64,000 bases of DNA, taken from positions 1 through 64,000 of the forward strand of contig JAKLKO010000002.1 of the NCBI GenBank assembly GCA_023150615.1, given 5' to 3'. The position numbers were made by a program, and so were the translations under genes. Under the pieces are notes generated by a model that saw nothing but the letters and a program-made list of their open reading frames with translations, was not told the origin of the DNA and made no database searches. This document shows, in pieces, positions 1 through 64,000 of the stretch. Numbering within the stretch: the stretch's first letter is position 1; the number at the start of each line of letters is the position of its first letter. This DNA is from Phycisphaerae bacterium (GTDB lineage Bacteria > Planctomycetota > Phycisphaerae > UBA1845 > UTPLA1).

Positions 1-1035
1 GAGCGCGACCGGCCCGAGCGTCCAGGTGAGCTGCACGCCGACCATTCCCATCGCGTAGAGGACTGAGAGCACGCTCAGGGAGCCCGGTCCGGAGGCAAGC
101 AGCAGACCAACTGGGTAGATCGTAAGCCAGAGAAACGAGATGGACGCGACGCGCATCGGGCCGAGTCGATCGACGGCCAACCCCATCGGGGCCACCATCA
201 GGACGTTGGTCAACTGATAGAGCACGATCGTCGCGCCGGCGTAATGCGAGTAGTTCAGGTGCAACCGATCGGTCGCGAGCGCCGGAACGAGCGCCGTGCA
301 GACCATCCATCCGACGCCGTACGACATGAACGCGATCTCGTAGTGCGCGAAGCGTCGGTCGGCGCGGAGAACGCGCGTAACGTCGCCGAGAGGCGTCCAC
401 CATGGCCGCGTGTCGGGCGGGGCGACCAGGCGTTCCTGGAAGATCCGCATGCGGGAGATGCGATGGATCAGCGCCAGGCCGAGGAACTGCATCGCCGCGG
501 CCGCGGAAAGCAAGAAGCGGGGCCCGTCAGGAGTGCGGTCGGCGCCGAACCCGAGAAGCAATCCGGTGAAGAGTGCTGCGATCATCTGGCACGTCGTGAC
601 GACACCGAAGGCACGACCGCGAACGGTTGGGGCGTAGCAGCTTCGAAGCAGATCACCGTTCAGCGACGCAAGGCCGGCGTTTCCGAAGGCGGAGATGAGG
701 AAGAGCGCTGTGAGAACGCCGACGTTTGGTGCCAATCCGAGGAGGAAGGTGGGCACGGTGAGCAGGCCGGCGAGCGCGAGGAGGTACGTCCGCGTCGAGA
801 CGCGGGAGTAGAAGTGGTTCCAGAAGAGGGAGAAGAACTGCATGACCGGGACGGCGGCTGTGAGAATCGTCGTGTTCAGGTTGTCCGCGTCAAAGCGCGC
901 GCGGGCGATGAACGGCAGCATGGTGATGACGGCGAGCTGCGTCCCCATGCAGAACGCGGCGGCCACGTGAAGTCGGAGTACGCGGAGGCTCTCCGGGTAG
1001 GCGACGATGCGGGGCAGCAGCGGAATGACCTCCAT
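1..1035 (-). CDS. MFS transporter (partial, 3' end off the window)
   Basis: An open frame of 345 codons runs from an ATG at 1035 to the left edge with no stop, so the C-terminus is missing. The translation has the look of a major facilitator: alternating hydrophobic helices separated by short loops, with an N-terminal helix beginning LRVLRLHVAAAFCMG and further helices such as TYLLALAGLLTVP and ISAFGNAGLASL. A short charged loop (VRGRAFGVV) follows the N-terminal helix group, as in MFS proteins. About ten helices are visible in the piece present. The frame is open upstream of 1035 without a better ATG. Substrate cannot be told. It is divergent from the secretion cluster and probably unrelated to it. 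Confidence 0.8.
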   Translation of the reverse strand, partial: MEVIPLLPRIVAYPESLRVLRLHVAAAFCMGTQLAVITMLPFIARARFDADNLNTTILTAAVPVMQFFSLFWNHFYSRVSTRTYLLALAGLLTVPTFLLGLAPNVGVLTALFLISAFGNAGLASLNGDLLRSCYAPTVRGRAFGVVTTCQMIAALFTGLLLGFGADRTPDGPRFLLSAAAAMQFLGLALIHRISRMRIFQERLVAPPDTRPWWTPLGDVTRVLRADRRFAHYEIAFMSYGVGWMVCTALVPALATDRLHLNYSHYAGATIVLYQLTNVLMVAPMGLAVDRLGPMRVASISFLWLTIYPVGLLLASGPGSLSVLSVLYAMGMVGVQLTWTLGPVAL

Positions 1036-1364
1036 GACGTGGCCCGGTCCGGGCTCAACGGCCGAGCCGACGCGCGAGGGACCGTGACCCCGAACGCGCG
1101 GTCGGCGTCTTCGGTTCGCGGCGAGCGCGATTGTAGTCGCACGGCCCGGGGACCGCGGGGCGCGGCCGAGTCCGATCGACCTGCGGGCCGTCGCCGGCAA
1201 CGGGCTGCAATCCACGCCAACGGCCCCGTGTATACGAGGATGCGGTGTCAACAACGAGATGGACGCCCCTCCGCCCCGAGTTCGGCCGGGACCGACGCTA
1301 AACTGTTTATCTGGACGGAGTTGAATACAATACCGAAGAATACAGGTTCGTCGATCCGGACGAG
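1036..1364. promoter_or_regulatory. Divergent intergenic region before the type II secretion operon
   Basis: This 329-base gap separates the MFS gene (-) from gspF (+) and must hold both promoters. A TACAAT hexamer at 1326-1331 on the + strand is a reasonable -10 for the gsp operon, but the -35 position (about 1303-1308, CTGTTT) is poor. The stretch 1300-1350 is noticeably AT-richer than its surroundings. No gene or RNA was recognised here. Confidence 0.35.
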
Positions 1365-2564
1365 ATGGCCACCTACGCATACACAGCGCGAAATACCGAG
1401 GGCCGAACGGTCAGCGGCGTCGTCACGGCCGATTCGCAGCAGGCGGCGCTTCGGTTATTGGACGAGCAGGCCCTGTTCCCGGTCAGCATCGAAGAGGGAG
1501 GGGTCGCGTCCAAGTCGCGTGTGACCGGCCAGCGCAAGCGAATCAAGCTGAGCACGGTCGCGGTCATGTACGCTCAGTTCGCCGACCTGCTTCGGGCCGG
1601 CGTTCCGGCGCTTCGAGCGCTGGACACGCTTTGCAAGCAATCGTCGAACGCGGCGCTGGCGGAAGTGCTGCGGGAAGTACGCGAGGACCTGTCGGGCGGA
1701 CAGACGCTGGCGGACGCGATGGCAAAGCACCCGAACGCGTTCGCCGAACTCCACGTGTCCATGATCCGTGCCGGCGAGAAGGGCGGGTTCCTCGAGGACG
1801 TTCTGGCGCGGATCGCGGCGTTCACCGAGCGTCAGGACGAGCTTCGCAACAAGCTGCTCGGCGCGATGATGTACCCGATGCTGCTGATGATGGTGGGCAC
1901 GGGCGTCGTGATTTTCCTGCTGCTGAAGGTGGTGCCGCAGGTGCGGCAATTCCTCCGCGGTGAATTGCCGGCGATGACGCAGTTCGTGTTCGGTCTGTGC
2001 GACGTCCTTCGCGACCATGGCGTCAAGATCGCCGGCGCGCTCGTGATCGCGGTCATTCTGATCATGGGCGTCATCCGCAGCGAGGCGGGACGGTTGCTGT
2101 TCGACCGGCTAAAACTCCGCGCGCCGATGATCGGACCGATCATCACGCTCGTGGCGATCTGCCGTTTCTGCCGGATTCTCGGCACGCTGCTGCACAACGG
2201 CGTTCCGATCCTGCAATCGCTGAAGGTCGCGCGCGATTCTGCGGGCAACCGCATCCTCCAGGAGCACATCGACGCCGCGACCGAGTCCGTCCGCAAGGGC
2301 GAGTCCCTGGCGTCGCCGCTCGGAGCGGCCCGGCTCTTTCCGCTCGACATCATCGACATGATCGCGGTTGGCGAGGAGAGCAATAACCTGGACAATGTCC
2401 TGGTCACGATCGCGGATTCGTACGAGGCGCGGACGGCGCGAAAGATCGACCTGGCCGTCCGGCTGCTCGAACCGATCCTGCTGGTGGTCATGGCGGTCGT
2501 CGTCGGGACGATCGCGGTGGCGTTGTTGTTGCCGATTCTGACGATGAGCGGCAGCGCGATGTAA
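1365..2564 (+). CDS. gspF: Type II secretion inner-membrane protein GspF
   Basis: Polytopic inner-membrane platform protein of type II secretion / type IV pilus systems, which works with the assembly ATPase to build the pseudopilus. The 399 aa match the family's usual length. There are two T2SSF domains: residues about 65-190, with LLRAGVPALRALDTL and MIRAGEKGGFLEDVL, and residues about 265-390, with LLHNGVPILQSLKVA and VGEESNNLDNVL. Three membrane segments follow the usual pattern: MLLMMVGTGVVIFLLL, GALVIAVILIMGVI and the C-terminal ILLVVMAVVVGTIAVALLLP. It opens the secretion cluster. In most systems gspE precedes gspF, but here the upstream gene is an unrelated divergent transporter, so the ATPase must be encoded elsewhere. 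Confidence 0.96.
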   Translation: MATYAYTARNTEGRTVSGVVTADSQQAALRLLDEQALFPVSIEEGGVASKSRVTGQRKRIKLSTVAVMYAQFADLLRAGVPALRALDTLCKQSSNAALAEVLREVREDLSGGQTLADAMAKHPNAFAELHVSMIRAGEKGGFLEDVLARIAAFTERQDELRNKLLGAMMYPMLLMMVGTGVVIFLLLKVVPQVRQFLRGELPAMTQFVFGLCDVLRDHGVKIAGALVIAVILIMGVIRSEAGRLLFDRLKLRAPMIGPIITLVAICRFCRILGTLLHNGVPILQSLKVARDSAGNRILQEHIDAATESVRKGESLASPLGAARLFPLDIIDMIAVGEESNNLDNVLVTIADSYEARTARKIDLAVRLLEPILLVVMAVVVGTIAVALLLPILTMSGSAM

Positions 2565-2605
2565 CGCGTCCGTCTCATCCGTGACGAAACGAAAGGAGAA
2601 TCGAG

Positions 2606-3064
2606 ATGAGTGTCAACGTGACGATGCGAAGCGCGAGGCGTACCGGCCGCCGCGGATTCACGCTCCTGGAAATCCTGCTGGTTGTCGGTCTGCTGGCGCT
2701 GCTCGCGGCGTTCGCCATTCCGGCGCTGTCGAGCAGCGGCGAGAAGGCAAAGGTCAAGATCGCCGAGGCGGCCGTCAAGTCAAACGGCACGATCTCGCAA
2801 TCGATTGACCTCTACAAGTTCGAGTGCGGGAAGTACCCGGAGGAGTTGAAGTACCTGTTCGAGAAGCCGACCGACGACGAGGTCGGGAAGAAGTGGGCCG
2901 GCCCGTACATCAAGGACCCCGACGGTCTGAAGGACCCGTGGGGACGCGACTATCAGTATGCCGCGCCCGGCTCGCATAACGAGCAGGGCTACGACCTGTG
3001 GAGCATGGGCCCGGACGGCGTTGACGGAAACGAAGACGATATCCGCAACTGGAAGACGGATTAG
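2606..3064 (+). CDS. gspG: Major pseudopilin GspG
   Basis: Main subunit of the periplasmic pseudopilus. The 152-aa product has a basic leader (residues 1-16), a canonical prepilin peptidase site RRG/FTLLE with Gly at -1 and Glu at +5, and a hydrophobic helix ILLVVGLLALLAAFAIP. The C-terminal globular half carries the GspG hallmarks: a calcium-loop-like region with KDPWGRDYQYAAPG, then DLWSMGPDGVDGNEDDI before the end. A clear Shine-Dalgarno (AAAGGAGAA) lies just ahead of the ATG. It is 41 bases downstream of gspF and surely cotranscribed. Confidence 0.97.
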   Translation: MSVNVTMRSARRTGRRGFTLLEILLVVGLLALLAAFAIPALSSSGEKAKVKIAEAAVKSNGTISQSIDLYKFECGKYPEELKYLFEKPTDDEVGKKWAGPYIKDPDGLKDPWGRDYQYAAPGSHNEQGYDLWSMGPDGVDGNEDDIRNWKTD

Positions 3065-3109
3065 TCGTTCGCGGTTTCGCCGGAACCGAGTGCGATCGCG
3101 GGGACGCTC

Positions 3110-4375
3110 GTGGGATCGATTTCACAAGGCGCGACCAAGAAACGGACACTGCCGCATCGCGCGGCGACCGTCCGCGCGTTCACGCTGCTTGAGATCGTCG
3201 TTGTCATCGGGCTGCTGACGACGCTCGCCGCGATTGCGTGGCCGTACCTCGAGAAGCGGTTCGAGGCATCGCAGCTCCCGGAGTCGGCGGAGCAGTTTCG
3301 CGGGCTGCTGTACATGGCGCGAGCGCAGGCCATGCTGGATTCGCGGCGGTTCCGTGTCCGGTTCGAACCCGGCGAGCGCTTTCCGGTCGTCGAGTACGAG
3401 AAGGACCCGTTTCGCGAACCGGGCAAATACGAGGAGGTCAAGGCCGACTGGGCGACGGATGAGCGTCTCCTTGGCGACGTGCATGTGCACGATATCGTCA
3501 TCGGCCGGCCGGAGTACACGCTGCCGCTCGACACCGCGAAGGGATTGCAGGACGCGCCCGAATTCAGCCTCGACGGCTCGGAGGAGGCGGTCGCCGATGA
3601 GGATTCTCCCGCGGCGGTCGCGGAGCCGACGCCGGTCGTCGCAGATTCCGACACGCCGATCGACGAGCAGCGGCCGCCGATTGTCTTCGAGGCGGACGGC
3701 CGCTCGGATTGGGCGACGATCAAGCTGTCGCTCGTGAAGCCCGAAGACCCGCTGACGGACGAGGATCGCCAGCTCTGGATCGAGATTGACGGCCGCACGG
3801 GGCTTGCGATGGTCCGGCAAGCCCTGACGGAAGAGCAGCTTGCCGACGAGGCAATCCGGACGCCGCGCGAGAAGCTCCGCCCGCCCGAGATCGTGTACGG
3901 CATGACGGACTCGCTGGCGGTGACTGAGGGCGAGGAATCCGCGGAGCAGCAGGGCGGCGATCTCGGCTCGCTCTTCGGCGGCGGTCTTCCGGGAGGCGCG
4001 CTGCCGGGCGGCGGACTGCCGGGCGGACTGCCCGGTGGAACGGGTACGGGTGGCGGATCGGGTCCGAATCGTCCGGGTCGCGGACCGCGTCCGCAGGAAA
4101 CCGGCAAGCCTTCAGGTGATGGCGATCAGAAGCCGCCGCCCGACGAGAATCAGCCGCCGGACGATGACACGGGGGATACGTCCGGCGATACGTCCGGTGA
4201 CACCTCCGGTGACACCTCCGGAGACACATCCGGGGACACGTCCGGAGACACCTCGGGTGATACGTCGGGGGATACCACGCCGGACGAGACACCGGACACG
4301 TCGGGTGACACGTCCACGGACGACTCGCAGGATACGTCGCAGGATACGACCGATGACGAACTCGACCCGCGCTAG
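3110..4375 (+). CDS. gspH: Minor pseudopilin, GspH-like, with acidic DTSG-repeat tail
   Basis: Prepilin-like protein starting at GTG 3110. The N-terminus has a basic leader, the site VRA/FTLLE (Ala instead of Gly at -1) and a hydrophobic helix IVVVIGLLTTLAAIAWP. Position after gspG and a segment about LLYMARAQAMLDSRRFRVRFEP fit GspH/FimT minor pseudopilins. At 421 aa it is more than twice the usual length (about 170-200). Extra parts are an acidic region (about 150-185), a Gly-Leu-Pro-rich stretch (about 288-315) and a low-complexity tail with eight DTSG units and related Thr/Asp/Ser sequence to the C-terminus. The tail would project from the globular head. Assignment as H rests on order and fold pattern, not on a diagnostic residue. 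Confidence 0.85.
   Translation: MGSISQGATKKRTLPHRAATVRAFTLLEIVVVIGLLTTLAAIAWPYLEKRFEASQLPESAEQFRGLLYMARAQAMLDSRRFRVRFEPGERFPVVEYEKDPFREPGKYEEVKADWATDERLLGDVHVHDIVIGRPEYTLPLDTAKGLQDAPEFSLDGSEEAVADEDSPAAVAEPTPVVADSDTPIDEQRPPIVFEADGRSDWATIKLSLVKPEDPLTDEDRQLWIEIDGRTGLAMVRQALTEEQLADEAIRTPREKLRPPEIVYGMTDSLAVTEGEESAEQQGGDLGSLFGGGLPGGALPGGGLPGGLPGGTGTGGGSGPNRPGRGPRPQETGKPSGDGDQKPPPDENQPPDDDTGDTSGDTSGDTSGDTSGDTSGDTSGDTSGDTSGDTTPDETPDTSGDTSTDDSQDTSQDTTDDELDPR
4175..4270 (+). repeat. 12-bp tandem repeat encoding (DTSG)x8 in gspH
   Basis: Eight consecutive 12-base units of the form GAyACnTCsGGn encode Asp-Thr-Ser-Gly repeats. Third-position bases differ between units (for example GATACGTCCGGC, GACACCTCCGGA, GACACATCCGGG), so the array is under protein-level constraint or is old. 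Related but degenerate units continue to about 4360. Confidence 0.95.
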
Positions 4376-5102
4376 GCCGATGCGGCGGTGCCGCTGTCGT
4401 GCGGCGATGATCCTGCTCGAGGTCGTGATTGCGCTCGGGATCATGCTACTGTCGTTCGCGGCCGTCGGCGGGGCGCTGCGCAACGGCACGTTCGCTGCGG
4501 AGCGCGCCGAGCGCGTGCTGCGCGCCATGATGATGACGGAGGAATTGCTGACGAAGCTCGACACGGGCGTGTTGCTGCCGGAGCAGGAGCAGTCCGGCGA
4601 GTTCGGCGACCTGGTGATGCCGGGCATGTCGTGGAAACTGGAAATTCAGCCGGACGATCAGGAGCCGGATCTGCTGCTCGTGACGGCGACTATCTACGAA
4701 GAACTGCCGACCGGCACGGAGGGCGAGCGGCGCGCCTTGCTTGAAACGCACACCCTTCGCGCCAAGCCGCGGACGATCAACCTCAAGAACGACTTCGGGA
4801 TGACGGACGAGCAACTCGAGATGCTGACGTCGGCGATCCCCGGCGGTGGCCAGTTCCTGGATCCCGAGAACTGCGACTTGACGAGTCTGGCGAAACTCGA
4901 CATGGATACGCTGACCGAATTGCTGCCCGCGTTGCTCGCGCTCATGAACAGCGGGCAGTTGAGCGGAGAGTTGGGCGGCGAGCCGCCGGGAATGGGTCGC
5001 GATTCGCGCGGGGGGACGCGCTCCGGCGGACCATCGTCGGACCGGAATTCGTTCGGCGGTGACTCCCGCCGCGGTGGTTCGAGCACGGGACCGGGCCGAT
5101 GA
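4353..5102 (+). CDS. gspI: Minor pseudopilin, GspI-like
   Basis: Prepilin-like protein with leader RCRCRAA/MILLEVV and a hydrophobic helix IALGIMLLSFAAVGGAL. The Glu at +5 is present and the -1 residue is Ala. GspI family traits are the LLEVVIA start and the ERAERVLRAMMMTEELL helix. The C-terminal third is a Gly/Ser/Arg-rich low-complexity tail (GGTRSGGPSSDR region). I chose ATG 4353, which overlaps the end of gspH by 23 bases and has an AGGA 8 bases upstream; ATG 4380, just after the gspH stop, is equally in frame and possible. It overlaps gspJ by 4 bases (ATGA). Confidence 0.85.
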   Translation: MTNSTRARPMRRCRCRAAMILLEVVIALGIMLLSFAAVGGALRNGTFAAERAERVLRAMMMTEELLTKLDTGVLLPEQEQSGEFGDLVMPGMSWKLEIQPDDQEPDLLLVTATIYEELPTGTEGERRALLETHTLRAKPRTINLKNDFGMTDEQLEMLTSAIPGGGQFLDPENCDLTSLAKLDMDTLTELLPALLALMNSGQLSGELGGEPPGMGRDSRGGTRSGGPSSDRNSFGGDSRRGGSSTGPGR

Positions 5103-5977
5103 TCCACCGTACGACACAGCGCGCGGCCCTGACCCTGCTGGAGGTCGTCATCTCGGTCGGGCTGATCGTCCTCCTGACGATGAGCCTGTTCGCGTTCTAC
5201 GACGTCTCGCTCCGCAGTCGCGCCGGCGGCGAGCGGATGATCTCGCGCGTGCAGTTGGCGCGATCGATCCTCTATCGGATCGCCGAGGAGATTCGGTCCG
5301 CCAATGGGTTCCTTCCGGGCATCGGACCGGGTATCAGCGGGTTGCGACATGAGATCAAACTGCAGACGCTGGCCGTGCCCGATCGGACCGTGATGCAGCG
5401 CCGCGACATCAAGGCCAAGCCGCTGCCAGCGCAGAGCGACATCCGCGAGGTCCGCTACTACCTCGCGGTCGATCCGGAGACGACGGAGCCGTACATCGAC
5501 CCCGAATCACCGGAAACGGTCGTCGATGCGCCGGCGACGCTCGGAATCGTCCGTCGCGAGGTGCGGACGCTTTTTCAGCCGCGCGTTGCGGAAGATCGGC
5601 CGGGCGATGTGGACCTCGACCTGATCACGGCGGAGCTGCGCTACCTGCGGTTTCGGTACTTCGATGGCGTGGAGTGGGTCGATCAGTGGCAGCCGCCGCA
5701 AGGGGGTCTGGGCAACTCGCTTCCGCAGGCGGTGGAGGTGACGATCGGCGCCGAGCCGGAGGTGCCGGAGGACCCGACAGAGCTCGACCTGAGCGAGACC
5801 GAAGCGCAGGAAAGCCTGCCGGAGGTTTATTCGCCCGACCGATACACGCTCGTCGTGCGGCTGAACCAGGCGGACACGTTCCTCGGTTCGCGCCTGATGC
5901 GGGCGTCGAAGCGGGCTTTCGGCGGCGGAGGTCTGAGCGGCCTGTCCGGTCTGTCGGGCAAGGACGGCGGGTCATAG
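5099..5977 (+). CDS. gspJ: Minor pseudopilin, GspJ-like
   Basis: 292-aa prepilin-like protein beginning with leader MIHRTTQRAA and LTLLEVVISVGLIVLLTMSLFAFY. Glu +5 is kept and -1 is Ala. The following globular part (RVQLARSILYRIAEEIRSA ... VREVRYYLAVDPE ... LRYLRFRYFDGVEWVDQW) matches the GspJ family, including the typical WxDxWQ-like segment VEWVDQWQPPQ. The C-terminus is Gly-rich (FGGGGLSGLSGLSG). It begins inside the stop of the preceding gene, so the two are translationally coupled. Confidence 0.9.
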   Translation: MIHRTTQRAALTLLEVVISVGLIVLLTMSLFAFYDVSLRSRAGGERMISRVQLARSILYRIAEEIRSANGFLPGIGPGISGLRHEIKLQTLAVPDRTVMQRRDIKAKPLPAQSDIREVRYYLAVDPETTEPYIDPESPETVVDAPATLGIVRREVRTLFQPRVAEDRPGDVDLDLITAELRYLRFRYFDGVEWVDQWQPPQGGLGNSLPQAVEVTIGAEPEVPEDPTELDLSETEAQESLPEVYSPDRYTLVVRLNQADTFLGSRLMRASKRAFGGGGLSGLSGLSGKDGGS

Positions 5978-6010
5978 CAACTGCCCGCTGGTTCCGAGGT
6001 ACAAGAGGGC

Positions 6011-7813
6011 ATGGCGACGGAGCGGTGGTGGCGGTGCGCTCGTTTTCAGGCCTGGAAAGCGGGGTCGGACGGGCGTTTCAGGCCTGCCAGCTGCGGTTCG
6101 CATCCGTTGGCAGGCGCTCGGCGGGGGCTGATCCTCGTCGTCGTCCTCGTCATGGTCGTGCTGCTGGCGCTGCTCGCGGCCGGGTACACGTTCACGATCC
6201 GGAGTAACGTCGCGGCGAGCTATGCGACGCACCACGAGTTCCAGGCGCGGATGGCGGCTGAGGCGGGAATCCATCGCGCGATCGTTGAACTGCGAAAGAG
6301 CCGTTCGAACCCCGATCTGTGGTACGACAACCCGCAGTTGTTTCGGCAGGCAGCCGTTCAGGTCGTCAAAGGCGCTGAGACGTTTCAGAGCTATGCCCGC
6401 GGCGCGGAGGCGGCCGCGTCGATCGATGCGGCGCGCGAGCAGGCGGATCCGGTCTGGCGGTTCAGTCTGTACGCGCTGAACGCGGACGACCCGGAGAACC
6501 CGGTACTTCGCTACGGCGTCTCGCCGGAGAGCGGAAAGCTCGACCTAAATGCGGCGACGGAAGAGGAGCTGCGCATCCTGATCGAGGCGGTCGTTCCGGC
6601 GGAGACGCCCGATTCACAGGCGATCGACCACGAATCGCTCGTCCAGTGCCTGCTCGATTGGCGCGAGGGTGGGACGCAGCCGCGCCCGAAGGGCGCGAAG
6701 GACGAGTATTACCTGACGCTGCGCCCGCCGTATAGAGCGAAGAAGGCGCGGTTTGACACGGTCGAGGAACTGCTGCTGGTCCGCGGATTTACGGGGTGGG
6801 TCGTCTTCGGCGAGGACTACAACCGCAACGGCCTGCTCGATCCGAATGAGGACGATGGCGACGCGAGTTTCCCCCCGGACAACGCGGACGGAAAGCTGGC
6901 GCGCGGTCTGGCGGCGTACGTCACCGTCTTCTCACGGGAGATCAATGTCGATTCAACGAACCGACCGCGCATCAACCTGAACATGAAGGACACGGCCAAG
7001 CTGGAGGAAGAGCTTCAGAACGCGCAGCTCGATTCGAAGATCATCGACTACATCATGCGGATTCGCGGCTCGGGCATTGCGTTTCGGAGCGTGATGGATC
7101 TGTTCGATGTTCCGCCGGAGGAGGAATCCGACGAGGAGGAGGAGCAGACGACGCAACCATCGGACGACGACGGCGCGGAGGACGAGGGTGATTCCGGCCC
7201 CCCGACCTCGCAGCCGGGCGACGAAGGGAGCACGTCTCAGCCGTCGGACGGCTCGACGTCCCGCCAATCGACCTCGAAGCCGTCGCGGAGGGAGCCGACG
7301 AGCAAGCCGTCGTCGAAGGAACCGCCACTTGCGAACCTGACGGACGAGATCCCGCCGGGGACGTACGCCGATTTGCCGTTAATCCTCGACCGCCTGACCG
7401 CCGACCCGCTGCCGATGTTCGTCGGCCGTATCAACATTAATACGGCCCCTCGCGAGGTGCTGTCGACGCTGCCCGGGCTGACGGCGCAGGAGGTGGAGTC
7501 GATCGTTTCAGGCCGGTCGGGCTTATCGGGCGATGATAGAAAAACCGTCGCCTGGGTGCTGACGGAGGGCCTCATCAGTGAGAGGAAGTTCCGAAAGCTC
7601 CTGCCGCGCATCACGACGGGCAGCGCGACGTTCAGCGTGGAGTCGGTGGGGTTCGCGGACCACGTCGGCGCGACAAAGCGGTTGAGCGCCGTGGTGGAGA
7701 TGCGCGGTCCGATCGGCCAGATTCTGTATTACCGAGACCTGACGTCGCTGGGGCCGGCCTATACGCCGTACGGTGAGGAGACGCGTGGCTTTGCGAATCG
7801 GAGCGGGCGCTAG
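6011..7813 (+). CDS. gspK: Minor pseudopilin GspK
   Basis: Large pseudopilin that caps the pseudopilus tip. A long basic N-terminus ends in RRG/LILVVVLVMVVLLALLAAGYTF; as in other GspK proteins the Glu at +5 is absent. The GspK domain follows (AAEAGIHRAIVELRKS, YGVSPESGKLDLNAATEEELRILIEA, CLLDWREGGTQPR, RFDTVEELLLVRGFT). A helix-hairpin-helix-like segment near residues 475-500 reads GRININTAPREVLSTLPGLTAQEV. At 600 aa it is about twice the usual length; much of the excess is a Ser/Thr/Pro/Glu-rich linker at about residues 370-440. The start is uncertain: ATG 6011 has no good ribosome site, and a TTG near 6106 would give a shorter leader. Confidence 0.92.
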   Translation: MATERWWRCARFQAWKAGSDGRFRPASCGSHPLAGARRGLILVVVLVMVVLLALLAAGYTFTIRSNVAASYATHHEFQARMAAEAGIHRAIVELRKSRSNPDLWYDNPQLFRQAAVQVVKGAETFQSYARGAEAAASIDAAREQADPVWRFSLYALNADDPENPVLRYGVSPESGKLDLNAATEEELRILIEAVVPAETPDSQAIDHESLVQCLLDWREGGTQPRPKGAKDEYYLTLRPPYRAKKARFDTVEELLLVRGFTGWVVFGEDYNRNGLLDPNEDDGDASFPPDNADGKLARGLAAYVTVFSREINVDSTNRPRINLNMKDTAKLEEELQNAQLDSKIIDYIMRIRGSGIAFRSVMDLFDVPPEEESDEEEEQTTQPSDDDGAEDEGDSGPPTSQPGDEGSTSQPSDGSTSRQSTSKPSRREPTSKPSSKEPPLANLTDEIPPGTYADLPLILDRLTADPLPMFVGRININTAPREVLSTLPGLTAQEVESIVSGRSGLSGDDRKTVAWVLTEGLISERKFRKLLPRITTGSATFSVESVGFADHVGATKRLSAVVEMRGPIGQILYYRDLTSLGPAYTPYGEETRGFANRSGR

Positions 7814-9419
7814 GCGCCAATTGGCGATCGACTGGGACGCGCAGTCTCTGCGCGTGCTGCACTTCCGCGCGCGCAACGGCCGGGTGGAGATACTCAAGGC
7901 GTTGTCGATTCCGCTGCCCGCGGGACTGCGACTGGACGACGCGGAATCGCTGGGGGCGTTCCTGCGGCAGGCGCTGGCGCAGGCGGGGATTCGCGATCGG
8001 CGCGCGGTCATCGACATTCCGCGCGATCAGGTCGTGCTCAACACGCTGACCGTGCCGCCGTCGACGCTGGATGAGTTGCCGGCACTCGTGCACTTCCAGG
8101 TCGTCAAGGAGCTGCCGTTCGCCGCCGACCAGGCGACGCTTGATTTCGCTGTTCGCGGAGAGTTCGACGCGAAGTCGCCTTGCGATGTGCTCGTGGCGGC
8201 GGTGCGCAATGAAGTGCTGGCGTCGTATCAGCGCGTCGCCACGGAAGCGGGCCTGAAGCTGGAGCGGATCGGCCTGCGTCCGCACGCAAACCTCGTGGCG
8301 TTCACGAGCGGGTCGTCGATCGCGAAGGCGGCGCGGATCCTGGCAGTCGACATCGGTCCGCAGTTGACCGAGATCAACGTGATCTGCGACGGGGGACTGG
8401 TGTTCTCCCGCGCGGCGACCGTGCGTCTGCCGTTTGGCGGGGTGGATGACGCCGGCGGGGAGACGCTCGACAGCCGAGTCCAGGTGCATCCGGGACGCGC
8501 GCTCGAAGCGAACGACGAGCAATCGCGCGAGGCGGTGGCCGCCGTCGTCGTCGAGGTCTTGCGTTCGATCGAGGCGTACCGCGCGACGGAGCCGTCGGCG
8601 GGGCTGGAGCGGATCATCGTCGCCGGCGCGACGGGAATTGAGGACGCCGTCGCCGAGGCGCTTCATGCGCGGTTTAACGTCCATGCGGAGTTGTACAACC
8701 CCGCGAACGCCCTCGATGTGACGCCGCAGCGCGCACGGGTGCTGCGCGGGTTCAGCGCAGCGATCGGGTTGGCGCTCGGCCTCGGCGCCGTCGGACCGAA
8801 TCAGTTCAACTTCCTGTCGCCCAAGAAGGCGGTTACGCGGAGCGCCAAACAACTTCGCAAGGCGCCGGCGGCGGTGCTGGTGGGCGCGGTCGCGATCCTG
8901 GCGATTCTGGTCGCGCGTCGCTACGCGCTGGAGCCGAAGCTGGAGCGGATTCGCTCGCTTCAGGGCGCGATCGCGCAATTGGAAAAGGAATTGAAGGGTC
9001 ACCGACAGGGCAAGCGCCAGATCGACGGCGTGCGCGCCCTCGAGGATCGGGTCAAGAGCATTCAGAAGTGGCTGGATGAGGAGCAGGTCTGGCCGGCACA
9101 CCTGGCGGCGCTGACGCGGGCGTTTCCATCGGACAAGGACGCCTACGCGACGCGCGTGCTGTTCACTGATCAGCCGCCGCGGATCGACATCGATCTGAGA
9201 ACCCGTCGCGCGCAGGTGTCGGCCGGGATCGTCCAGAGACTCGGCTCGCTCGGCATCGAGGCGATCGTCGGTAAGTCGACGACCTCGCCCGGCAAGGACG
9301 ACTTCTCGTTCACGGACAACATCGGCGTCGGCCTGACGCGGGTCGCGCCGACGACGGCGCCGTCACAGCCGAAGACGCGCGGCCCGGAGACGCGCCCGGC
9401 GGAGGATCAGCGATCGTGA
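7785..9419 (+). CDS. gspL: GspL-like protein (PilM-PilN type fusion)
   Basis: Cytoplasmic-to-periplasmic adaptor of the secretion platform. The first about 350 residues have an actin/PilM-like fold, with phosphate-loop-like segments AIDWDAQSLRVLHF near the start and AVDIGPQLTEINVI near residue 185. PilM-like motifs AVIDIPRDQVVLNTL and HFQVVKELPF are also present. One transmembrane helix follows at about residues 362-380 (AAVLVGAVAILAILVA), then a predicted coiled coil (LEPKLERIRSLQGAIAQLEK) and a PilN-like periplasmic domain. GTG 7785 is preferred because GAGGAG lies 4 bases upstream; GTG 7773 is also in frame. It overlaps the end of gspK by 29 bases and gspM by 4. Confidence 0.87.
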   Translation: MALRIGAGARRQLAIDWDAQSLRVLHFRARNGRVEILKALSIPLPAGLRLDDAESLGAFLRQALAQAGIRDRRAVIDIPRDQVVLNTLTVPPSTLDELPALVHFQVVKELPFAADQATLDFAVRGEFDAKSPCDVLVAAVRNEVLASYQRVATEAGLKLERIGLRPHANLVAFTSGSSIAKAARILAVDIGPQLTEINVICDGGLVFSRAATVRLPFGGVDDAGGETLDSRVQVHPGRALEANDEQSREAVAAVVVEVLRSIEAYRATEPSAGLERIIVAGATGIEDAVAEALHARFNVHAELYNPANALDVTPQRARVLRGFSAAIGLALGLGAVGPNQFNFLSPKKAVTRSAKQLRKAPAAVLVGAVAILAILVARRYALEPKLERIRSLQGAIAQLEKELKGHRQGKRQIDGVRALEDRVKSIQKWLDEEQVWPAHLAALTRAFPSDKDAYATRVLFTDQPPRIDIDLRTRRAQVSAGIVQRLGSLGIEAIVGKSTTSPGKDDFSFTDNIGVGLTRVAPTTAPSQPKTRGPETRPAEDQRS

Positions 9420-10939
9420 ACCCGCGCGAGCGGCAGCTGGTCATGATCATCGGCGGCACCATCGGCGCGGTCGCGCTGTATCAACTCGTCGACCGTCTGA
9501 CGGTTCGGCCCGTCCGGGAGGCCGCCGCGAAAGTCCAGGACTTGGAGGGCCGGTACGTATCGCTGCAGCGGGAACGCGCGGCGCTGCCGGAGCTGGGCAA
9601 GCGCTGGACTCAGTTCCTCCGGCGGACCTATTCGCAGGACGAGCGCGATACGCAGAACCTGCTTCGGGAGGACCTGATTCGGTTGGCCTCGAAACACAAG
9701 CTCCGCAATGTCGTCTGGACGCCGCGGGCGGTTTCGCACATCCCGAAGAGCGACATCCGCACGCTCGGGTTTCTTGCCAAAGCCGAGGGCAACCTCTATG
9801 ACGTCGTCGCGTTCCTGCGCGACTTCTACCGCATGCCCATTCTGGCGCGGATCCGCAAGATGCGTCTGGCGCCGGTGCACCAGGTCGGCGGCTCGGACGA
9901 GATTCGCATCGACGAACTGCTGGTCGAGACGCTCGTGCTCCCGGAGTTCGAAGCCGTGGACCCGGTGAGCCGCGTGCTGAAGGGCGCGACGACTCTCCCG
10001 GCCGATCCGGCGTTCGTGCCGTCGTCGTTGCGAGTGGCGAGCGTCACGGATCCGGATGTTCGCCTCCTGGGGGAGCGCAACGTCTTCAAGGCCTACGAGC
10101 CGCCGCCGAAATTCACGGTGCACATCGACAACCAGGACTATGCTCCGGTACAGATCAGTGCGAAGTTCTTCTGGAAAGGGGACTTAACGCAGCAACCGGG
10201 CGGCTCCGCTCCGGGTAAAACCAAGTGGGACCTGCCGGCCGGTGAGGGCAACGAGGTGGAGATCGTCGCGCGATACCAGGATGGCAAGACGTTCGGCCCG
10301 CAGCGACTGACGTACAAGGAGGGCCAGCCGGCCGTCCTTGTGATCCCATCGCACACGCCGCCACCTCCGCCCAAGGCGTTCGCGTACCGGGTCCGGAACG
10401 AGCACAACCAGACGGTCGACGTTCTTGTGTCGTGGGTGCGCGATGAACAGAAGAAGGCGCTCCCCGCGATGCGGGTCGACAGCAATCGCGTCGTCGAACT
10501 GCCCGAGCTCGAGGGGCAGTCGCTGACGATCGCCGCGACGTACCCCGATGGGACGCCCTGCACGCCGATGACCTACCAGGTGACGAGCGCGGCGACGGGC
10601 ACCTACGTGATTCCGATGAAGTCGGCGCAGAAAGCGCCGTCGAAGCCCGCGCCGAAGGCCGATCCGGACCTTCAGGTGACCGGGCTGCTGTCGTATCCGG
10701 GCAGTCAGGAGTTGATCGCCTTCAATTTCCGCAACAAGCAGCGAAAGATCATCTCGCGCGGCGACGAGATTGACGGCGGCATCCTTGTGCTGGTGCATCC
10801 CCTCGGCGGGGTCGTGCGGATGCCGGCGGGGAACTTCTTCCTGTACCCGTTGGGAAAGAAATTCGTGGACCGGGTGGAACTAAGCGCCACCGACGACACA
10901 CAGGTGTTAGCGGCGATCAACGAGTGGAACGGCCAATGA
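9416..10939 (+). CDS. gspM: GspM/PilO-like protein with extra beta domains and a GspC/PilP-like C-terminus
   Basis: N-terminal membrane helix (about residues 9-28), a coiled coil (REAAAKVQDLEGRYVSLQRE) and a PilO/GspM ferredoxin-like region (about 95-175, with LGFLAKAEGNLYDVVAFLRDF). This is the expected partner after gspL. At 507 aa it is far longer than GspM (about 160-200). Residues about 225-310 and 320-400 look like two related beta-sandwich domains, each with a FTVHIDNQDYAPVQI- or AYRVRNEHNQTVDVLV-type start. Residues about 418-505 (LQVTGLLSYPGSQELIAF ... ISRGDEIDGGILVLVHPLGG) follow the pattern of the HR domain of GspC or of PilP. It starts at GTG overlapping the gspL stop. The domain reading of the C-terminal half is inference. 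Confidence 0.78.
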   Translation: MNPRERQLVMIIGGTIGAVALYQLVDRLTVRPVREAAAKVQDLEGRYVSLQRERAALPELGKRWTQFLRRTYSQDERDTQNLLREDLIRLASKHKLRNVVWTPRAVSHIPKSDIRTLGFLAKAEGNLYDVVAFLRDFYRMPILARIRKMRLAPVHQVGGSDEIRIDELLVETLVLPEFEAVDPVSRVLKGATTLPADPAFVPSSLRVASVTDPDVRLLGERNVFKAYEPPPKFTVHIDNQDYAPVQISAKFFWKGDLTQQPGGSAPGKTKWDLPAGEGNEVEIVARYQDGKTFGPQRLTYKEGQPAVLVIPSHTPPPPPKAFAYRVRNEHNQTVDVLVSWVRDEQKKALPAMRVDSNRVVELPELEGQSLTIAATYPDGTPCTPMTYQVTSAATGTYVIPMKSAQKAPSKPAPKADPDLQVTGLLSYPGSQELIAFNFRNKQRKIISRGDEIDGGILVLVHPLGGVVRMPAGNFFLYPLGKKFVDRVELSATDDTQVLAAINEWNGQ

Positions 10940-13900
10940 TTCGCGCGCAACGAACGGCGAATGGACCGGCGGCGAGGGATGAACGATCGGCGAGCGCGCC
11001 GGAGCGCTGCGGGTATTCGCGCGCTCTTGGCCCGACAGGCCGCGGACGGTCGTTTGCAGCGCTGACGTTGACCCTGTTCGTTCTGGTGGCGTCGGCCGGG
11101 CCGGCGCAATCCATGGCGCCCGCTTCGGGCGTGAGTGACCGGAAGAACGTGGCCACGACTCGTGCGGCCACGCGTCCGGCGCTGCCTGCGCCGCAACCGC
11201 CGCGCGCCTACACCACCGCGCAGCCGGCGACGCGGCCGGGCGGTGGTGCATCGGACGACGACGTGGCGGAGCGACTGCGGGCGCTGCGCGAACGCGCGCT
11301 TGCCTCGACGCGACCAGCGTCGACTCGACCCGCGCTGCCGACGCCCGATCGATCGGCCGTCCCCGCCGCGCCGGGCGCTGCGGCGCCGGGCGTCAAGCAC
11401 GATGTGCCGGTTGCGCCGACTCCGACGGTGCCCAAGGTGCTCCTGCCCGCGCCGAAGCCGGGCGAGCCCGTAGCCGGCCCGTCGGTCGAGCCTGTCGCAG
11501 CCACGACCGCGCCAGAAAGCCAGCCGACGACGCTGCCGGCCGAGGCGAAGCGTTATCGCTTCGACTACTTCGACACGCCGTGGCGCGACGTGCTGGATGA
11601 CTTCTCGCGGGTCAGCGGGTTGTCAATCGTCGGCGACACCAAGAGCCTGACGGACAACCTGACGTACCGCAGTCCGCGCGACTTTTCGTACGACGAAGCG
11701 CTGTACCAGCTCAACGAGCTTCTGCTGATGCGGGTCAGCAAGATGCTGCTGTTGCGCGAGGAGAATCAGCTCGTGATCGGCCGCCTGCCGGACCTGATCC
11801 GCCAGATTCCGCCGCGGCTGATGTTCAATTCAGTGAAGGAGTTCGAGGCGGCGACGCTCGACGATCATCAGATGGCGCTGGTCATCTACAAGCCGCCGCC
11901 CGGCTGGCAGCCGATCGAGGTGATCGATGAATTTCGACCGCGCTTCGAGGACTACTACGGCACGCAGGTCTTCGGCGACGCGATCATTCTGACGGGCATG
12001 GCGCGCGACCACCGCCGGTTCATCGAGGTTGTCGGGCAGTTCACGCGCGATCATCCGACGCCGCCGACGAACGAGCCGCCCTGGACGACGATCACGCTGA
12101 AGCAGAGCAAGGCGTCGGACGTACAGAACATCCTGCGACAGCTTTACCCGGCCGCCCCGCCCCGCGCGCCGCGACCCGGAGAAGATCCGCAGGCGCTGGC
12201 GGCGCAGGCGATCAACATCGTGGCGGACCTGCGGAACAACACGCTGCTTGTGAAGGCGAGTCCGCCAAAGGTCAAGGAGATCGTCGAGATTGCGCACCAA
12301 CTCGACGCGGCGTCGGTCAATGTCGAAATGGAAATGCGCGTGTTCGAGCTGGCGAACATCGGCGCCGACGAACTCGCGAACGCGCTCCGCCCCGTCAGTC
12401 AGGCCGATGCGCAGGAGGCGCGCGATCCCAACGTGTTTGTGACGCCCGAAGAGCAGCGGTCGAGGATGTGGAACGTCTTCCCGCAGCCGGGGGGCAACAA
12501 GTTGATCGTGATCGGCGGACCGAAGGGGGTTGCCCGCGCCGAAACCATGATCAAGAGCTTCGACGTGGCGGAAGCGGGCGCCGGCGCCGTTCACGTGGCG
12601 CTCAAGCATGCATCGGCGCAGGAAGTGGCGCAGATCCTCACGAATGTCTTCCGGCAGAAGCCCGGCCGCCAGGCGGCTGGACCGGTCTTCAGCGCGGACA
12701 ACTCCGGAAACGCAATCGTCATGGCCGGCGGCCGACAGGCGCAGTACGACGAGATTCGCGGACTGATCGAGCAGCTTGATCAACCCCTGCCCGAGACGCA
12801 GCGCGAGCACCTGATCAAGCTCGAGCGCGCATCACCAACCGACGTGGCCGCCGCGCTCACGCAGCTTGCGAGCGGGGCGCCGATCGCCGGCCGTCGCGCC
12901 GCGGGTCCGGTCGCCGCGGCCGCGGCTCCGAAGTTCATCGGCAACGACCTGAGCGGCTTCCTCATTGTGCGCTGTGACGACGAGGACTGGCCGCGTTTTG
13001 AGAGGCTCATCAAGGAACTGGATGGCCAGACGGCCGACAGCAGTCCGATCATGCGGACGTTTGCCATCAGACACGCCCAGGCGGACGAGATCGTCGCCAT
13101 CCTAACGCCAATGTTCACAGGTCTGCCGGCGCGAAAGGGCGTTCCGCCGCCGCAGGTGAAGTTCACGGCCGATCCGCGAAACAACGCCGTGCTGGTCTGG
13201 GCGACGCCGGAGGTGCTGGATCGTATCGCGCCGATGGTCGCCGAGCTGGATATCCCGTCGGACGTCGGCCGCGTTCAGGTGATTCGTCTCGAAAACGCCG
13301 AGGCCGCCGACGTCGCGCAGGTGCTGTCGCAAACGTTCGGCGCAGGCATCGGAGCGGCCGCGCGCAAGCCGGGCGGCGCACCGCCGTCGGCGGCCGGCGC
13401 GGTCAAGATCACGGCGGAGCCGATAACGAACTCCCTGCTCGTGGTTGCGCCCAAGCTGGAGTTTGAGCAGATCAAGTCGCTCGCGACCGAGATGGATGCC
13501 AACGCCGTCGGCCGCAAGCCGATGCGTGTGACCGTTCCAATCCGGAATCGTCCGGCGACCGAGGTCGCCGACGCGCTGCGGAACCTCGGGGGGAGCGTCG
13601 GCGGCAAGCCCGGCGCGGCCGGTCCGGGCGGCAGCGCGATGAAGATCGTGGCGTCGGGGGAGCTGGTCATTCTCGACGGGCCGCGCGACGACGTGATGAA
13701 GGCGTTTGAGTTGATCGCCTCGATCGACATCGTGTCGAGCGGTCGACAGGTGAAGGTGTACCCGGTGACGGATGCGGAGGACGCGGCCGAGGCGCTCCGC
13801 GTGCTGATGAGCGGCACGCCGTCGCCGCGCCCCACGCCGGGCGCCGCCGGCGCGCCGGCGACGCGTGCAATGCCGATGTCCGGGACCACTCAGATCTACC

Positions 13901-16900
13901 CGGATAAGTATCGAAACGTGCTGGTCGTGCACGCGATGCCGAACGACTTTCCCGCGATCGACATGCTGGTCGAGGCGATCGAGAAGGAGATCGAGCCGGT
14001 CCCGGGCGCGACGACGACCGTGGGCGAGTGGCACTCGTTCACGCTGAAGTTCCGCGAGGCGTACGACCTGACATACGACCTCGAGGATCTGCTGTCGCCG
14101 CGGGGAACCAAGGGCGGACCGCAGTTCGCGACCGGCCCCGATAAGCACATGCTGCTTGTGAAGTGCAAGCCGCGGCAACTCGCCGAAGTCGAGCGCGTCG
14201 TGAAGATGTTCGACGTGCCCGAGGGTGGCGGTCTGAGCGGCACGAGGCTCAAGGTCAAGGAGCTGAAGGACACGATCTCGTCCGAAGCGGCCGCGAGACT
14301 GCTCGCGGCGCAGTTCCAGGCCGAGACGGGCCGGATCGTCGAGATCCAATCCAACGCGGATGCCGCGGGCGGGATCGAGGTCGTCGACATTCACGAGGAT
14401 GAGCCTGTCGTCGCGCCCACGACGCAGCCGGTGGGCTTCAAGTCTGTCGCGCCGTGCGTGCTGCCGGCCACGGTGATGCAATCCCTTGCGCTTGCGCTGG
14501 AGCAGTTCAAGGAGGGCGAGTTATCCGAGGACGGCTCACCGGACAAGGATGATGACGATGAATCGCCGGTAAGCGGGGCGACTTCGTCGACTCCAACGAC
14601 GGCGCCGGCCGCACCGCCGCCGCGCCAGCCGTTGCGCATCTACACGACGGACGAGGGCAAAGTCGTCATCAGCGGCGAAGCGGACGACGTCGAAACGGCG
14701 ATCAAGATGCTCGAGGATATCGAGGAGCTGCCGCAGCGCCGCATCCTGAAGATCTTCCCGATCAAGTACGGGGACGTGACGGACGTCGCGCAGAAGCTCG
14801 ACGCAATCTTCAATGAGCGCGCCATTCCGGCGGCGGCCGCGCCACAGCAACAGCAACTGCAACCGCAGCCGCAAGTCCCGCAGCCGGGTAAGCCCGGCCA
14901 GCCGCCGGGAATGCCGGGCGAGGCAGCGCCTGCAGGTCGGGACCGAAAGCAGCAGGCGTCCGCGCCCACTCGAACGCGCGCCGCGGGCGGGACGCAACGC
15001 ATCCACATCGTCCCCGACACGCGCGGGCGGAAGCTGTTCGTCCGGGCGGTCGATGCCGACTTTCCGTTGATCATCGCGGTGCTCAAATCGCTGGACGTCG
15101 AGATGACGCAACATCGCAACATCCGCATCTTCAAGCTGATCAACCTCAACGCCGTGGACACAGCGAGGCTGCTTCGGGAGATACTCGGCCTTGATCAACG
15201 CGCGCCCGTTGCCGCGGGACGACGCATGATGCAGATGCAGCCGGGTCAGCCGCCCGGGCAGGGTGGCCAGCCGGTCGAAGGCATGCCCGTGCAGGGCCAG
15301 CCCGGTCAACCCGGGACGGGTCAACCGCCGGGACAGGAAGGTGCGGTCGCCTCGGCCGAGACGACGACGATCACGCCGGACGAGCAGACGAACCGGATCA
15401 TCGCGGCGGCGCCTCCCGATACTCTCAACCTGATCGAGAACATCATCAACGATCTCGACAAGCAGCCGAACGACACGCAGCCGACGATGAAGCGCGTCCC
15501 GCTCCAGTTCGCGCGGGCCGTCGAGGTTGCAAACGTCGTACGCGACATCGCGCAGGCGACCGATCCGAACGCGGCGCGCGGCGGACGTCGCGGCACGGCC
15601 GGCGGCCGCAGCAGCTCGGTGTCGATCAACGCCGATCCGCGGACCAACAGCGTCGTGCTCGCGGGCGGAAGCAAGGATGTCGATCGCGTCGCGACGATCG
15701 TGCGCGACCTCGACATCGACACGGGCGACGCGGGCCAGGTCGAGATCTTCACGGTCAAAGGCGACGTCGCGACCATGGCGGCGGCGCTGCGCGAGATGTA
15801 CGGCCGCGGCGGCCCGGGCGGCGCATCGGACGTCGCGATCACCGGCGATGCGGCGACCGGTTCGCTGCTGGTTCGGGCCCCGACGGCGACGCGCACCGAG
15901 ATTGCAGCGAAGATCCGCGAGATGGAGACGCGGATCGTCGAGTCGAGCAAGCCGCGGACGATTACGCTGACGCTGGCCGACGCCGACACGGTGGCGAAGA
16001 AGCTGCAGGAGATCTTCGCCGATCGCGCGCAGCGCGGCGGGCGGCAGGCCATCAAGATCATCGGCGTGCCGTCGACCAAGTCGGTGGTCGTGCAGGCGCC
16101 CGACGATCTTTATCCGGAGATCGAGCGCCACGCTCGGGCCATGGACAGCCAGCCGGTCGAGCTTGACATCCGGTCGTTCAAGCTCAAGCACGCGAAGGCG
16201 GTCGAGGTCGTCGACAAGCTCAACAGTCTCGTGCAGCAGGTGGCGCAGCAGATGTCGCGCGGGCAGGGCAGCGACATCAAGCTCGGCCTGTTCGCCTACA
16301 CGCCCGACCCGCTGACGAACTCGATCGTCGTGACGGGCAATCCAGTCACGTTCATGGTGATGGAGAAAGTGCTGGCGTCGATCGACGTCGAGCAGAGCGA
16401 GCTGACGCGGCGCGAAGTCCGCAGCTACGTCCTCAACCGCAACGTCAGCGCGCAGCAGGTCGCGGCAAACATCCAGCAGCTCTTCGCCGGCATGCAGTCG
16501 AAGGACGGTATCCCGCCGCCGAACGTGGCCGCCGAGCCGAACAGCAACATGGTGCTGGTCACGGCGACCGAGGCACAGCACAAGGACATTCAGCAGAAGA
16601 TCGTCAACCCGCTGCTGGAGGCCGTCTCGGAGGAGGCCAAGCAGTTCCGCGTGCCGCTCCAGTTCGCGCGCGCCGACGAGGCGGCGAACACGCTGACGAA
16701 CTATTTCAACCAGTGGCGCACCTCGCGCGGGAACAAGCCGCAGGACACGATCGCCATCGTCGCGGACATGAACTCCAACACGCTGCTCGTCAACGCGACG
16801 AAGAGCGCGAAAGCCGTCTTCGACGAGATGCTGGCAACGATCGACGTCGAGCCGATGAAGCGGTCCACGCGGACCTTCGTCGTGCGTTACGCGGCCCCGT

Positions 16901-19900
16901 GGACGCTGGCGACCATCCTCAACCAGCAGTACCAGAACCGCGCAAGCCGAAACCCCAATGACCAGGTCGTGGCGAGTTTCGAGGACGGCACCAGCAGCCT
17001 CGTCATCACGGCCAACGAAAAGAACATGAACGAGATCGCCGAGCTGATCCAGATGCTCGACGTCCCCGGCTCGGCGACGAAGGACACGCGATTCATCAAG
17101 CTGGAGCACGCCCGCGCCGACGAGATCGCGAACTCGCTGAACCAGGCGTGGCAGGCCAAGACCCGTCCGAGCCGGGCCGATGGAAAGTACCCGGTGCAGA
17201 TCACGCCGGACATGGTGGGCAACACCCTGATCGTCACGTCCTCGGACGCCGACTACCAGGCGACGATCGAGATGGTGAAGGCGCTCGACGTCCCCGCGCC
17301 CGGGGCGTCGCAGCGGCAGACGCGCACGTACCAGGTGAAGTTCGCCGACCCGAACTCGATCGTGCACGCGATCAACACGTCATTCCAGCCCCCGCCGGGG
17401 CGCTCGGCGTCTCCGCTCGAGATCGTCCGCGCCGCAGCCGACTGGGCGACCGGCAGCATCGTGGTCAACGCGACCGGCGACAAGCACGACGAGATTGCCA
17501 GGCTCATCGAGGAGATGGACAAGGCGACGGATGCCACGCGCACGAGCCACATCATCGAGGTCGTCAACAGCGACCCGCGAGACGTGGCGCAGGCACTGAC
17601 GAACATCTACAACCAGCGACAGCGCACGCGCTCCAACGCGCCGCCCGTCACGATCAGCGCGATGCAGAATTCGACGAAGCTCGTCGTCAACTGCAATGAG
17701 ACCGAGTATGCAGAGATCAGGCAGCTCGTCGAGCAGATTGATCAGGGCGGCGACCGGTACAGCGGGCGCTCGGTTCATACGATCACGATGCCGGAGCAGG
17801 TCAAGGCGAAGGACGTGGCCGACAGCATTACCAAGCTCTTCGGCGGTCAGGGATACGGCGGTCAGCAAGGCCTGAAAGCCGAGGCGAACGCGGCGACCAA
17901 TACGCTGCTGGTCTTCGCGACCGAACAGGAGTTCGAGAAGATCAATGCCGAGGTGATCGAGAAGCTGTCGCAGGTGCCGCCGGTCGGGACGCTCAACATC
18001 TATCGCGTGCCGCTCAAATACGCGAACGCCGACGAGGTGGCGCGGACGTTGTCGCAGTTCTTCAAGGAGATGCAGGGCCTGCAGCAGCAGATCCGCCCGT
18101 GGTGGGATGACCGCGCCGGAGGCGGCGGCGAACGGGCGCTGGAGGACCGCGTTACGATCACGGCCGAGGCCGGATCGAACATGCTCATCATCGCGTGCAC
18201 CGAGACGACGAAGAAGAAGATCGACGAGATGCTCAAGGACATCGATTCAGACACCGTTCCGGGCGGGAACAACGTGCTCGAGATGTTCGCGCTCAAGAAC
18301 ATCGACGCGACCGACATGGTCGGGATCCTCGAGGAGTATTTGAAGCTCTCGCGCCGTACGCGGACGGAGGATTCGCAGGAATCGATTCCATGGTGGGCGC
18401 GCGGACCACAGCAAAAGACGGATGAGAAAACCGTCCTGGCCGGCGACATGCGGCTGAAAGTCGTCGAATCGATGAACGCGATCATCGTTGTGGGCAAGCC
18501 GGAATCGATGCCGCACGTTCGCGAGCTGATCGCGCGGCTCGACGTGCCGGTCGAGACGCCGGCGAACTCGCCGCGGATGATCCAGCTAAAGAACGCGAAC
18601 GCGACGCAGTTGGCGTCGACGCTGGAAAAGGCATTTGCCGACACCGCGGCGGCGCGCGGTCCGGGCCAGCCGACGCGCCAGCGCCCGGTCATCGTCGCGG
18701 AAAGCTCGACCAACATGCTGATCGTCCGCGCGGCGGCAAACGACTACGCGCTGATCGAGAAAATGGTCTCGGACCTGGATACGCGCATGACCGGCGAACC
18801 CTCGACCGTGCGTATCCTGCCGCTGCCGTCGGGACTGGACGTCGTCGATCTGGCGAAGCAGATCGAAAAGACGCTCAACGACGCGGAGGCCAATCGCGCA
18901 ACGCAGATCCGGGACTATCGCCCGGACAAGGTGAGCATCAACGCCGACCTGCGGACCAACACACTGATCGTCGCGGCATCGAAGGCGAAATTCGAGGAGG
19001 TCGAACGACTTGTGCAACAACTGGCGCGGATGTCGCCGTCGACCGGAACGACGGCCACATTCATTCCGGTCTCGAACTCGCGGCCGGAGGACATCAAGAA
19101 ACTGATCGAGGACATGCAGCAGAAGCGCCGGACCGGCTCGCGCGGTGATGCGGCCGGTCGGCGCGAACGCGCGCTGACTCCCGCTCGGCGCGGTCCCGCC
19201 ATGGCGCAGTTTGCGCCCCGCTATGCGCCGCTCGCGACGGCGCTTCTGAGTCTCGCGATCGCGCAGGCTGCGCCGCCGCCGGCCGACCGGCCGCTGGTGC
19301 AGACGATCCGGCCAGCCGCGCCGACGACGCAACCCGCGCCGACGGTCGTTCCGCCCGGTGTCACGACGCAGCCGACGGCGGCGCCCGGCGTCGTGAGCCT
19401 GCAATTGTCCGGCGGTCCGCTGACGATTCAGGCCGGCGTCAACGGCCTGATGGTCATCGGATCCGAGGAAGACACGCGCGCGATCTCGCAGATCGTCGCG
19501 ATGCTCGATCGAGAGGTGCCCAACGCGCAGATCGATTTCGTGAACCTGCGCAACGCGCAGGCGGTCTCGCTCGCCAAGTCGTTGCAGGATGTCTACACGC
19601 GGCTGGAGCAGAGCCGTCCGCCTGGCGCGCAGCCGCGGCCGGAGGACAAGGTCGCCTTCATCGCCGAGCCGCGGACGAACACGATCTACGTCGTCGCGAC
19701 GCGCGACAAGATGCCCGACGTCATCGCCCTGGTCGAAAAGAGCGACCTCGCGCCCGCCATCGGTTCGAACGCCCTGCGCTCGTTCGTGCTCAAACACCGC
19801 CGCGTCAAGGACGTGGAGGAAAACCTCAAGGCCGTGATCCAGATGTGGCTCAAGCAGAAGGGGATCACGGACACGAACACGATCGGCGTCTCGCGCGATG

Positions 19901-22900
19901 ATCAGACCAACACGCTGTTCATCACGGCCGGCGAGAAGGACCTCGAGGAGGTCGGGAAGGTCATCCAGCAACTGGATACACCGCCGCCGTCTCCGGAGGA
20001 CGACACGATCGTCACGTTCGGTTCGGCCGACATCATGATCGTCCCACTTCGCGTCGCATCGGCGGACAAGCTGGCGCCGGCGCTGACGAAGCTGATCCAG
20101 GACGCGAGCACCGGCCAGACGCCGACGAAGGACTTCATCCGCCGGCTGCGCGTCCTCGACGAGGAGGGCAATCCGGTCGCGGAGCTGAACATTGACGGCC
20201 CGACGTTTATTGTCGGCGATCCGGAGAGTAACGCGCTGGTCGTCGCGAGCACGCGCAAGAACCTGCTGATTCTCCGTGAGATCATCAAGCGCTTCGATGT
20301 CGAGCCGCTCCGCGACGCCGTGGATCTCAAGGTTCGCGTGCTCAAGTACGCCGATGCCAGCGAGGTCGCTGAGCAGCTCAAAAAGACGCTCGATGAGGCG
20401 AAGAAGCTGACGGCCCGCGCCGGCAAGTCGGAAGCGGCGGGCGGCGTACCCGAGAACGGCGCCGGCTCGCTCGTTTACAACGCGGTCGTGACGGCCGATC
20501 CGCGGACCAACACGATCATCCTGGCGGGCAAGCCCGACACGATGACGATTTTCGACCAGGTCATTGACAAGCTGGACATGCCCGGCCAGACGGCGATGCC
20601 GATCGAGATCATCAAGCTCTCGTACGCGAGCAGCACCTCGCTTGAGACGGTGCTGGATGATCTGATGAAGAAGCGCGCCGAAGCGCTGCCGAAAGGCAGC
20701 GGGCCGAACGCCGGCAAGACCGAGGCGGTCATTATCAAGGCCGACCCGCGCGCTGAGACGTTGATCGTCGCCGCCCGAGGCGATCGCATGCTCGAACTGA
20801 AGGAGCTGATCAAGAAGCTGGACATCCCCGCGACGGCGCTGGTTGACAACATCCGCATGATCCCGCTGAAGAACAGCAGCGCGGCGGACCTGGCGACGAA
20901 GATCGGCGATCTGTGGACGAAGCGGGCGGAGCAGCGCGGGACCGGCGATATCAAGCTGGAGAAGCCCGCGATCGTCGCGGACGAACGGAGCAACTCGCTG
21001 ATCGTCGCGGCGGCGAGGGGCGACTTCGACGCGATCAAGTCGCTGGTCGAAAAACTCGAGGCCCTTCCGTTCGGACCGATCGCCGACATCCGCATCCTTC
21101 CGCTGAAGTTCAACTCAGCCAAGGACCTCGCGCCGGTCTTCAAGAAGCTCTTTGACGAGCGCGCCAAGCAGCGCGAGGGCACCGATGGTAAAGCGCGCCC
21201 GAGCGACATGGTTGCGATCGACGCCGATCCGGTGACCAACTCGATTCTCGTTGCGTGTTCACCGGAGAACTTCGAGCTGCTGCGGCAGAAACTGGAACAG
21301 CTCGACGTGGAGACCGGCGTCGTCGGCGTTGTCGAGCTGTTCATGCTGCAGAACGTCGAGGCACACCGCGCAAAGAAGACGCTCGACGACATCTTTAAGG
21401 AGGGTGTTTTCAAGCCCGGCGGCGCCGGTACGGACTCGGCGGTCGCCAAGGCGCGCGAAAAGGTGACGGTCAGCACGGACGACCGCTCCAACACGCTGAT
21501 TGTGTCGGCCAGCCCCGAGAACATGCAGGTGGTCCGCAAGATCGTGCAGCAGATGGAGGATGTGCGCACGCCGTGGAACCTGTCAAACACAAGGTTTTTC
21601 GAGCTCCAGCACGCCGACGCGGTGAAAGTGGCCGCGCAGCTCGCGGACTTCTTCCAGAAGACCGAAACGGCCGTGACGTCGGGCGGGCGCGAGAAGACGG
21701 ACATCCCCGTGACGGTGATCGCGGATGAACGCAGCAATCGGATTCTCATCGGCGGCTCGCCGGACGGAATCGCGCGCGCCGCGTCGCTGATCGAGAAGAT
21801 GGACACGCCGCCCGGGCAGCCGAGCTCGACGATCGAGGTCTATCGACTGCGCGAAGGCGCGGCCGGCAAGATCGGGCCGATGCTCGAGGACATGTTCAAG
21901 GAGCGGAATCAGCCGCGGGGCGGTGCGGCGACGCCCTCGGTCCCGAACATCCCCGTGACGGTCAAGGTCGATGAGCAGAGCAACGGACTGGTGATCTCCG
22001 CGTCGCGAGAGGATCACGTTCTGATCAAGAACCTCCTCGGAATCCTCGATCGGCGTTCCAACATCCTCGAACAGGTCAAGCTGTTCGCGCTCAAGAAGGC
22101 CCGCGCGGAAGCGATCAAGAAGATCTTGGAAGAGCTGTACAAGGGGGGTGGATCGACGGGTGGAACCGGAGCGGGCGCGGCGCAGATGGCGGTCGCCGTC
22201 ACGACCGACCCGCGGACGAACGCGGTCGTGGTCGCCGGTCCGCCGGGCGAGCTGGAAAACATCGCCAAACTCGTCGAGCGGCTCGACTCGGCGATGCCGA
22301 TCGACGAGGCGCAGATCGCCATCTTTCCGCTCGAAAACGCCGATGCCGAGAAGACGTCCGAATTGCTCAACGATCTCCTGACGGGCAAGCTCGCGCCGGG
22401 CGGGGGCACGAGCGGCGGCGGGGGCGGAACATCGCAGCAGAGTGAGATGGGCTCGATGCTGATCTCCTTCGCCAGCCGCGATCCGCGCGGCGAGGAAGTC
22501 TTCTACAAGACCATCCGCGAGAACGTGCAGTTGTCGTTTGACGAACGGACCAACGCCGTCATCGTCGTGGCGCCGCCGCCGACCGTGCAGCTCATCGGGA
22601 ACCTCATCAAGACACTGGACGGGTACAAGAAGCGAGACGTATTCGTTCGCGTGTTCATGCTCCGCAATGCTGACGCGGCCAAGACCGTTGAGTTGCTGGA
22701 GAAGGTCTTCGCCCAGGACGAAGGCACGTCGCAGCAAGCCGAGTTCCAGCAGGGACGCGAGATCAAGGTCGAAGGCGGCGCGACGAGCACCGGCGGTCCC
22801 ACGGCCGCCTCGCAGGGCGGCGCTGCGGCGCGCGGCACGTTCGGCAAGCCCAAAACGACGTTCACCAGCGATTCGCGGACGAACAGCGTCGTCGTGGCCG

Positions 22901-24321
22901 GCTGGCCCGAGGACATCGACGTCGCCGGCGACATCATCGACCAGTTGGACTCGCAGGACATCCGCGATCGCATCAACTACGTCTATCCGCTCCAGAACGC
23001 GAAGGCCGAGGACGTCGTCACCGCGCTGGACAGCTATTTCCAGAAAGAGACGGAGCGGATCAGCCGGCAGGGCGAGGGACTGTCCGAGGCCCGCAAGGCC
23101 GAGATGGAGGTCTCGGCGGTCTCGCACGAGCAGAGCAACCAGGTCATCCTCTCGTTCAGTCCGCGGTACCAGTCGCAGGTCCTCGACATCGTGCAGCAGC
23201 TCGACACGCCCCCGCCGCAGGTCATGATCCAGGCGCTGCTGGCGGAGGTGACGCTCGACGATCGCTTCGAGATGGGTCTGGAATTCGCACTTCAGCAGCT
23301 TCGTTTCAGTGAGACGGCCGTCACGGGCCCGAACGGGACGCTGTCGAGCAGCCATTTCGACGTCGTCGGCGGCACGGACCTCGGTGCGGCGGCGTCGAGC
23401 GGCGGACTGGGAGGGTTCTCGTTCACGGTGACGGGCGAGGATTTCAACTTCCTCGTCCGTGCGCTTCAGTCCGATTCCAAGCTCGAGGTGCTCCAGCGCC
23501 CGATGATCATGTGCCAGGACAACCAGGAAGCGTCGATCATCGTCGGCCAGTCGGTGCCGTTCCTTCGCGGTACGCAGGTGACCGACAACGGACAGGTGAC
23601 GAGCCAGATCGAATACGAGGACATCGGTGTGCAGCTCGACGTCAAGCCGCACATCAATCCGGACGGATTCGTCTATCTGGAGGTCAAGCCGGAAATCTCG
23701 CAGATTACGCCCTCGACGATTGACGTCGGGAATGGCATTCGCGCACCGATCTTCGCCAAGCGCAACGCCGAGACGACCGTCGTCGTGAAGGACGGCGAAA
23801 CGGTGGTCATCGGCGGACTGATCACGACCAGCGACCAAGATCAGGAGAGCAAGGTCCCGGTGCTTGGCGATCTGCCGGGGATCGGCGTGCTCTTCCGAAC
23901 GACCACGCGCACCAAGACGAAGACGGAACTGCTGATCGTCCTCACTCCGCGCGTCGTCCGCACCGTCGAGGACGCCCGCCGCATGAGCATCGATGCCCGC
24001 GACGTCACATCCGTCCTGACGCCGGAGCAGAAGCAGAGTCCGCTGATGGCCGGCCTTCAGGTCCGGCCCGAGTCGCAGGACGAGGTCCCGATCGTCGATT
24101 CCGTCGAGCCGGCCGAGTACCGCATCGAGGGCGCCCCATCGCCGACGACCCAACCGGGCGTACAGCCGGCCGGACCCGCCTACGGCCCGGTCGCCCCCGA
24201 GTATGGTCCGTTTCGACCGGTCTCGCTGGGTGTGGAACCGGCTGCGGCGGACGACGGCGTGATGCGGCCGACGCTCGAGGCGTTGGGTGTCCGGCGGTCC
24301 GAGCGTCGGATGGAACAGTGA
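10936..24321 (+). CDS. gspD: Giant secretin (GspD-type) with about 42 secretin_N repeats
   Basis: Outer-membrane secretin, here 4,461 aa against about 650-750 aa in typical GspD. ATG 10936 overlaps the previous stop (ATGA); a GTG at 10924 is also in frame. Order: basic N-terminus, signal-peptide-like helix (about 37-58), Pro/Thr/Ala-rich linker, an N0/STN-like domain near residue 205, then tandem NolW-like N-domains to about residue 4090. The C-terminal secretin domain (about 4092-4330) has the family marks LQRPMIMCQDNQEASIIVGQ, ETVVVKDGETVVIGGL and VPVLGDLPGIGVLF ... TELLIVLTPRVV. A Pro-rich tail of about 120 aa ends the protein. Each N repeat has an ADAxxVAxxL helix, then DPRTNxLIV-type strands and a helix ending in LDxP. 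The reading frame is unbroken over 13 kb. Confidence 0.95.
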   Translation: MIRAQRTANGPAARDERSASAPERCGYSRALGPTGRGRSFAALTLTLFVLVASAGPAQSMAPASGVSDRKNVATTRAATRPALPAPQPPRAYTTAQPATRPGGGASDDDVAERLRALRERALASTRPASTRPALPTPDRSAVPAAPGAAAPGVKHDVPVAPTPTVPKVLLPAPKPGEPVAGPSVEPVAATTAPESQPTTLPAEAKRYRFDYFDTPWRDVLDDFSRVSGLSIVGDTKSLTDNLTYRSPRDFSYDEALYQLNELLLMRVSKMLLLREENQLVIGRLPDLIRQIPPRLMFNSVKEFEAATLDDHQMALVIYKPPPGWQPIEVIDEFRPRFEDYYGTQVFGDAIILTGMARDHRRFIEVVGQFTRDHPTPPTNEPPWTTITLKQSKASDVQNILRQLYPAAPPRAPRPGEDPQALAAQAINIVADLRNNTLLVKASPPKVKEIVEIAHQLDAASVNVEMEMRVFELANIGADELANALRPVSQADAQEARDPNVFVTPEEQRSRMWNVFPQPGGNKLIVIGGPKGVARAETMIKSFDVAEAGAGAVHVALKHASAQEVAQILTNVFRQKPGRQAAGPVFSADNSGNAIVMAGGRQAQYDEIRGLIEQLDQPLPETQREHLIKLERASPTDVAAALTQLASGAPIAGRRAAGPVAAAAAPKFIGNDLSGFLIVRCDDEDWPRFERLIKELDGQTADSSPIMRTFAIRHAQADEIVAILTPMFTGLPARKGVPPPQVKFTADPRNNAVLVWATPEVLDRIAPMVAELDIPSDVGRVQVIRLENAEAADVAQVLSQTFGAGIGAAARKPGGAPPSAAGAVKITAEPITNSLLVVAPKLEFEQIKSLATEMDANAVGRKPMRVTVPIRNRPATEVADALRNLGGSVGGKPGAAGPGGSAMKIVASGELVILDGPRDDVMKAFELIASIDIVSSGRQVKVYPVTDAEDAAEALRVLMSGTPSPRPTPGAAGAPATRAMPMSGTTQIYPDKYRNVLVVHAMPNDFPAIDMLVEAIEKEIEPVPGATTTVGEWHSFTLKFREAYDLTYDLEDLLSPRGTKGGPQFATGPDKHMLLVKCKPRQLAEVERVVKMFDVPEGGGLSGTRLKVKELKDTISSEAAARLLAAQFQAETGRIVEIQSNADAAGGIEVVDIHEDEPVVAPTTQPVGFKSVAPCVLPATVMQSLALALEQFKEGELSEDGSPDKDDDDESPVSGATSSTPTTAPAAPPPRQPLRIYTTDEGKVVISGEADDVETAIKMLEDIEELPQRRILKIFPIKYGDVTDVAQKLDAIFNERAIPAAAAPQQQQLQPQPQVPQPGKPGQPPGMPGEAAPAGRDRKQQASAPTRTRAAGGTQRIHIVPDTRGRKLFVRAVDADFPLIIAVLKSLDVEMTQHRNIRIFKLINLNAVDTARLLREILGLDQRAPVAAGRRMMQMQPGQPPGQGGQPVEGMPVQGQPGQPGTGQPPGQEGAVASAETTTITPDEQTNRIIAAAPPDTLNLIENIINDLDKQPNDTQPTMKRVPLQFARAVEVANVVRDIAQATDPNAARGGRRGTAGGRSSSVSINADPRTNSVVLAGGSKDVDRVATIVRDLDIDTGDAGQVEIFTVKGDVATMAAALREMYGRGGPGGASDVAITGDAATGSLLVRAPTATRTEIAAKIREMETRIVESSKPRTITLTLADADTVAKKLQEIFADRAQRGGRQAIKIIGVPSTKSVVVQAPDDLYPEIERHARAMDSQPVELDIRSFKLKHAKAVEVVDKLNSLVQQVAQQMSRGQGSDIKLGLFAYTPDPLTNSIVVTGNPVTFMVMEKVLASIDVEQSELTRREVRSYVLNRNVSAQQVAANIQQLFAGMQSKDGIPPPNVAAEPNSNMVLVTATEAQHKDIQQKIVNPLLEAVSEEAKQFRVPLQFARADEAANTLTNYFNQWRTSRGNKPQDTIAIVADMNSNTLLVNATKSAKAVFDEMLATIDVEPMKRSTRTFVVRYAAPWTLATILNQQYQNRASRNPNDQVVASFEDGTSSLVITANEKNMNEIAELIQMLDVPGSATKDTRFIKLEHARADEIANSLNQAWQAKTRPSRADGKYPVQITPDMVGNTLIVTSSDADYQATIEMVKALDVPAPGASQRQTRTYQVKFADPNSIVHAINTSFQPPPGRSASPLEIVRAAADWATGSIVVNATGDKHDEIARLIEEMDKATDATRTSHIIEVVNSDPRDVAQALTNIYNQRQRTRSNAPPVTISAMQNSTKLVVNCNETEYAEIRQLVEQIDQGGDRYSGRSVHTITMPEQVKAKDVADSITKLFGGQGYGGQQGLKAEANAATNTLLVFATEQEFEKINAEVIEKLSQVPPVGTLNIYRVPLKYANADEVARTLSQFFKEMQGLQQQIRPWWDDRAGGGGERALEDRVTITAEAGSNMLIIACTETTKKKIDEMLKDIDSDTVPGGNNVLEMFALKNIDATDMVGILEEYLKLSRRTRTEDSQESIPWWARGPQQKTDEKTVLAGDMRLKVVESMNAIIVVGKPESMPHVRELIARLDVPVETPANSPRMIQLKNANATQLASTLEKAFADTAAARGPGQPTRQRPVIVAESSTNMLIVRAAANDYALIEKMVSDLDTRMTGEPSTVRILPLPSGLDVVDLAKQIEKTLNDAEANRATQIRDYRPDKVSINADLRTNTLIVAASKAKFEEVERLVQQLARMSPSTGTTATFIPVSNSRPEDIKKLIEDMQQKRRTGSRGDAAGRRERALTPARRGPAMAQFAPRYAPLATALLSLAIAQAAPPPADRPLVQTIRPAAPTTQPAPTVVPPGVTTQPTAAPGVVSLQLSGGPLTIQAGVNGLMVIGSEEDTRAISQIVAMLDREVPNAQIDFVNLRNAQAVSLAKSLQDVYTRLEQSRPPGAQPRPEDKVAFIAEPRTNTIYVVATRDKMPDVIALVEKSDLAPAIGSNALRSFVLKHRRVKDVEENLKAVIQMWLKQKGITDTNTIGVSRDDQTNTLFITAGEKDLEEVGKVIQQLDTPPPSPEDDTIVTFGSADIMIVPLRVASADKLAPALTKLIQDASTGQTPTKDFIRRLRVLDEEGNPVAELNIDGPTFIVGDPESNALVVASTRKNLLILREIIKRFDVEPLRDAVDLKVRVLKYADASEVAEQLKKTLDEAKKLTARAGKSEAAGGVPENGAGSLVYNAVVTADPRTNTIILAGKPDTMTIFDQVIDKLDMPGQTAMPIEIIKLSYASSTSLETVLDDLMKKRAEALPKGSGPNAGKTEAVIIKADPRAETLIVAARGDRMLELKELIKKLDIPATALVDNIRMIPLKNSSAADLATKIGDLWTKRAEQRGTGDIKLEKPAIVADERSNSLIVAAARGDFDAIKSLVEKLEALPFGPIADIRILPLKFNSAKDLAPVFKKLFDERAKQREGTDGKARPSDMVAIDADPVTNSILVACSPENFELLRQKLEQLDVETGVVGVVELFMLQNVEAHRAKKTLDDIFKEGVFKPGGAGTDSAVAKAREKVTVSTDDRSNTLIVSASPENMQVVRKIVQQMEDVRTPWNLSNTRFFELQHADAVKVAAQLADFFQKTETAVTSGGREKTDIPVTVIADERSNRILIGGSPDGIARAASLIEKMDTPPGQPSSTIEVYRLREGAAGKIGPMLEDMFKERNQPRGGAATPSVPNIPVTVKVDEQSNGLVISASREDHVLIKNLLGILDRRSNILEQVKLFALKKARAEAIKKILEELYKGGGSTGGTGAGAAQMAVAVTTDPRTNAVVVAGPPGELENIAKLVERLDSAMPIDEAQIAIFPLENADAEKTSELLNDLLTGKLAPGGGTSGGGGGTSQQSEMGSMLISFASRDPRGEEVFYKTIRENVQLSFDERTNAVIVVAPPPTVQLIGNLIKTLDGYKKRDVFVRVFMLRNADAAKTVELLEKVFAQDEGTSQQAEFQQGREIKVEGGATSTGGPTAASQGGAAARGTFGKPKTTFTSDSRTNSVVVAGWPEDIDVAGDIIDQLDSQDIRDRINYVYPLQNAKAEDVVTALDSYFQKETERISRQGEGLSEARKAEMEVSAVSHEQSNQVILSFSPRYQSQVLDIVQQLDTPPPQVMIQALLAEVTLDDRFEMGLEFALQQLRFSETAVTGPNGTLSSSHFDVVGGTDLGAAASSGGLGGFSFTVTGEDFNFLVRALQSDSKLEVLQRPMIMCQDNQEASIIVGQSVPFLRGTQVTDNGQVTSQIEYEDIGVQLDVKPHINPDGFVYLEVKPEISQITPSTIDVGNGIRAPIFAKRNAETTVVVKDGETVVIGGLITTSDQDQESKVPVLGDLPGIGVLFRTTTRTKTKTELLIVLTPRVVRTVEDARRMSIDARDVTSVLTPEQKQSPLMAGLQVRPESQDEVPIVDSVEPAEYRIEGAPSPTTQPGVQPAGPAYGPVAPEYGPFRPVSLGVEPAAADDGVMRPTLEALGVRRSERRMEQ
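12080..23211 (+). repeat. About 42 tandem secretin_N-type protein repeats inside gspD
   Basis: By eye I count about 42 units of roughly 75-110 aa (mean about 88 aa). They share the pattern hydrophobic strand, ADAxxVAxxLxxxF, variable loop, (I/V)xxDxRTNxLIVxA, and a closing helix ending in LDxP. Loops vary most: several carry long Pro/Gln/Gly inserts (for example nt 14860-15000 and 15230-15350). Units are diverged enough that no long identical DNA repeats are visible, so the array is not a recent expansion. The exact count depends on how degenerate units near nt 14200-14700 and 19030-19530 are treated. Confidence 0.85.
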
Positions 24322-24971
24322 TGCTCATGCATCGACCCATCATGTCCGTGCATCCACACGCGGGCCGTGTCGGCCGGATTCTCGTGATGAGTGTCCTCGG
24401 CGCGCTGACGACGGGAACGATCGGTTGCTCGCAGCAGCAAATCCAGGAGATGCAGGCGCGGATGACGCCGCGGACGGAGCCGCCGGACGATCCGAACATC
24501 ATCGGCGTGCACAAGTTCGTCGCGCAGGAGCCGTGGTTGAGCTTCCGGCAGGAAGGTCCGCCACAGGTCGACGGCATCAAGACGACGCTTTATCTGGAAT
24601 CGGGCACGACGGGCAAGGGCGCGTTCGGCGACGGCACGATCCGCGTCTCGATGTACACGGTCGATCGCTATCCGGACGGCAGCGAGCACGTGACGCGGGC
24701 CTATCAATGGGAACTGACGCCGGAGCAGTCGTTGCCGTGGCGGCGCGTCAAGGAGACGCGGCTCGGGTGGGGCTACGGCCTTCACCTGCAGTGGAAGGAC
24801 GTCGACGTCGCCGACCGCGAGATCGAGTTGGTCTATGCGTTCGAACGGCGGGACGGGCGCGTGGTCTCGTCGAAGCCGATCCGATTGCGCGTCCCGCCTC
24901 GGGCCACCGTCGTGAGGCCGGAGCCGAAGTCGCCGGAGAAGGCCGAATATTCCGTGCTGAAGGCCCAATAG
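24318..24971 (+). CDS. Lipoprotein of unknown function at the end of the gsp operon
   Basis: 217 aa with an N-terminal membrane-targeting helix (RILVMSVLGALTTGT) ending in a lipobox-like TIGC, Cys at residue 37. The rest is a soluble beta-rich domain with no motif I recognise (KTTLYLESGTTGKGAFGDGTIRV, YQWELTPEQSLPW). The GTG at 24318 (or ATG at 24321) overlaps the secretin stop, so translation is coupled to gspD. A lipoprotein made with a secretin could act as its pilotin or as an outer-membrane anchor, but this is only inferred from position; it does not look like known pilotins in sequence. Confidence 0.82.
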   Translation: MMLMHRPIMSVHPHAGRVGRILVMSVLGALTTGTIGCSQQQIQEMQARMTPRTEPPDDPNIIGVHKFVAQEPWLSFRQEGPPQVDGIKTTLYLESGTTGKGAFGDGTIRVSMYTVDRYPDGSEHVTRAYQWELTPEQSLPWRRVKETRLGWGYGLHLQWKDVDVADREIELVYAFERRDGRVVSSKPIRLRVPPRATVVRPEPKSPEKAEYSVLKAQ

Positions 24972-25076
24972 CTTCCGGAAGGAACTCGCGACTCGCGGAC
25001 GATGCGCGTGGCCGCATGCCTGTCGAGGGCTGGCAGCGCCGCGGGCCGCAGACGTGGGTTTGCCAGGAGAGTCGTC

Positions 25077-25748
25077 ATGGACCCGGGCAGTTCGACGGAA
25101 ATCTCGCGCGACAGCGTCGCTGCGCTCGGCACGATCCGGACGTGGAAGACGTTTTTCGTCTCCATCGCGGCACTGTGCGTGGGCGTGCACGCCGCCACGT
25201 GGGTGGCCGTGCGGCACTTCGGCGTGCTCGATGCCCGAACCTCGCCGAGCGCGAGCCCCGTGACGGATACGTCGGTCGTCGGTCCGTTGCCGACGCCCAC
25301 GGCGGACCGCGAGCGTGCGGATATCGTATTCCGCGCGATCCAGACGGCCCTTCCGCTGACCGAATTCGTCGGCCGGATCGCCGTGCTGCTTCTGGCCGTC
25401 ACGATGCTGACGGCCGTCCTGACCGGGCTGACCGGACGGTTGCCGGTCCACGGGTTCATCCGCGGATTCTTCGAGTCGATCGCGGCGTTTGCGTTCTGCC
25501 TGCCATGGGAGCGACTCACGGTGCACGGAGCCCGGCTGACGGGGGTCTTTTTCGATAGTTCGATCTTCGATGAGGCGATCGAGGTCGCGCCAGTGTCCGG
25601 AAGCGGCCAGGCGCTGCTGTTCGTGCGCTACGTCGCGTATCCGCTGTTCCTCATCATCCTGCTCGTCCTTGCAAGTCTGCACTTCCGCCGATCGTACCGC
25701 GAGTCGCTGCAACGGCCGGGCGCAAACATCCCCATGCGCGTCGTCTAA
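25077..25748 (+). CDS. Membrane protein of unknown function
   Basis: 223-aa protein with three or four hydrophobic segments: KTFFVSIAALCVGVHAATWVAV, RIAVLLLAVTMLTAVLTGLTG, a weaker FIRGFFESIAAFAFCLP, and the C-terminal YVAYPLFLIILLVLASLHF. I chose ATG 25077 because AGGAGAG lies just upstream; the frame is open to 25002. The sequence resembles no family that I can name. It lies about 105 bases after the lipoprotein gene and points the same way, so it may be at the end of the secretion operon. Confidence 0.7.
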   Translation: MDPGSSTEISRDSVAALGTIRTWKTFFVSIAALCVGVHAATWVAVRHFGVLDARTSPSASPVTDTSVVGPLPTPTADRERADIVFRAIQTALPLTEFVGRIAVLLLAVTMLTAVLTGLTGRLPVHGFIRGFFESIAAFAFCLPWERLTVHGARLTGVFFDSSIFDEAIEVAPVSGSGQALLFVRYVAYPLFLIILLVLASLHFRRSYRESLQRPGANIPMRVV

Positions 25749-25847
25749 GCTCCCCGTTGTGCCGACGCGTTCTGCCGTTAAGCTCACGCAGCGTCGACAT
25801 CCGGCGTGCGGTTGCCGGACGTCTCGGGATTGGTGGACGGCTGCGCC

Positions 25848-27125
25848 ATGGGACCGATTGCGAATCGAAGGATGCTGCGCCGTGTACTGATCGCACTGGC
25901 GGTCGCCGGTGCACTGATCTCGGGCCTGCTATTGACCGGATCGAGCGGCGGGGCGGACAGTCTTCTGTCGCGCGTCTGCGCGCCCGGTCCGAGCACCGAC
26001 TGTGCCTCGGTCATCGCGAGCCGCTGGGGCGGGATCCTCGGGCTTCCGACCTCGGCGTGGGGGTTCGCGTATTTCGGGCTCGTCGCCGTTTGGTATTGCC
26101 TGTGCGGGCTTCCGAACCGCGCTGGTCGGTTTCGCCATGGGGTCATCGTTGCCGTCGTAGGCGCCGGCGCGGTCGTGTCGGCGCTGCTGATGATCGAGAT
26201 GCTTGCGCGGCTTTCGATGCGCTGCCCGTGGTGCATTGCCGTGCACGCGGTCAACGGCTTCCTGGTGGTCGGAACGCTCCTGGCGTATCCGCGGCATGTC
26301 GCGGCACGACCGGCGGGCGCAGAGCCGGAATCGCCGCGTCCGACTGGCGCTGCGATCGCGAGCGTTGCCTTTTGCAGCTCCTGCCTTGCGGCGGCGGCGG
26401 TCGCGTTTTTCTCGGCGCAGTACTACTACCGCCAATCCGGCCTTTATCAAGGGGCATTGCTCGACGCGACGAACACTCCGGAGTACGTCGTCTGGCGGCA
26501 CGCACAGAGTCCGAAGGTCGAGCTGCCGATTCGCGACGATGATCCGACGGTCGGCGAGCGATCGGCCGCGCACCGGCTTGTCGTGTTTATGGATTTTCAG
26601 TGCCCGCACTGCCGCGAGTTCGAGGCATTCGCGCCCCGCCTCCTGTCGCACGTCCGCGGGCGGCTGCGCATCGTGTTCAAGCACTACCCCCTGTCGCGCG
26701 ACTGCTCGGACGCGCTGCCCGCCGCTCAGGACGTTCATCGTTTCGCCTGTCAGGCGGCAATCGCTTACGAGGCCGCGCGGAAGTGCGCTCCGGGGATGAC
26801 GTCGTGGCGATACCGGCACGCGCTGTTCGAGCATTCAGCGGAGTTCGCCGAAGCGCCGTGGACGCGGCTGGCCGTCGCGCTAACGGTCGATCGAGTTGCA
26901 TTCGAGAGTGCGATGTCCGACGCGTCAATTCGCGCGAGGATTGCGGAGGACGTCGCTCTCGCGCGGCGGCTCGATCTCGACGGATCCGGCGCGATGTTCC
27001 TCGACGGGCGGCGGCTGTATCACTGGAAGATCACGACCGCGGATGCGCGCCCGCGGCTCGACGAACTGGCGACATTTCGTCTGTGGGATCAACTGCTCGG
27101 CTTAGCACCGGCGGCGGCCGATTGA
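25848..27125 (+). CDS. VKOR-DsbA fusion, disulfide bond formation protein
   Basis: Two-domain oxidative folding enzyme. The N-terminal membrane part (residues about 1-200) is a vitamin K epoxide reductase homologue, with loop cysteines at residues 44 and 52 (VCAPGPSTDC), the family Ser/Gly pattern LGLPTSAWGFAYF and the redox motif CPWC at 126-129. A further membrane helix near residue 170 leads into a periplasmic thioredoxin/DsbA-like domain with CPHC at 252-255, in the context VVFMDFQCPHCREFEAF. In this family VKOR reoxidises the fused DsbA-like domain and passes electrons to quinone. ATG 25848 is preferred over GTG 25806. Its place after the secretion cluster fits a role in folding exported proteins. 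Confidence 0.92.
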   Translation: MGPIANRRMLRRVLIALAVAGALISGLLLTGSSGGADSLLSRVCAPGPSTDCASVIASRWGGILGLPTSAWGFAYFGLVAVWYCLCGLPNRAGRFRHGVIVAVVGAGAVVSALLMIEMLARLSMRCPWCIAVHAVNGFLVVGTLLAYPRHVAARPAGAEPESPRPTGAAIASVAFCSSCLAAAAVAFFSAQYYYRQSGLYQGALLDATNTPEYVVWRHAQSPKVELPIRDDDPTVGERSAAHRLVVFMDFQCPHCREFEAFAPRLLSHVRGRLRIVFKHYPLSRDCSDALPAAQDVHRFACQAAIAYEAARKCAPGMTSWRYRHALFEHSAEFAEAPWTRLAVALTVDRVAFESAMSDASIRARIAEDVALARRLDLDGSGAMFLDGRRLYHWKITTADARPRLDELATFRLWDQLLGLAPAAAD

Positions 27126-27160
27126 ATGGCACGGGCGGGCCTTTCCTCGTCCGTTCCGGA

Positions 27161-28300
27161 TCACGCGATCGGTTCCAGCGTCTGGCGAGCGGACAGGACC
27201 GCGGCCAGTGCGGCGTCCGGTGTCGACGCGGTTGCGCAGAGGTGCCCCATCTTGCGGCCCGGCCGTGGCTGGAGCTTCCCGTAGATGTGCAGCCGGATGT
27301 CGGGTACGCGCATTGCCAGGTCCCAGCGCGGCGCGCCGACGGTCCAGAGATCGCCGAGGATGTTCGCGATCGCGGCCGGGCTGAGGAGCGAGGGATTTCC
27401 GAGCGGCAGTCCGCAGACCGCGCGGAGTTGCTGCTCGAACTGGCTCGTTACGCACGCGTCGAACGACCAGTGCCCCGAGTTGTGCGGGCGCGGCGCCAGT
27501 TCGTTTACGAGCAGTCGTCCATCGGGGAGCAGAAACATCTCGACGGCGATCAGCCCGACCACGTCGAGTGCGATTGCGATGTCGGAAGCGAGTTTCTGCG
27601 CGCGATCGGCGAGGGCACGCGGAATCCGGGAAGGCGCCACCGACGTGTCCAGGATGTGCCGGCGGTGTTCGTTCTCCGCGACGTCGAAGCAGCGCGTACG
27701 TCCCTCGACGTCGCGCGCGCAGATGACGGATAGCTCGCGCTCGAACCGAACAAACTGCTCGACGACGCCCTCCGACTCCCCCATCCGCCGCCACGCATCA
27801 TCCACGGACTCCGCCGAATCGATCCGCACCTGGCCCTTGCCGTCGTATCCGTAGCCCGCGGTCTTCAGCACGACCGGCAACCCGAGTTCGCCGATCGCGG
27901 CCCGCAGCGCCACGACGCTGTCGACCGATCGAAATGGCACGACGGCGAAGCCGCTGGCCGACAGAAACTCCTTCTCGCGCCGCCGGTGCTGGCAGACATG
28001 CAGGACGTGCGCGGAGGGATGCACCGGCCGTAGTTCCTCGATCGCGCGAACGGTGCTGCTAGGGATGTTCTCGAACTCCATCGTCACGACGTCGCAGCGG
28101 CTGGCGAAGTACCGCGCGGCCTCGACGTCGTCATATTTGGCCTCGATTTCGACGTCGGCGACCTGGCCGGTTGGACTGTCGGGCGTCGGGTCGAGGGCGT
28201 GGACTCGATAGCCCATGCGTCGCGCGGCGATGGCGAACATCCGTCCAAGTTGACCGCCGCCGAGGATGCCGATCGTGCTGCCGGGAAGGATGGGTTTCAC
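27161..28300 (-). CDS. purK: N5-carboxyaminoimidazole ribonucleotide synthase PurK
   Basis: ATP-grasp enzyme that carboxylates aminoimidazole ribonucleotide with ATP and bicarbonate, in purine synthesis. The 379 aa are normal for PurK. Landmarks are [22 protein letters not shown] at the N-terminus, VTMEFENIP, the ATP-grasp segment [15 protein letters not shown] and the metal/ATP region [27 protein letters not shown]. It starts at GTG 28300 and overlaps the purE stop by 4 bases, so purE-purK is a coupled pair as in many bacteria. The gene converges with the VKOR-DsbA gene with only about 35 bases between stops and no clear terminator. Confidence 0.97.
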
Positions 28301-28779
28301 GGCGTCGGTCCGAGGGCGTTGCGGGTCTGCTCAGCCCGCCAGGCGGCGAGTGCATCGCGGACGCGGGGATGCTTCCGCGCCAGGATCGCCGCGGCAAACA
28401 GGGCGGCATTGATCGCTCCGGCCTTGCCGATGGCCATGGTCGCGACCGGGACCCCGCCGGGCATCTGCACGATCGACAGGAGCGAGTCGAGGCCGTGGAG
28501 GACGTGCGATTCGATCGGCACGCCGATCACCGGGAGCAGCGACTTCGCGGCCGTCATTCCCGGGAGGTGTGCGGCGCCGCCGGCGCCGGCGATAATGACC
28601 TCGATTCCACGACCTTCGGCGTTCGCGGCGAACTCGAACATGCGGTCCGGCGTTCGATGAGCGGAGACAACGGTGATTTCAAACGGAACCGCGAGTTGCC
28701 CGAGCACGTCGCCTGCGTGCTGCATGGTGGGCCGGTCGGACTCGCTGCCCATGATGATCGCAACCAGCGGACCGGACAT
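28297..28779 (-). CDS. purE: N5-CAIR mutase PurE (class I)
   Basis: 160-aa class I PurE, which shifts the carboxylate of N5-CAIR to give CAIR. Visible motifs are [12 protein letters not shown] at the N-terminus (substrate phosphate binding), [11 protein letters not shown] with the catalytic His, and [12 protein letters not shown]. The class I reading agrees with the coupled purK downstream, since class II PurE enzymes do not need PurK. It is first in the operon and is divergent from the lipoprotein at 28921 across a 141-base gap in which I saw no purine riboswitch. Confidence 0.98.
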
Positions 28780-28920
28780 TCGAATGCTCTCGTCGCAGCC
28801 GCATCATAACCGGGCGCGTTCGTGCGGGTCGAGCGGCGCCTCGTCGAACTGTGAATTTTGGCGCTCGTCGCTGCGGTTGCGCCGTTTGCGATGCATCGTT
28901 TCGCCCCGTAGCATGAGGTT

Positions 28921-29934
28921 GTGAATAACCGCGTGAGAGTCGTTTCAGGGCGCTTCGCGTCGCAGGCCGCTGTGTCCGTTCGGGTCGTATTCGGGTTTGG
29001 CGCGGCGACGCTGGCCGGTTGCGCCGCGCCGCACGAGTCGCCCCGGCCTCGCGTCGAGGCGGAGCGCCGGGAGTGGAAGTACCTTGGCGCATCGGGCGTG
29101 GAGTTCGTCACGCCGCACTACCGCTTGCGGACGACGTGCGTGCACGAGTCGTTGCTTCGCTCGCTGCCGGAGTTCGTCGAGGCGTGCTGGGACGAATACG
29201 CCACTCTCGTTCCGCCGCACCGGGAACTCAGTTCGCCGGCGGAGACCTACCTGTTCCAGACCCGCGGGCAGTGGGAGCATTTCACGCAGAAGTTCTCGCC
29301 GCTGCGGGCCGCGACGTACTTGAAGATCCGATCGGGCGGGTATGAGGAGCGCGGTGTTACCGTATCGCACTACGACCGGATGGCCACGACGTTCTCAGTC
29401 CTCGCGCACGAGGGATTGCATCAGTTCCTGTCGCGGACGCGCGGCGGTCGAATTCCCCCGTGGGTTAACGAGGGACTGGCGTGCCAGTTCGAGGCGTTCG
29501 ACCTCGACGCCGACGGCCGCCCGAGTTTCACGCCGCGGCGGAACCTGATCCGGCGGAACACGCTGCGGGACGCCTATCTGACGAAGCAGATGTTCGAGCT
29601 TCAGGACCTCTTTGCCACCGACGCCGGGCGCGTCGTCGCGCTGCCCTCGCCGCGCGTGCGGGCCTACTACGGACAGGTCTGGTCGCTGGTGCTGTTTCTG
29701 CGCGAAGATTGCCGCGAGCCGGCGCTGCAACCGTTTGCCGCGGGGTTCACACGATTGTTAGAAGAACTTGGCACGCCGCGGATGATGGCGGCCGCGGCCG
29801 AGGCCGCGTCGCTCGCCGGACGGCCCAACATGGACTACGGCGAGGCGGTGTTTCGCGCCTATGTGACGACCGACGTCGCCGCGTTTCAGCAGCACTACCT
29901 GGCGTTTGTACGCGCGATGTTGAGCGTGGACTAG
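28921..29934 (+). CDS. Putative HExxH zinc-protease-like lipoprotein
   Basis: 337 aa from a GTG start. The N-terminal helix ends in ATLAGC, a lipobox with Cys at residue 34. Residues 163-167 read HEGLH, within LAHEGLHQFLSRT, followed by PPWVNEGLACQFE; this is the HExxH plus downstream Glu (WVNEGLA) arrangement of gluzincin-like zinc peptidases such as the DUF1570-type planctomycete proteins. Other supporting pattern: the Tyr-rich LPSPRVRAYYGQVWSLVLFL. Likely an envelope-anchored metallopeptidase or a derived binding protein; activity and substrate are unknown. It lies just upstream of purB but is not obviously functionally linked. Confidence 0.78.
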   Translation: MNNRVRVVSGRFASQAAVSVRVVFGFGAATLAGCAAPHESPRPRVEAERREWKYLGASGVEFVTPHYRLRTTCVHESLLRSLPEFVEACWDEYATLVPPHRELSSPAETYLFQTRGQWEHFTQKFSPLRAATYLKIRSGGYEERGVTVSHYDRMATTFSVLAHEGLHQFLSRTRGGRIPPWVNEGLACQFEAFDLDADGRPSFTPRRNLIRRNTLRDAYLTKQMFELQDLFATDAGRVVALPSPRVRAYYGQVWSLVLFLREDCREPALQPFAAGFTRLLEELGTPRMMAAAAEAASLAGRPNMDYGEAVFRAYVTTDVAAFQQHYLAFVRAMLSVD

Positions 29935-29944
29935 CGGTTTCGAC

Positions 29945-31405
29945 ATGCCAGCCCGCAGGGAAACACGATCCCGTCGGAGCGACGGCGACGTCTTCATCAG
30001 CCCCCTCGTGGCGCGCAACGCGTCGCGCGCCATGGCGGAGCTGTTTTCGCCGTACCGCCGCGCGCTGGAGTGGCGGCGCGTCTGGCTTGCGCTGGCCGAA
30101 TCCCAGGCCGAGCTGCGGCTCGGCGTGTCCCGTAGCGCCGTTCGCTCGCTGCGGGCCGGACTTCGACGCATCAACCTCGCCCGGGCGGACGCCTACGAGC
30201 GACGCGTGCGGCACGATCTGGTCGCGCACCTGCTCGCCTACGCAGACGTCGCGCCGGCCGCGCGGTCGGTCCTTCACCTCGGCGCTACCAGCATGGACAT
30301 CGTCGACAACGCTGATCTGCTGATCATGCGCGCGGCGATGCGCCGCGTTCGCGATTGGCTCGCGAACGTCGTTTTCGCGCTGGCCGACCAGGCCCGACGC
30401 TATCGCAGCCTGCCGTGCCTCGGGTTCACCCACTATCAGCCAGCGCAGTTGACGACCGTCGGCAAGCGGATCGCGACGTGGACGTGGGATTTCGTCCGCG
30501 ACTTGCAGGAAATCGAGCAACGCATCGACGGCCTGATGTTCCGCGGCATGCGCGGGGCGACCGGTACGCAGGCCAGTTTCCTCGCGCAGTGCGGCGGCCG
30601 GGCTTCCACGGTTGCGGAACTCGAACGCCGCGTCGCGATCAAGCTGGGTTTCGATCGCTGCGAACCGGTCACCGGGCAGACCTATTCCCGCAAGGTCGAT
30701 GCGGCGGTGCTGGCGGCGCTGGCCGGCGTGGCGGTCTCCGTCCACAAGTTCGCGAACGACCTTCGTCTGCTTGCAAACCTCCGCGAGATGGAGGAGCCGT
30801 TCGAGCGAACGCAGGTCGGGAGCAGCGCGATGCCGTACAAGCGAAACCCGATGCTTTCGGAGCGCGCCACGGGCCTGGCGCGGTACGTGATCTCGCTTTG
30901 TTCGTCGGCGTACCAGACGGCCGCCGAGCAGTGGTTGGAGCGGACACTCGATGACTCGTCGAACAAGCGGATCATCGTGCCCGAGGCATTTCTGGCAGTC
31001 GATGGAATGCTCCAGATTGTGCTGCACATCGCCCGCGGGCTTGTGGTCTATCCGCAGGTGATCCGTGCGCACGTCATGGCGGAGTTGCCGTTCATGGCGA
31101 CGGAGGAGATCCTGCTCGCGGCCGTGCGTGCGGGCGGTGACCGACAGGCATTGCACGAGCGATTGCGGCGGCATGCACAGGCGGCGGCGCGAGAAGTGAA
31201 GCGGCATGGTGGCGAGAACGACCTGCTCGAACGACTCGAGGCCGACCCGGCATTCTCGGGGCTTCGACCGCGATCGCTTGTTCGGTCCGCGGCGTTCATC
31301 GGTCTGGCCCCGCGACAGGTGGACGAGTTTCTGCGGCGCGTAATCGCCCCGATCCGCCGCCGGTACCGACGCGTGCCGAGGCTCGTGACGGAGATCGTTC
31401 GATGA
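29945..31405 (+). CDS. purB: Adenylosuccinate lyase
   Basis: Enzyme of the aspartase/fumarase superfamily acting twice in AMP synthesis (SAICAR to AICAR, adenylosuccinate to AMP). The 486 aa carry the superfamily signature SSAMPYKRNPM (about residue 292) and the first conserved region LHLGATSMDIVDNAD (about residue 113), with the catalytic-serine loop in the signature. The N-terminus (ISPLVARNASRAMAELFS ... WRRVWLALAESQ) resembles the eukaryotic ADSL branch more than the short Bacillus type; that is a judgement from the pattern only. It overlaps pyrE by 4 bases, which couples purine and pyrimidine genes. Confidence 0.95.
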   Translation: MPARRETRSRRSDGDVFISPLVARNASRAMAELFSPYRRALEWRRVWLALAESQAELRLGVSRSAVRSLRAGLRRINLARADAYERRVRHDLVAHLLAYADVAPAARSVLHLGATSMDIVDNADLLIMRAAMRRVRDWLANVVFALADQARRYRSLPCLGFTHYQPAQLTTVGKRIATWTWDFVRDLQEIEQRIDGLMFRGMRGATGTQASFLAQCGGRASTVAELERRVAIKLGFDRCEPVTGQTYSRKVDAAVLAALAGVAVSVHKFANDLRLLANLREMEEPFERTQVGSSAMPYKRNPMLSERATGLARYVISLCSSAYQTAAEQWLERTLDDSSNKRIIVPEAFLAVDGMLQIVLHIARGLVVYPQVIRAHVMAELPFMATEEILLAAVRAGGDRQALHERLRRHAQAAAREVKRHGGENDLLERLEADPAFSGLRPRSLVRSAAFIGLAPRQVDEFLRRVIAPIRRRYRRVPRLVTEIVR

Positions 31406-31935
31406 TGCCGTTGAAGACGGAACTCGCCGAGCGGATCCGTACGGCTGCGCTGCTGGAGGGCGAATTCACGCTTCGCTCGGGCCGAAAGAGCGCGTACTAC
31501 GTTGATAAGTACCTCTTCGAGACGCAGCCGGACATCCTCTGCGCGCTGGGGCAGTTGTTCGCCGAGCGCGTGACCGCCCGGACGACTCGCATCGCGGGTG
31601 CGGAACTCGGCGGCGTGGCGCTCGCCGCGGCGGCGTCGATGGCGTCGGGCCTGCCGTTCGTCATTGTGCGGAACGCCCGGAAGGACTACGGGACGGGCAG
31701 AGCTTTCGAAGGCGCGCTCGTGGCAGGGGACGTCGTGCTTCTCGTGGAGGACATTGCCACAACGGGGGGGCAGGTGCTCGAGGCGGCGGAGGTGATCCGC
31801 GGAAACGGCGCCGCGGTCGAGAAGATCGTGGCCGTGGTCGATCGCTGCGAGGGCGCCCGCGAAAACATCGAGCAGGCGGGCTTCGTGTTCGAATCGCTCT
31901 TCACTGCCGCCGAGCTTCGGTTGCCGACGTCTTGA
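31402..31935 (+). CDS. pyrE: Orotate phosphoribosyltransferase
   Basis: 177-aa phosphoribosyltransferase that converts orotate and PRPP to OMP. It has the PRPP loop VVLLVEDIATTGG near residue 111, the flexible-loop lysine/arginine region RNARKDYGTGRAFEG, and the N-terminal GEFTLRSGRKSAYYVDKYLF typical of PyrE (Ser-Gly-Xaa-Lys-Ser-Xaa-Tyr). ATG 31402 lies inside the purB stop. It converges with the ABC permease gene with about 18 bases between them. Confidence 0.95.
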   Translation: MMPLKTELAERIRTAALLEGEFTLRSGRKSAYYVDKYLFETQPDILCALGQLFAERVTARTTRIAGAELGGVALAAAASMASGLPFVIVRNARKDYGTGRAFEGALVAGDVVLLVEDIATTGGQVLEAAEVIRGNGAAVEKIVAVVDRCEGARENIEQAGFVFESLFTAAELRLPTS

Positions 31936-31953
31936 ACTCCGCCGCGAAGTTCG

Positions 31954-33264
31954 CTAGCCCCGCAGCGCCCATTGCGCCAGCTCGCGCAGCTTTGGCGCCT
32001 TGCCCTGCGCCAGCAGCCCGATCCGGAAGATCCGCCCCGCAAGGAAGACCATCAGAAACATGAAGATCAGAACGAGCACCGCGCCAACCACCGGCTGCCA
32101 CTCCGGCACCGACGCGCTGGCGGCCATGCGCAGGATCATCAGCATGGGCGTCACCGGCGGAATCAGCGACAGCACGGTCGAAAACGTGCTGAGCGGCTCG
32201 CGCAGCACGGTGAACCAGATCATCATCGGCAGGATCAGGATCAGCATGGCCGGCGTCATGAGGCTCTGCGCCTCCTTCAGATCCGTGCACGCCGCGCCGA
32301 TCGCCAGGAAGATCGCGCCGAACAGGAAGACGGCCATGATCTGGTAGAGGAGGAACCACGCCGCCAGCGACGGAGGCAGCATTCGGCTGAAGCCGAAATA
32401 GCTCGCGGTGATGTAGCCGCCGATGAGGTACACGGCGATGATCGTCAGCGAAACGCCGACGTTGCCGATCAGCTTGCCCATCATGATCTGGAACGGATTG
32501 GCCGAGCCGAGCAGAACTTCGGCGATCCGTTGCTGCTTCTCCTCGATCACGCCGTTCAGCATTGGCTGGGCCGTGACAATGACGGACATGAACATGAGCA
32601 TCATGACGGTCATCGGGACGAAAAAGCTCAACTCGCGGCTGGTCTTTTCCGCCTTGCGGATGGCCCCGGAGGCCGCTCGCTCATAGAGGTTGAGCGTGTC
32701 CATCTCGACCGGTACCGACGCCCGCATCACGACGGCCGGGTCGATCCCGGCGATGACGAGCCGCTGTGTACGGGCCGCGTCAGCGATGGAACGCTGCACC
32801 CAACGGATGAGTTCGACGAAGGCCAGATTTTCGGCGTAGAACTGCACGGCCTTCGGCGACGCGTCCTCCGCTTCCGACATCAATTCGGCGGGGATCTCCA
32901 CGAACGCGAAGATCTCATGCCGGCGGACGCGGTCCGAAAGCTCGAGTCGGGCTTCATCGGTCAGCGGCGCCGGCGGTCCGGCGATCAGGACGTACTTCGC
33001 CGCAACCTGACGCTTGCGCTCGGGGTCGAAAATCGCCGTGGCGTTGCGCTGCTCGGCCGCCCGCATCAACGGTTCAAGCAGCCGGCTCGTTCCATCCACG
33101 ATGACAACGCGCTTGTCCGTCACGTCAATCCGGCCTTCCAGCAGCTTCTGCGCGATGATTCCGCCGAGCATCAGGATCGGCATGAGGATGACGCTGACGA
33201 CGAACGCCTTCGTGCGCACCATGGCGTTGTATTCGCGCGCGGCAATGGCCCAGACCTTATCCAC
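31954..33264 (-). CDS. ABC-2 type transporter permease (NatB-like)
   Basis: 436-aa membrane component of an ABC exporter. An N-terminal helix (AFVVSVILMPILMLGGIIA) follows the family-typical start WAIAAREYNAMVRTKAF. A large extracytoplasmic domain (residues about 45-220) comes next, then five or six C-terminal helices (VPMTVMMLMFMSVIVT, LTIIAVYLIGGYITAS, LLYQIMAVFLFGAIFLAIGA, MLILILPMMIWFTVL, VLVLIFMFLMVFLAG). This layout is that of NatB / ABC-2 sodium-efflux type permeases. It overlaps the ATPase gene by 8 bases. The substrate is not determinable. Confidence 0.9.
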   Translation of the reverse strand: MDKVWAIAAREYNAMVRTKAFVVSVILMPILMLGGIIAQKLLEGRIDVTDKRVVIVDGTSRLLEPLMRAAEQRNATAIFDPERKRQVAAKYVLIAGPPAPLTDEARLELSDRVRRHEIFAFVEIPAELMSEAEDASPKAVQFYAENLAFVELIRWVQRSIADAARTQRLVIAGIDPAVVMRASVPVEMDTLNLYERAASGAIRKAEKTSRELSFFVPMTVMMLMFMSVIVTAQPMLNGVIEEKQQRIAEVLLGSANPFQIMMGKLIGNVGVSLTIIAVYLIGGYITASYFGFSRMLPPSLAAWFLLYQIMAVFLFGAIFLAIGAACTDLKEAQSLMTPAMLILILPMMIWFTVLREPLSTFSTVLSLIPPVTPMLMILRMAASASVPEWQPVVGAVLVLIFMFLMVFLAGRIFRIGLLAQGKAPKLRELAQWALRG

Positions 33265-34183
33265 GGCGTGCCTCCGTTTCGTGCTCGTGGCCGGCCGGAC
33301 CGGCGATGCGGATGAAGATATCGTGCAGCGACGGCCGGGTAATCTCGAATTGCTCGACGCGAGTCCGGGCGACCAACGCCTGGAGGATCGCGTGCGGATC
33401 GGCGCCAGGCTCGATTCGGAGTTCCTGGTATCGGCCGTAGTTGTTCACCCGCGCGACGCCGGGCAGCCCGTCCAGAGCCCCGTTGATCGCTGCCGTTCGC
33501 ACGCGGATCGTGTCATCCCCGTACCGCGCCTGAATGGCCTCCAGCGTGCCGTCGAGGACCTTTCGCCCGCGGTAAATCATGAAGATCGTGTCGCACATCC
33601 GTTCGGCGACGTCCATGTCGTGCGTCGAGAAGATGACCGTCGTACCACGTTGACGCATCGCAAGGATTGCGTCCTTCAGGACCTCCATGTTGACCGGGTC
33701 GAGGCCCGAAAACGGCTCATCGAGGATCAGCAGTTCCGGCCGCGCGATCACAGCGGCGATGAACTGGACTTTCTGCGACATGCCCTTCGAGAGCGCCTCG
33801 ATCTTCTTGTCGGCCCACGGCGTTGCATCGAGGCGTTCGAGCCATTCATCCATCTCGCGCCGGCAATCGCGGACGCCTTTGAGCCGGGCGTAGAACTGGA
33901 TCGTCTCTCGGACGCGCATCTTCTTGTAGAGTCCGCGCTCCTCGGGGAGGTACCCGACGCGATCATCGGCCGCGTCGCCATGCTCAAGCCCCAGCACTCG
34001 GACGAGGCCGGAATCGGGGTAGAGGATTCGCAGAATCATGCGCAGCGTCGTCGTCTTGCCCGATCCGTTGGGACCGATGAACCCGTAGACCGCGCCGCTG
34101 GGCACCGCCAGATCGAGCTGGTCGACGGCGATCTGCCGGCCGAACGACTTGGTGACCCCCGACAGTTCGACGGCGTAGGTCAT
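33257..34183 (-). CDS. ABC transporter ATP-binding protein (NatA-like)
   Basis: 308-aa ATPase. Walker A is GPNGSGKTT, the Q-loop/early region is YLPEERGLYKKMRV, the signature is LSKGMSQKVQ, Walker B is LLILDEPFSGLDP, and the H-loop is STHD. The YLPEERGLY segment and the C-terminal accessory region are typical of the NatA/YhaQ subfamily. I chose ATG 34183 (MTYAVELSGVTKSF); the open frame extends to 34300, but the extra residues look like untranslated leader. It is translated just before its permease and forms a two-gene exporter operon. Confidence 0.94.
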   Translation of the reverse strand: MTYAVELSGVTKSFGRQIAVDQLDLAVPSGAVYGFIGPNGSGKTTTLRMILRILYPDSGLVRVLGLEHGDAADDRVGYLPEERGLYKKMRVRETIQFYARLKGVRDCRREMDEWLERLDATPWADKKIEALSKGMSQKVQFIAAVIARPELLILDEPFSGLDPVNMEVLKDAILAMRQRGTTVIFSTHDMDVAERMCDTIFMIYRGRKVLDGTLEAIQARYGDDTIRVRTAAINGALDGLPGVARVNNYGRYQELRIEPGADPHAILQALVARTRVEQFEITRPSLHDIFIRIAGPAGHEHETEARRG

Positions 34184-34460
34184 CGCCGAGTGCTCCGCCC
34201 GAGACGTCGAAAAACTCGCCGCACGACGCGGCGATGGATTCCGGAGATGAAACCCTGCTCCTAGCGGGCGAAACGGCGATCGGTCCGGCGGCTCACGCAC
34301 AATCCGTCGCCCTGCCGGGCGGGGTCTGTCGGAGTCGATCGAGGCCGACGGCCGGACGACTCAGGCTGGGGCGGGCTGGCCGACGCACGCCAATTCCCGG
34401 CGTGCCCGCCGGGGTTTCGTAGCCGCTCGGCCTGACTTGCGCGGGAGCGGAGCGAGCGTA
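34184..34460. other. Non-coding gap between the ABC operon and the thrS promoter
   Basis: About 280 bases lie between the natA-like start (-) and the thrS promoter (+). The promoter of the ABC operon must be here, but I see no convincing -35/-10 pair on the minus strand. Short open frames in this stretch lack ribosome sites and look like noise. A GC-rich dyad occurs at about 34392-34414 (GGCGTGCC/CCGCCGG type). Nothing else was recognised. Confidence 0.4.
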
Positions 34461-34488
34461 TTGACCGATAACAAGAGCGTGGTATACT
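34461..34488 (+). promoter_or_regulatory. Sigma-70-like promoter of thrS
   Basis: TTGACC at 34461-34466 and TATACT at 34483-34488 are separated by 16 bases. Each hexamer is one mismatch from consensus, the best promoter seen in the window. Transcription should start near 34495, giving a leader of about 198 bases before the thrS start. Confidence 0.8.
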
Positions 34489-34526
34489 GTTGATCGTCCG
34501 GCGGTTGCGCTTGCGCGCCGCGGAAG

Positions 34527-34664
34527 ACGGCAGATGATGACGACGCGCACATCCTCGTGAGTTGGGCCGTGCGGGATATCCCGGCACCGCGGTGGATGTT
34601 CGCACGAGCGTCGGCATCGTCTGCCGTTTTCTTTTGCGCGTTCGACGCGGTGTGGGTCGAACGC
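34527..34664 (+). promoter_or_regulatory. Structured thrS leader RNA (long helix plus start-proximal hairpin)
   Basis: Helix P1 pairs 34527-34546 with 34608-34627: 20 positions with one G-U and one A-G mismatch. Inside it, 34554-34559 (CTCGTG) can pair with 34603-34608 (CACGAG), and 34569-34575 with 34580-34587 (GTGC+GGG against CCC+GCAC, one bulged G, AUAU loop). A U-rich linker (34624-34635) follows. A second hairpin has a perfect 9-bp stem, 34638-34646 with 34656-34664, and a 9-base loop. No U-tract follows the second hairpin, so control is more likely at translation than by termination. If P1 is melted, GCGTCG at 34608-34613 can instead pair with CGACGC at 34643-34648 and open the second hairpin. 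Confidence 0.65.
34534..34560 (+). CDS. Threonine-rich leader peptide upstream of thrS
   Basis: A nine-codon frame reads Met-Met-Thr-Thr-Arg-Thr-Ser-Ser-stop. Three of eight sense codons are Thr (ACG, ACG, ACA). GGAAG at 34522-34526 stands 7 bases before the first ATG, a good ribosome site. The frame lies between the promoter and thrS, and the Thr codons fall within the 5' strand of a long helix (34527-34546 pairing with 34608-34627). This is the classic layout of a ribosome-mediated attenuator leader, comparable to the Phe-rich pheM leader before E. coli pheST. There is no expression evidence; the call rests on codon content, ribosome site, position and overlap with the hairpin. Confidence 0.6.
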   Translation: MMTTRTSS

Positions 34665-34692
34665 AGTCTGACGTGGATCCAGTCGGTTCCGA

Positions 34693-36906
34693 ATGCTCAG
34701 AATCAAGCTCCCTGACGGAAAAGTCCTCGAGATGCCGGATGGCAGCACGCCGGCCGACGTGGCTGCGCGCATCGGCCCGGGTCTGGCGCGGGCGGCGATC
34801 AACGCGCGGATCTCGATGGCGGGCGGACCGCCGCGCCACATCGATGTTGCGACGCCGATACCCGCCGATTGCGAGTTGTCGATCATCACGCTGAAGGGCG
34901 ATGATGCCGATGCGATGAGAATCCTCCGCCACAGCACGGCCCACGTGATGGCCGAGGCCATCTGCCGTCTCTTTCCCGAAACCCGGCTCGTGTACGGCCC
35001 GCCGGTCGAGAACGGCTACTACTACGACATCGACCTGCCGCGTCGGTTGACGCCGGACGATTTTCCGGCGATCGAGGCGGAGATGGCCAGAATCGTGAAG
35101 GAAGATCGCCCGTTCACGCGATACGAACTGCCGCGCGCCGCGGCGATGAAGAAGCTGGCGGCCGAGGGGAACCCGTACAAGATCGACAACGCCGAGCGTG
35201 CCGAAGGCGACGTGCTCAGCTTCTACGTCACCGGTCCGGAACCGGGCAAGTACTGGGAAGACCTGTGCATGGGAACCCACCTGCCCAGCACGGGACGGAT
35301 CGGCGCGTTCAAGGTGCTCAACGTCGCCGGGGCGTTCTGGCACGGCGATGCCACGAAGCAGCAGTTGCAGCGCGTTTACGGTACGGCCTTTCCGTCGAAG
35401 AAAGAACTGGATGCCTACCTGACGCAGCTCGAGCAAGCGCGCGAGCGCGATCATCGTCGCATCGGACAGGAACTCGGCCTGTTCACGATCGACCCTCTGG
35501 TCGGCAGCGGCATGGTCCTCTGGAAGCCGAAGGGGGCGGTGATCCGCCTGCTGCTCGAGGAGCATTTGCGCGGCCTGCTGCGCCAGGCTGGATACCAGCC
35601 CGTGTTTTCGCCTCACGTCGGGCGCTTGGAGCTCTTTCGTACGAGCGGACACTTCCCGTACTATCGCGACTCGCAGTTTCCGCCGCTTTACGAATCCGAC
35701 ACGGCGCGAATCCTCAACGAACTCTGGATTGCGGTGCTGGAACGCGGCGACGCGAAATCGATCTCGACGATCGAGGAGCAACTTCTGGAGGAGCTTCGGG
35801 CCGCGAATCCCGGGCTGTGGCAGACTCTCGTCGGCGATCCGCAGGCCCCCGAGGCCCGACGGCTGAATCCGGCGCCAGGCCATCAGCAGCACAATCTTGC
35901 CGTGATCCGCGAGCACCTTCGGGTCGAGGATGGATTCCTGCTCAAGCCGATGAACTGCCCGCTTCACGTGCGCATCTACGCCAGCGAGCCGCGGAGCTAC
36001 CGCGACCTGCCCGTGCGCCTTGCCGAATTCGGGACCGTCTATCGCTACGAACAATCCGGCGAACTCTCCGGAATGACGCGGGTTCGCGGCTTCACACAGG
36101 ACGATGCGCACATCTTCTGCACGCCGGAGCAGTTGCAGGACGAGCTGGCGGGGTGCCTGAAACTGACGCGCTACGTCCTCGAGGTCCTCGGTCTCTACGA
36201 CTATCGCGTGCGGATCGGCCTGCACGATCCTGCGGACCCGAAGTTCATCAAGAACCCGGAAGGTTGGGCGATGGCGGAAAGCGCCGTGCGGCATGCGGCT
36301 GAGCAATCGGGCATCTCCGCGACCGAGGAAGTCGGCGAGGCCGCGTTCTACGGGCCGAAGATCGACTTTCTGGTGAAGGACTGCATCGGCCGGGAATGGC
36401 AACTCGGGACCGTGCAGGCCGATTACAACCTGCCCGCGCGCTTCGAGTTGGAGTACATCGGCAGCGACAACCGGCCGCACCGTCCGATCATGGTGCATCG
36501 CGCGCCATTTGGGAGCATGGAGCGGTTCATCGGGATCCTGATCGAGCATTTCGCCGGGGCGTTTCCGGTATGGCTCGCGCCGGTGCAGGCGGTGATCGCG
36601 TCGATCAGCGATCGCAGCGCCGACTACGCGCGGCGCGTCACGGCGCAGCTTCGGGACGCGGGCTTCCGCGCCGAGGTGGATGATTCGCCCGACAAGATCG
36701 GGCCGAAGAAGCACCGGGCGCGCTCAATGAAGATCCCGTACATCGTCGTCGTCGGAGAGCAGGAGTGCTCCCGCGGCACGTTGAACGTGAATGATCGGGA
36801 CGGCCGATGCATCGGCGACCTTTCGGTCGCCGCCTTCATCGACCGGCTTCGAGTGGAGAGCCGGCCAAAACGCGTGACGACGCGCGCTTCGGCGGCGGTG
36901 GAATAG
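34693..36906 (+). CDS. thrS: Threonyl-tRNA synthetase
   Basis: Class II synthetase charging tRNA-Thr. Order: TGS domain (1-65, MLRIKLPDGKVLEMPDGSTPAD), editing domain with HSTAH near residue 79, catalytic core, anticodon-binding domain (about 635-725). Zinc ligands are kept: Cys in MNCPLH, His in DDAHIF, His in VHRAPFGSMERF. MNCPGH of E. coli is MNCPLH here. At 737 aa it is about 95 longer than E. coli ThrS; most of the extra is an insert of about 80-90 aa (about residues 330-412) between YYRDSQFPPLY and FLLKPMNCP. ATG 34693 gives the expected TGS start but has no strong Shine-Dalgarno. It leads the thrS-infC-rpmI-rplT operon. Confidence 0.97.
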   Translation: MLRIKLPDGKVLEMPDGSTPADVAARIGPGLARAAINARISMAGGPPRHIDVATPIPADCELSIITLKGDDADAMRILRHSTAHVMAEAICRLFPETRLVYGPPVENGYYYDIDLPRRLTPDDFPAIEAEMARIVKEDRPFTRYELPRAAAMKKLAAEGNPYKIDNAERAEGDVLSFYVTGPEPGKYWEDLCMGTHLPSTGRIGAFKVLNVAGAFWHGDATKQQLQRVYGTAFPSKKELDAYLTQLEQARERDHRRIGQELGLFTIDPLVGSGMVLWKPKGAVIRLLLEEHLRGLLRQAGYQPVFSPHVGRLELFRTSGHFPYYRDSQFPPLYESDTARILNELWIAVLERGDAKSISTIEEQLLEELRAANPGLWQTLVGDPQAPEARRLNPAPGHQQHNLAVIREHLRVEDGFLLKPMNCPLHVRIYASEPRSYRDLPVRLAEFGTVYRYEQSGELSGMTRVRGFTQDDAHIFCTPEQLQDELAGCLKLTRYVLEVLGLYDYRVRIGLHDPADPKFIKNPEGWAMAESAVRHAAEQSGISATEEVGEAAFYGPKIDFLVKDCIGREWQLGTVQADYNLPARFELEYIGSDNRPHRPIMVHRAPFGSMERFIGILIEHFAGAFPVWLAPVQAVIASISDRSADYARRVTAQLRDAGFRAEVDDSPDKIGPKKHRARSMKIPYIVVVGEQECSRGTLNVNDRDGRCIGDLSVAAFIDRLRVESRPKRVTTRASAAVE

Positions 36907-36945
36907 TCGTGCGTCGTCCTGGTTGTGAAAGGGTGGTGAGTTTCC

Positions 36946-37569
<624 letters not shown>

Positions 37570-37693
37570 TGTGGGAGGCACGGCCGGTCCGCACTCGGCG
37601 TCGCACATCTGTGGTGCCGTGGATGGCCGACCGCTCGGCGATTGTCCCTTCAACTTCCGGAGCGGGGGCGGGAATGAACCAACCATGAAAGGT

Positions 37694-37722
37694 GTTGCAT
37701 CCCGCCGGGGCGCGTGCTAGAT
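37694..37722 (+). promoter_or_regulatory. Likely internal promoter for rpmI-rplT
   Basis: TTGCAT (37694-37699) and TAGATT (37717-37722) are 17 bases apart, with TG at 37714-37715 giving an extended -10. The pair lies in the about 200-base gap between infC and rpmI and would allow the two ribosomal protein genes to be expressed apart from thrS-infC. Confidence 0.6.
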
Positions 37723-37768
37723 TACGTGGCTTCGCGCAGGAATCGTCCGGCGAATCAGGGTGCCCGCA

Positions 37769-37963
37769 ATGCCTAAGATGAAGACTCACAAGGGGTTAAA
37801 GAAGCGGTTCCGGGTCTCGGCCCGCGGGAAGGTCAAGCACCGCCGTGCGTTCACCGGTCACCTGATGAGCGCAAAAAGCGGTCGGCGGCGCCGGCGGCTT
37901 CGGCGGGACGGAATCCTGATTGCGCCGTGGGGCGCGAAGGCGCGCCGGGCGCTTCAGGCATAG
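37769..37963 (+). CDS. rpmI: 50S ribosomal protein L35
   Basis: 64-aa basic protein with the L35 signature KMKTHKGLKKRFRVSARGKVKHRRA and the C-terminal RRRRRLRRDGILI. ATG 37769 gives the standard MPKMKTHK start; GTG 37760 is in frame but adds residues not usual in the family. It stands in the conserved order infC-rpmI-rplT. Confidence 0.98.
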   Translation: MPKMKTHKGLKKRFRVSARGKVKHRRAFTGHLMSAKSGRRRRRLRRDGILIAPWGAKARRALQA

Positions 37964-37990
37964 CCGCCGCGTCGGCAGGAGTAGATCGTC

Positions 37991-38365
37991 ATGGCTCGGA
38001 CTCGTACGCACGTCGCGCATCATCGCCGGGTGAAGCGCGTCCTGAAGCGCGCCAAAGGCTATCAGGGCGCCCGGAGCAAGCTCCTGCGCACAGCGCGGGA
38101 CGCGGTTCGACGTGCGGGCGTCTATGCGACGCGCGATCGTCGGGCCCGCAAGCGCGAGTTCCGGGCCCTGTGGATCACGCGTCTGACCGCGGCGGTTCGC
38201 GAGAAGGGCATCTCGTACAGCCGGTTTATCCGGGGATTGAAGCTCGCGAATTGTGACTTGAATCGGAAGATGTTGAGCGAGATCGCGATCCAGGATCCGC
38301 CTGCGTTCGGCAAGCTGATTGAACTGGCGATGCGATTCGCTCCGGGGGCGAAATCGGCGGCCTGA
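37991..38365 (+). CDS. rplT: 50S ribosomal protein L20
   Basis: 124-aa rRNA-binding protein of the large subunit. It has the family start MARTRTHVAHHRRVKRVLKRAKGY (in parts), the central YATRDRRARKREFRALWITRLTAAVR and the end FGKLIELA. In many bacteria L20 represses its own operon by binding the leader ahead of rpmI; the about 200-base infC-rpmI gap could hold such a site, though I could not identify one. A rho-independent terminator follows. Confidence 0.98.
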   Translation: MARTRTHVAHHRRVKRVLKRAKGYQGARSKLLRTARDAVRRAGVYATRDRRARKREFRALWITRLTAAVREKGISYSRFIRGLKLANCDLNRKMLSEIAIQDPPAFGKLIELAMRFAPGAKSAA

Positions 38366-38421
38366 TCGAAGTGCCGGGCGCGCATCCAGCGGATGCGGCC
38401 CGGACGACCGTTCGGATGAAC

Positions 38422-38459
38422 GGACCCGCAGTTTCGACGTTGCGGGTCCCGGTTTTTTT
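38422..38459 (+). terminator. Rho-independent terminator after rplT
   Basis: A perfect 9-bp stem (GGACCCGCA with TGCGGGTCC), a 10-base loop and a run of seven T at 38453-38459. A smaller hairpin (CCGTTC GGAT GAACGG, 38408-38423) abuts it and shares two bases with the stem. It closes the thrS-infC-rpmI-rplT operon. Confidence 0.93.
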
Positions 38460-38689
38460 ATCGACGCCCGCGGCGAATGCGTTTCTCCCGTTCTGTTCCG
38501 ACTTATGGCCGGGCCGAACGCGGGTTGAGGCGATCTTGTCGATCCGCCGGCATGTGGGCGGGTTCAATGAGAAGTCAATCGGCGGCCGTTGCGCGGCCGA
38601 TGGGATGATTGGTGGATCGCGGCGCGGTCGCGTTGGCGGGCAACCTCAGAGGCGTCCGACGATCCGCAGTGCGAACAGTTGAATCGGAA

Positions 38690-40786
38690 ATGAGTCAGGA
38701 AACGACCTTTGCGTTGGCCCATCTGAGAAACGTCGGAATCTCCGCGCACATCGATTCGGGCAAGACGACGCTGACCGAGCGCATTCTGTACTACTCCGGC
38801 AAGATCCACTCGATCAAGGAGGTCAAGGGCGAAGGCGCCACGATGGATCACATGGAGCTGGAGAGGGAGCGCGGGATCACGATCACCTCGGCGGCCACGA
38901 CGGTCGAGTGGGAGGGCGCACAGATCAACATCATCGACACGCCGGGACACGTGGACTTCACGGTTGAAGTCGAGCGGTCGCTGCGCGTGCTGGATGGCGC
39001 CATCCTCGTACTGTGCGGCGTCGCGGGCGTGCAGTCCCAGTCGATCACCGTCGATCGGCAGATGAAGCGCTACCAGGTGCCGCGCATCGCCTTCATCAAC
39101 AAGCTCGATCGCACGGGCGCTGATCCGGTGTCGGTCATCGCGGCCATCGAAGAGAAACTGGAGCTGACGACCGTCCCGTTGCAGATCCCGATCGGGCTGG
39201 GCAGCGACCTCGCCGGAGTGATCGACCTCATCCGGCTGAAGGCCTGCTACTTTGAGGGTCCGGAGGGTGAGGACATCCGCTATGCCGAGATTCCGGCCGA
39301 GTACGCGGCGGAGGCGCACGCGGCGCGAACGGGCATGCTCGATGCGCTGTCACTCCACGACGACGGCCTGATGGAGCTGATGCTCGAGGAGAAGCCGATC
39401 CCGGAGGAGATGCTGCACACGCTGATCCGGCGGCTGACGATCGCCAACGAGATCACGCCGGTCCTGATGGGAAGCGCATATCGTAACAAGGGCGTTCAGC
39501 TCCTCATGGACGCGATCGTCCGCTACCTGCCGTCGCCGCTGGATCGCGAGGTCTTCGCAAACGACAACGACAACGAAGGCGCCGAGGTTCCGATCTCGAC
39601 GGACCCGGATGCGCCGGTCGTGGCGATGGCGTTCAAGCTGGTCGATGAGACGTTTGGCCAGTTGACGTTCATGCGAGTCTATCAGGGCACGATCCGGCGC
39701 GGGGAGCGCTACACGAACACGCGGACGCGCAAGGAGGCGCGCTTCGGCCGCATCGTGCGAATGCACGCCAACGAGCGCCACGAGTTGGACTCGGCGCGCG
39801 CCGGCGACATCATCGCCGTGGTCGGCGTCGATTGTTCATCGGGCGACACGTTCTGCCGCGACGGCGCAAACTACTCCCTCGAGTCGATTCACGTCGCCGA
39901 TCCCGTGATCGCACTCGCGATTTCGCCGAAGCGGACCCTCGACCGCGACAAGCTGTCGAAGGCGCTCAGCCGGTTCTCTCGCGAGGACCCGACGTTCCAC
40001 GTCCGCGTCGATCCCGAATCGGGCGAGACGCTTATCTCGGGAATGGGCGAGTTGCACCTCGAGATCTACGTCGAACGCATCCGCCGCGAGTACAACTGCG
40101 AGGTGGAGGTCGGCCGCCCGAAGGTCAGCTACCGCGAGTGCCCGACAAAGGTCGTTGACTACAACTACAAGCACAAGAAGCAGACGGGCGGCGCGGGGCA
40201 GTACGCGCACATCATCGGCCGGCTCGAACCGCTGCCCGAAGGGACCGAGGAGCCGTACCAGTTCGAAAACAAGGTGATCGGCGGGCGCGTTCCGACGGAG
40301 TACATTTCGTCGGTCGATAAGGGATTCCGCCAGGTCCTCGGCAAGGGTCCGCTGGCGGGCTACGAGATCATGGGCGTCAAGATGATCCTCGAGGACGGCT
40401 CGTCGCACGCAGTCGACTCGTCGGACATGGCCTTCCAGATCTGCGCCCGCGAGGCGTTCAAAGAGGCGTTCCTCAAGTCGGCGCCGGTGCTCATGGAGCC
40501 GATCATGAAGGTCCAGGTTGAGACGCCCTCGGAGTTTCAGGGGTCGATCGTCGGCGACCTGTCGTCGCGGCGCGGATTGATCATGAATACCGAGTCCCGC
40601 GGCATTCTGACCGTCATCGACGCCGAGGTCCCGCTGGCAGAGATGTTCGGCTACGCGACCGATCTGCGTTCCCAGTCCCAAGGGAAGGCGACGTTTACCA
40701 TGGAATTCCTGAAGTACCGACGCGTTCCGCAGGCGGTCCAGGAAGAAGTCGTCGTCGCGGCACGCGCGGCCGCGAAGAAGTCCTAG
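38690..40786 (+). CDS. fusA: Elongation factor G, mitochondrial EFG1-like (spdEFG1 type)
   Basis: Translocation GTPase of 698 aa. G1 is [11 protein letters not shown]2 RGITI, G3 DTPGH, G4 NKLD; domains II-V follow, with GGAGQYAHI near residue 500 in domain [35 protein letters not shown] and [22 protein letters not shown] are closer to mitochondrial EFG1 than to standard bacterial EF-G (which has AHIDAGKTTT). This is the feature of the spdEFG1 proteins of spirochaetes, planctomycetes and some deltaproteobacteria. I chose ATG 38690 ([17 protein letters not shown]); the frame is open to 38609. A second EF-G elsewhere in the genome is likely. The 230 bases between the terminator and this start hold no clear promoter. 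Confidence 0.94.
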
Positions 40787-40809
40787 CCTGCGGAAGGGAA
40801 GTAGCGACC

Positions 40810-41538
40810 ATGCATGAACGATTCTCTGACCGTGCGCGTCGAGCCATGGCCCTGGCGAATCTGGAGGCCGTCCGGCTCAAGCACGATTCGCTGATGCCGG
40901 TGCACATCCTCCTGGGCCTGCTCGCGAAGGGCGGAAACGTCAGTTCGCTTGTGCTGCGGAACCTCAACGTCGACATCGAGGAGCTTCGCGAAGCCGCCGC
41001 AAAGTCCGTCTCGCCCGGTCGCGAGGCGCCGCACATGGCGAAGCTGCCGCAGGCCGCCGGGACCAAGGAAGTCATCGAATTTGCGATCGACGAGGCCCGC
41101 AAGCTCGGGCACCAGTACGTCGGGACCGAACACCTGCTGCTCGGGCTCCTGCGCGAGGGTCACGACCCGCCGGCGCAACTGCTCGCACAGCGCGGGGTCA
41201 AAATCGAGCGCCTCCGCGAGGAAGTCCTGACTCTGCTCAACTCGGCGAAGGATGAGGATCACACGCCGCCCGGTGCCGGGCATGGGGGGTTCGAGTGGCT
41301 GCACCAGCAGGAGCTGGCAAAGGCGTTCCGGTCGGCCGGATTCTGGCACCTGCTGATTCTCGCCGTGGATTCGGCCAACCGGCTCGGCGATGGCGAGGTG
41401 CATCACGAGCACCTGTTGCTCGCGCTCCTGCGCGATGAGACGCACCCCGTGGCGCAGTGGCTTCGCGATCGCGGAATCACACTCGACATAGTTCGCGATT
41501 GGATGGCGTCCGGGCGAGGCACGGGCACTTCTGCCTAG
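40810..41538 (+). CDS. Free-standing Clp_N-domain protein
   Basis: 242 aa made of Clp N-domain motifs without any AAA+ ATPase module. Motif 1 (residues about 2-60) has FSDRARRAMALANLEAVRL and PVHILLGLL; motif 2 (about 83-148) has VIEFAIDEARKLGHQYVGTEHLLLGLL; motif 3 (about 175-235) has LAVDSANRLGDGEVHHEHLLLALL. A normal ClpC/ClpA N-domain has two motifs. Similar ATPase-less proteins (ClpS-like in plants, ClpC1-N-like in bacteria) are thought to help substrate choice by Clp. It follows the EF-G gene by 23 bases and probably shares its transcript. Confidence 0.88.
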   Translation: MHERFSDRARRAMALANLEAVRLKHDSLMPVHILLGLLAKGGNVSSLVLRNLNVDIEELREAAAKSVSPGREAPHMAKLPQAAGTKEVIEFAIDEARKLGHQYVGTEHLLLGLLREGHDPPAQLLAQRGVKIERLREEVLTLLNSAKDEDHTPPGAGHGGFEWLHQQELAKAFRSAGFWHLLILAVDSANRLGDGEVHHEHLLLALLRDETHPVAQWLRDRGITLDIVRDWMASGRGTGTSA

Positions 41539-41625
41539 TCGACGACAACGGCCGAACTGCGCAGCGACGCTCCACGCGCAGCGCGAATCACTGCTCCGGG
41601 GGATCGAATCTCAATGGATCGGAGA

Positions 41626-42048
41626 CTAGCGTGCGACGGGACGTTGCGGTTCCGGCGTCGAAACCGGCGCTGCCTCGTCCGGCGGCGGCATCGACGGACG
41701 GACGTTCGCGATCGCGTCCGCATCCTTCCAGGATCGCCAGACCGACTTGGCTGCGCCGCAGCGGCCGCAGGCGATGCCCCGGTCGAGGTCCTGCCGCGCA
41801 TCCACGGCGCCCTTGTAGTCGCCGTACCGCAGGACGAAGTCGCTTCCGCACGACTCGCATCGAACGGCAATCGGACGATCGGGGTCGTAGACCATACCGG
41901 GTTGTGCGGCCGACAACGTCCAAGTCACGCCGCTTGCCACGAGCCCGCCCAACAGCAGCGCGAACGGGACCAACCACCGACGCAGGCCCGACGCATCGCC
42001 GAGTCGCGGGCGCTCCAGGATCGAGATGGAACCCGAACCGAGGCTCAT
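41626..42048 (-). CDS. Small membrane-anchored protein with paired CxxC (zinc-ribbon-like)
   Basis: 140 aa from ATG 42048, with GGAGGGTGGATGAG immediately upstream. One membrane helix (RWLVPFALLLGGLVASGVTWTL) is followed by CESCG and, about 30 residues later, CGRCG, a likely zinc knuckle. The C-terminus is Pro-rich (PSMPPPDEAAPVSTPEPQ). No named family is recognised. It starts 2 bases after the stop of the prepilin-like gene, so the pair is coupled. Confidence 0.72.
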   Translation of the reverse strand: MSLGSGSISILERPRLGDASGLRRWLVPFALLLGGLVASGVTWTLSAAQPGMVYDPDRPIAVRCESCGSDFVLRYGDYKGAVDARQDLDRGIACGRCGAAKSVWRSWKDADAIANVRPSMPPPDEAAPVSTPEPQRPVAR

Positions 42049-42049
42049 C

Positions 42050-43024
42050 TCATCCACCCTCCGGGGTTTCAACGCTCGAGCGATCGGCGATCAGCGGCTC
42101 GGGCATTGTGTCGAAGCGCCAACTCTCGCCGCGCTCCCAGAGCGTGCGACCATAGCCGCCGCTCTCGTCCGCCTTGCTGCCCATGATGACGGCGGGTTCG
42201 ACCGATCGCCGCGTCAGCTTGACCGTGCGGGCGTGGCCATCGGAGAAGCTGGCGTTGAATCGTCCCATCCGGCCGTGCCAGCCCGGCAGGTCCGTCCCCA
42301 GTCCGCCCAGGATCGCCGGACTGTTCCAGAGCGCCTCCCACATGATGGACTCGCTGTAAAGCACGAGTTCCGACGAGCGGGGGTAACGCGTGCTCGGTCT
42401 GAGGTACGGTCCCATGGAGTGCACACCGGCAAGGCCTCGATAATAAGACAGGGGCGCATTCAGCGGCGGCTCGACCTCGACATCGGCGGCGCGAGATGCG
42501 TTGGCGCGGTAGCTGGTCCCCGTCGCGCGCCAGAACGGCTGGCCGATGAACCCGGTGTAGGTCAGCGATCGCGGCGCGTCGGGCGCTTCAACCCAGCCGA
42601 AATCGCCGGGGCACCGGAAGATCTTCGGGTCCGGCGCCATCCCGACACCGAACAGGAGGCGGTTGATGGGTCGTGCCGTGGCGGAATTCGGACCTTTCGA
42701 ACCCCACAATTCGTGCAGGGCGCTCGCAGGGTCTTCGACGGTCGAATCGGTGCCGCCGTAGTCGTAGATGCCATCGATGAGCGCGACGCTGTCGGCGTTG
42801 CGCGGCGCGGCGATCATCTGTCCCTGGAGGTCATCCTGCGAATAGGCGGCGGACGCCGTCGCGAGCTGGTGCAACGAGGCGAGACAGTACGTCCGCTGCG
42901 CCTCGCGCCGCGCTGAAACGAGCGACGGAAGGAGCAGGGTGATGAGCATGGCGATAATGGTGATGACGACAAGGAGTTCGAGCAGTGTAAAGGCGCGATA
43001 ACAACGGCAGCGTTGTCGTTGCAT
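42050..43024 (-). CDS. Planctomycete-type prepilin-like protein
   Basis: 324 aa. The N-terminal leader is MQRQRCRCYRA with cleavage before FTLLELLVVITIIAMLITLLLPSL; Glu +5 is present and -1 is Ala. The mature part has early ARREAQRTYCLASLHQLATA, typical of the large pseudopilin-like families abundant in planctomycetes, and a late GWHGRMGRFNASFSDGHARTVKL, the H-x-x-G / F-x-DGHA end of those proteins. Function is not established for this class. It is separate from the gsp cluster but would need the same prepilin peptidase. Confidence 0.88.
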   Translation of the reverse strand: MQRQRCRCYRAFTLLELLVVITIIAMLITLLLPSLVSARREAQRTYCLASLHQLATASAAYSQDDLQGQMIAAPRNADSVALIDGIYDYGGTDSTVEDPASALHELWGSKGPNSATARPINRLLFGVGMAPDPKIFRCPGDFGWVEAPDAPRSLTYTGFIGQPFWRATGTSYRANASRAADVEVEPPLNAPLSYYRGLAGVHSMGPYLRPSTRYPRSSELVLYSESIMWEALWNSPAILGGLGTDLPGWHGRMGRFNASFSDGHARTVKLTRRSVEPAVIMGSKADESGGYGRTLWERGESWRFDTMPEPLIADRSSVETPEGG

Positions 43025-43186
43025 CCGTCGTTCGTCCCGACCAATGGACGTCGCGCGACGTCCGCCGGTTCCGTGTGTGCAACCAAGCCGTTTCTAATTA
43101 TACCGGTCCTCGACACGGCAAGTCACGAACTTTTAAGTCATTATGGAACAATCGCTTATGAGCTTTCCCGGGCCCCATCCCGGCGC

Positions 43187-43681
43187 CTATCCCGCCAGGT
43201 GCGGCTCGAACGCGCGATAGTATCCATCCATCATCGCGCGGATCTTGCGCCGCACCGCGTCGCGCGAAAGCTCGTCGACGGCGCCGAGCTCGAGCGGCGT
43301 CGCGAAGTAGAAGTACTTCGTCTGCTCGCGGTAGTGCTCGACCGGCGGCTCCGACCACGCCAGTCCGCACTCCTCGAACCCGAGCTCGACGAATTCGCTC
43401 ATCGTGTCGCCGGACTCCTGGATCTTCTCCTCGAAGTCCTCGCTCTTCCAGCGGTCGTCCGTAACAATCGCAACGCGAACTTGCGGAATCAGCGGCCGCA
43501 CGGCGACCTCGATCATCACGCGCGCGTCGGCGGCCGTCGTCCACCGGGTCGCCAGCGTCGAGCCATCGGCGCGATCGTCGCGCGTCACGTCGGCAAACCG
43601 CGGGTCACCGCGCAGGGAGTGTTCGAGCCAGTCCCGGAACTCCTCGATCGCCTGCCGATGCGTGCTGCTCATTACGGTCAT
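43187..43681 (-). CDS. Conserved-looking protein of unknown function
   Basis: 164 aa, soluble and acidic, alpha/beta pattern, no signal sequence. Features: HRQAIEEFRDWLEHSLRGDPR at the start, a beta-strand stretch VMIEVAVRPLIPQVRVAIVTDD, then DFEEKIQESGDTMSEFVELGFEE and YFATPLELG. The general shape is like YbjN/CesT-type chaperone-fold proteins, which is only a guess. ATG 43681 has GAGG about 7 bases upstream; ATG 43672 is also possible. It is preceded on the same strand by the kinase-like gene. Confidence 0.65.
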   Translation of the reverse strand: MTVMSSTHRQAIEEFRDWLEHSLRGDPRFADVTRDDRADGSTLATRWTTAADARVMIEVAVRPLIPQVRVAIVTDDRWKSEDFEEKIQESGDTMSEFVELGFEECGLAWSEPPVEHYREQTKYFYFATPLELGAVDELSRDAVRRKIRAMMDGYYRAFEPHLAG

Positions 43682-43706
43682 TCGCAATCCTCAATTCCAT
43701 GTGTCG

Positions 43707-44507
43707 CTACAGGGGTGAGTGTGGAACGCTTTCCGGCTTCCGCCGCGCGCCAAGCCGTTCCAGAATCCAGCGGCGCGCGCGCGTCAGCGGCCGGAACAAC
43801 AAGCGGTGCAGCCGGATCCACGACGGCGGTCGCTCGGCGGCCAGCGCGTCGGCGCCCAACTGGTCCGGCCGCAACTTCCGCCAGTGCTTGATGAGGTGGT
43901 AACGATCCGACGCCTGGAGTAGGCGCAGGATCGCACGAGCCGGCCAGAGCTTTCCGCCCCAGGACGCGGGCCAGTGCCAGGAGATCTGGAAGTCGATGAG
44001 ACACGGTGTGCCGTCGGGAGTAACCAGGATATTCTCGCGCTTCTCGAGATCGACGTACGCGATATCGCGCGCGTGGACCTGCGAGATCAGCTCCCGGAGG
44101 TTCGGAAAGAACTCATCCGGCAGACGGTCGTCGCGTTGCAGCGGGCGGCCCTCGACATACGCGTGAACGAAGCCGGTGCGACCGACGCGCCCGAGGAACT
44201 GAGGAATGCCGGGCAGATCGTGCACGAGCGAGTACAGTCGCGCTTCGTGACCGACGAGAAACCGTCCGATCCACGACATCGGCAAACCGAACACGCGCGC
44301 GGTTCGGCCAAGCTTGAGGATGACCCGACCGTCGAGTCCGTCGTAGAGACCCGTCGCGGCAAAAAAATCGTGCTTAAAGACCTTGACGCGTCGGAAGGTC
44401 CGGCCGCCGAGTTCGAACGACTCGGGCATTTCCTCCACTCCGAGGGCGCGAAGCCACGCGGGGGGCCTGCGGTGCTCACGTCCGGCAGGCGCCGCGGTCG
44501 CGTTCAT
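43707..44507 (-). CDS. Kinase-fold protein (lipopolysaccharide-kinase/RIO-like)
   Basis: 266 aa from ATG 44507. The sequence follows a protein-kinase-like fold: a nucleotide-lobe segment with RVKVFKHDFFAATGLY and VILKLGR (candidate Lys), the hinge-like GFVHAYVEGRPL, the catalytic loop HARDIAYVDLEKRENIL (Asp-x-x-x-x-x-Asn) and a metal-binding IDFQIS in place of DFG. Short bacterial kinases of this sort act on lipid A core sugars or small molecules. The C-terminus is Arg-rich. Substrate is unknown; with the small neighbour genes it forms a minus-strand group without clear theme. Confidence 0.72.
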   Translation of the reverse strand: MNATAAPAGREHRRPPAWLRALGVEEMPESFELGGRTFRRVKVFKHDFFAATGLYDGLDGRVILKLGRTARVFGLPMSWIGRFLVGHEARLYSLVHDLPGIPQFLGRVGRTGFVHAYVEGRPLQRDDRLPDEFFPNLRELISQVHARDIAYVDLEKRENILVTPDGTPCLIDFQISWHWPASWGGKLWPARAILRLLQASDRYHLIKHWRKLRPDQLGADALAAERPPSWIRLHRLLFRPLTRARRWILERLGARRKPESVPHSPL

Positions 44508-44629
44508 CGTGGATTCTGCCGGATCGGGCTTCACGGGTGCATTATCGCAGTGGAGTGGACGTGCCGCAATTTTCAGCGCGACTTCCGAGCAATCAGTCGA
44601 TCGATACGGAACGGCGCAAATGATCTGGC

Positions 44630-44896
44630 TCAAGATCGGGCGCGGTTCGAATCGCGGATGCGGCAGGCATCGCCGGCCGCCCCGCCGAGCCATCGATCCC
44701 ACGCTGTATGGTCCGCGACATCGACGCCGTCGCTGCCGGCGGCCGCCAGCAGGAATCGCTGAAGCTCCGTCAGAAAGTGCGTATCCATAAGTTCGGGCAC
44801 GTCGGCGAGCTGCCGATGCAGCACGCGAAATACGAGTTTCAGTTCCTCGAGATCGTGCGCAGCGATTACGGTCTCGCCCCGTCGCTCAAAGCTCAT
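44630..44896 (-). CDS. Small protein of unknown function
   Basis: 88 aa from ATG 44896, with GGAGAGA a few bases upstream. It is helical in appearance (DLEELKLVFRVLHRQLADVPELMDTHFLTEL) and ends in an Arg-rich tail. No motif is recognised. Support is the good ribosome site, the strand agreement with neighbours and a protein-like composition. Confidence 0.6.
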   Translation of the reverse strand: MSFERRGETVIAAHDLEELKLVFRVLHRQLADVPELMDTHFLTELQRFLLAAAGSDGVDVADHTAWDRWLGGAAGDACRIRDSNRARS

Positions 44897-45001
44897 GCGT
44901 CTCTCTCCGGGATTTCGGTCCGACCGCGGGATCATAGCGCACAACTCGGATTTCGCAACGCATCCTCGATGCACGTGTGCGGCGGCCGTCGCGGCGCCGG
45001 T

Positions 45002-47554
45002 TCAGGGATGGGTCAGGAGCAGATCGACGAATGCCGTCGTATCGGCGTCGTCGATCGGATCGCCGTACGGCACGGCCAGATCGGCGCAGCCGTTGTACGG
45101 CCCGGTGATGCGGGCCTTAAGGAACTCCGGCAAGTCGAGCCCGTTGATCGCCGTGTCGAAGTTGAGATCGCCCGGCATCGCGCAGTTCGGGGGTTGGTTT
45201 CCGCACGTGAACCGCTGCACGTGGAAATCGTCGATCGCCGCCTCGACAAGCGAACCGGCGTCGGCATCCCGTACGACGAATCGCACACGGACGCTGCCGC
45301 TCGGCAGAACGTAGTCCGAGACGTTGAACTCGTGGTAGTACCAGCCGCCCTCCGTCTCCGGGCCGAACGGGCCGACGGTCTCGACGTTCACCCAGGTCCC
45401 GTCGAGGCCGTTCTGGTTCGACACGTCGACCGTCATCACGTCTTCGTTCGGCGCGGCGCCCTCGACGTTGGAATACCAGCGCCAGTAGCTGATCGTGGCC
45501 GTGCCGATGTTCAGGTCGATCAGCGGCGAGATCAGCGTCGTCTTGCCATCGTCGACGTCGTTGACGCCCGGGTCGCCGCCGGGGGAGCCCTGACCGGTCA
45601 CGAAGCAGAACGTGCCGGGGTCGGGCGAGTGGTCGTCCTCGGGTTGCGCGATCGTGCCGACGGGGTCGACCCGTTCCCAGATGCCGGTCGTGGCGTCGTC
45701 ATCGGCCGCGCCAATGACCCAGCCCTGATCGGTCTCAAAGTCGTCGGACAGCAGGACCGAGGTCGATCCAACGCCCGCGACGTACGGACTCGCCGCGCCG
45801 CCGGCCGGTTTCGTGATGACGCCGCTCAGGTTGCCCGTGGCGCTGACATAGAACTGCGGCGTGTCCCCGCAATCCGGAGGAGGCAGCGTGGCCGTGTAGA
45901 GGTTGCCTGCCACGGGCGTCAGCGCGGTGCTTTGAAACACCCCTGCGTCGTAGCGGTACCAGAGAAGCGCCGTGCCGGGCTGAAGCTCCTCATCGTTCGG
46001 GATGATCTCGACGTCAAAGCTCGTCGGGACGCCGGGCGGCATCAGCGTCGGCGCTCCGTTGGGCAGGACGATCTGCATCGGGATGTGCATGAGACCCAGG
46101 GCGTCGAGGTCGAGTTCGTAGAGCTGCACCTGCGCGACGGGGCCTGCAAAAACGCGGACGTAGTACGTACCGGCGCCTTCGAGAATCAACTGAATCGACT
46201 CGTCGTTTCCGGCCGGCTGCGCATTGACCGTAGCGATGACTGTCGAACCATCGGTGCCGATCACCTCGAAGCCGAGGTCGTTGACCGCGATCGAGTTGTA
46301 CGATGAGCCGGCCGAGCACGAGCCGCCTTCGTTCTGCGGACCCTGAACGTAGGTCAGACCGATCGGTCGCAAGGTGATGATCAGATCGGTGGTGTCCTGC
46401 GAGAGCGTGAAGGCGTAGAAATCCACGTCGGCGGCGTCATCAGCGCTGACGTCGGCGACCGTTGTCACCGCGTCCGGCAGGATGCCGAGCGAAGTCGCCG
46501 TTCCAATCGAGTCGTTATCTTCGCGGTTGTCGCCGTAATGCCGCTGCGCGTTCTGGATGTCATCGTGCTGCGGACCGTCGAAGGCCGTCGTCGCGAACGG
46601 CTCCATGAGTTTCGTCTGATTCGCCGGGCAGACGTGCAGTTGCCCCATGCCGTGGCCGTGTTCGTGCGCGAGGACGTTTCGCAGTCGGAGCGAGTCGTCG
46701 GACGTATCGTTGTAGAACGTGTCCGACGTGTCGATCACCATGTCGCCATCATCCGGAAACGCATTGTAAGCGAGCACGCCGCCGGGGCCGTTGATCGGAC
46801 GGCCCGCCATGCGCAAATCGCCGCGGACGCCGAGCACGCCGGGGTTGTTGTGCAATTCAACCCCGTCGTCATTGCTCTCCAGCACGAAGGTGATCCCAGA
46901 GAGCTGTGACCAGCGCGCAAACATCTGCGCGTAGATCGCTTTCCAAGTCGCCGTGTCGCCGTAGATTCCGTTGAGAAACGCTTCCAGCTCGCTCGGACCG
47001 CCGCCGATTCCGATGTCCGGAATCGTCGTGCCGTCGGGAACGAAGCTGTACGTCAGAGTCGTTGGATCGCCCTGGAACAGCGGCCCACCGTTCGTCGCGG
47101 TCGAGGACCAGCGATCCGTCTGTTGGAAGCGTGTGCCCGTGGACCAGATCTGATCGAGGATCGTCTGGTACGCGGCCACGACCGCGTCGGGCGTTCCCGG
47201 CGCGAAGCACGCCGCGAACCGCGGCGGCGAGCGCCCAATCTCGGCCGCCAGTCGCGCGACGATCTCCTGATCGGCCGGCGGCAGTTGTTGGAAGATGAGC
47301 CGGTCTATGCCGAACGCGATTCGCTCAGAAACCGAGCGTTGAACGCGGGCGGACGCCTGAATCGACCGTGGATCACTGGACTCAGGCGGCGAGCGGTCCG
47401 GCTTCGCCGCGAGGATCCACGCGCACACGAAGGCCGTCGCCATGAGGGCGGACGTCGCAATCGTCGGTGCGGCCGGTCGAAGCCGGAAGAGGTTCACGCC
47501 GAGACGACTCCGTGCTCGACTTCCACAACTCTCGATCTTCGTTGGAGGATGCAT
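45002..47554 (-). CDS. Secreted metzincin-type protease with dockerin-like C-terminus
   Basis: 850 aa. A signal-like helix (IATSALMATAFVCAWILAA) follows a short basic start. The zinc site HEHGH at residues 297-301 continues as HEHGHGMGQLH, the full HExxHxxGxxH of matrixin/metzincin peptidases; the upstream region has ARWSQLSGITFVLESNDDG as in matrixin-like proteins. Then come a PPC-like domain (DNREDNDSIGTATSLGILPD ... DVDFYAFTL), a beta-sandwich region with DFETDQGWVIGAADD and a dockerin-like end (PGDLNFDTAINGLDLPEFLKA). ATG 47554 is chosen (GGGGATGGG upstream); a GTG at 47587 is in frame. The protein is probably exported and processed outside the cell. Confidence 0.9.
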   Translation of the reverse strand: MHPPTKIESCGSRARSRLGVNLFRLRPAAPTIATSALMATAFVCAWILAAKPDRSPPESSDPRSIQASARVQRSVSERIAFGIDRLIFQQLPPADQEIVARLAAEIGRSPPRFAACFAPGTPDAVVAAYQTILDQIWSTGTRFQQTDRWSSTATNGGPLFQGDPTTLTYSFVPDGTTIPDIGIGGGPSELEAFLNGIYGDTATWKAIYAQMFARWSQLSGITFVLESNDDGVELHNNPGVLGVRGDLRMAGRPINGPGGVLAYNAFPDDGDMVIDTSDTFYNDTSDDSLRLRNVLAHEHGHGMGQLHVCPANQTKLMEPFATTAFDGPQHDDIQNAQRHYGDNREDNDSIGTATSLGILPDAVTTVADVSADDAADVDFYAFTLSQDTTDLIITLRPIGLTYVQGPQNEGGSCSAGSSYNSIAVNDLGFEVIGTDGSTVIATVNAQPAGNDESIQLILEGAGTYYVRVFAGPVAQVQLYELDLDALGLMHIPMQIVLPNGAPTLMPPGVPTSFDVEIIPNDEELQPGTALLWYRYDAGVFQSTALTPVAGNLYTATLPPPDCGDTPQFYVSATGNLSGVITKPAGGAASPYVAGVGSTSVLLSDDFETDQGWVIGAADDDATTGIWERVDPVGTIAQPEDDHSPDPGTFCFVTGQGSPGGDPGVNDVDDGKTTLISPLIDLNIGTATISYWRWYSNVEGAAPNEDVMTVDVSNQNGLDGTWVNVETVGPFGPETEGGWYYHEFNVSDYVLPSGSVRVRFVVRDADAGSLVEAAIDDFHVQRFTCGNQPPNCAMPGDLNFDTAINGLDLPEFLKARITGPYNGCADLAVPYGDPIDDADTTAFVDLLLTHP

Positions 47555-47622
47555 CCCATCCCCGGACCCTGCGCCACCATCTCTCACCCGCCTGAGTATA
47601 CCCCGGCACCAAGTGTCCGCTT

Positions 47623-47976
47623 GTGCGGGCGGCGGATTCCGGGCACGCTGGAAGTCGGATTATCGGCGAATGCGCCGGGGAAGCGGGTGACGGTTTGGCG
47701 CGGTTTTCGGGCGATTTTCAGGGGCCGTGCGGCGTTTGCGGCGAATACGTCGAGTTTGCCGTCGGCGTCCGGACGGACGGCGATCCGGTTGCATTGCAGT
47801 TCGGGCCCGGCGGTCCGCAGCCCATTGTGCTCAAGGACGTGGAGCCGGAACTCCTCGTCGAGGACGAACGACGGACCCGATTCCGTTTTCAGTGCCCGCT
47901 CTGCGGCGAGTGGTCGGCGGGCCGGGCGACGTGCCGCGACGTGGCATCCGGGCCCGAAGCAGGCTCAGCGATGTAG
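47623..47976 (+). CDS. Possible small zinc-ribbon protein
   Basis: An open frame of up to 117 codons on the + strand in the 410-base gap between two minus-strand genes. It contains CGVCGE, a beta-like stretch, then CPLCGEWSAG, i.e. two CxxC knuckles about 50 residues apart in a sensible context (VEFAVGVRTDGDPVALQF). There is no ATG: candidates are GTG 47623 and TTG 47695, the second giving a 93-aa protein that begins MARFSGDFQGPCGVCG. The stop overlaps the end of the convergent Ig-like gene by 12 bases. The paired cysteines make it more likely than not to be real, but the start is unsure. Confidence 0.5.
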   Translation: MRAADSGHAGSRIIGECAGEAGDGLARFSGDFQGPCGVCGEYVEFAVGVRTDGDPVALQFGPGGPQPIVLKDVEPELLVEDERRTRFRFQCPLCGEWSAGRATCRDVASGPEAGSAM

Positions 47977-50886
47977 CCTGCGTCGAATCCGGCGATTCAG
48001 CCGGGCGATCAGCAGTGCAGAGCCGGTCAGCGCCAGCGATGCGGCCATGCCGCCGCCGCAGGTGCCGCACATGCTGCCCGGCGGTGTTCCCGGATCGGGG
48101 TCGGGATCCGGGTCGGGTCCACCGCCGGCGACGGTGAGCAGCGCGGGCGTCGTACTCATCATACCGCAAGGGTTCGCGATGTCGCACACGTACGTGCCGG
48201 CGTGTGCGGCCGCGACCGGATTGACGATCAGCGACGACGCGATTGCGCCGGCGATGTCGACACCGTCCTTCTTCCACTGGAATGTGATCGGATTGGCGCC
48301 GCGAACGGCGACTGTAAACGTCGTCGCGGCGCCGGCGGCGACCGTTCGGTCGGCTGGCTGCGAGTCGACGATGATCGGCGAGTTGACGCGCAGCGATACC
48401 AGCGCGCTGTTGACGCTGCCGCAGCCGTCCGTCACGACGCAGGCGTAGCTCGACGACGTGTCGCCGACCTCAACCGGGTCGATCGTAAGCATGGGTGTGG
48501 TCGCGCCGCTGATCCGCGGACCGTTGACGAGGTTCGTCGCGCCGCGCCGCCACTGGTAGGTCAGCGGCGACGTGCCCGTCGCGGTGACACTGAAGACCGC
48601 GGCGTCGCCTCCGCAGACGGTCTGCGCGACGGGCTGCATCGCAATCTGCGGTCCCGCGGAGACGGTGACGACGGCCTCGGCGCTCGTGTCCATGCCGCAG
48701 GCGTTGCTTACGACGACGACGTACGTGCCGGCGTCGCTCAGCACGGCCGAGTTGCGGCGAAAGGTCGCGCCCGTCGCGCCGGCCAGGTTCGCGCCGTTCT
48801 TGCGCCATTGATAGGTGAGCGGCGGCGTTCCGCCCGCGGAGACGGTCAGCTCGAGCACGCGGCCGACGCACACGGCGGTCGATTGCGGATCCGTCTCAAT
48901 CTGTGGCGGCAGGCACATTGCGTTGACCGTCAGCGTCGCCTGGGCACTGTTGACCGATCCGCACGAGTTGCTGACGACGCAGTTGTAGTTCGTGGCTGCG
49001 TCGGCGGCGCTGACGGGGTTGATCGTCAGCGTGCTCGTCGTCGTGCCGGAGAGGTTGCCGCCATCGACGAGATTCGTCGTGCCGCGCCGCCATTGGAATG
49101 ACAGCGGCAGCGAGCTGTTCGCCGCGACGGAAAACATCGCCGAACCACCGTCCGCCACACTTTGCGACTGCGGTTGCGTTGTGATCTGCGGCGCGGTGCC
49201 GACCGTCAGGGTTGCCGCGGCGCTCGTCGCGCTGCCGCAGGTGTTCGTGACGACGCAGTCGTAGTTCCCGGCGCTGCCGGTGTTGACGGGCGTGATCGTC
49301 AGGCTGGGCGACGTGGCGCCGCCGATGTTCGTGTTGTTGCGCCGCCACTGGTACGAAAGCGGCTCGGTCCCCGAAGCCTCAACGGTGAACATGACCGAGG
49401 CCCCGGAGCAGACCGACTGGCTGACCGGATCGGTCGTGATGCCCGGGGCGTCGCAGGGGTCCGTGGTCCGGACGAAGACATCCGTCTGGCCGTTGCTGTC
49501 GCCGATCACCATGTCGTCGGCCTGCGTCTGAAAGACGACCTTGACGTCCTGACCGTCGGCCGATGCCGCCAGTTGCGGCGTATTGGCGCCGATGCCGAGT
49601 GGCGTCTGCTGGTTTAAGGACCCGAGGCTGACCAGCGTCGTCTGGCCGTTGTTTTCGTCGAACATGCCGTTGCCGTCCGGATCGCGATCGTGGAGGAGCA
49701 CATCCGAGGCCACGTTGGCGTCGCCCGAAACCAGCCCGGCCGCGTCGGTGTCGAAGGCGACGAATCGCCCGTTGGCCGAAATGGCGACGCCCGTCGCGCC
49801 GCTTGCTCCAGTCGATTGCGCGCCGGCTGAGGAGACGCTGACAACGCGCGTGCTTCCGGTGGCGCGACTCCAGACGAACACGTCGGCGAAGCTTGGGTTT
49901 GCGTCGGTGCCTGCCAGATTCGTCGCTTTGCTCTGAAACGCCACCCAATCACCGTTCCCGGAGATTCGCGCGTTCGCGCTCTGCCCATTGGCTTCGACGC
50001 CGACGCTGGAGGGCTTCGAGACCCGGGTCGTCGTCGGCATGGCCGGCACGTGGCGATCGAACAGGAAGACGTCGATGAAACCGTTCGCATCGCCGGTGAC
50101 GAGGTTGTTGGCCGCGCTGGCGTACACAATGTAGTCGCCGTTTTCGGAGATCGACGGCGCATCGCTGTTTCCCACGCCCTGCTCGCCGCCCGTGCTGCGG
50201 CTGACGAGGGATATCAGCGAGGAGGAGCGGTTGAGCAGAAGAACTTGGCGCATTCCGTTCGTGCCGCCGGCGATCACATTGGTCGCCGTGGTCGCGAACA
50301 CGACGAACTGGCCGTTGCCGGAAATCGCGGGTGACGTGCTGTCCGAATTCGCCTCACCGCTCAGCCCGTTGCTCACGCGCAGCGTCACGACGCCGGCCGG
50401 TTCGTCGAAAACCGTGTTCCCGTCCGCGTCGCGATCGTGGATGTAGATGTGCTTTCGGCCCGCCGTCGTCGGAGACGCGAGATTGGTCGCGGTGCTCTCG
50501 AAGACGACGAAGCGACCATCGTCCGAGATGGCCGGCGCATCGCATTCGTTGTCGGCCTGCTCACCCGCGCTGTTCTTGCCTACCAGCACGGTCGCGTTCG
50601 TCTGGAGGTCGCGAACGAAGACCAGCGGCAATCCGGTCGTCCCGCCCGGGACGAGGTTGGTCGCGCTGCTGACGAACGCGACGAAGCGCCGGTTGCCGGA
50701 AATCACACCGCGCCGTCCGCCAGCCGGCGTCGCGCTGGCATTCGGGCAGCTTGCCGCGATCGTATCGGCCGCTCGGACGAGCGCGACGTCCCATGCAAAC
50801 CATACGAGGGTCAGCGCCGCCGCGGCAGACCATCGCCATCGCGGGATGGGGCGGTTGATTGATGTCGTTGTGCAGACCCGCGGCAA
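47965..50886 (-). CDS. Exported propeller plus Ig-like domain protein with Cys-Gly C-terminal anchor
   Basis: 973 aa from a TTG start, supported by AGGAGG 5 bases upstream. A signal helix (SAAAALTLVWFAWDVALVRA) precedes six or seven TolB/PD40-like blades (residues about 55-480) with the recurring ISxNGxFVVFxSxATNL pattern. At least five Ig-like domains follow (about 490-935), each with SxCxGxxxxFxV, LxYQWRxxxxxL and YxCVVTNxCG. A Pro-Asp linker (DPDPDPDPGTPPG) leads to MCGTCGGG, a helix ASLALTGSALLIA and an Arg-rich end. This is the layout of a C-terminal sorting signal, though not PEP-CTERM. Probably a surface adhesion or binding protein. Confidence 0.88.
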   Translation of the reverse strand: MPRVCTTTSINRPIPRWRWSAAAALTLVWFAWDVALVRAADTIAASCPNASATPAGGRRGVISGNRRFVAFVSSATNLVPGGTTGLPLVFVRDLQTNATVLVGKNSAGEQADNECDAPAISDDGRFVVFESTATNLASPTTAGRKHIYIHDRDADGNTVFDEPAGVVTLRVSNGLSGEANSDSTSPAISGNGQFVVFATTATNVIAGGTNGMRQVLLLNRSSSLISLVSRSTGGEQGVGNSDAPSISENGDYIVYASAANNLVTGDANGFIDVFLFDRHVPAMPTTTRVSKPSSVGVEANGQSANARISGNGDWVAFQSKATNLAGTDANPSFADVFVWSRATGSTRVVSVSSAGAQSTGASGATGVAISANGRFVAFDTDAAGLVSGDANVASDVLLHDRDPDGNGMFDENNGQTTLVSLGSLNQQTPLGIGANTPQLAASADGQDVKVVFQTQADDMVIGDSNGQTDVFVRTTDPCDAPGITTDPVSQSVCSGASVMFTVEASGTEPLSYQWRRNNTNIGGATSPSLTITPVNTGSAGNYDCVVTNTCGSATSAAATLTVGTAPQITTQPQSQSVADGGSAMFSVAANSSLPLSFQWRRGTTNLVDGGNLSGTTTSTLTINPVSAADAATNYNCVVSNSCGSVNSAQATLTVNAMCLPPQIETDPQSTAVCVGRVLELTVSAGGTPPLTYQWRKNGANLAGATGATFRRNSAVLSDAGTYVVVVSNACGMDTSAEAVVTVSAGPQIAMQPVAQTVCGGDAAVFSVTATGTSPLTYQWRRGATNLVNGPRISGATTPMLTIDPVEVGDTSSSYACVVTDGCGSVNSALVSLRVNSPIIVDSQPADRTVAAGAATTFTVAVRGANPITFQWKKDGVDIAGAIASSLIVNPVAAAHAGTYVCDIANPCGMMSTTPALLTVAGGGPDPDPDPDPGTPPGSMCGTCGGGMAASLALTGSALLIARLNRRIRRRLHR

Positions 50887-51240
50887 GGCGGCCTCCTGTC
50901 CCGGACCACAGCCGGTACGTCGCGTGGCTAATCGGCCGGGATGCTTCCTTCCGGTGCGAGAGTGCGTGACGAATCACGCCGGGCGGACCCCGGGGTCCCC
51001 ATATCATATCCCCGCGGCGGGTCTTGTGGCACGCCCGTCGACCGGCCACCCCATTGGATTGGCGGAACGTGGACCCGGCCGGTACCGCGAAAAACCGCGA
51101 TCCGGAGCATCGAAGCGCCCGGTGACAGCTTCTGACACCACTGGACGACCGCATTTTTTCCGGCGATTCTCTTCCCCGACGCGGTCGTTACGGGTCCACC
51201 GCGTCACAAACAACAAACACCGGGATCAAGGAGATGGAGC
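50887..51240. promoter_or_regulatory. Divergent region with a perfect palindrome
   Basis: This 354-base gap separates two divergent genes for exported proteins. A 14-bp perfect palindrome, GGACCCCGGGGTCC, lies at 50985-50998. A TATGAT on the minus strand (51008-51003) is a possible -10 for the Ig-like gene, which would place the palindrome over the start of transcription. A 6-bp stem with CGAA loop (50964-50979) is near it. No promoter is clear for the + strand gene, which has a good ribosome site (AAGGAGATGGAG, 51229-51240). Confidence 0.45.
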
Positions 51241-52458
51241 ATGAACCTGCGAGTTCACGCGTGCGCGGTCATGGTGGCGTCGCTGTTTCTCACGTCGAGG
51301 GCCATCGCCATCAGCGGGACGCCGACCTGGGACTTCTCGACCATCGCGCCCGACCCGGGCGGGAATCTCTACATTTCCTCGCCCGAGCTGGCCTTCGATC
51401 ACTACGGGACGGCGGCGGTCACGTGGTCGCAGGCGGACCGCTTCGATGTCGCCACGAACACGATGAACCACTCCTCCCTGACGCCGCTCGGGATATGGTC
51501 GCACCGTGTGATGGCAACGGGCGTACGCGTCGGGCTGACGTCGTCGATCTCGTACGACCGCGCGGAGCGGCCGCACGTCGGCTGGATGAACGGCAGCGGA
51601 ACGATGTCGCTGTCGTTTAACTTCGGCTCGACGCAGAATCCGGCGATGACGCCGACGCCGCACACCACGACGCCGCTTCTGACGCTCAAGCACGACATCG
51701 CGGGAACGTTTCGCGGGATGTACGCCGGCGCGACGGCCGGCCAACTCGGCGGCGTGACGTGGAACGGGTCGAGCTACAGCACGTCGCTGCTGGCGACCGT
51801 CGCCAACGTCGGCGCGGTCGATTCGCTCGACTTCACGATCGACCACCGCGGCCTGCGCCATGCGATCCTCGACGGGCGCACGCAATCGGGAAGCAATCCG
51901 GCCGTCTTCCTCGCGTCGGAGCCGGCAAACGGCGCGACGTGGGTTTCGATGGTGCTGACGACTGCGGACGACGTGGGCGGGGTCGATATCGCGACGAATC
52001 CAACGACCGGCCGCGTGGCCATTGCGTACACGGTTCGAAACGCGTCGACGTCGAGGCTGTTCTACGGCGAGTCCACGGGGACCTCACTGACGCCGGTCGA
52101 GGTGCTCTCGACGCCCATCGAACTCGGCGACATCTCGCTGGCGTTCGATCTGACCGACGGCCAGCCGGCCATCGCCTACGAAGATACGTCGGGCTCGCAA
52201 CTGATTCTCGCGTACCGGTCCGCGGGCGGGACGTGGTCGACGAGTCTGGTCGATGATTCGATTTCGATCTCGGCCTTCGACGGGCGGCGCCGCGCGCCGT
52301 CGCTGGCGTTCAACGACTACGGAACGGGTTGGCCCGCCATCGCGTATGTCGATGCGGATGGCTCGCTGCGGCTGGCGATCGATCCCCCCGGCGTGCCCGA
52401 GCCGTCAACGATAGCGCTGCTGCTCGTCGCGGCGGTGCTGGTGAATCGGCGGCGGTAG
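51241..52458 (+). CDS. PEP-CTERM exported protein
   Basis: 405 aa with a signal peptide (ACAVMVASLFLTSRAIAIS) and a beta-rich body with repeated strands of the form ...PAIAYVDADGSLRLA, QPAIAYEDTSGSQLILAYRSAGG, GRVAIAYTVRNASTSRLF, suggesting a propeller of about six units. The C-terminus has the PEP-CTERM sorting signal: VPEPSTIALLLVAAVLVNRRR (Pro-Glu-Pro, helix, Arg cluster). This signal is recognised by an exosortase, which is not in the window. Function is unknown; probably extracellular or surface-exposed. Confidence 0.88.
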   Translation: MNLRVHACAVMVASLFLTSRAIAISGTPTWDFSTIAPDPGGNLYISSPELAFDHYGTAAVTWSQADRFDVATNTMNHSSLTPLGIWSHRVMATGVRVGLTSSISYDRAERPHVGWMNGSGTMSLSFNFGSTQNPAMTPTPHTTTPLLTLKHDIAGTFRGMYAGATAGQLGGVTWNGSSYSTSLLATVANVGAVDSLDFTIDHRGLRHAILDGRTQSGSNPAVFLASEPANGATWVSMVLTTADDVGGVDIATNPTTGRVAIAYTVRNASTSRLFYGESTGTSLTPVEVLSTPIELGDISLAFDLTDGQPAIAYEDTSGSQLILAYRSAGGTWSTSLVDDSISISAFDGRRRAPSLAFNDYGTGWPAIAYVDADGSLRLAIDPPGVPEPSTIALLLVAAVLVNRRR

Positions 52459-52476
52459 CGTCGATCGGAGAGGTCC

Positions 52477-53622
52477 GTGCGGACAATGATCGTCTCATTC
52501 TGCGTCCTGATCGTCGCCTGCGCCGCGCCGCGCTCCGGTCGTGCGCTGGAACTGTACGCGACCGCCGGCGATCGCGTGCTCGTCCTGCGCGACCTGAACG
52601 GCGACGGGGATTTTTTCGAGGCGGGTGAGGTCGTGGACTACGCGTTGGTCGCCGGCGCGACATTTACGGCGCTGGCCGTCGGATCGGACGAAATCGACGC
52701 GTACGACGGCGTCAGCGGAAACGTCGTCCGCCTGGTCGATCGGAATGCAGACGGCGACGCCCTCGATGCCGCGGAGGCCTCGACCTATCTCACGCTCGCT
52801 CCGGGCGCGGTCGCGGCCCTGACACGGATCGACGAAGCCGAGCTGTGGGTCTGGAACGGCGGCAGCGGGCAGTTGCTTCGCGCGGACGATCTCGACGGCG
52901 ATGGCGACGCCGCGGATTTTGGCGAGGTCCTCGCCATCGCGTCGATTGGCGCCACGGTGCGCCGTATCGCGCCGCGGCCCGACGGTCGCGCGCTCGTGGC
53001 GACCAACAACGCCACGACGCCCGTTCGAATCCTGGACGATCGCAACCACGACGGAGATTACTTCGATTTCGCCGAGGACATCAGCTATCTCGAGCAAGGC
53101 CCGATCGCGCTCGACCTCGTCGTCGTCGATGACCGGGACGCCTTCCTGCTGTCAAGCCAGACCCCGCCCGTGGTGTACCGCCTGTCGGACCGCAACGGCG
53201 ATCAAGACGTGCTCGATCGCGACGAGGTCCTGCCGTGGAGCGATGGAATCAGCGGTGCGGGATGCATCGCGTGGGACGCGGCGTCGGCCGTGCTGTTCGT
53301 CGCTCGCCCAACGGCCGGTGCGATCGACGCCTATCGCGACCTGAACGGCGACGGCGACGCCTTCGACTTCAACGAGCAGGTCGTCGTTGCGACCGGCCTG
53401 CCGTCGGTCGCACGGATCGCCTTGCGGCCGGCGACGGTCCCAGTCTGCGTGCCTGGCGACCTCGACGCCGATCAGGACGTCACCGCGGCTGATGCGCCGC
53501 TGCTCGCCAATCTCCTGCTCGGACTCGCGCCTCCGGGCGAGCCGTGCCGTACGGATGTGGACGGCAACGGCTTGCTAGACGGGCGTGACATTCAGGCGTT
53601 TGCCGATAGATTGCTGGATTGA
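52477..53622 (+). CDS. Exported DxNGDGD-repeat protein with dockerin-like end
   Basis: 381 aa from GTG 52477 (GGAG upstream). Signal-like N-terminus (MIVSFCVLIVACAAPRSGRA). The body repeats calcium-loop-like units about every 50 residues: DLNGDGDFFEAGE, DRNADGDALDAAE, DLDGDGDAADFGE, DRNHDGDYFDFAE, DRNGDQDVLDRDE, DLNGDGDAFDFNE, each followed by strands, so a calcium-stabilised propeller is likely. The C-terminus (PGDLDADQDVTAADAPLLANLLLG ... DVDGNGLLDGRDIQAF) has the two loops of a dockerin. Neighbouring exported genes suggest a shared surface or degradative role. Confidence 0.85.
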   Translation: MRTMIVSFCVLIVACAAPRSGRALELYATAGDRVLVLRDLNGDGDFFEAGEVVDYALVAGATFTALAVGSDEIDAYDGVSGNVVRLVDRNADGDALDAAEASTYLTLAPGAVAALTRIDEAELWVWNGGSGQLLRADDLDGDGDAADFGEVLAIASIGATVRRIAPRPDGRALVATNNATTPVRILDDRNHDGDYFDFAEDISYLEQGPIALDLVVVDDRDAFLLSSQTPPVVYRLSDRNGDQDVLDRDEVLPWSDGISGAGCIAWDAASAVLFVARPTAGAIDAYRDLNGDGDAFDFNEQVVVATGLPSVARIALRPATVPVCVPGDLDADQDVTAADAPLLANLLLGLAPPGEPCRTDVDGNGLLDGRDIQAFADRLLD

Positions 53623-53683
53623 CGCAACGCGCAGCGGCCGGGACCGTCCGCGGATCGCGCGCGCCGTACGGGAGAGGAGATCG

Positions 53684-54112
53684 ATGGCGCAATCGTATCG
53701 GCATCGCTTTCGCGTGCGACTCGACGATGTCGACTATGTCCATGTGTTGTACTTTCCGCGGCAAGTCCATTTCTTCATGACCGCGCTCGAGGACTTCTTC
53801 CGCGAGGCCCTCGGCATCCCCTGGAACGAGATGATCGACGGCGACGGACTGGCTATTCCGACCGCCAACATCAATGTGACGTACCGCGCGCCGCTCCGCT
53901 TCGGCGACGAGGCCGAGATAGCGCTTTCGGTCATCCGGATCGGCGAGCGAAGCGTCGTGATCCGCTACGAAGTCACGAACCTGCGCAGCGGTTCGCAGAC
54001 GTGCCACGCCGAGCAATCGCTCGTGTTCATCAGCACGGCGACGTGGCGCCCGGTGCCCGTCCCAGAGAAGTACCGCCGGGCGCTTCAGCCATTCGTGCGC
54101 GAGCCTGTCTGA
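53684..54112 (+). CDS. Thioesterase, 4-hydroxybenzoyl-CoA thioesterase-like (hotdog fold)
   Basis: 142 aa from ATG 53684, with GGGAGAGGAGATCG upstream. The hotdog-fold pattern is visible: an N-terminal VRLDDVDYVHVLYFPRQVHFFM (family Asp-x-x-x-x-x-His/Asn), a long central helix region with EDFFREALGIP, and strands ANINVTYRAPLRFGDEAEIAL and SVVIRYEV. Substrate is not known; acyl-CoA is likely from the family. It overlaps nothing and lies before icd. Confidence 0.85.
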   Translation: MAQSYRHRFRVRLDDVDYVHVLYFPRQVHFFMTALEDFFREALGIPWNEMIDGDGLAIPTANINVTYRAPLRFGDEAEIALSVIRIGERSVVIRYEVTNLRSGSQTCHAEQSLVFISTATWRPVPVPEKYRRALQPFVREPV

Positions 54113-54221
54113 TTCCCGCCGACGCGTTTCATCCATCGCCGGGCGCGCTTGAATGGATCGACGCCCGGAACTAACATCCGTTTCGGCGCTACGAATAACC
54201 CGCGGCGGGAGTAACACGACC

Positions 54222-55565
<1,344 letters not shown>

Positions 55566-55636
55566 TCGCCGGACGCGACCTCGACTGCGAGCGGCGAGTC
55601 AATGATCGGGAATTTCACGTTGCGGGAGGACGATCC

Positions 55637-55972
55637 ATGTCGGGAACCAGCGGGCGATCGGTCATGCGGGCGGGATTCGCGGGCCTTCTGTTCTGTGCCG
55701 CCGTTGCGGGCTGCAAGAGCGGATCGGCGCCGCCGTCGGACTCGGACAGGTCCGCCGTCAAGGCAATGCTGGCCAAGGCGGATGCGTTTGATGGCGCGAC
55801 CGATTCCGTCGTGTCGAAATGCGCCTCGTGCGCGCTCGGCATGGATGGCAAGGCTGAGCATACGCTAGCCGTCGAGGGCGTGACGATGCGTTTCTGCTCG
55901 GACGACTGCCTGAAGTCGTTCGGGAAGGACACGACCCAGTCCGTCCTGGCGATGAAGATCCCCGCGAAGTAG
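55637..55972 (+). CDS. Small lipoprotein with TRASH/YHS-like cysteine motif
   Basis: 111 aa from ATG 55637 (GGGAGGA upstream). A signal helix ends in AVAGC with Cys at residue 26. The mature part carries CASCALGMDGKAEHTLAVEGVTMRFCSDDC in two pieces, CASC and CSDDC, a pair spaced like metal-binding TRASH/YHS domains. Likely an envelope metal-binding protein. It is 71 bases after icd and may share its transcript. Confidence 0.78.
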   Translation: MSGTSGRSVMRAGFAGLLFCAAVAGCKSGSAPPSDSDRSAVKAMLAKADAFDGATDSVVSKCASCALGMDGKAEHTLAVEGVTMRFCSDDCLKSFGKDTTQSVLAMKIPAK

Positions 55973-55998
55973 CCCGATCAGGCAGGGGACTTTCGCCC

Positions 55999-56712
55999 AT
56001 GCGATGGCGGGATTTCGAAGCACTGACCTTCGATTGCTACGGTACGCTCATCGACTGGGAATCGGGGATGCTCGCGTCGCTGCGGGAATGGGCGCGGCGG
56101 CACCGACTGGACGCACCGGACCATGTGCTGCTCGAACGCTTTGGGGAGCTGGAGCACGTGGTCGAGCGGGAAAACCCCGCGACGAGGTACTCGGAGATAC
56201 TGTTCCGCGTGCACGGCCGGCTCGCGGAGTCGTTCGGCGTTCCTGCGGATGAGGCCGACGCGCGGCGATTCGCGGCGTCGATACGCGACTGGCCGCCGTT
56301 CCCGGACTCGCCGGCGGCGCTGCAGCGATTGAAAAGGCGCTTCCAGCTCATCGTCGTGTCGAACGTCGATCGCGAGTCGTTCGCGCATTCCAATCGCCGG
56401 CTCGGCGTTGACTTTGATGCCATCGTGACCGCCGAAGACGTGGGGGCCTACAAGCCCGACCGGCGGATGTTCGAGGCGGCCTTTGCCGCCGCCGAGAGGT
56501 TGGGCGTCGCGCGCCATCGCATACTGCACGTCGCCCAGAGCCTCTACCACGATCACGAGCCAGCGAAGGCGCTGGGGATGAAGACCGTCTGGGTCGATCG
56601 GCGGCGCGGCCGGTCCGGCGGCGGTGCGACGCGTGCGCCGATTACGGTCGTACAGCCGGACTGGACCGTCGGGACGCTGGCGGAATTCGCGGACGTGGTT
56701 GACCGGGCGTAG
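55999..56712 (+). CDS. HAD-superfamily hydrolase, haloacid dehalogenase type II-like
   Basis: 237 aa. Motif I FDCYGTLIDWE has the nucleophile Asp; motif II is VVSNVDRE; the Lys of motif III is in AYKPDRRMF; motif IV is ILHVAQSLYHDHEPAKALGM. The arrangement with a CYGTLxDW motif and a VAQ(S)xxHD(H/L) motif is that of the L-2-haloacid dehalogenase-like (type II) branch, though such proteins often act on phosphates. Substrate is unknown. Confidence 0.88.
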   Translation: MRWRDFEALTFDCYGTLIDWESGMLASLREWARRHRLDAPDHVLLERFGELEHVVERENPATRYSEILFRVHGRLAESFGVPADEADARRFAASIRDWPPFPDSPAALQRLKRRFQLIVVSNVDRESFAHSNRRLGVDFDAIVTAEDVGAYKPDRRMFEAAFAAAERLGVARHRILHVAQSLYHDHEPAKALGMKTVWVDRRRGRSGGGATRAPITVVQPDWTVGTLAEFADVVDRA

Positions 56713-56742
56713 GGCTTCGCTGCGCGATGCGTCGCCGGGCGC

Positions 56743-58161
56743 TCACGCGCCGCGCTTGTCCGCGCCGCGATCCCGCAGCCACAAATACGACATCAGGGTC
56801 GCGCCGATCAATCCGAACGGCAGCATACTCCCGAACCACAGGGTCGTGTTGAGGTGCCCGATGGTTGATGCCGGGTCCTTCATGCGTGCAATCCGATCGA
56901 ACAGCATGCCGAGTCCGTAGGCGGCCAGCGGGGCCCCGAAGTATTGGAACGAATCGATGATGCCCGCCGCGCAGCCTGCCATCTTGCGACCACCGACGTC
57001 CATCGCCGATGCGGTCCCGAGAATGGAGTGCGTCGAGTTGCACATCATGCTGATGCCCAGAACCAGCAGTACGCCGTTCAGAGCGGCCGCCGGTCCACCA
57101 GAGCCCTGCGGTATCATGAGCGCCGCGGCGCAAAGCGCGACCTGGGCGATGTACAGCACGGCCGCGACTGGAGCGCGCCGACCCCTGAAGAACAGGTCCG
57201 AGACATAGCCGGACGCGATCGAGCCGAGCGTGGCCGTGAGCGGCAGGCCGACCACGAACCAGTTGAATAGCGTTGAGGTCGCGCGGTCCTCCTTCCAGGT
57301 CTCGGCGAGGTAGAACGACCACCACGTCTCGATCGAGCGCCGCACAAATCCGGTGCAGAAATACGCGCAGGCGATGAGCCAGACGGTCGGATTCGACGCG
57401 ACCTTGCGAAACACGTCGCGGAGTCGCACGCGCTCGGACATCTCGCCCGTGTCGTCGTCATGCGGGACGCGAAAGCCGGCCTCCTCGGGCGTGTTCTTCA
57501 CGAGCAAGTTCATGAGCAACACGATGACGGCCACGGCGATCGGCGGAAGGTAGAACATGTACCGCCAGTGCATGGCCGGAAACGCCAGCGTCATGAACCC
57601 GAGCGTCAGCACCCAGCCGGTCGCCATTGCCTTGGCGAGGGCGCCGGCGCCGATCGCGCCGAGGTTGATCATCGCGCCGAAGATGCCGGCGAACGCGCCG
57701 CGCTCGCGTCGCAGGAACCACGCCGCGTTGATCTTGATGAACCCCGGCGCGCCGTAGGCTTGAAACCACCCGTCGGCCGAGCGGATGAACACGAGCGTCC
57801 AGACCAGCGGCACGACGGACGCCCCGAATTGTGACGTCAGGCCAAACGCGAGGTTGAGGACGATCGTACCCAGTGCACCGATGGTCATCGCCGCCTTGCC
57901 GCCGACGCGATCGGTGATCAGGCCGTTGATCATTTGTCCGAACGCGTAGGCGAAGTCGCGCCCCGCAGTGATCGCGCCGAAGTCGCCCTTGGTCAGCCCC
58001 AGGTCGCGCGACATGTCCGGACCGATCGGGCTGAGGTTGTAGCGGCAGAGATAGTACGAGGCGTACGTCAGGCCGAGGAAAAACCAATTGCGGCCGCGTC
58101 GCAGTCGGTATCCGGGCGGATGCTGGATGGGTTCTTCGACGGCCGCCGCTGCGCTTCGCAT
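56743..58161 (-). CDS. MFS transporter, organophosphate:phosphate antiporter (GlpT/UhpT)-like
   Basis: 472 aa from ATG 58161 (AGGA 8 bases upstream). Twelve helices with the OPA pattern: FFLGLTYASYYLCRYNLSPIGPDM near the N-terminus, then GAITAGRDFAYAFGQMINGLITDRVGGK, and in the middle SADGWFQAYGAPGFIK. The YYLCRYNL segment (Arg) and the ADGWFQAYG region, which lies where GlpT-like proteins have GWFQGMGWP, support glycerol-3-phosphate/hexose-phosphate antiport. Two arginines usually bind phosphate; the first is present, the second I could not place. Substrate is inferred from family. Confidence 0.87.
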   Translation of the reverse strand: MRSAAAAVEEPIQHPPGYRLRRGRNWFFLGLTYASYYLCRYNLSPIGPDMSRDLGLTKGDFGAITAGRDFAYAFGQMINGLITDRVGGKAAMTIGALGTIVLNLAFGLTSQFGASVVPLVWTLVFIRSADGWFQAYGAPGFIKINAAWFLRRERGAFAGIFGAMINLGAIGAGALAKAMATGWVLTLGFMTLAFPAMHWRYMFYLPPIAVAVIVLLMNLLVKNTPEEAGFRVPHDDDTGEMSERVRLRDVFRKVASNPTVWLIACAYFCTGFVRRSIETWWSFYLAETWKEDRATSTLFNWFVVGLPLTATLGSIASGYVSDLFFRGRRAPVAAVLYIAQVALCAAALMIPQGSGGPAAALNGVLLVLGISMMCNSTHSILGTASAMDVGGRKMAGCAAGIIDSFQYFGAPLAAYGLGMLFDRIARMKDPASTIGHLNTTLWFGSMLPFGLIGATLMSYLWLRDRGADKRGA

Positions 58162-58312
58162 TCGGGATTCCTGGCGAAGGTGATCGTCCGGGCCGCTGCG
58201 CCGCGCCACTAGAGCCCGGTGCGGCACGATATACACGGTTCAGGAGTTTGGTTCAAACGCGGGCATCATCGCGGATGTGATGTGAACCGATGCCCGCCGT
58301 AGAATCGCGGCA

Positions 58313-59500
58313 ATGCCGATCAGCGTCGCACGCCTGACTGTCTGGCCGCTGGCCATTCCATTGCGAAGGCAGTTCGGCCACGCCGCCGCGGCGCGGAACG
58401 TCGCACAGCCGCTGATCGCCGCGATTGAACTCTCCGACGGGACGATCGGATACGGCGAGACGCACCCACGGCCCTACGTCTCCGGCGAGACCCGCGAGTC
58501 CGTCATTGAGTGCATCCGTGATCGGTTCGTTCGCGCGCTGCTCGACTTTCGCGCGGAGAATTTTCCCGAGGTGCTGGAGTTCGCAGACTCGCTTCCGTTC
58601 ATCGACGATGCGGGCCAACCGATCACGGCGGCGCGGGCCGCGGTCGAGCTGGCGCTGATCGACGCGTGTTCGAGGAGCTTCCGACGGCCGCTCGACGAAG
58701 TCGCGGGCTGGATCGGCGCGGCCGGCCTCGGGGATCCGGGCAGTCTCCACACGGTTCGCTACAGCGGTGTTGTGGGCGGGGATGATCCGGCCCGAGTCGC
58801 GCGTTCGATCCGGAAGATGCGCTGCTTCGGACTGCGCGACTTCAAGCTGAAAGTCGGCGATTCCAACGACGACGCGAGAGTCCGGGCGGCCGTTCGCACG
58901 CTCGGCCGATCGCTCCGTCACGGCCGCACGACGCTTCGGCTCGACGCGAACGGCGCGTGGACTGTCGAGAAGGCGTCGGAGCGCCTGCAGGCGTGGTCCG
59001 AGCTTCCGATCGCATGCGTCGAGCAGCCGCTCCCGCGGGGGCGTGAACGCGATTTCCTTCAATGCCGCGCGCGAAGTCGGCTGCCGTTGATGGCAGATGA
59101 ATCGCTCGTAACGCCCGACGACGCCGAAGCCTTGATCGTCAATCGCACGGTCACGTGGTTCAATATCCGGCTCAGCAAGAACGGCGGGTTCCTGCCCTCG
59201 ATCCGCCTTGCGTTGACCGCCGCGAAGCACGAGATCGTAAGCCAGATGGGGTGCATGGTGGGCGAGACGAGCATCCTCTCTGCGGTCGGTCGCGCGTTTC
59301 TACGTCTGGTCCCTCGGATGCGTTTCGCCGAGGGCAGCTACGGGAGGTTCCTGCTGCGAGGGGACGTCGTCCGGCGGCCGGTCCGGTTCGGCTACGGCGG
59401 TCGTGGCGTGCCGCTGGCCAGTCCGGGATGGGGAGTGGACGTGCAGCCGGAGCGCCTTCGAGCGTGGTGCGAAACTGCCCCGGTCAACATGCCGTTATAG
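58313..59500 (+). CDS. Enolase-superfamily enzyme, muconate-lactonizing subgroup
   Basis: 395 aa. N-terminal capping domain, then a barrel with the K-x-K pair in FKLKVG (Lys acid/base), three metal ligands in LDANGAW (Asp), CVEQPLP (Glu) and MADESL (Asp-Glu), and a Lys near RLSKNGG. This is the muconate-cycloisomerase subgroup, which includes dipeptide epimerases and o-succinylbenzoate synthases. The ALIDACSRSFRRPLDEV region fits the subgroup. There is no nearby gene that decides between these activities; menaquinone and peptidoglycan genes are not adjacent. Confidence 0.88.
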   Translation: MPISVARLTVWPLAIPLRRQFGHAAAARNVAQPLIAAIELSDGTIGYGETHPRPYVSGETRESVIECIRDRFVRALLDFRAENFPEVLEFADSLPFIDDAGQPITAARAAVELALIDACSRSFRRPLDEVAGWIGAAGLGDPGSLHTVRYSGVVGGDDPARVARSIRKMRCFGLRDFKLKVGDSNDDARVRAAVRTLGRSLRHGRTTLRLDANGAWTVEKASERLQAWSELPIACVEQPLPRGRERDFLQCRARSRLPLMADESLVTPDDAEALIVNRTVTWFNIRLSKNGGFLPSIRLALTAAKHEIVSQMGCMVGETSILSAVGRAFLRLVPRMRFAEGSYGRFLLRGDVVRRPVRFGYGGRGVPLASPGWGVDVQPERLRAWCETAPVNMPL

Positions 59501-59523
59501 CTGCGCGACGGACGCAGGCTGGC

Positions 59524-59551
59524 TTGCCGTACGATCTAAGCGCGATATATT
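59524..59551 (+). promoter_or_regulatory. Likely promoter of the membrane-protein gene
   Basis: TTGCCG (59524-59529) and TATATT (59546-59551) are 16 bases apart, just after the enolase-like gene and about 97 bases before the ATG at 59648. Both hexamers are one or two bases from consensus. Confidence 0.55.
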
Positions 59552-59647
59552 GGCCGTCCGACAGCATGTCGGCCGGTTCAGCCCGGGCGCTCGTCCGGCT
59601 TCCGGGACGACGTCCGGGCGGCCTCGCAGGCTGGAGTTCCAATCCCG

Positions 59648-60727
59648 ATGAGTTCGGCGTCCGAACGTTCGGCCGCGATTGCCGGGGCGATGCGACCCTA
59701 TCGCCTCACCGTGGCGGAGCGCAATTTCTGGAAGGCGGCGTTGCTCACCGTCGCGTGCATCGCGTTCTTCCATTCGATCTACTTCGTCGAGCGAAACGTG
59801 TTCCAACACCATCCGCGCGCGGCCCGGTTCGTGGGTGAGTCCACCGAGGCCGCGATGCGCTACATTACGCTTCCGCACATCATCATCGGCTTCCTGTTTC
59901 TGGTGACGTCGAGGAACAACCAGACGCTCCGCAAGCGCGCCTGGATGTTCGCGCTGCTCCTGGTGGGGGCGGCACTTTGCGCGCTTTATGGCTGGTCGGG
60001 AGGAAAGACCAACGTCTTCTTCTACACCTCCATCTACCTCTACTTTCTCGTACACGAGCTCCGCGACGAGGCCATGTTCTACGTCGCGCTCGGCGATGCG
60101 CCGCCGATTGCCGATCGGGCCGCGTTCCAGCGCATGGTCCGCGCGATGATCGCGCTGACGATTGCTGCCGTCGTGGCCATCGCGTGGATCGGCGTGCCGT
60201 TCGGGCTGGTACCTCACGGCCGCGGATTCATCGATCCTTCCCGGCCGCTGGCGCTAAAGGTCGCGCTGTCCATTGCGCCGCTGGTGCTCTGGGGGCTGGG
60301 GACGCACGCGACGGTGGCGTACTTTGCGCGCGGCCTGCGCGGCGGCGTCCGCGAACTGCTGCACCTCCACGCGCCGCTCTTTCGTCTGATGGCCGGCTCG
60401 GCCGCCGTGCTCGGGCTGTCGCTGCTGCTGACGCAGCGGGCCTATTCGCTGATCGTGTTTCACGTCGCCGCGTGGTACGTCTTCGCGAGTTACCAGTTCT
60501 CGCGCAATCGCCCGAGCTCGACGCCGCGCGGGTGGTGGACCTGGATGCGGACCGATCGGAACGGTTTTCGATTCCTGCACATTGGCATGGTCGTCCTGCT
60601 GATGGCGATCGGACTGGTCTGGGTCTTCGGCTTCGGAAAGCCGCCGGTCTTGAACTGGCTCCTGGCGGAAGAGTCGTTCCTGTACTGGACGATCATGCAT
60701 ATCACCGTCAGCTTCGTTCCGCGATAG
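59648..60727 (+). CDS. Multi-pass membrane protein of unknown function
   Basis: 359 aa with about eight hydrophobic helices, e.g. AALLTVACIAFFHSIYFV, ITLPHIIIGFLFLVTS, WMFALLLVGAALCAL, FYTSIYLYFLVHELRD, MIALTIAAVVAIAWIGVPF and LHIGMVVLLMAIGLVWVFGF. Histidines in or next to helices (FFHSIYF, LPHIIIG, VHELRDE, THATVAYF, VFHVAAWYVF, MHITVSF) could bind metal or haem. The pattern resembles no family I can name. It is expressed from its own likely promoter. Confidence 0.7.
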   Translation: MSSASERSAAIAGAMRPYRLTVAERNFWKAALLTVACIAFFHSIYFVERNVFQHHPRAARFVGESTEAAMRYITLPHIIIGFLFLVTSRNNQTLRKRAWMFALLLVGAALCALYGWSGGKTNVFFYTSIYLYFLVHELRDEAMFYVALGDAPPIADRAAFQRMVRAMIALTIAAVVAIAWIGVPFGLVPHGRGFIDPSRPLALKVALSIAPLVLWGLGTHATVAYFARGLRGGVRELLHLHAPLFRLMAGSAAVLGLSLLLTQRAYSLIVFHVAAWYVFASYQFSRNRPSSTPRGWWTWMRTDRNGFRFLHIGMVVLLMAIGLVWVFGFGKPPVLNWLLAEESFLYWTIMHITVSFVPR

Positions 60728-60802
60728 AATCTCGGTGCCCGTCGCAGGGACCGCAATCGCCGCGGCGCGGGGCTTGTCGTCGCCGAGGCAGGAGGAGCGA
60801 CC

Positions 60803-62224
<1,422 letters not shown>

Positions 62225-62242
62225 TCCCGGCGCACGTCGGGG

Positions 62243-63250
62243 TTAGATGTGATCGTCCGGACCGGCCGGACGCGTGATCCGCAGGGCGCGATGCTGCCGG
62301 TGCTGTCCGAGCTGCGCGCGGAACTTCGGGCGCCCCTCGACCAGCAGGATCAGATCGCTGTGGGCGCTCTTGTCCGTCATGATGATGTCACCCGGGCTGA
62401 GCGAGAGCAGCTCGCTGCACGTGATGGTCGCCTCCGCGAGGTGGGCACAGAGGTTGACGCGGGCGCGCGTGAGGCTGCTCGTGACGCGGCGGATCTGATC
62501 GTGGCTCGATCCGCGGCGGCTGTACGCCAGCCAGCTCTGCGCTGCCAGCTTGGCCATCACCGGTTCGATGACATTGAAGGGCAGGCAGAGGCTCATCGTC
62601 CCGCCGCGCGGTCCCATCTTGATCTCGAACCCGACGACGACGACGACCTCGTTCGGCGCGACGATCTGCACGAGATGCGGATTGCTCTCCGTCTCGCCCA
62701 GCTCGAACTTCACCTCGGCCAACTCGGACCAGACCTCTGACAGCGTTGTGAGCGCGCGGCCGGTGATGCGCTCGACGAGGCGCTGCTCGAGCGGCGTCAT
62801 CGGTCGTTGCGGAATGAAGACCTCCGCCTTGCTGCCGCCGAGGAGCCGGTCGATGATCGGGTAGACGATCAGCGGGCTGAGCTCGAGGCACATCTGACCT
62901 TCGAGCGGGGGGGCGCGAAGCACGTTGAAGCACGTGGGGCTGGGCAGCGAGTGGATGAACTCGCTGTAGGTCAGTTGTTCGGTCGTCGCGACGCGGACTT
63001 CGACGATGGTCCGCAGAAAGGCCGACAGCGATGCGCCGAAGTTGCGGGCAAACGTCTCGTGGATCGTCTCGAGCGCCCGCATCTGGTCCTTGCTGACGCG
63101 CTCGGGCCGCTTGAAGTCGTAGTCTTGGACGACGAACTGGCTTTCCGTGCCGAGGTCGTTCCGGCTGGACGAATCGTCGGCGTCGCCATCCCGGTCGGAA
63201 ACCGCCGACAACAGGGCGTCGACCTCGCGTTGGTCCAGGACTTCCGCCAC
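62243..63250 (-). CDS. fliM: Flagellar motor switch protein FliM
   Basis: 335 aa from GTG 63250. The N-terminal LDQREVDALLSAV resembles the CheY-binding EIDALL segment of FliM. The middle GASLSAFLRTIVEVRV, PLEGQMCLELSPLIVYPIIDRLLGG and the SpoA-like C-terminal domain (VNLCAHLAEATITCSELLSLSPGDIIMTDK) complete the FliM layout. No other flagellar gene is visible within the window, so the rest of the set is elsewhere. The ribosome site is weak. Confidence 0.94.
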   Translation of the reverse strand: MAEVLDQREVDALLSAVSDRDGDADDSSSRNDLGTESQFVVQDYDFKRPERVSKDQMRALETIHETFARNFGASLSAFLRTIVEVRVATTEQLTYSEFIHSLPSPTCFNVLRAPPLEGQMCLELSPLIVYPIIDRLLGGSKAEVFIPQRPMTPLEQRLVERITGRALTTLSEVWSELAEVKFELGETESNPHLVQIVAPNEVVVVVGFEIKMGPRGGTMSLCLPFNVIEPVMAKLAAQSWLAYSRRGSSHDQIRRVTSSLTRARVNLCAHLAEATITCSELLSLSPGDIIMTDKSAHSDLILLVEGRPKFRAQLGQHRQHRALRITRPAGPDDHI

Positions 63251-63439
63251 GATAACTATTTTCCAAACAAGAAGTTATGGTCGGCCACCGATCGGCCGGC
63301 TATCGGTTTATCGGACAGCCTCTGCGGCCCGCTTGAACCGACCGGTCGAGCCGGTGGGGCGACCCAGGAATAAACGGCGCCCGGCGGCCAATATCAGGCT
63401 GTCCGCGAGAAGTCGCGGCTCGAGAACGGGAGTCGATCC
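63251..63439. promoter_or_regulatory. Divergent fliM/membrane-protein region with inverted repeat
   Basis: The 189-base gap contains an AT-rich patch (63251-63280) unlike the rest of the window, with an inverted repeat ATAACT (63252-63257) and AGTTAT (63273-63278). It lies just before fliM and may be part of its promoter or an operator. No clear sigma-70 or sigma-28 promoter was identified. Confidence 0.35.
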
Positions 63440-64000
63440 ATGAGAGAGCAATATCACTACGGTTCGCAGCGGATGTCCTTCCTGACGGCAATCGTCCTCG
63501 GCGGTTCAGCCACGCTGATCACCGCGATCCTGTGCGGAACCGCCTTGGTCGGCCTCGGCCTTCGCACGCTCGACAAGAAGACCCGTGATGCGGGCGGGTT
63601 CGTCAAGGCGGTCGTCGAGAGTTTGCCCGAAATACGCGACTCTCTCCCGGCGGTCCTGGCCGACGTGATCAGCGATGAGCGCCGGCCGGATTACGTCTCA
63701 AACGTCAAGGTTTCCGCGCGGCTCGTGGCGGATGACGGCGAGCGTGGCTGGTACCAGCCCGTGATCGAGATTCGCAACGAAGGCACGGAAGTGATCTCCA
63801 TGCTGGCACTGCGCACCGTGCTCGTGAACAAGAATGGTGATCCGATCAGCGAATGGACGGAGTACGCGGCGACGCCGTTCGCGGCGCCGGATAAGGACCT
63901 TCGCGGGCCGTTGATGCCCGGAGCGGTGCGACACGTTCTCACGCGACGTGCGAGCCGAAGCGGCGATCGATCGGTCAACTGCGAAGTCGCCGAGCTACGC
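63440..64000 (+). CDS. Membrane-anchored protein of unknown function (partial)
   Basis: 187 codons from ATG 63440 to the right edge with no stop. GGGAG lies upstream. One membrane helix near the N-terminus (FLTAIVLGGSATLITAILCG) is followed by a soluble domain with beta-strand pattern (VSNVKVSARLVADDGERGW, PVIEIRNEGTEVISMLALRTVLVNKNG), which resembles FxLYD-like extracytoplasmic domains in shape. Its C-terminus is outside the window. Confidence 0.75.
   Translation, partial: MREQYHYGSQRMSFLTAIVLGGSATLITAILCGTALVGLGLRTLDKKTRDAGGFVKAVVESLPEIRDSLPAVLADVISDERRPDYVSNVKVSARLVADDGERGWYQPVIEIRNEGTEVISMLALRTVLVNKNGDPISEWTEYAATPFAAPDKDLRGPLMPGAVRHVLTRRASRSGDRSVNCEVAELR

Follow-up and report, generated by a model that had tools for sequence, protein, structure and literature searches.

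The window, a 64,000-nt stretch of a Phycisphaerae bacterium contig, carries on its forward strand the gene thrS (34693-36906; NCBIfam TIGR00418, 618 bits against a cut-off of 383.65), which codes for threonine--tRNA ligase (ThrRS) and is the putative target of the regulation described here. The next gene is infC (36994-37569), followed by rplT (37991-38365). On the side opposite thrS, the leader is adjoined by an ABC-transporter ATPase gene on the reverse strand; hence, the terminator described below is not the end of a forward-strand gene. A sigma-70-type promoter (TTGACC-16-TATACT, with TG before the -10 element) is located on the forward strand at 34461-34488. It had been called near-consensus in the initial annotation of this DNA, and it does match the consensus at 10 of 12 positions (0.2 expected per shuffle of the region) and has counterparts in relatives.

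Downstream of the promoter we found the short frame MMTTRTSS (34534-34560, forward strand) and GGAAG (34522-34526), its candidate ribosome-binding site, both as originally reported; Thr frames occupy the matching place in relatives. The codons are ATG ATG ACG ACG CGC ACA TCC TCG TGA, with the start at either 34534 or 34537, Thr codons at 34540-34542, 34543-34545 and 34549-34551, and the stop codon at 34558-34560. A small GC-rich hairpin (GGCGGTTGCGC/GCGCGCCGC, 34500-34521) lies between the expected transcript start and the putative attenuator, and a short hairpin between promoter and attenuator is frequent in other members too.

The frame begins inside the 5' arm (34522-34546) of a long hairpin on the same strand, an arm that also includes the ribosome site and the first Thr codons, and that pairs with the 3' arm at 34608-34632, as indicated by both folding and covariation. 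The upper part (34547-34607), which holds the leader stop codon and an inner stem, is poorly conserved. The 20-position helix of the initial annotation (34527-34546 with 34608-34627) is present, but its true extent is larger: 34522-34539 pair with 34615-34632 and, past an A.G mismatch (34540.34614), 34541-34546 pair with 34608-34613. The segment 34524-34638 has a folding energy of -59.8 kcal/mol (z = -4.6), equaled by none of 200 dinucleotide shuffles. Contrary to the earlier statement that no U-tract follows, the tract TTTTCTTTT is found at 34627-34635, its first bases pairing with the foot of the 5' arm. With the stem running straight into this tract, the structure looks like a ~110-nt intrinsic terminator that separates thrS from its promoter. 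A second hairpin (GCGTTCGAC/GTCGAACGC, 34638-34664, forward strand) is outside the conserved unit and is absent in G010, the closest ThrRS relative in the set.

Conservation of the leader hairpin

We collected strong hairpins of 88-120 nt with a U-tract before thrS, which gave a set of 39 genomes of the order, belonging to families f1, f2, f5, f6 and f8; these were chosen partly for the U-tract, so its frequency among them is biased. The typical unit is a hairpin of ~100-112 nt plus the U-tract, holding a frame of 4-15 codons with at least one Thr codon, and at least two Thr codons in 28 of the 39. The frame starts a median of 16 nt inside the 5' arm. The distance from its stop codon to the U-tract has a median of 69 nt (62-76 nt in 34 of 39, with extremes of 31 and 76), while the U-tract precedes thrS by a median of 55 nt. 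A promoter resembling TTGAC(C/G)-16/18-TATA(T/C)T was found 27-81 nt before the foot of the hairpin in 28 of the 39 genomes, against 1.0 expected from shuffles, which indicates that the promoter and the leader hairpin accompany thrS.

The alignment of the 39 leaders (A1) has a consensus stem of 18 pairs, 17 of them with changes on both sides, so that the covariation proposed early on as a check of the hairpin was indeed found. Paired cells amount to 85.4% (71.6% when shuffled, at most 47.3% when slid) and the covariation score is 0.552 (0.285 shuffled, at most 0.191 slid), figures that are inflated to some degree because the structure was derived from A1 itself. In the first conserved ACN codon, all 39 leaders have the C (column 33) and the third base covaries with the base opposite, giving G-C, A-U or G-U pairs (column 34 with 117), as expected of a stem that must also encode Thr.

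A covariance model built from A1 and run over 120 whole genomes gave matches at E ≤ 2.2e-4 in 44 of them, one per genome and all just upstream of thrS. Five of the 44 (G090, G104, G093, G040 and G065) were outside the model set, and all five hold a short frame with a Thr codon in the stem (MTHATC, MTHTAW, MMRGTC, MTRVTCSS and MTCTDS). A weaker match, in G102, is also before thrS; the best match of G016 (E = 0.0017) is off the thrS contig segment and is probably due to chance. The element upstream of thrS is real, conserved and specific to this gene.

Threonine codons upstream of thrS

Starting from ThrRS, we located thrS in 150 related genomes and gathered the upstream DNA of 117. Our main count covered the 99 of the same order whose sequence upstream of thrS is complete, and used dinucleotide shuffles as background. 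Thr-rich short frames were present in 38 of the 99, against 3.8 ± 1.5 in the shuffles (z = 17), indicating that the short Thr frame reported at this locus is not a product of chance; their recurrence in related thrS leaders had been another check suggested in the initial annotation. Thr was the only one of the 20 amino acids enriched, the next best reaching z = 2.3. Examples are MMTPQTAL and MIYTRRTK in the family of the window (f1), MKPTTRTTE, MTRTTL and MRSTTRTTAS in f5, and MTRTA, MTHTTA, MTRRTC, MLVTRTF and MTRSTC in f8.

With a looser count, a Thr frame precedes thrS in 40 of 101 genomes of the order, in none of 36 planctomycete genomes outside the class, and in only 3 of 84 sequences upstream of pheS, trpE and the homoserine dehydrogenase gene hom within the order. 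The differences are significant (Fisher p = 9e-10 for the comparison with the other genes, 4e-7 for that with thrS from outside the class), with p values that ignore shared ancestry. Across phyla, 3 of 63 thrS upstream sequences, mainly from other phyla and among the matches listed, carried a Thr frame. Nor did we find comparable leaders for other amino acids in the same order: Phe frames before pheS were not above chance, there were no Trp frames before trpE, and Thr frames before hom were at background level.

In the 39 members, the leader Thr codons are ACG (50), ACA (29), ACC (5) and ACT (2), and those of seven genes of the window are ACG (70), ACC (27), ACA (6) and ACT (6). It looks as if ACA were favored and ACC avoided in the leader frames, in a comparison between genomes that differ.

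A putative transcription attenuator

The conserved Thr frames, the covarying stem and the location before thrS only lend strong support to the central idea of the initial annotation, a Thr leader peptide that senses the charging of tRNA-Thr through where a ribosome stands on the hairpin's 5' strand. We consider it likely (probability of about 0.8) that this region is a ribosome-mediated transcription attenuator that senses tRNA-Thr charging and controls thrS, probably together with the genes behind it. RNA polymerase would start at the promoter (34461-34488) and make the leader, and a ribosome would initiate on the frame of 7-8 codons. When Thr-tRNA is scarce, the ribosome would wait at the Thr codons just past the start and cover the 5' arm (34522-34546), so that the terminator (34522-34546 with 34608-34632, plus the U-tract) could not form and thrS would be transcribed. 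When Thr-tRNA is plentiful, the ribosome would go on to the stop codon (34558-34560), only a few codons further, and leave the 5' arm free again before or during synthesis of the 3' arm; the terminator would then form and end transcription. We infer termination, the waiting of the ribosome and the dependence on threonine from the arrangement and conservation of these parts.

Two features of leader-peptide attenuators can be recognized in the sequence, a short frame rich in cognate codons and a putative intrinsic terminator between the frame and the gene. A third, the exclusion of the terminator by a ribosome waiting at cognate codons, is predicted by a fold model in which a footprint of 28 nt around the P site was kept unpaired and the pairs between the final 18 nt of the 3' arm and the 5' arm were counted. 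With the 5' arm free, a median of 15 pairs is predicted. The median drops to 3 if the first Thr codon occupies the A site, and is 10 with the ribosome at the last Thr codon and 14 once it has come to the stop codon; for the leader of the window, the same model predicts 18, 0, 10 and 17, respectively. With the Thr codons right after the start and the stop codon only a few codons later, the layout fits a switch that works by shielding and release. No separate antiterminator helix is conserved in leaders of the window type, be it in A1, in the fold model or in the pairing with downstream sequence. We lean, by no great measure, towards a minimal and previously undescribed layout of thrS control in planctomycetes of this class, in which a frame of 5-8 codons, often beginning Met-Thr, is itself the 5' arm of the terminator and shielding replaces the antiterminator, derived from the classical attenuators with Thr runs that are still found in sister orders.

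Several observations count against the attenuator. An obvious ribosome-binding motif is absent or weak in most relatives. Some members have a single Thr codon in the frame (e.g., MTYIA and LITHNDK). In G034, G037 and G105, the frame chosen by our script is at another place and is perhaps not the true one, those of G034 and G037 being doubtful. G104, one of the five independent matches of the covariance model, has no U-tract, and most f1 relatives keep the promoter and a frame of 7-8 codons without a clear terminator, which within this family is found only in the window and in G010. Finally, a 5-bp hairpin (34612-34626) abuts the U-tract even with the 5' arm covered, and might then terminate weakly.

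Alternative explanations

The members with one Thr codon, and the fact that in most of them the start codon alone lies within the stem, could also be understood if any ribosome on the short frame shielded the stem, in which case thrS would follow the overall rate of initiation and translation and the Thr codons would play a minor part. Such a general sensor of translation seems unlikely, since it does not account for Thr being singled out among the 20 amino acids, for the fixed first two positions of the Thr codon (C in 39/39) with a wobble base that covaries with its partner, or for the long Thr runs of the sister orders. Control at the level of translation was the mechanism put forward in the initial annotation: the waiting ribosome would free 34608-34627, which would pair with 34643-34648 and open the hairpin next to the thrS start. 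GCGTCG and CGACGC are certainly complementary and the hairpin at 34638-34664 is strong, but a U-tract follows the first stem and the CGACGC element (34643-34648) is missing beyond the U-tract of G010. Moreover, pairing of the 3' arm with the sequence past the U-tract was predicted in 26 of 39 leaders, against 25.2 of 39 with the downstream sequence shuffled. We consequently regard this translational version as quite improbable, and the claim that control has to be translational finds no support.

The thrS operator of Escherichia coli is the established case of autoregulation by ThrRS, and a tRNA-like operator could in principle serve the same purpose here; in families f1 and f4, CGU triplets do appear close to the stop codon as well as in the 3' arm. 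However, these triplets sit in stems, A1 contains no conserved anticodon-like loop, the top of the hairpin varies freely, and autoregulation would explain neither the Thr reading frame nor the U-tract, all of which makes it highly improbable. The work of Springer and co-workers on the E. coli operator is cited in PMC7373986. As for T-boxes, which control thrS in almost all Firmicutes (PMC2494555), none was found in the single planctomycete genome covered by that study. A search of the window leader against Rfam at E values of up to 1 gave no match, a chance one inside thrS apart, and neither did a search of 13 related loci at the gathering scores, so that a T-box or another catalogued RNA element is hardly credible at this site.

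Leaders in related families and sister orders

Outside the typical unit, leaders are diverse. In f1 (L001-L012, L017 and L018), frames located 140-235 nt before thrS are often TTG-started and end in Thr-Ser-stop (ACATCGTGA). In f4 (e.g., L130, L152 and L147), the frame starts ~160-175 nt before thrS and often ends in Glu-Thr-stop, as in MLTRGVET, MQRGIET and MDHGNET, within a conserved GAAACGTGA context that is paired with a GTTTC element and has no clear U-tract; a single Thr as the last codon is unusual.

Six genomes from other orders of the class carry long Thr runs instead (MARPVLLTTTTTTTPANRPRG, MARTTTTTTTTQTASCG, MPRPTTTTTTTTETRPRG, MNTLTTTTTATTTTLTRGAGGL, VDVRNSRFTTTTTTRSGFAGR and MPKQPIGVTMMRATMRTVTTPVPYTVAGGR), followed in five or six of the six by a short, separate terminator with a U-tract. 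In three of them (G124, G141 and G143), a ribosome waiting in the Thr codons is predicted to give a fold other than the terminator predicted with the ribosome at the stop codon. These sister-order leaders look like classical attenuators.

Relation to known attenuators

Leader-peptide attenuators are classically those of the trp, his, thr and pheST operons of Gammaproteobacteria. The leader described here shares with them a promoter, a short frame rich in cognate codons and a terminator with a U-tract before the first gene, and the position of the ribosome would likewise decide the outcome. It differs in that the frame has 5-8 codons in most members and is found inside the 5' arm of the terminator itself, in having no separate antiterminator that we could see, and in the phylum and target gene. 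Also similar are the ilvB leaders of Actinobacteria, whose frames overlap terminators (PMC1262725), and the ilvB-II motif of Corynebacterium, reporter-tested in Bacillus subtilis (PMC10272879). The shared trait is a short frame of cognate codons overlapping or beside a terminator hairpin with a U-run; however, those leaders serve branched-chain amino acids and ilvB, and ilvB-II is a two-stem structure with an antiterminator. In Streptomyces coelicolor, replacement of the codons before ilvB had no effect, according to work cited in PMC1262725.

With regard to threonine, a leader peptide (thrL, MKRVRPFLETTPGFVPAR) has been proposed before thrS of Streptomyces lividans in part of PMC8079986. As presented there, it belongs to another phylum, has 18 codons with two Thr, is leaderless and lacks a clear terminator, and the proposal comes without comparative support in that part of the source. 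A Thr-run frame (MAMLPTTTRTTTTRTTIRGRRRAG, followed by a stop codon) is also found before thrS in the alphaproteobacterium Porphyrobacter sp. SLTP (L044), ~215 to 136 nt upstream of the gene (locus 2287-2363) and in one record; it resembles our leaders in its position and codons, but is long, Thr-rich and of the classical type, unlike the short frames described here. Leader-peptide attenuation has been described in Bacilli for hisS (PMC2965389), and in Proteobacteria and Actinobacteria. We found neither a planctomycete thrS leader nor any other planctomycete leader-peptide attenuator in the literature searched, a search that was incomplete and on which we base no claim of priority.

Both the cell plan of planctomycetes and the coupling of their transcription and translation have been debated. 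If the attenuator proposed here is real, these bacteria would sense an amino acid by coupled transcription and translation, and the leader would provide a direct reporter for the coupling. Such tiny frames escape gene callers. They would also make up a natural gradation, with long Thr runs and separate terminators at one end and a single shielded stem at the other, that could help to trace how attenuators simplify.

A peculiarity was also observed in the ThrRS of the window, whose residues ~338-412 (~75 residues of the catalytic part) align to none of the solved ThrRS chains; for instance, 1nyq aligns to residues 2-337 and 413-703, with none between. ThrRS matches from the same order mostly run through this stretch, and those from other orders of the class are interrupted there.
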